Assembly: GCA_017455785.1 (NCBI GenBank)
Contig: JAFSYZ010000154.1
Coordinates: 1-20,250, forward strand
DNA: 20,250 bases
Source: Candidatus Methanomethylophilaceae archaeon
GTDB taxonomy: Archaea > Thermoplasmatota > Thermoplasmata > Methanomassiliicoccales > Methanomethylophilaceae
Reading direction: 5' to 3'
The number at the start of each line of letters is the position of its first letter. Positions within the stretch are counted from its first letter, which is position 1. Below are positions 1 through 20,250 of the stretch, in pieces. Below the pieces are notes generated by a model. The model ran no database searches, was not told the DNA's origin, and saw only the letters and a program-made list of their open reading frames with translations. A program made the translations under genes and the position numbers.

Positions 1-3000
1 ACGGAACATGTCAGGCTGCGCTTCGCCTTTCAGACCATTCCCGTACACATAACATCCATGCTTTACGTACGATTCGCCCAGATCATCCACTGTCTTCCAT
101 TGACTGGTCTCTATGAGGTCGCTGATCCCGCATCCGTATGTTCCCGGAGCATCCCCGAATACACGGTACGTTGCTTTCCTGCGCGCTTCATCGATCGGTA
201 ATCCTTCCGTGATGGCATCCACGATGTCCTTTCTCACATTGGCAGCAAGATAATTGACATCATCGTCCTCATCCAACGCGGCTATCATCTGTACGCCGCG
301 GTCGATGAGATTGGACAGATTGGGGAAAGTATCACGGAAAAGACCGCTTATACGCATTGTTACGTCGATACGTGGCCTTTCCAGTTCCTCCAACGGGATG
401 ACCTCGATATCCTTCACCCTTCCGCCGTACTCCGTCCATATCGGTCTCAGGCCCATGAGTCTGAGGATGTATGCGACATCATCCCCTCCGGTCTTCATCG
501 TGTCAGTGGCCCAAAGTATCATGCCGACGGTCTTCGGATACGAACCGTTGTCGTTCAGATACCTTTGGATCATCTGTTCGGCCATCTTGGAACCTATCTC
601 CCAGCTGGAATGCCATGGTATACCGTCGGGATCGATGGAATAGAAGTTACGGCCGGTCGGAAGTATCTGTGCCCTTCCCCTGCCAGGACAGCCTGATGGT
701 CCAGGGGGGATGAAGCCTCCGTTCAGAGCCTTCATGACATTGCCGATCTCGTCGCCCATGTGGCGTATCGCATCGATGAGGAAACCGCATACGAACTCAA
801 GGGCCGGATCAATATCGACATGTTTGTTCTCGAATAGTTCCGAGGCTTTCTTCTTCACCTTGTCTATATCGTAATCCGACTCACGTGCATACTGAATCAA
901 TTGGAAAGTCATGGAATCTATCTCATCGATGAGTTCTCCCTTCAGTCTTCCATCTGGGAGTGTTCCGGAAGGATCGCGAAGCAGTTCCTCCATCTCATAT
1001 CCGTACTGTCTTCCGACGGCCTCGCGTAATGAAGGAACATCTCCGTTAGGATATCTCACCAGGGAATAGGTCATTTCATCAAGACGTTCATCATCCGGTA
1101 CCTCTCCCAGAACGTGCAGTCCGTCCTTGATGAGCGCATCCTTCACTTCCAGTATGTAATCGTAGAGTTTGTCCACCTTGTCGTACATATCGTCGGCGGA
1201 GCATCCTTTATCCAATCCAAGGTCGGAGACCATGTTGAGTTTGACGCACAGCTCAACAATCTTGTCCATTATCGGCGGCAGCTTCTCGCTGAGGCCGAAG
1301 TCCTTAGCTTTGAGATAGGCCTGTACGGCTGTCTCCAGTTCGTTAATCTCATCGTATCCGCCGGAACGGGCCATGGATGGGATCATATGTGTGGTAGTTA
1401 CAGCATACTGTCTGCGTTTGGATTGCATCCCTTCACCGGGATTGTCGATTATGTATGGGTTGATGTTGGGAAGTTTCCCCAGAACTATATCTGGATCGCA
1501 TTCCTCAGACAGTCCGACGCTTTTTCCGGGAAGCCATTCCAGTGTGCCGTGTGTTCCCATGTGAATGACGGCATTCGCACCCCATACCTCCTTCAGCCAT
1601 CTGTACACACCGAGGTACTGATGCGGCGGGGCCGTCCATGGATCATGATAAGATTCTGTTGAACATTTACCGCGGTCCGGCTGGAATCCGATGAATATGT
1701 TACCGTTCACGATCCCGGGGATGAGTTGGCACCCATCTAACGTATGATAGTCTCCGGGTGCCTTGCCCCAAGCTTCCGTGAATCTTTTTTGGGCGGATTC
1801 GGCGATCTCTGAGAACCATTTCTGATACTGCTCAGGTCTTATCAGATCCACGGACACATCTCTAAGTTGATGGTCAGATTTCCATTCGTTATCGTTCGTG
1901 ACACCGTCCAGGAGACGTTGTGCAAGCTCCTTCCCGTTCTCAGGCATCCAATCCAGTTTGTAACCTTCCTTCTCGAACCAGCGGAGCATGTCCGATACGC
2001 TCTGTAGAGTATCCAAACCATATCCTCCGCCCGCAAGGTCCTGTCTCGGCGGATACATGTAGATCAGGATGGCAGCTTTCTTCTCCTTGTTGGGGATGTG
2101 CCTCAATAGCGCCCAACGGTAGGCCATCTCCACTATCGCATCGCATCTGTCCTCGATGGCGACCTGTCTGTATTCCCCAGATTCGGTCCTTTCCGTCCCG
2201 CAGTACGGGAAGGAATCGATCTGCCCGTCATACTCGGGATTGACGACGCTCATGGATATGTCCGCCGCATGGAGTCCGAACGGACTCTCCCTCCATTCCT
2301 TGGCAGAACCGTAGAGATTAATGGCCTGAATGACAGGTACATTGAGCCTTTCGAAGAAATGATCGTCAGAAATCTGTTCCCCTGTACTCGGATTAGATGT
2401 CAGAGTGAGTGCGAAACCGAGGGTGTTAATGACGGCATCCACGATGGGTTTTCCATCTTTCACAAGGTATTCGTCCACGATACGTGAGATACCTATGGAT
2501 CCCGTCATCTCATCCTCATAGGATTTGAAGAATATGGCTAGAGGTTCGGCCCCGATCTCCTTGACCTTGTTCCAAAGGACGTCGATGGCCCCCGTGTTGT
2601 GTCTGAGGAAGAATACGTTGACGAAGGTGATCATTATCACCGGTTTTCCGCTCTTTCCGACATCCTTCAGTCCCTCTTCAAGTGTCATCATGCCTTTGTT
2701 GGGATCATAGATGCCCTGTGCTAACGGGATGACCGCTTCCGGTATCTCAACATCCACATGGTCGAAGGTTTTCAGTGCCCATAAAAGGGAGGAACGGTGA
2801 TTGTCATCGCCTCCAATGGTCTCGAATTTACGTAAGGTCCACCAGTCCTCATCCGATTGGAGGAAGAGGCTGCGTTCCTGCAATGCGACCGCTTCCTCGA
2901 CACCCGTTATTATCGCGGAGACCTTGTTCTTCTCTATAACCTTCCTCAGGTTGGACCAGTGTCTGAAATAGGAGACATCGCCATGGACACTTACGAAGAT

Positions 3001-3180
3001 GAAGTCACATTCCGCCACTTTGTCGAGATAATCCCGCAACTGGTCGATCTCATCATCCAAGGTAACAGAATCGCCTGCATAAACAGTGATATCATAGCCC
3101 TTACTGCGCAATTCTTCTGCAGGGGCGTTCATTACGAATCCAGCATGGGACCCGACTCCGATACAGGCGACCTTCACCAC
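1..3180 (-). CDS. cobN: Cobaltochelatase CobN-like subunit (C-terminus beyond left edge)
   Basis: Large subunit of the CobN/BchH chelatase family, which inserts cobalt into the corrin ring using ATP and partner AAA subunits. Reading the complement of 3180 to 1 gives about 1060 residues without a stop, and the family is usually about 1200-1300 long, so the C-terminus lies outside. Family motifs are clear: HMGTHGTLEWLPGK (about 1513-1572), preceded by YHDPWTAPPHQYLGVYRWL, and later PPGPSGCPGRGR followed by ILPTGRNFYSIDP. The start is one of two adjacent GTG codons (3180 or 3177); a TAA lies in frame shortly upstream and no ATG fits. No Shine-Dalgarno site is visible. The partner subunits (CobS/T or ChlD/I-like) are not in this window. 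cbiC and cbiF lie 5 kb upstream on the same strand, which supports cobalt rather than magnesium, but a chelatase paralogue with another metal or ring cannot be excluded. Confidence 0.9.
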   Translation of the reverse strand, partial: MVKVACIGVGSHAGFVMNAPAEELRSKGYDITVYAGDSVTLDDEIDQLRDYLDKVAECDFIFVSVHGDVSYFRHWSNLRKVIEKNKVSAIITGVEEAVALQERSLFLQSDEDWWTLRKFETIGGDDNHRSSLLWALKTFDHVDVEIPEAVIPLAQGIYDPNKGMMTLEEGLKDVGKSGKPVIMITFVNVFFLRHNTGAIDVLWNKVKEIGAEPLAIFFKSYEDEMTGSIGISRIVDEYLVKDGKPIVDAVINTLGFALTLTSNPSTGEQISDDHFFERLNVPVIQAINLYGSAKEWRESPFGLHAADISMSVVNPEYDGQIDSFPYCGTERTESGEYRQVAIEDRCDAIVEMAYRWALLRHIPNKEKKAAILIYMYPPRQDLAGGGYGLDTLQSVSDMLRWFEKEGYKLDWMPENGKELAQRLLDGVTNDNEWKSDHQLRDVSVDLIRPEQYQKWFSEIAESAQKRFTEAWGKAPGDYHTLDGCQLIPGIVNGNIFIGFQPDRGKCSTESYHDPWTAPPHQYLGVYRWLKEVWGANAVIHMGTHGTLEWLPGKSVGLSEECDPDIVLGKLPNINPYIIDNPGEGMQSKRRQYAVTTTHMIPSMARSGGYDEINELETAVQAYLKAKDFGLSEKLPPIMDKIVELCVKLNMVSDLGLDKGCSADDMYDKVDKLYDYILEVKDALIKDGLHVLGEVPDDERLDEMTYSLVRYPNGDVPSLREAVGRQYGYEMEELLRDPSGTLPDGRLKGELIDEIDSMTFQLIQYARESDYDIDKVKKKASELFENKHVDIDPALEFVCGFLIDAIRHMGDEIGNVMKALNGGFIPPGPSGCPGRGRAQILPTGRNFYSIDPDGIPWHSSWEIGSKMAEQMIQRYLNDNGSYPKTVGMILWATDTMKTGGDDVAYILRLMGLRPIWTEYGGRVKDIEVIPLEELERPRIDVTMRISGLFRDTFPNLSNLIDRGVQMIAALDEDDDVNYLAANVRKDIVDAITEGLPIDEARRKATYRVFGDAPGTYGCGISDLIETSQWKTVDDLGESYVKHGCYVYGNGLKGEAQPDMFR

Positions 3181-3202
3181 GGCCAGATTATGTATGTGTT
3201 AG

Positions 3203-3252
3203 GATAAATGGATGTGTGCCAGCATACCAATTACCCGTATATAGTATAACTC
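3203..3252 (-). promoter_or_regulatory. Putative cobN promoter region
   Basis: The 79-base gap before cobN holds two AT-rich elements on the minus strand: TTATACTATATA (about 3240-3252), which would give a leader of about 40 bases, and a weaker ATTTATCC (3203-3210) placed about 26 bases before the GTG start, which would give a leaderless transcript. The sequence does not decide between them. Confidence 0.4.
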
Positions 3253-3259
3253 TAGGGAA

Positions 3260-4696
3260 TCAGAGGTACCCCGGCTTGTTATCCAACGAATCGAAGAATG
3301 CAGAGACGAACAGGGGGTAGTGTTCTATCCCTTTGTCATCGATGTAGATGTTACTGTCCTCAAACATCACCCTGCGGTCGATTTTGAAGTGTTCGGTTAC
3401 CTTGTTTATGGAGGGGCCGTTCCTATCCTTTCCGGATTTGACCTCTATGGCGACAAGTCCGGTGAACAGTTCCACTACGAAGTCTATCTCCATCCTTGCC
3501 TGTCCCTTGTTGTTCACATAATAGGTCGGTGTCAGTCCGCACTTCATAAGTGATTCTGCTACAGCATTCTCCACGATTGACCCCATGTTGTACGATGTGT
3601 CTGCTGAGAATGTGGCTCTAACAGCCATATCTCCGTACATATGAGTTAATATGCCTGTATCTGAGAGGTATATTTTGAAGACATCCGTCTTGATATTATT
3701 CTTCACCGGAGATGCTATTTCGGTGAGGCCATAGCAGAAGTTACCATATCCGGCATGTTTGATCCAAAGAAGGTTCTCCATGTATGTGTCCGCCGCCTTC
3801 CTGGTATTCTTTGGGCTTATGGTATTTGGTGATATCCTGGAGTATTGGAACTTCTTATTTGTCCCGGCAAGTTGGTATGGGATGGATCTAAAACATTCCA
3901 TTGTCCTTATCGCATTCTCAGGTGTATTGTATTTGGTGATGTCTCTGCCGATCTGTGATACTATATCTTCCAGTTCATCCGATGATCTGGCGAATGTGCT
4001 CTTATCGTTCACGAATTCCTGTACCGAAGCAGGCATCCCTCCTGTTATCTGGAAGATCCTGAACAGATTTGAGAATTGTTCGAACAGCGGTTTATCGATC
4101 TCCTTTTGATCTTTGATGAAATCGCGTACCTTATCGATGGCTTTTTGAGGGATCCCATTGGCCCAAAGGAACTCTTCGAAGTCAAGGGAGGTCATCTGCA
4201 TGACCTTGGCGTCGCCCATCGGGGATATCGGCTCCGGTACAACTCCTTTCTTTTTCTTCCTGGTTACAAGGTTCTCTGTAAGGCCCAACATGGAACCGGA
4301 TGCGATAACTCTGTATCTCCCATCTTTATTGAACGATTTCAGTGAGCTAAGCGCTTCCGGGCAGTCCTGTATCTCATCGAGGAATATCAGAGTATCCTCA
4401 TCATCAATGTGTTCGATCCCACGTACTGTGGATATCGACAGTATGATATTATCCACTGTACGGTCAGATTGCTCGAAAATGGATCTGAATCTTCCGTCCT
4501 CGTTAAGGTTGGCGTAGATATAATTCTTGAAGTTGTCCTTGGCGAACTGTTCGATGATGAAGGTCTTCCCTACCTGACGCTGTCCGTAGACCAAGAGGGG
4601 TTTATCTGTGTTCTCCTTCCATCTCATCAATTCATCATACGCCTTACGTCTGAGCATGATGTGATGTATGAGTACTGGGTTATTAATCTTCTGCAT
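3260..4696 (-). CDS. AAA family ATPase with DUF4143 / PD-(D/E)XK-like C-terminus
   Basis: A 478-residue protein of the widespread archaeal/bacterial ATPase family with an N-terminal AAA domain and C-terminal DUF4143. Walker A is GQRQVGKT (residues 38-45), Walker B LIFLDE (103-108), and a sensor-like ASGSMLG follows at about 132-138. Near the C-terminus D405 and E418-x-K420 (in EIDFVV...AIEVKSG) match the acidic/lysine core of a PD-(D/E)XK nuclease fold. The biological role of this family is unknown; such genes are often strain-variable and sit alone. It is separated from both neighbours by its own control region and by eye is more AT-rich (two sampled lines about 41% GC, against about 54% in two sampled lines from icd and the ABC-F gene). 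The ATG at 4696 lies in a repeat unit; ATG at 4657 (MLRRKAYDEL) is a possible alternative start. Acquisition by transfer is plausible but not shown. Confidence 0.88.
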   Translation of the reverse strand: MQKINNPVLIHHIMLRRKAYDELMRWKENTDKPLLVYGQRQVGKTFIIEQFAKDNFKNYIYANLNEDGRFRSIFEQSDRTVDNIILSISTVRGIEHIDDEDTLIFLDEIQDCPEALSSLKSFNKDGRYRVIASGSMLGLTENLVTRKKKKGVVPEPISPMGDAKVMQMTSLDFEEFLWANGIPQKAIDKVRDFIKDQKEIDKPLFEQFSNLFRIFQITGGMPASVQEFVNDKSTFARSSDELEDIVSQIGRDITKYNTPENAIRTMECFRSIPYQLAGTNKKFQYSRISPNTISPKNTRKAADTYMENLLWIKHAGYGNFCYGLTEIASPVKNNIKTDVFKIYLSDTGILTHMYGDMAVRATFSADTSYNMGSIVENAVAESLMKCGLTPTYYVNNKGQARMEIDFVVELFTGLVAIEVKSGKDRNGPSINKVTEHFKIDRRVMFEDSNIYIDDKGIEHYPLFVSAFFDSLDNKPGYL

Positions 4697-4789
4697 TTTT
4701 ACGTCCGGAAAATTGCAGAAATTTACAATTTTACGGGCGTATTTTTGTAAAAATTTACATTTTTACGGACGTATTATTGAAGTTAGTCG
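4694..4789 (-). repeat. Three 32-bp direct repeats at the ATPase promoter/start
   Basis: Three copies begin at 4694, 4726 and 4758 (plus-strand cores CATTTTTACGTCCGG, CAATTTTACGGGCGT, CATTTTTACGGACGT), spaced exactly 32 bases. By hand, copies 1 and 2 match at 23 of 32 positions and copies 2 and 3 at about 22. On the coding strand each copy contains CGTAAAA(A/T)TG; in the gene-proximal copy this ATG is the ATPase start codon, while the other two read ATG-TAA and TTG-TAA. The middle copy supplies a TATA-like TTGTAAAT about 27 bases before the start. A TGTAAATTTTTACA palindrome lies between copies 2 and 3. The distal copy runs into the 3' end of the ABC gene. Confidence 0.75.
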
Positions 4790-6558
4790 GACACGTCGAA
4801 CTGACTGTCGAACAGTTCTTTGTAAGTTCCACCCTTTGAGAGCAGTTCGTTATGTCTTCCTGTCTCCACAATCTCACCGTTGCTCATGACGATTATCATG
4901 TCCGCATCCATTATGGTCGAGAGACGGTGTGCGATGATGAACGATGTCCTGTTCTCCATCATCCTGTTTGTGGCATCTTTGATCATCTTCTCCGTAAGCG
5001 GGTCCACAGAACTGGTCGCCTCGTCCAGGATGATCATCTTAGGATCACCGATCATCGCTCTCGCGATGGATATCTGCTGCTTCTGGCCCACGGACATGGA
5101 ATCCATATCGCTTATCATGGTGTCGTAACCTTTCGGCAGTGAGGAAATGAAGTGATGCAATCCTACTGCCTCGCACACCCTGTCCAATTCTTCATCGGAC
5201 ACGTTCTCCCTGTTGAAGACGATGTTCTCCCTCACTGTGCCCTCGAACATCCATGTCTCCTGAAGAACCATGCCGAACAGGCCCCTCACCTGTTCTCTGG
5301 TCATCTTCCTTGTCGGGATGTCATCTATCAGTATGTCTCCCGAATCGACCTCATAGAATCTCATCAGAAGGTTGATTATGGTGGTCTTACCGGCTCCTGT
5401 CGATCCCACGATGGAGATCTTCTGTCCAGGTTGTATCGACGCGGAGAATCCATGGATGACCTCCTTGTCCTTGGAGTAACCGAAACGGATGTCACGGAAC
5501 TCTACCTTGCCTTTGATATCCGTTGTATCTACTGTTATCTCCTCGGTAGGCATCTCATCGTACCTCAGGAAGATGAACACGCGTTCTGCTGAAGCGGCAA
5601 CGGACTGCATACTCACCACAGCGTAGGAGATTTGTGAGAATGCGCCGGTGAACAGCTTGACATAGATCATGAATGCGACGATCACTCCTATGGTCGTGCT
5701 GCCTTGTATGTAGAGCATGGCACCGACGACACAGACCAATACGTATCCAACATTGCTTACCAGACCGCTCAGGTGTGATGATATCCCGCCCAGGAACTGT
5801 GATCTGAATGCCGTACGACCCAATTCCTCGTTTATCGAGTCGAATCTGTCGATGGCCTTCTTCTGTCCTGCATAGATGCTGACTACGGTATGTCCGGTGT
5901 ACTGTTCCTCGACGAGACCGTTCATGGCACCCAGGTTCTTCTGTTGTGATTTGAAGTACTTCTGGGTCTTCTTAGCGATGTATTTGATCAATCCGAAACC
6001 GACCACCGCTATCGCAACTGAAAGGATCGTCAGCGGGATGTTCAGAATGGCCATCAGGGCGAAAGAGAATACCAAGGTGGTGATGGATGTGACCAGTGAA
6101 CCTATGCATTGGTTCATCGAGGTTCCCAAATTGTCCACATCATTGGTCACACGGCTCATGATGTCTCCCTTAGAGGATCTGTCGAAGTAGTGCAACGGTA
6201 TCCTGTTCATTTTCCTGGATATGTCCCTGCGGAACATCTGGGCACAGCGTTGCGATACCGTTGCCATCATGTAGTTCTCGAAGAAGTTGAACACCCCGCT
6301 AATGAGGTAGATGGCTATCAGAATGAATCCGATACGGGTGATCTCGTCCATGTTCATGACGCCGGTGATGCCCTCTTGGATCAGGTCGGTCATGTCGCTG
6401 ATGAAGTACGGCCCCGTGAGTGCCAGTGCGGATGATATCAATGAGAGTAATGCGGTGATGATGAACAGTATCTTGTACTTCCCGATGTAGCCGAAGATAT
6501 CCTTCCATGCCTTCATCATGTCATCGGGTTTGTTATTCTTGGAGGTCCCCATCATCAT
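4783..6558 (-). CDS. ABC exporter half-transporter, consensus-site subunit
   Basis: A 591-residue half-transporter of the multidrug/lipid ABC exporter type: a six-helix membrane domain (residues 25-325) followed by an ATPase domain. Walker A GSTGAGKTT (385-393), Q-loop Q433, Walker B with the catalytic glutamate intact (D512, E513 in IILDEATSSVD) and switch histidine H544. The signature is altered: MSVGQ (488-492) instead of LSGGQ. This is complementary to the upstream gene, so the two probably form a heterodimer with one active and one degenerate ATP site, as in TM287/288 or LmrCD. The start ATG overlaps the stop of the upstream gene (ATGA) and is preceded by AAGGAGG; two more in-frame ATG codons follow directly. 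Substrate is unknown; drug or lipid export is the family expectation. Confidence 0.93.
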   Translation of the reverse strand: MMMGTSKNNKPDDMMKAWKDIFGYIGKYKILFIITALLSLISSALALTGPYFISDMTDLIQEGITGVMNMDEITRIGFILIAIYLISGVFNFFENYMMATVSQRCAQMFRRDISRKMNRIPLHYFDRSSKGDIMSRVTNDVDNLGTSMNQCIGSLVTSITTLVFSFALMAILNIPLTILSVAIAVVGFGLIKYIAKKTQKYFKSQQKNLGAMNGLVEEQYTGHTVVSIYAGQKKAIDRFDSINEELGRTAFRSQFLGGISSHLSGLVSNVGYVLVCVVGAMLYIQGSTTIGVIVAFMIYVKLFTGAFSQISYAVVSMQSVAASAERVFIFLRYDEMPTEEITVDTTDIKGKVEFRDIRFGYSKDKEVIHGFSASIQPGQKISIVGSTGAGKTTIINLLMRFYEVDSGDILIDDIPTRKMTREQVRGLFGMVLQETWMFEGTVRENIVFNRENVSDEELDRVCEAVGLHHFISSLPKGYDTMISDMDSMSVGQKQQISIARAMIGDPKMIILDEATSSVDPLTEKMIKDATNRMMENRTSFIIAHRLSTIMDADMIIVMSNGEIVETGRHNELLSKGGTYKELFDSQFDVSD

Positions 6559-8297
6559 TGCGGCGCCTCCTTGTATTCCTGCAAGGCGGCCATCTCACGA
6601 TATATGTCACAGGATTGCATCAATTCACTGTGTTTTCCAGATGCCACGATCCTGCCGTCGGATATGACTATGATACGATCGGCATCGGCTATGGTGACTA
6701 TCCTCTGTGAAACAATCAATATCGTAGACCCAGATGTCTCCTTGCGGATGTTCCTGCGGACCTCCGCATCCGTTCTGTAGTCGAGTGCAGAGAAGGTGTC
6801 GTCGAAGATGTAGATCTCCGGTTTCTTGCAGATCGCCCTGGCGATGGATATCCTCTGTCTCTGTCCCCCGGACAGATTGGATCCCATGTGCTCGATCTCG
6901 GAGTCCAGGCCGTTGTTATCGTATAGATACGAATCGATGCATGCGATGCGTGCGGCCCCCATCATCTCCTCGTCGGAGCAATCAGGCCTTCCGTATCCTA
7001 TGTTGAATCTTGCCGTTCCCTTGAAAAGCATCGCTTTCTGCGTAGCATATCCTATTTTCGAGCGTAAGTGGTCGAGGTCATAATCCTTGACATCAATGCC
7101 GTCCACCTCAACGGTACCGGATGTGGCATCGAACAGGCGGGGGATCAGGTTGAGTATCGTGGATTTACCGGAACCGGTCTGTCCAATGATGGCGACCGTC
7201 TCTCCTCTGTGGACATCGAAGGATATCCCCGTCAGTGTATCATCCGAACTATTGGGGTATGCGAAGGACACATCCTTGAACGAGATGCACAGATCATCCT
7301 CTTTCGATTCGGTTACATCTCCGTCTACGACAGTGATCTTCGTGTCTATGACCTCACGGATACGTTTGCCGGACACGATTGCACGGGGAAGTCCCATAGC
7401 GACATGTGCCAGTAATATGAATGAGGATACGACGTACATCACATAGGATGAGAACACCACCATGTTGGAGAACACGGTGAGGGCGTCGTCTTGTGTCACC
7501 GAATTGAGGATTATGCCGGCACCCAGTATGTAGATAAGCACAGTAAGGATGTTCTGCACCACTCCGTTGAACGGTCTGGTGAATGCGAGAAGGCGTGAAG
7601 CGTAGAGGTTGTTCTCGGTGAGTTCGTCATTGGCCTCGTCCGCTTTGCGGTTCTGATAATCGGCCGCGTTGAAGGCACGTATGACTCTGACCCCGGTGAG
7701 TCCCTCCCTCACCGTGCGGTTCATACCATCGGTGTACCATTGTACTTTCCTGTAACGTGGGATGACATAGAACAGCATGAAAGACTGCACGATCACGATT
7801 GCGATGATACCGATAGCAGTGACTTCGGTCCATTCCCAACTCCCTGTGGCCACCTTGGTCAATGCAATGTAGACCATGACCGGGACCTTGACTATAAGTT
7901 GCGATGTACGCGCCACGGCGTTCTGTACCTGGGTGACATCGTTGGTGGAACGTGTGATGAGACTGTAGATGTTGAATCTGCTCATCTCCTGGGGCGAGAA
8001 CGACTGTACCTTCAGGAACTGCTCCCTACGTAATATCTTGGCGAATTCCGATGCGACATAGGCGGCCACTCCTCCTGCACAGATGGAGCATAGCACACTG
8101 CCTATGGAGCACAGGATCATCCACAGGCCCTCGTTCATGATGAGGTCGGCGGATGAGCCGTTGTTCAGGAGGACGGTGATCCTTGACATGTATCCTGGGA
8201 TCTCCAGGTCGAACCAGACCTGTATGGATACGAATACCGCCATCAGGACCAGCAATGCCCAATGGATCGGTTTGAGGAATCTCAGGATGGACTTCAT
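6555..8297 (-). CDS. ABC exporter half-transporter, degenerate-site subunit
   Basis: First gene of the exporter operon, 580 residues from the ATG at 8297. A longer reading from GTG 8351 exists, but those codons overlap the terminator hairpin and TATA-like sequence, so MKSILRF is the better start. Six-helix membrane domain, then the ATPase domain: Walker A GQTGSGKST (372-380), signature LSGGQ (475-479) intact, but the catalytic glutamate after Walker B is aspartate (D499-D500 in IYIFDDTFSALD) and the switch histidine is glutamine (Q531 in VSQR). Its signature completes the active site of the partner, while its own Walker motifs form the degenerate site. It overlaps the partner gene by four bases, implying co-translation. 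Function is probably export; the substrate cannot be read from the sequence. Confidence 0.93.
   Translation of the reverse strand: MKSILRFLKPIHWALLVLMAVFVSIQVWFDLEIPGYMSRITVLLNNGSSADLIMNEGLWMILCSIGSVLCSICAGGVAAYVASEFAKILRREQFLKVQSFSPQEMSRFNIYSLITRSTNDVTQVQNAVARTSQLIVKVPVMVYIALTKVATGSWEWTEVTAIGIIAIVIVQSFMLFYVIPRYRKVQWYTDGMNRTVREGLTGVRVIRAFNAADYQNRKADEANDELTENNLYASRLLAFTRPFNGVVQNILTVLIYILGAGIILNSVTQDDALTVFSNMVVFSSYVMYVVSSFILLAHVAMGLPRAIVSGKRIREVIDTKITVVDGDVTESKEDDLCISFKDVSFAYPNSSDDTLTGISFDVHRGETVAIIGQTGSGKSTILNLIPRLFDATSGTVEVDGIDVKDYDLDHLRSKIGYATQKAMLFKGTARFNIGYGRPDCSDEEMMGAARIACIDSYLYDNNGLDSEIEHMGSNLSGGQRQRISIARAICKKPEIYIFDDTFSALDYRTDAEVRRNIRKETSGSTILIVSQRIVTIADADRIIVISDGRIVASGKHSELMQSCDIYREMAALQEYKEAPQ
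6566..6572 (-). promoter_or_regulatory. Strong Shine-Dalgarno of the second ABC gene
   Basis: AAGGAGG on the minus strand lies seven bases before the ATG at 6558, inside the end of the upstream ORF. It is one of the few clear Shine-Dalgarno sites in the window, consistent with this being an internal operon gene while first genes lack such sites. Confidence 0.75.
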
Positions 8298-8325
8298 ATC
8301 ACTCGTCAATACCGTAATCGGATTG

Positions 8326-8337
8326 TGATAAAATAAG
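8326..8337 (-). promoter_or_regulatory. Putative TATA element of the ABC exporter operon
   Basis: Minus-strand CTTATTTTATC lies about 35 bases before the ATG at 8297, predicting a leader near 10 bases. It directly follows the hairpin after cbiC, so the same T-rich stretch may also end the cbi transcript. Confidence 0.5.
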
Positions 8338-8373
8338 GTGCTGGATGACACCTCCGAGGGCGTCCTCCAGCAT
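8338..8373 (-). terminator. Hairpin terminator candidate after cbiC
   Basis: Arms 8338-8352 and 8359-8373 can form a stem of about 15 pairs (core TGCTGGA/TCCAGCA, GAC/GTC and GCC/GGT) with one mismatch inside, one wobble, an end mismatch and a six-base loop, followed on the minus strand by a T-rich run. It sits seven bases after the cbiC stop. Confidence 0.6.
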
Positions 8374-8379
8374 TAGAAA

Positions 8380-9009
8380 TCAGTCGACTTCGCCGTTATA
8401 ATACAACATGGCGTTGCAGATCGTCGCTGCGATGTTGCTTCCGCCCTTCCTTCCGGCTGCAACGATGTAGGGTACACCTGATTTCATGATTATCTCCTTG
8501 GATTCGACGACGTTGACGAATCCTACGGGGACACCTATGATGAGGTCAGGTTTTGCCTTACCAGCTTTGATGAGCTCATCCAGTTCTATGAGTGCTGTCG
8601 GCGCGTTACCGATGGCGAATATCGTCTTACCAGGGAGTTTCGCACCCTTTTCCATCGCTACGGTGGCACGGGTACATCCTCTCTCCTTGGCCTCCATAAT
8701 GACATCCTCGTCGCTGATGAAGCAGAATGCTTTTCCGCCGTACGCCTCCAACCTGTTCTTGTTGATACCTGAGAATGCCATCTTCGTATCGGTGACGATG
8801 TTGCAACCGCCCCTGAGGAGCTTGACCCCGATCTTCTCCGCATCAGGGGAGAATCTGAGGTTATCGGCATAATCGAAATCGGCCGATGTGTGGATGCATC
8901 TTTTGACGATGGAGAACTGAGGTTCGGGCCAGGTCCTTCCGTTGAGCTCCGATGTTATGATCTCCATGCTCTTCTTCTCGATAGCATGGGGTTCGAAGAT
9001 CTCGACCAT
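8380..9009 (-). CDS. cbiC: Precorrin-8X / cobalt-precorrin-8 methylmutase
   Basis: CbiC/CobH moves the C11 methyl group to C12, forming (hydrogeno/cobyrinate) corrin, a late ring step of cobalamin synthesis in the cytoplasm. The 209-residue product matches the usual family length. The catalytic histidine is H40 in KRCIHTSADFDYADN; FAIGNAPTAL (131-140), GVPVGFVN (159-166) and GRKGGSNIAA (186-195) are family-typical. The start chosen is ATG 9009 (MVEIFEPHAI); the frame is open another 30 codons upstream but those overlap cbiF and do not resemble the family. A GGTGG Shine-Dalgarno-like site precedes it inside the cbiF end. One base separates it from the cbiF stop, so the two are translationally coupled. 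Confidence 0.95.
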   Translation of the reverse strand: MVEIFEPHAIEKKSMEIITSELNGRTWPEPQFSIVKRCIHTSADFDYADNLRFSPDAEKIGVKLLRGGCNIVTDTKMAFSGINKNRLEAYGGKAFCFISDEDVIMEAKERGCTRATVAMEKGAKLPGKTIFAIGNAPTALIELDELIKAGKAKPDLIIGVPVGFVNVVESKEIIMKSGVPYIVAAGRKGGSNIAATICNAMLYYNGEVD

Positions 9010-9010
9010 A

Positions 9011-9766
9011 TCAGTCCACCGCCTTGCGGAACTCTGTCGAGAAGTGTTTGTCGTAGAGCTTCGAAAGACTGTATTTGTCACCGAGGAATCCTCCGACAAC
9101 GGTCATCGCCGTCTTGGAGATGTTGGCCTCCTTCACCTTCTGGGGCATGTCACTCAGTGTTCCGATGACGATCTTCTGTTCAGGCCATGATGCCTTGTAG
9201 ACGACCGCTATGGGGGTGTCCGGTTCATAACCGCCCTCGATCAGGGTCTTGCACAGTTCATCCATGAATCCTACACTCAGGAAGATGCACATCGATGCAT
9301 GGTGGCTCGCCAGGTCCTTGAGCTTCTCCCTTGGAGGCATGGGTGTGCGACCTTCCATACGTGTGATTATGACCGTCTGACTTACATCTGGCAGAGTGTA
9401 CTCCTTCTTCAGGGCCGCTGCCGTTGCGACGAATGAACTGACTCCGGGGACGACCTCGTACTCGATGCCTTCCTTTTCCAGGATATCCATCTGTTCGCGT
9501 ATCGCTCCGTAGATGGAAGGGTCTCCTGTGTGTACGCGTACGACCTTCAGTCCTGCCTTCTCAGCTTCGATCTCCACCTTGGTTACCTCATCGAGGTCCA
9601 TGTACGCACTGTCGTAGATCTTCGCCGATTCCTTGTGTCCGTCCAATACCTTAGGGTTCACGAGCGATCCCGCGAAGATGATAACATCCGCTTCGTCAAT
9701 CAGTCTGCGCCCTTTGAGGGTGATCAATTCCGGGTCTCCCGGTCCGGCTCCTATGAAGTATATCAT
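9011..9766 (-). CDS. cbiF: Precorrin-4 / cobalt-precorrin-4 C11-methyltransferase
   Basis: CbiF/CobM uses S-adenosylmethionine to methylate C11 of (cobalt-)precorrin-4. The 251-residue length is normal. Family marks are FIGAGPGDPELITLKG (residues 4-19), IIFAGSLVNP (29-38), the SAM-site stretch HTGDPSIYGAIREQ (about 99-112), and VVPGVSSF. In archaea the pathway is generally the oxygen-independent one, so the Cbi name is preferred over CobM. The gene heads a two-gene unit with cbiC. Upstream lie a TATA-like element and a 13-base palindrome near the predicted transcription start, which could be an operator. Other cobalamin ring genes are not in this window apart from cobN. Confidence 0.95.
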   Translation of the reverse strand: MIYFIGAGPGDPELITLKGRRLIDEADVIIFAGSLVNPKVLDGHKESAKIYDSAYMDLDEVTKVEIEAEKAGLKVVRVHTGDPSIYGAIREQMDILEKEGIEYEVVPGVSSFVATAAALKKEYTLPDVSQTVIITRMEGRTPMPPREKLKDLASHHASMCIFLSVGFMDELCKTLIEGGYEPDTPIAVVYKASWPEQKIVIGTLSDMPQKVKEANISKTAMTVVGGFLGDKYSLSKLYDKHFSTEFRKAVD

Positions 9767-9781
9767 AACTACCTATATCCT

Positions 9782-9794
9782 GAGGTTTAACCTC
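9782..9794. promoter_or_regulatory. Palindrome in the cbiF leader
   Basis: GAGGTTTAACCTC is a perfect inverted repeat (six-base arms around one T). It falls about 16 bases before the cbiF start and about 30 bases after the TATA-like element, hence at or just after the predicted transcription start. A repressor operator is the simplest reading; a short RNA hairpin is the alternative. Confidence 0.5.
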
Positions 9795-9814
9795 GGATGT
9801 GCATAATAGTCGCA

Positions 9815-9823
9815 CTATAAAAA
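9815..9823 (-). promoter_or_regulatory. Putative cbiF-cbiC TATA element
   Basis: Minus-strand TTTTTATAG lies about 53 bases before the cbiF ATG, predicting a leader of roughly 27 bases. No other AT-rich element fits better in the 81-base gap. Confidence 0.5.
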
Positions 9824-9847
9824 CGGGATTTATCATCCAATCGGGAT

Positions 9848-10555
9848 TCACGAATCTATCCTTTCGGTGATCGATCTCAATTCTTCAGGTGTCGCTTTCC
9901 TGTAGGAATCAATAGGGAGGTCTCCTAATTCTATGTCCAGGATACGGACGCGTTTCAGTTTCGTGACGCGGCATCCGCATTTCTCGCACATCCTTCTGAT
10001 CTGACGGTTAAGACCCTGTGTGATGATCATTCTCATCTTCCTGCGGGAGATCTTCTCCACAAAGCATGGTTTGGCGGTCTCATCTTCGCTCAGCACCATG
10101 CCCGCGGACAGTTTCCTAACGAGTTCATCGTCAACGACCCTGTCCACTTCCACGATGTACTCCTTCTCATGTCCGTATCTCGACCTCATGATACCGTTCA
10201 CAAGGTCGCCGCGGTTGGTAAGCAGGATAAGACCTTCGGAATACTTGTCGAGTCTACCGATGGTGAATATCCTCTCGGGGTAGTTCAGATGCTTGATGAT
10301 GTTAGTCTCGTCATCCTCATCTGCGGTGCAGGTAATGCCCGGAGGTTTGTTGTATACGAGAAGAATGGTACGTTCGTTGCGTTTGATCTTCTTGCCATTC
10401 ACAGTGATGATGTTCTTGGAAGTGACCTTCTCGCCCATCTCCGCAGTTCTTCCGTCGACTGTGACCTTGCCTGCCTCGATAAGTCTGTCCGCCTCACGCC
10501 TGCTGCAGACACCGGAGTCGGCGATGTATTTGTTCAAACGCACGGAGTCTTCCAT
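9848..10555 (-). CDS. rluF: RluF-like 23S rRNA pseudouridine synthase (S4 domain)
   Basis: A 235-residue bacterial-type RsuA/RluB/RluE/RluF-family enzyme that would isomerise a uridine in rRNA. An N-terminal S4 RNA-binding domain (RLNKYIADSGVCSRREADRLI, residues 6-26, given here only as RLNKYIADSG...) is followed by the catalytic domain with GRLD at 100-103, so D103 is the nucleophile. GDLVNGIM, HEKEYIV and QGLNRQIRRMCE resemble E. coli RluF (U2604) more than RsuA or RluB, as far as memory allows. This family is mainly bacterial, so an archaeal copy suggests lateral gain. The true target base in archaeal rRNA is unknown. Predicted leader is short with no clear Shine-Dalgarno. It follows the MMPL gene across a strong terminator and so is likely a separate transcript. 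Confidence 0.9.
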   Translation of the reverse strand: MEDSVRLNKYIADSGVCSRREADRLIEAGKVTVDGRTAEMGEKVTSKNIITVNGKKIKRNERTILLVYNKPPGITCTADEDDETNIIKHLNYPERIFTIGRLDKYSEGLILLTNRGDLVNGIMRSRYGHEKEYIVEVDRVVDDELVRKLSAGMVLSEDETAKPCFVEKISRRKMRMIITQGLNRQIRRMCEKCGCRVTKLKRVRILDIELGDLPIDSYRKATPEELRSITERIDS

Positions 10556-10585
10556 GATACTGTGATTAATGTCGAGGATTTTAAT

Positions 10586-10593
10586 GTTTATAA
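10586..10593 (-). promoter_or_regulatory. Putative rluF TATA element
   Basis: Minus-strand TTATAAAC is centred about 35 bases before the ATG at 10555 and directly abuts the T-run of the upstream terminator. A leader near 8-10 bases is predicted. Confidence 0.5.
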
Positions 10594-10623
10594 GAAAAAA
10601 AGATGGACGGCCCGAGGGCCGTC
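10594..10623 (-). terminator. Hairpin-plus-T terminator after the MMPL gene
   Basis: GACGGCCC-TC-GGGCCGTC (10606-10623) is a perfect eight-pair GC-rich stem, followed on the minus strand by CATC and a run of about eight T. It begins five bases after the MMPL stop and looks like a textbook bacterial intrinsic terminator; archaeal polymerase would at least respond to the T-run. Confidence 0.8.
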
Positions 10624-10627
10624 GTTT

Positions 10628-13252
10628 TCAGATCTTGGGTTTCATGAACTTGGGACACTTCCAGTTCCAGTCGCCGAGTACGTGCATGACAGCGGGAACG
10701 ATGTATGTACGCACTATGAGTGCATCCACCAGGATGGCGAAGCACAGTGCGAAACCGAATTCCTGGATCATCTCCATTCCGGAGAGCATGAGTGTACCGA
10801 ACGCACCTCCCATGATCAATCCGCAGATTGTGATGACCGAACCGGTGTGCATGACCGCATGGTGGATGGCCTCATCGTTGCTCTCTCCCTTGATGACGTT
10901 CTCCTTGATCCTTGTGGTCAGCAGGATATCGTAATCCATACCCAATCCGAGACATATGACAAGGAGGATCAGAGGCACCAGCCATGATACCTCACCACCC
11001 AGGATGTTTACGAACACGATGTGTGTCATGGCGATGGTCCAGCTGATACTCATCAGGATCGTGATAACGGATCTGAACGGTATGGTGTACGATTTCATCA
11101 CGAAGAACAGCATTATGATGATCAGGACGATGACGAGAAGCTCGATCATCTTGAACTCACCGCTGATCTTCTCCGACACATCGTACATGACCACAGCCGT
11201 ACCTGTGACCCATTTGACCTCGACGTGGTTGGCCGGGTCGCTGACATAATCGTTGATCACGTTCTTCAGTCCGGCGATTGTATTCATCGACTTGGGTGAC
11301 ATGGCGGAATCCTGTGTGGCCATCGTGATCTTTATGTACTGTGCTGCGCAGGCGTCTTCAGACAGAGTCACCTGTACGAATGGAATCATCTCCTCCACGG
11401 CTTTCCTGGCGATTTCTGCCTCGAGCTTGACAGTTTCCGGAATCGATGAAGATGGGGTGACGGTCTCAGAGACGAAGTCTCCGCCCAAAGTCGCTGTGTT
11501 GCAGTTCATGGTGCAGTTAATGAGCGGATACATCATGGCGATGGTGTCGTAGTCCGAGATAAGTTGTGAAACCTGTGTGAATGTCGAGTTGAGGGCGATC
11601 GCGTATGTGGTCTTACCTTCGGATTGCAGATCCTGACAGATCAGAGCGACCAGTGTCTCAGTGTCGACTCCTGGGTGCTTTATCTTGGCCTCCTCATATG
11701 TGGTCTCCCAATCGAAATAAGAGATAACGGATGCCACATTGTCATCGATGTTCTCTATGTCATCCGTTAGTTTATCCAATCCTTGGAACAACTTTTCATC
11801 ACTGTTGTTCCAGAAGAGGACCTTCATGACGATCGGATCTGTGAACGGTATCTTGAGCGTCAGTGTGTAGACGTATGCCAACGGTACATCGTACTCGATC
11901 ACGGCGTAGTCGGGCATCAGCACACCTTCGTTGGCATATTCTCCCATTAGGTCCATTCCGGTTCCCGAGTCGCCGGTCTGCATGGCACCGATCATATCGT
12001 AGGATGTCTCGTTGTTGAGTGTCACGTATGCCGCCGGTACGGTGATGAGTATGGCGGCTATGATAATCGGCACAGCGAACCTCTTCGATGCCTTTGCAGA
12101 TGCCTCGAAGTACCTCGTTCCGAGATTGCCGAACCATCCGTACCATCCCTTGGTGGATTTTCCACCTTCTTTGAACGTGTCCATCCTGGAGGGCCAGAAA
12201 ATCCTGTCCCCGACGATGTTCAGTATGGACGGAATCAATGTCAGTGCTGCGAACAAAGCGACTATGATTCCTACTGCCAGACAGATTCCCATGGTGGATA
12301 CCAGTGAGTAAGAACAGATGGACATCGCACCGAATCCGATGATGACGGAGCATGCGGATGTCGCAATGGATTCCCCAGCCCATATGATGGATTCTCTCAA
12401 TGCCTCATCGTGTGATTTGCCTGAACGTAACTCCTCCCTGTAGCGTGATATGATGAAGATACAATAATCGCACCCGGCACCCATCATGGACACCAGGAGC
12501 ATCATCTCTGTGACGAAGAATATGTTCAGTATCTGTCCGATTCCGAATATCAATGCCAATACGACCACGAAAGCGAATCCGATGGTTATCGGAGGTGTGG
12601 CCGATGTTATGAACGATCTGAAGAAGAGACCGACGAGGACAAGGATAAGGAATATCGTGAACGGATCGATCCTCTCGAGATCGCTCATCGCTCCCGTCGA
12701 CATGTCATAGGACAGTGCCGGGGATCCGGTGAGGTACATGGACAGCATCCTCTGCTCTCCTTTCTCATCCAGGTACTTGCTGTAGGTCTCGTTGATAAAG
12801 GACCTGAGCACCGGGGTGTCATCCATTACGCTCTGAGCACTGGATGAGATATACACAATCCCCATCAGGGTGATCGATGTGCCGCTCCCGCTGTACTCGG
12901 TTGGGACGGCTATAACACTTGAAACCTTCTCTTTCCACGTCTCGTCCGTCGTTATAGCGTCGTTAAGATAAGTGGCGAAATCCAATGATTGGAGGTAGCC
13001 ATCATTATTGTCGAACTTCACGACCAATATCGGCATGCTGGAAGCATCCGCATCCATGGATGGGAAATATGTCCCGATGGTAACCAGTCCCTGTATGGAT
13101 TCGGACTGGTCGCTGGCCATGTCATTCAGGTCATATCTCATGACCTCTCCTGATTTCAATGCGAACGGTACCGCAACGATCAGGATGATTATCCACGCTA
13201 CAACGATAGCCTTCGAGTGCTTCATTATGAAATCTGCAATCTTCTCGAACAT
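10628..13252 (-). CDS. MMPL/RND-superfamily membrane transporter
   Basis: A protein of about 874 residues with duplicated RND topology: one membrane helix near the N-terminus (about 19-35 from the GTG start), a large extracytoplasmic loop, five helices, then the pattern repeats, giving about 12 helices. The two halves carry matching MMPL motifs, GAGCDY (261-266 counted from GTG 13261) and GLGMDY (772-777), each followed by an arginine/lysine-rich loop (SRYREELRSG and TTRIKENVIKG) and DEA. The aspartates are the expected proton-relay positions. The family exports lipids, drugs or other hydrophobic compounds; the substrate here is unknown. ATG 13252 was chosen over GTG 13261 because GAGTGA precedes it, but the difference is three residues. 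No membrane-fusion or outer-membrane partners are nearby, as expected in an archaeon. SecDF was considered and is less likely. Confidence 0.9.
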   Translation of the reverse strand: MFEKIADFIMKHSKAIVVAWIIILIVAVPFALKSGEVMRYDLNDMASDQSESIQGLVTIGTYFPSMDADASSMPILVVKFDNNDGYLQSLDFATYLNDAITTDETWKEKVSSVIAVPTEYSGSGTSITLMGIVYISSSAQSVMDDTPVLRSFINETYSKYLDEKGEQRMLSMYLTGSPALSYDMSTGAMSDLERIDPFTIFLILVLVGLFFRSFITSATPPITIGFAFVVVLALIFGIGQILNIFFVTEMMLLVSMMGAGCDYCIFIISRYREELRSGKSHDEALRESIIWAGESIATSACSVIIGFGAMSICSYSLVSTMGICLAVGIIVALFAALTLIPSILNIVGDRIFWPSRMDTFKEGGKSTKGWYGWFGNLGTRYFEASAKASKRFAVPIIIAAILITVPAAYVTLNNETSYDMIGAMQTGDSGTGMDLMGEYANEGVLMPDYAVIEYDVPLAYVYTLTLKIPFTDPIVMKVLFWNNSDEKLFQGLDKLTDDIENIDDNVASVISYFDWETTYEEAKIKHPGVDTETLVALICQDLQSEGKTTYAIALNSTFTQVSQLISDYDTIAMMYPLINCTMNCNTATLGGDFVSETVTPSSSIPETVKLEAEIARKAVEEMIPFVQVTLSEDACAAQYIKITMATQDSAMSPKSMNTIAGLKNVINDYVSDPANHVEVKWVTGTAVVMYDVSEKISGEFKMIELLVIVLIIIMLFFVMKSYTIPFRSVITILMSISWTIAMTHIVFVNILGGEVSWLVPLILLVICLGLGMDYDILLTTRIKENVIKGESNDEAIHHAVMHTGSVITICGLIMGGAFGTLMLSGMEMIQEFGFALCFAILVDALIVRTYIVPAVMHVLGDWNWKCPKFMKPKI

Positions 13253-13381
13253 ATCGTTCACTCTGTTCCCGCCTAATACGGTTTCAGTATTAAGTAGTTC
13301 AGATTCGGGTTAGATGTACGCCCGTATGCTCGTGGGCACATTCAATATATAATGACGCTATACAGGGGGCAGGTATTGAAG
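13253..13381. promoter_or_regulatory. Divergent control region, MMPL gene and icd
   Basis: This gap separates divergent genes that appear to have separate promoters. For icd, AATATATA (13344-13351, plus strand) lies about 35 bases before its ATG. For the MMPL gene, minus-strand CTTAATAC (13287-13294) is a weaker candidate 30-39 bases before the possible starts. Between them is an imperfect GC-rich dyad, GCCCGTATGCTCGTGGGC, at about 13321-13338, of unknown meaning. Confidence 0.45.
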
Positions 13382-14608
13382 ATGGTAGACGAACAGGCTA
13401 TCAAAGCGGCCCAGGAGAAGTTCGGCGATCTCCTCAGGAGACAGCTGAACAGGGTCGAGGTCCTCAAGGGAGAGGGCGATTGGACCGATTATTCGAAGTT
13501 GGACAAGCTCATCATAGGTGTATGCGGAGGTGACGGTATCGGACCGTACATCTGCGCATCCGCACAGCGCGTCATGGAGTTCCTTCTGGCAGACAAGATC
13601 AAGGCAGGGAAGGTCGAGATCAGGCAGATCGACGGTCTGACCATCGAGAGGCGTGTGGAGGTCATGAAGGCCATCCCCGACGATACGTTGGCAGAGCTGA
13701 AACAGTGTCATGTCATCCTCAAGGGTCCGACAACGACACCGAAGAAGGGAGATCCATGGCCGAACATCGAGTCAGCAAATGTCGCGATGAGGAAGGAGCT
13801 CGATCTTTTTGCGAATGTCAGGCCGGTCTCAGTTCCCGAACTCGGTATCGACTGGGTTTTCTATAGGGAGAACACAGAGGGATCCTACGCATTGGGTTCC
13901 GACGGACTCAACATAACCGACGATCTGGCTATGGACTTCTGTGTCGCTACGACACAGGGTACCGAAAGGATCATCCGTGCGGGATTCGAGCACGCCAAGA
14001 AGACCGGTAAAAATTACGTTTCATTGGTCACAAAGGCCAACATCATCAAGACGACCGACGGTAAGTTCCTGTCCATCGCTGAGAAGGTCGCGAAGGATTA
14101 CCCAGAGGTCAGGTGGGACGATTGGTTCATCGACATCACCACCGCGAAGCTCATAGACCCGGCAAGGAGGAGCGACTTCAAGGTCTTTGTTCTTCCCAAC
14201 CTGTACGGTGACATCATCACAGATGAGGCTGCACAGATCCAGGGTGGAGTAGGTACCGCAGGTTCAGCCAACCTCGGTAAGAGGTACGCCATGTTCGAGG
14301 CAATCCACGGTTCAGCACCCAGGATGGTCACTGAGGGAAGGGCTCAGTACGCCGACCCGTGCTCGATGATCAAGGCTGTCGCAATGATGATGGAGCACAT
14401 CGGTGAGATAGAGAAGGCCAAGAAGCTCAACATGGCCCTCGACATCTGTACACAGTTCGAGAAGAAGCTGGTCATGACCGGAAGGAACACAGGTGCCACA
14501 GGTAACGAGTTCGCCGATTACGTCATGGAGACTATGCAGAGGCCCGATCTGGAGAAGGTCTGGAAAGACTACGTGGACGCCTCCATCGCCGCAGCGAAGA
14601 AGAACTGA
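13382..14608 (+). CDS. icd: Isocitrate dehydrogenase (isocitrate/isopropylmalate family)
   Basis: A 408-residue beta-decarboxylating dehydrogenase converting isocitrate to 2-oxoglutarate. GDGIGP (50-55) begins the fold. The substrate motif is S131-A-N133-V-A-M-R137, the isocitrate pattern, rather than the leucine-rich one of isopropylmalate dehydrogenase; NVRP and FYRENTEGSYA supply the other arginine and tyrosine. NLYGDIITDEAA carries the metal-binding aspartates, and HGSAPRM begins the cofactor loop. NADP versus NAD was not settled. The start is ATG 13382: the ten extra codons from 13352 overlap the TATA element. In organisms without a full oxidative cycle it would supply 2-oxoglutarate for glutamate and amino-acid synthesis. 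Monocistronic, ending in a hairpin. Confidence 0.92.
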   Translation: MVDEQAIKAAQEKFGDLLRRQLNRVEVLKGEGDWTDYSKLDKLIIGVCGGDGIGPYICASAQRVMEFLLADKIKAGKVEIRQIDGLTIERRVEVMKAIPDDTLAELKQCHVILKGPTTTPKKGDPWPNIESANVAMRKELDLFANVRPVSVPELGIDWVFYRENTEGSYALGSDGLNITDDLAMDFCVATTQGTERIIRAGFEHAKKTGKNYVSLVTKANIIKTTDGKFLSIAEKVAKDYPEVRWDDWFIDITTAKLIDPARRSDFKVFVLPNLYGDIITDEAAQIQGGVGTAGSANLGKRYAMFEAIHGSAPRMVTEGRAQYADPCSMIKAVAMMMEHIGEIEKAKKLNMALDICTQFEKKLVMTGRNTGATGNEFADYVMETMQRPDLEKVWKDYVDASIAAAKKN

Positions 14609-14615
14609 GAAACCA

Positions 14616-14637
14616 GGGGGAGGAATCCCCCTTTCTT
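14616..14637 (+). terminator. Hairpin terminator after icd
   Basis: GGGGG-AGGAAT-CCCCC followed by TTTCTT begins eight bases after the icd stop and just before the end of the convergent DUF1848 gene. It could act on both transcripts, though the T-rich tail favours icd. Confidence 0.65.
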
Positions 14638-14642
14638 CGATT

Positions 14643-15584
14643 TCAGAATTGAGTTATATCGATCGTTCTCCTCTTGATCAGGAACGATCTCTGGTCACTT
14701 TCCGTCAATTCATCATCGTCTTCAAGGTTACCAAGCAGCATCGGTGATCTAGGATCGTGGAATCTCAGGTTATCATGTGCCTTTTTAGGTGATTGGTTCG
14801 CATAACAGTACTTACAACCGTTTAGACAGGTATCGTATGCTCCGATATCCCTGGATTCAAGGCAATGGCATCCCTTCCTCATCCCCCTGTGGGCGATATC
14901 ACGGAATTCGATACCGTTGGCTTTCCCCAGAACATCGGTCGTTACGCATGCGGACGAACCAATTCCGAATCTGGAATAATCGCCAGCGACTCCGCATGTT
15001 TGTATCTTCAGGTCGTTCTCCTCAGCGACCCTTCCAAGGATCTCTGCCAACCTGTCCTTATCCGAAGGCAGCATCGGCATGATCTCCGGCATATTGACAT
15101 CTAGTTTCCTGTACATCTCAACGAAGCTGAACACACATCTGTTAACGTAAGGTGAGATCTCCTTCGCCATCCTCGAGAATGTCCTCTCATGAACATCTAT
15201 GGTGTACCTGTCAGTCAGGAGTACTGGGTCATATCTCCAGTAAACCCTTTCCCTGCCTACTATAGAGGACAGTTCCTTCAGTGTCCTGATGCTCTCATCT
15301 ATCGACGGGACGCCCGGTTCAACATCCTTCCCGTATGCGGTTATGGTGTAATGGAAGAATGTGTTGAACCTGTCCGTGATCTCGTGCAGGTTCCTTAGTA
15401 TCGGGGCGTAGTTCTTGGAGCAGAACAGGACGCAGTCCACCATCTCGGGCGTCAGTTCATATCTAGACACCTTCTTCGGGAACATGGGGTTCCTGACCAG
15501 TACATAACCTTCCCTGAAACGGTTGAGCAACCATTCCGAGAAATACTGAACAGTATCCGTACGTCCGCCCGTGTTGATTATCAT
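14643..15584 (-). CDS. DUF1848 protein with C-terminal CxxxCxxC cluster
   Basis: A 313-residue protein recognised as DUF1848 from its opening (MIINTGGRTD, then EGYVLVRNP at 25-33) and YWRYDPVLLTD (115-125). Function of the family is not established. Near the C-terminus C253-LNG-C257-KY-C260 gives CxxxCxxC, the spacing used by radical-SAM enzymes to hold a 4Fe-4S cluster, followed by YAN; C239 and C241 lie just before. In classical radical-SAM proteins this motif is near the N-terminus, so its place here is unusual. The middle region has alternating strands and helices compatible with a barrel. It is divergent from the ABC-F gene and apparently shares its TATA element; the transcript would be almost leaderless. 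Calling it an enzyme is inference. Confidence 0.85.
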   Translation of the reverse strand: MIINTGGRTDTVQYFSEWLLNRFREGYVLVRNPMFPKKVSRYELTPEMVDCVLFCSKNYAPILRNLHEITDRFNTFFHYTITAYGKDVEPGVPSIDESIRTLKELSSIVGRERVYWRYDPVLLTDRYTIDVHERTFSRMAKEISPYVNRCVFSFVEMYRKLDVNMPEIMPMLPSDKDRLAEILGRVAEENDLKIQTCGVAGDYSRFGIGSSACVTTDVLGKANGIEFRDIAHRGMRKGCHCLESRDIGAYDTCLNGCKYCYANQSPKKAHDNLRFHDPRSPMLLGNLEDDDELTESDQRSFLIKRRTIDITQF

Positions 15585-15606
15585 CAGCAGGTCTAAGGGA
15601 ATCTGT

Positions 15607-15615
15607 CTTTATAAT
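15607..15615. promoter_or_regulatory. Single TATA element midway between divergent starts
   Basis: CTTTATAAT (plus strand; ATTATAAAG on minus) is the only AT-rich element in the 53-base gap. Its centre is about 26.5 bases from the ABC-F ATG (15638) and 27.5 from the DUF1848 ATG (15584), the archaeal TATA-to-start distance in both directions. Confidence 0.65.
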
Positions 15616-15637
15616 CGGTTATGCGTTGTCCTTAGGT

Positions 15638-17443
15638 ATGCTCATCCGTGCTGAAGCTATCACCAAGGCATTCGGACAACACAAGGTCCTGAACAGGGCG
15701 GACCTTCAGATAAACGAAGGCGACGCAATCGGACTGATAGGGATCAACGGTGCGGGTAAGAGCACTTTCATGAAGATCCTCCTGGGTGAAGAGAAGCAGG
15801 ACACCGGAGAGATCATAAGGAATACCCAAAGGATAGGTTATCTGGCACAGTTCGATGAGTCCTCGGATTGCACCGTCCGTGAGGTCCTCGGAAGACCTTA
15901 CGGCCATGTCGAACACCTGAGAAGAAGACAGGTCGAGATAGACGAGATAATGGCACAGGGTGGGGATATCGATTGGAACGCCCTTGCCGAGGAGAGCGCC
16001 AAGATCGAGAAGGCCCTGAACGAATCCGATTCCAAGGATGAGGAGAAGCAGATCGATTCCCTGAAGAAGGTCGGTCTTTCCAGGAGCATCATGGACAGGA
16101 AGATGTCCACCCTGTCGGGAGGAGAGAGGACCAAGGTCATGCTGTCACGTATCTTCGTCCAGGCCGAGGGCTGCGACATGCTTTTTATGGACGAACCTAC
16201 GAACCATCTCGACATAGAGACCGTTGAGAGTCTGGAGGATTTCATCCTCGAGACCCACTGTGCTATACTGGTGGTGAGTCATGACAGGTATTTCATGGAC
16301 AAGGTGGTCACCAGGGTCACGGAGATATCACACGGTAAGACCATCGAGTACAAAGGGAACTATTCGCAATTCGTCATGAAGAAACAGCTGGACTTCGAAC
16401 GTATGGAGAAGGAGTACAGGAGGTACACCATACAGAAGAGGGAACAGGAGAAGATCGCCGCCGAGATGCACAAGGACCAATGGTTCATGGCCCTGCACAA
16501 GACCAGGCAGAAGATGATCGACCGTATGGATGTGAAGGAGAAGCCTGAAGCGGACAGGGAGATCACCGTGAGGATACAGGCCGCCAAGAAATCAGGTAAG
16601 AATGTCTTCAAAACAAAGGGTCTGTCGGTCGAATTGGGCGGGAAGATGATACTGGAGAATATCGACCTCGATATCGACAAGGGGGAGAAGATCGGTATCT
16701 TCGGTGCCAACGGTGAAGGTAAGAGCACATTGGTGAAGGCACTTCTGGAGGAGATCCCATCTAAGGGAGAGCTATGGGTCGCGCCCGGTGCCAAGATCGG
16801 GTATTTCGCACAGCAGCACGAGAATCTCGATCTGGAACTGACTGCGGAGGAGCAGCTGATGCTCATCCTGGGGAAGGACAGACGTCCCGATATCAGGAAG
16901 ATGCTCGGACGTTTCTTCCTGTACGGTGAGAAGGTAGAGAGGCCCATGTCCACATTATCCGGAGGTGAGAGGGCCAGGGTCGCCCTGGCAGTACTGCTCC
17001 TGGATGAGTACAACGTGCTTGTATTGGATGAGCCCACTAACTATCTCGATATCCCTGCAAGGCATGCGGTCGAACAGGCTCTCAATGAGTACGATGGTAC
17101 TATTCTCGCAGTCACTCATGACAGGTACTTCCTGGATACTGTCTGTACGAAGGTTATCGAGGTCAAGGATCACCACATCAAGGTGTTCAACGGAACCTAT
17201 TCTGCAATGAAGGGGCGTCCAAATACCGTCGAGATCGTCATGGATGCCGATGAGTACAGAGTAGTATCATCATTCACCAACTGGGCCACAGGAAGGAAGT
17301 TCTCTTCCGGGGATAAGGTGCTGATAGCCCCTGCAGAGATGAAGAATTACGAATGGGCCATAGGTCAGGGTAAACTGAAGAAGACCGGGGGACGTCAGCG
17401 TAAGAAGGTGGACGTCTCCACGGCGGATAAGAAAGATCAGTGA
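15638..17443 (+). CDS. ABC-F family ribosome-associated ATPase
   Basis: A 601-residue soluble protein with two ABC domains and no membrane segments, the ABC-F layout (EttA/Uup/antibiotic-resistance type). First domain: Walker A GINGAGKST (35-43), signature LSGGE (159-163), Walker B D185-E186, switch H215. Second: GANGEGKST (356-364), LSGGE (440-444), D464-E465, H494. Both sites keep their catalytic residues. Between them a charged helical linker (about 240-320), rich in R, K, E and M, corresponds to the part that reaches the P-site tRNA. The last 75 residues form an extra basic C-terminal domain. ABC-F proteins act on stalled or antibiotic-bound ribosomes and are chiefly bacterial and eukaryotic. 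Start ATG 15638 fits the TATA spacing better than TTG 15626. Its end overlaps the convergent next gene by seven bases. Confidence 0.93.
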   Translation: MLIRAEAITKAFGQHKVLNRADLQINEGDAIGLIGINGAGKSTFMKILLGEEKQDTGEIIRNTQRIGYLAQFDESSDCTVREVLGRPYGHVEHLRRRQVEIDEIMAQGGDIDWNALAEESAKIEKALNESDSKDEEKQIDSLKKVGLSRSIMDRKMSTLSGGERTKVMLSRIFVQAEGCDMLFMDEPTNHLDIETVESLEDFILETHCAILVVSHDRYFMDKVVTRVTEISHGKTIEYKGNYSQFVMKKQLDFERMEKEYRRYTIQKREQEKIAAEMHKDQWFMALHKTRQKMIDRMDVKEKPEADREITVRIQAAKKSGKNVFKTKGLSVELGGKMILENIDLDIDKGEKIGIFGANGEGKSTLVKALLEEIPSKGELWVAPGAKIGYFAQQHENLDLELTAEEQLMLILGKDRRPDIRKMLGRFFLYGEKVERPMSTLSGGERARVALAVLLLDEYNVLVLDEPTNYLDIPARHAVEQALNEYDGTILAVTHDRYFLDTVCTKVIEVKDHHIKVFNGTYSAMKGRPNTVEIVMDADEYRVVSSFTNWATGRKFSSGDKVLIAPAEMKNYEWAIGQGKLKKTGGRQRKKVDVSTADKKDQ

Positions 17444-17796
17444 CAGTGGCAGTCGTGATCATGCTCATGACATGATGTCGCGGGATCGTACTGCAATCTT
17501 CCCTCTATGAATGCATCCACGTTCTTGTCAACATCACCGGACGCTCCCGGATAGACGGTTATGCCTTCGGAACCCAGCATGTTCCTTGCTCCTGCACCGA
17601 TTCCTCCGCAGATCAATGCGGTAACTCCCTTGCTCCTGAGATAGCCTGCAAGAGAACCGTGTCCGAATCCACCGTTGTCGATAACCTCTGATGAGACTAC
17701 CTTTCCATCTTCGATCTGATAGACCTTGAACTGTTGTGTCCTCCCAAAATGCTGGAAGACCTCTCCGTTCTCATAGGTCACTGCTATTGTGTTCAT
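17437..17796 (-). CDS. NifX/NafY-like protein with His/Cys metal tail
   Basis: A 119-residue member of the dinitrogenase iron-molybdenum cofactor biosynthesis family (NifX/NafY/NifB C-terminal fold; also MTH1175-like). Typical marks are EVFQHFGRTQQF (12-23), ALICGGIGAGA (60-70) and GASGDVDKNVDAFIEG (84-99). The last 11 residues, CHEHDHDCHCH (109-119), contain five histidines and three cysteines and probably bind metal. No nitrogenase genes are visible, so a nitrogenase role is not supported; small members of this family bind Fe-S or other metal clusters. The start ATG follows a TATA-like element at the leaderless distance. Its stop codon lies inside the last codons of the convergent ABC-F gene. 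Confidence 0.9.
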   Translation of the reverse strand: MNTIAVTYENGEVFQHFGRTQQFKVYQIEDGKVVSSEVIDNGGFGHGSLAGYLRSKGVTALICGGIGAGARNMLGSEGITVYPGASGDVDKNVDAFIEGRLQYDPATSCHEHDHDCHCH

Positions 17797-17817
17797 GATC
17801 CGACTGATGACGCCAGG

Positions 17818-17826
17818 GTTTATACC
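17818..17826 (-). promoter_or_regulatory. Putative TATA element of the NifX-like gene
   Basis: Minus-strand GGTATAAAC is centred 26 bases before the ATG at 17796, in the 54-base gap after pelota, predicting a leaderless transcript separate from pelA. Confidence 0.55.
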
Positions 17827-17850
17827 ATTAACGCCGTTAACAATCGTTCA

Positions 17851-18891
17851 TCATTCCACTTTGTATCTGAGAAGTGCCGCGAAACCGCCTAACGATGCCA
17901 ACTGTTTGCCTGCATCATGCTGTTCAGAGACTACGATCACATTCCCTTTCTGCGATTCGGTATCCCTTATCATCTTGTCGTAATCGCCGTCACGGAGTTT
18001 GGAGTCCAGAATCAGCAGCGTCTCCACAGCACCGGATTCGCATGCGTTGGATACTTGGGCCGTACCGTAGGTGGCGAGACCGTTCTTCCCTATCTCGGAC
18101 ATCACCTGTTCGACGGCTTCCATCTCTATGCCGACCCTCGATTCCCTGAGCAGGTTGGAACCCAATCCCTTCTTCATGAGCTCATTGACACCCTGCATCC
18201 CTGTCTGTCCTGTGTGGTAAACGAAAACCTTCGAGAAAAGTGAAGGATCCCTTTGCTTACCGTCATCCACCAGCAGTTCCTTCTCGAATCCCGGGCCTAG
18301 AAGCACCAACGGCATGTCAGGTTCCATCATAGGTCTGATCTTGGAGATGATCTCCCCATGATAATCACCCGCATCACCTTTGGTATCGTACTGCTTACCG
18401 CTGCGTGATGACCTTATGGTGGTCACCTCCTTCAGTCCGGACTGCCTCATCATCGCTATGGTGGCCTCGTCCTGGTCCAAGGAAACGAAGACGATACGGG
18501 GTTTCTTCGTATCGTTCACGGCACGTTGCAGCCTCTCCTTCTGGGATTCCTTCCATTTCTTCTTTGATATGGTGAGATTGTCCCCGACCTCGATCATCAG
18601 CGTATGGTGCTGACCTATGTCCTGGGGCCCGGTCTCTATCGTTCCCAGCATCTTGATCCTCAAATCGTCCTCTGAGAACTCGATCTTCTCCAACCTTATC
18701 CCGAGGGTCATCCTCTTCTTCTCGGTACGCTCGGCACGGATCTTGTCGTTTGCCTTCTCCTCCCTTCTAGTCGTAGAGGCGGTGACAAGGTCCCCTAACT
18801 CCACCACATTGTACAGGTGCCAGATGTCATCATCCGTCTCGATCCTGATGCTGATGCTGTTGTCGGCAGGGTTCTGTCCGAGAATGCGCAT
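17851..18891 (-). CDS. pelA: Pelota, mRNA surveillance / ribosome rescue factor
   Basis: Archaeal Pelota (Dom34), 346 residues, normal length. It enters the A site of stalled ribosomes with its GTPase partner (aEF1A in archaea) and, with ABCE1, splits them. Three eRF1-type domains can be placed: an N-terminal Sm-like domain (about 1-125, opening MRILGQNPADNSISIRIETD and carrying a basic ASTTRREEKANDK loop), a central domain (about 130-255, with PRIVFVSLDQDEATI and the GDYHGEII region) and a C-terminal domain (about 260-346, with ATYGTAQVSNACESGAVETL). It lacks the GGQ motif of release factors, as expected for Pelota. This is the strongest single indicator that the DNA is archaeal. It is divergent from the Cys-rich gene, with one TATA element exactly between them. 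Confidence 0.96.
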   Translation of the reverse strand: MRILGQNPADNSISIRIETDDDIWHLYNVVELGDLVTASTTRREEKANDKIRAERTEKKRMTLGIRLEKIEFSEDDLRIKMLGTIETGPQDIGQHHTLMIEVGDNLTISKKKWKESQKERLQRAVNDTKKPRIVFVSLDQDEATIAMMRQSGLKEVTTIRSSRSGKQYDTKGDAGDYHGEIISKIRPMMEPDMPLVLLGPGFEKELLVDDGKQRDPSLFSKVFVYHTGQTGMQGVNELMKKGLGSNLLRESRVGIEMEAVEQVMSEIGKNGLATYGTAQVSNACESGAVETLLILDSKLRDGDYDKMIRDTESQKGNVIVVSEQHDAGKQLASLGGFAALLRYKVE

Positions 18892-18913
18892 GGTACCCTG
18901 ATTACTTAGGTTG

Positions 18914-18920
18914 TATATAG
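18914..18920. promoter_or_regulatory. Single TATA element midway between pelA and Cys-rich gene
   Basis: TATATA (18914-18919) is centred 25.5 bases from both the pelA ATG (18891) and the divergent ATG (18942). The 50-base gap holds no second AT-rich element, so both transcripts would start at or very near their start codons. Confidence 0.7.
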
Positions 18921-18941
18921 CGGATAGTCGATTTCCCGTTC

Positions 18942-19400
18942 ATGGCGTTGTCCTATATCTGCGGTTGTTGCAAGAGGAAGCACACCCTTCCGCTGAAGTC
19001 CATGTTCGGAAAGGAAGAGGCCCCTGAATTCTGCAAGGATTGTATGACGGAGGTCACTTGTCATGCGTGTGGAAAGAAGTTCATCCCTTGCGAGAACCCG
19101 GATGTGCGCGTCTGGAGGGATGATGACGGTCTCGTCAACAGGTACAGCTGCTGTGAGGATTGCTTCAAGCAGAGACAGGTGACATGCCACAAGTGCAGGG
19201 AGATGTTCCCCGCGGAGCAGGCGTTCGAACTGGGCGGTTACCTCTACTGCTCGGAATACTGCCGCGATCATCTGAAGTGCGAATGGTGTCATCTGGAGTA
19301 CGACCGTGAGGGATGCTTCAGCGACAAGTTCTGCAGCCCCAACTGTCAGCTGCAGTACTACAACATAACCGACGACAAGAGAAGACGTATGTTGCCCTGA
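18942..19400 (+). CDS. Cys-rich protein with four zinc-knuckle-like modules
   Basis: A 152-residue protein with 20 cysteines (13%), not assigned to a named family. The cysteines fall into four modules: C7/C10 with C31/C34; C40/C43 with C71/C74; C82/C85 with C103/C107; C113/C116 with C131/C135. The last two have the CxxC-n-CxxxC spacing of treble-clef, LIM-like or MYM/TRASH-like fingers. C9, C50, C70 and C125 are extra. Each module would hold one zinc ion. There is no signal peptide or membrane segment, so it is probably cytoplasmic, and the lysine/arginine-containing ends (DDKRRRMLP) may contact nucleic acid. It is divergent from pelota and shares the promoter region, hinting at a link with translation or RNA, but that is inference. 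Start ATG follows the TATA at leaderless distance. Confidence 0.85.
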   Translation: MALSYICGCCKRKHTLPLKSMFGKEEAPEFCKDCMTEVTCHACGKKFIPCENPDVRVWRDDDGLVNRYSCCEDCFKQRQVTCHKCREMFPAEQAFELGGYLYCSEYCRDHLKCEWCHLEYDREGCFSDKFCSPNCQLQYYNITDDKRRRMLP

Positions 19401-19425
19401 TTTCGGATGTTGTCCGGCTACGCAT

Positions 19426-19441
19426 TGTCTGATTTCAGACA
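19426..19441. promoter_or_regulatory. Perfect 16-base palindrome upstream of carA
   Basis: TGTCTGA-TT-TCAGACA has seven-base arms and lies 25 bases after the Cys-rich gene and directly before a TATA-like element (ATTATAAA, 19445-19452). No T-run follows, so an operator for the carA promoter fits better than a terminator. Confidence 0.5.
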
Positions 19442-19444
19442 CCT

Positions 19445-19486
19445 ATTATAAACGCGTAAACGTGTGCGAAAGAAGTTGTTATATAG
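19445..19486 (+). promoter_or_regulatory. Two TATA-like elements before carA
   Basis: ATTATAAA (19445-19452) and TTATATAG (19479-19486) both precede carA. The second is centred about 29 bases before the ATG, predicting a near-leaderless transcript; the first would give a leader of about 35 bases. Between them is an imperfect repeat, ACGCGTAAACGTGT. Confidence 0.5.
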
Positions 19487-19511
19487 GGTCGGAATATCAG
19501 ATTAATCCTCG

Positions 19512-20250
19512 ATGGCAACTAACTTTTTGGTCTTCGGGGACGGAACCGTTCTTGAGGGGACTGCCTTCGGGTACGAAGGGGACTCCAAGGGAGAGGTCGT
19601 ATTCACTACTAGCATGGATTATCAGGACACATTCACGGATCCTGCGAATCACGGTAAGATGGTCATTTTCACATACCCTCTGATCGGTGATTACGGAATA
19701 ACTGCTGCATATGATGCATTGAAGGCATGGCCCAACGGGGTCATAGTACGCGAGTACTGCAAGCAGCCTTCCGAGATGTATCACGGCAAGGATATCGATA
19801 CCTACATGAAGGAGAAGCAGATAATCGGCATCTCCGGCATCGATACCAGGGCACTGGTCATCAAGATCCGTGAGAACGGTACGTTCAGGGGAGCGATCGT
19901 CAGGAGTAAGGACGATATAGCGAAGACCGTCGAGTGGTTGAAGGAATGTGACGGAAATCTGATCAACAAGGTCACACGTCAGGACATCAAGGCCGTTCAC
20001 AAAGGCAACAGCATCGAGGTAGGAATAATCGACTGCGGTGTCAAGCCGTTCTACCTCTGCGAACTGTTGAAGAGGTTCGATATTAGGGTCTTCCCCGCAT
20101 GCACACCCGCAGACACAATCCTCAAGAGCGGTGTCAAGGGCGTCATCGTTTCCGACGGACCAGGTAATCCCAATAAATCATGCGCCGTGGAGACCATCAA
20201 GGCGTTGAAAGGCAAGCTGCCGATCCTCGGTATCGGATACGGCGGAGGGG
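19512..20250 (+). CDS. carA: Carbamoyl-phosphate synthase small subunit, glutaminase site altered (3' end beyond edge)
   Basis: The first 246 residues of a CarA homologue of normally about 360-380. The small-subunit N-domain is clear: FGDGTVLEG (8-16), GEVVFTTSMDYQDTFTDP (27-44), TYPLIGDYGI (54-63) and SGIDTRAL (108-115), then the GATase fold with VGIIDCGVKPF and SDGPGNP (214-220). CarA normally hydrolyses glutamine and passes ammonia to CarB for carbamoyl phosphate, feeding pyrimidine and arginine synthesis. Here the nucleophile elbow, GICLGHQ in active enzymes, reads GIGYGGG (240-246): the catalytic cysteine position is G242. The residue equivalent to E. coli Ser47 is A45, and TSMTGYQ is shortened to TSMDYQ. 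The frame is intact, so this looks like a non-hydrolysing subunit rather than a pseudogene. carB is not in the window. Start ATG 19512 follows a TATA element. Confidence 0.93.
   Translation, partial: MATNFLVFGDGTVLEGTAFGYEGDSKGEVVFTTSMDYQDTFTDPANHGKMVIFTYPLIGDYGITAAYDALKAWPNGVIVREYCKQPSEMYHGKDIDTYMKEKQIIGISGIDTRALVIKIRENGTFRGAIVRSKDDIAKTVEWLKECDGNLINKVTRQDIKAVHKGNSIEVGIIDCGVKPFYLCELLKRFDIRVFPACTPADTILKSGVKGVIVSDGPGNPNKSCAVETIKALKGKLPILGIGYGGG

Follow-up and report, generated by a model that had tools for sequence, protein, structure and literature searches.

The carA2 gene at the edge of the window and the carB2 gene that follows it probably encode a native, two-subunit carbamoyl-phosphate synthase (CPS) with a dead glutaminase, an enzyme that would be fed by ammonia in a genome that also carries a second, glutamine-type pyrG-carAB. 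Contig C25 (20,250 bases), which makes up the entire window, belongs to draft genome G000 of a methanogenic archaeon from a gut-associated family; this genome comprises 1.76 Mb in 303 contigs and is about 85% complete. With less assurance, we lean towards the wider view that obligate or preferred ammonia-dependent synthesis arose at least eight times within one host-associated family as the CarA glutaminase of a two-subunit enzyme decayed, and that at least three genomes (G000, G062 and G064) regained the glutamine type by uptake of pyrG-carAB, which would place both types in one cell.

The carA2 locus and its catalytic residues

From ATG 19512 the carA2 frame runs for 246 codons, without a stop, up to the contig end. 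The features of this region are as follows.

17851..18891, minus strand: aPelota/eRF1-like gene, 346 aa (Pfam eRF1_1, eRF1_3)
18942..19400, plus strand: Cys-rich 152-aa ORF between pelota and carA2 (ORF list)
19512..20250, plus strand: carA2, the 5' 739 bases of a 350-residue CarA paralogue, remainder on contig C153 (open frame and overlap)
19527..19898, plus strand: CPSase small-chain N-terminal domain PF00988 in carA2 (Pfam, 136-137 bits)
20028..20243, plus strand: first part of the class-I glutamine amidotransferase domain PF00117 (Pfam, 36-39 bits)
20110..20250, plus strand: exact 141-base overlap with contig C153, an assembly break inside carA2 (unique match)
20229..20249, plus strand: degenerate nucleophile elbow GIGYGGG (active form GICxGxQ), carA2 residues 240-246 (translation)

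The last 141 bases of the window have a single further exact copy in the genome, in reverse orientation at the end of contig C153. Beyond this overlap, the carA2 frame passes through GIGYGGG and continues for 104 residues to a stop, giving a total of 350, and the stop overlaps the GTG start of carB2, an open frame of 1072 residues directly downstream. The sequence-only reading had described the GIGYGGG elbow in an open frame from ATG 19512, which the frame, the Pfam domains and the alignment bear out, and it had held the motif to be unlike a single sequencing error, a view that gains from the exact, unique overlap and from a frame that runs on past the elbow. CarA2 has the order of domains and genes that defines the CarA family, with PF00988 followed by PF00117 (C-terminal half on C153) and carB directly 3'. 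Its two halves, scanned singly with TIGR01368, scored 194 and 124 bits; the NCBI cut-off is 307 bits. The Cys-rich ORF upstream had no Pfam match at 1e-5.

At the same place in the alignment, CarA2 has GIGYGGG, the genome's other CarA GICLGNQ and E. coli CarA GICLGHQ. Beyond the elbow, CarA2 has AQNRGF for SQNHGF (NHGF having become NRGF) and SSYYPEV for SQYHPEA of the other copy. The earlier reading had proposed that the sequence be extended past the edge in search of the catalytic partners and carB; there the catalytic His is replaced by Tyr, the Glu is retained and an intact carB lies directly downstream. With Gly in place of Cys as well, CarA2 lacks the Cys-His-Glu triad of a glutamine-hydrolysing CPS. 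That reading had also counted four changed elbow residues. The Cys and Gln changes stand as significant, whereas those at the Leu and His positions do not, because both positions vary in Candidatus Methanomethylophilaceae CarAs, where Asn or Ser usually stands at the E. coli His272 equivalent and any of Phe, Leu, Tyr and Met at the Leu position.

Other changes accompany the loss of the triad. In the alignment with E. coli CarA, the S47, Q273 and H312 equivalents are altered and the Gly of a conserved GYQ is missing from the N-terminal domain; the K202 and G359 equivalents are kept and Ser stands at the P360 equivalent. CarA2 retains 31 of 38 invariants in the N-domain and 34 of 47 in the GATase domain, and its end branch, at 1.07, is the second-longest in the CarA tree. 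The numbers and roles of the E. coli residues (S47, K202, G241, C269, Q273, N311, H353, E355, G359 and P360) are those we take to be standard, and their equivalents were placed by alignment. PDB titles name C269S and G359F variants of the E. coli small subunit.

Cys-less CarAs across the family

A PF00988 search detected CarA in 94 of 102 family genomes, and 102 CarA ORFs were collected; the G046 match was too short for collection. Elbows were readable in 97 Candidatus Methanomethylophilaceae CarAs, 67 with the Cys and 30 without it, while the rows of G003, G026 and G036 stop before the elbow, as does the order-level row L268. The 30 Cys-less CarAs come from 29 genomes and 8 of the 14 genera (13 genera have a readable elbow), and three of these genomes are single-contig (G013, G049 and G054). 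The alignment with related archaeal CarAs suggested in the earlier reading confirmed the nucleophile loss and added 29 Cys-less CarAs from 28 other genomes. The Cys is replaced by Gly in 15, Ala in 10 and Ser in 5; the His is gone in 20/30 and the Glu in 12/30, both are kept in 7/30, and 7/30 have a Cys three residues on, at the position matching E. coli His272. Three CarAs keep the Cys and have lost the catalytic His (G032:C4 58062, G038:C28 2083 and G089:C47 24130, the last without the Glu as well), and these are possible early stages of the same decay.

The Cys is kept in all 37 CarAs that cover the elbow in the order's other five families, and in 47 of 48 CarA loci from outside the family, drawn from a relatedness scan and so not a random sample. 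The exception, L182, comes from Methanobrevibacter: its elbow reads GISLGQQ, with Ser for Cys, and both His and Glu are retained. It is either an error or an independent case of younger appearance. In their record titles, the family's contigs are assigned to Candidatus Methanomethylophilaceae, Candidatus Methanoplasma and Methanomassiliicoccaceae. Horse faeces, the rectum of water deer and the omasum of roe deer appear in titles of Cys-less contigs (L126, L133 and L168), and termite-named Methanoplasma occur among the Cys-bearing CarAs. Passages of PMC7824343 indicate that the family roughly equals the host-associated clade of the order. Genus g10, in which the Cys is retained in 6/6 CarAs, includes at least one apparent sediment genome, and the clade is therefore not purely of the gut. 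A literature search that covered few subscription journals gave, among the matches listed, no report of Cys-less CarA in archaea, which is weak as a negative, and the portions consulted of a paper on Thermococcus carbamoyl phosphate (PMC13260591) hold nothing on it.

The distribution of the Cys-less form was placed on a CarA tree of 110 rows, made by a quick method with the catalytic motifs left out and omitting two fragments (an N-terminal piece from G010, and the one from G022). Absence of the Cys required 10 changes, at least 8 of them on supported branches. When the 30 Cys-less rows were forced into one clade, the log-likelihood fell by 487 (AU p 0.00076), and a single origin was rejected. 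A CarB tree of 61 carAB loci, with CarB of at least 900 residues, required 8 changes, at least 7 on supported branches; the exact counts may shift in either tree because both are quick and hold long branches (G001, CarA2). In genus g6 (G013 and G021), Cys-less and intact carAB stand in tandem, and the Cys-less one adjoins pelota. The trees suggest several independent decays of the glutaminase site within the family and, further, repeated changes by these relatives to free ammonia as nitrogen source, a step that land vertebrates also took.

The Cys-less form is the sole CarA found in 11 genomes at least 90% complete, sole-copy status being read from absence in draft genomes and thus weak evidence, and those 11 genomes still carry two carbamoyltransferase-family genes. 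In nine pairs of Cys-less relatives, CarA2 not among them, dN/dS is well under 1: the tested Cys-less carAs are under purifying selection. Constraint may be relaxed in CarA2 itself. The CarB partners of Cys-less CarAs are conserved, with CarB2 keeping 471/485 invariants, and a Cys-less relative is predicted by structural modelling to fold like CarA. Given the dN/dS values, the CarB conservation and the sole-copy genomes, a family-wide pseudogene is not favoured. Position 261 of CarB1 is Gln in all 37 partners of Cys-bearing CarAs and a different residue in 16 of the 24 that partner Cys-less CarAs, a possible covariation with glutaminase loss.

The loss is partly specific to CarA. In G049, G053, G054, G059 and G071, the other class-I glutaminases examined keep their Cys; from their motifs we take these to be of GuaA, HisH, PurQ, CobB/CbiP and PdxT type, beside which G059 has one further PF00117 match, L243. 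A general loss of glutaminases was considered; genus g9 gives no sign of one, the other GATases examined there having kept the Cys. In G024 and G001, CarA is the only PF00117 protein found. The glutamine synthetase domain was present in 26 of the 30 genomes searched and none was found in G006, G001, G024 and G025, in which the only CarAs found are Cys-less. Because G024, G001 and the synthetase-lacking genomes differ from those that keep their glutaminases, there may be two settings for the loss, one in genomes that make glutamine but spare it here and another in genomes that perhaps no longer make it.

No PyrG match was found in 22/22 single-copy Cys-less genomes, compared to 31/59 single-copy Cys-bearing genomes (Fisher p 1.4e-5), and at 90% completeness or more the figures are 11/11 and 15/28 (p 0.007). 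The 22 genomes include G017, whose contig ends inside carB so that a tandem intact copy could be missing, and exclude G006, which has two rows. A link between Cys loss and pyrG absence is not claimed, since a tree-paired comparison gives it no support (median p 1). In the family as a whole, a CTP synthase (PF06418) match is absent in 65 of 102 genomes, among them the single-contig G010, G013, G049 and G054 (98-99% complete). The carA of the single-contig genome G010 (G010:C1 490851-491951, L122) is broken by one in-frame TAG, which could be read through as pyrrolysine in this pyrrolysine-using order or could be a true stop.

The intact carAB of the same genome and rival explanations

Contig C289 of G000 carries an intact carA (GICLGNQ, SQNHGF, QYHPEA) and carB, divergent from pyrG; the pyrG-carAB block lies at G000:C289 1753-7846 (L045). 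A second intact carA was one of the findings that the sequence-only reading had itself named as telling against its proposal. With an intact carA-carB present, the organism need not depend on ammonia and carA2-carB2 need not be essential here; the G000 cell probably has a glutamine-dependent enzyme also. A domain search of the genome found one OTCase-domain gene only.

The same block is found in G062 and G064 (L207, L208), with 73-79% DNA identity, and the DNA match of G000 to these genomes ends at the limits of the block. In G062 and G064 it adjoins a glutamine synthetase gene (PF00120). Judging from first residues, we take another neighbour there to be a glutamate synthase-like gene, and genes near the G064 block to be GlnK/Amt-like. 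The block is possibly a mobile glutamine-metabolism cassette. On both trees its proteins fall with those of G010 and G016 (genus g6), the CarAs at support 100 and the CarBs at support 99 in a tree that did not include the G062 copy, although its owners belong to genera g1 and g9. The Cys-less carA copies of G000, G062 and G064 adjoin a pelota-type gene, and 13 of the 14 genera include one or more genomes with a pelota homologue near carA(B), the exception being g2, with carA at a contig start. CarB2 groups with G006 (support 99), as expected of a native copy. Owing to the pelota linkage and the g6 grouping of the intact copy, we infer that the Cys-less, pelota-linked carA2 is the native copy and that the intact pyrG-carAB of G000 was probably acquired from a relative of genus g6, as far as the direction of transfer can be judged from the trees. 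Foreign contamination is not favoured as the source of C289, whose flank, of the 19 other segments compared, is nearest in tetranucleotide profile to C153 and the window's first half and whose GC is close; C289 may have been misbinned. A gene flanking the block was of little use as a placing marker, with matches in only 3 of 30 genomes that were strong only in G000 itself.

The intact copy raises the question of whether carA2-carB2 is a decaying duplicate, redundant beside the C289 genes, in which the missing site reflects decay and nothing more. The long branch of CarA2 and its several lost domain invariants would agree with this. However, the intact copy is the one that looks foreign (g6) and the Cys-less one sits at the native pelota locus; CarB2 is nearly fully conserved in its invariants, both frames are open, and among the relatives the low dN/dS of the nine pairs and the 11 genomes with the Cys-less form as sole CarA argue against redundancy. 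We therefore consider a decaying duplicate unlikely. It is less likely still that CarA2 acts as a docking platform that takes ammonia from a separate glutaminase, asparaginase or deaminase. The fold and N-domain are conserved in relatives despite the lost catalytic site, and some genomes with Cys-less CarA encode glutaminases of HisH, GuaA and PdxT type whose Cys is intact, but G024 and G001 have no PF00117 protein other than CarA among those found. At the tunnel mouth, the residues matching G359, P360 and K202 are variable or charged in many Cys-less CarAs, which gives little sign of a retained channel.

Hydrolysis of glutamine through another nucleophile, such as a Cys at +3 or a Ser, appears very improbable for CarA2, whose GIGYGGG offers neither residue. 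Among the 30 Cys-less CarAs, the seven with Cys at the His272 equivalent, the five with Ser at the Cys position and the seven that keep both His and Glu would allow it, yet the catalytic His is gone in 20, and glutamine is no substrate for human CPS1, which has Ser in place of the Cys, according to passages of PMC4655335. An assembly or sequencing error at the contig edge would be suggested by a motif that ends one base before the contig does; with an exact and unique overlap, a continuing frame and so many further Cys-less CarAs, some in single-contig genomes, we hardly credit it.

A probable ammonia-fed CarAB and its counterparts

The best reading of carA2-carB2 is an ammonia-dependent CPS that would work like vertebrate CPS I without being one; the CPS I-like logic proposed from the sequence remains the most fitting, with the nucleophile replaced in CarA2. 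As an account of the enzyme, ammonia use is favoured, since CarA2 lacks the nucleophile and a second triad residue and CarB2 is intact, but it does not extend to the whole organism, given the intact carA in G000. CarA2 would keep its fold and a presumed docking role without the glutaminase chemistry, and CarB2 would make carbamoyl phosphate from bicarbonate, two ATP and free ammonia entering from solution; the CarA2-CarB2 complex, its use of ammonia and a link to habitat are predictions. The probably acquired pyrG-carAB would supply the glutamine-dependent activity in G000. The ammonia-only reading would hold better for the 11 other genomes at least 90% complete in which a Cys-less CarA is the sole CarA found.

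CarB makes carboxyphosphate, carbamate and carbamoyl phosphate, and ammonia normally tunnels to it from CarA, as set out in parts of PMC6022934. E. coli CPS with a blocked or perforated tunnel is normally active on external ammonia, according to sections of PMC4655335. The K202, G359 and P360 equivalents are altered in many Cys-less CarAs, and these changes, with loss of the Cys and usually of the His, would fit an enzyme fed from solution. This closed-tunnel argument rests on the relatives, because CarA2 keeps the K202 and G359 equivalents. CarA2 itself may be retained for stability, for regulation or for a better ammonia Km.

All four full-length Cys-less relatives scanned, at 317-382 bits, pass the TIGR01368 'glutamine-hydrolyzing' cut-off, and the model is therefore blind to the active site. 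Four Cys-less proteins with source names (P0027, P0091, P0104 and P0121) are labelled 'glutamine-hydrolyzing', and metabolic models of gut methanogens may, as a result of such misleading names, be wrong at the CPS step. Vertebrate evolution offers the textbook case of a CPS that switched from glutamine to ammonia. Here that change seems to have been repeated in two-gene form, with intact and broken forms sharing genera and sometimes one genome. The archaeal cases provide natural replicates in which to study why a dead glutaminase subunit is retained and by what route ammonia reaches CarB. A glutaminase-dead CPS is of a known kind; what sets this family apart is how often it arose.

Vertebrate CPS I (human CPS1) likewise has a small-subunit moiety with the nucleophile replaced. 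It is one fused, mitochondrial, NAG-dependent chain of the urea cycle, whereas here there are two overlapping archaeal genes, and the archaeal triad was lost by other substitutions, several times. Glutamine-dependent CarAB (CPS II, E. coli) has the catalytic Cys and His that are absent in carA2. Parts of PMC7657897 describe a convergent glutamine-to-ammonia shift, as here, in Alcolapia fish CPS III and frog CPS I; in Alcolapia and two frogs the triad is intact and glutamine-binding residues have been lost, in contrast to the archaeal CarA, which loses the triad. Another gut archaeon, Methanobrevibacter smithii, has a small ammonia-type CPS of synthetase domains only, a 41 kDa dimer according to portions of PMC6022934. 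That enzyme has no CarA, unlike the full CarAB with a dead CarA found here. NAD synthetases are an amidating family that also varies between glutamine and ammonia (PMC3376133), but they are a different enzyme with a nitrilase-like glutaminase fold.
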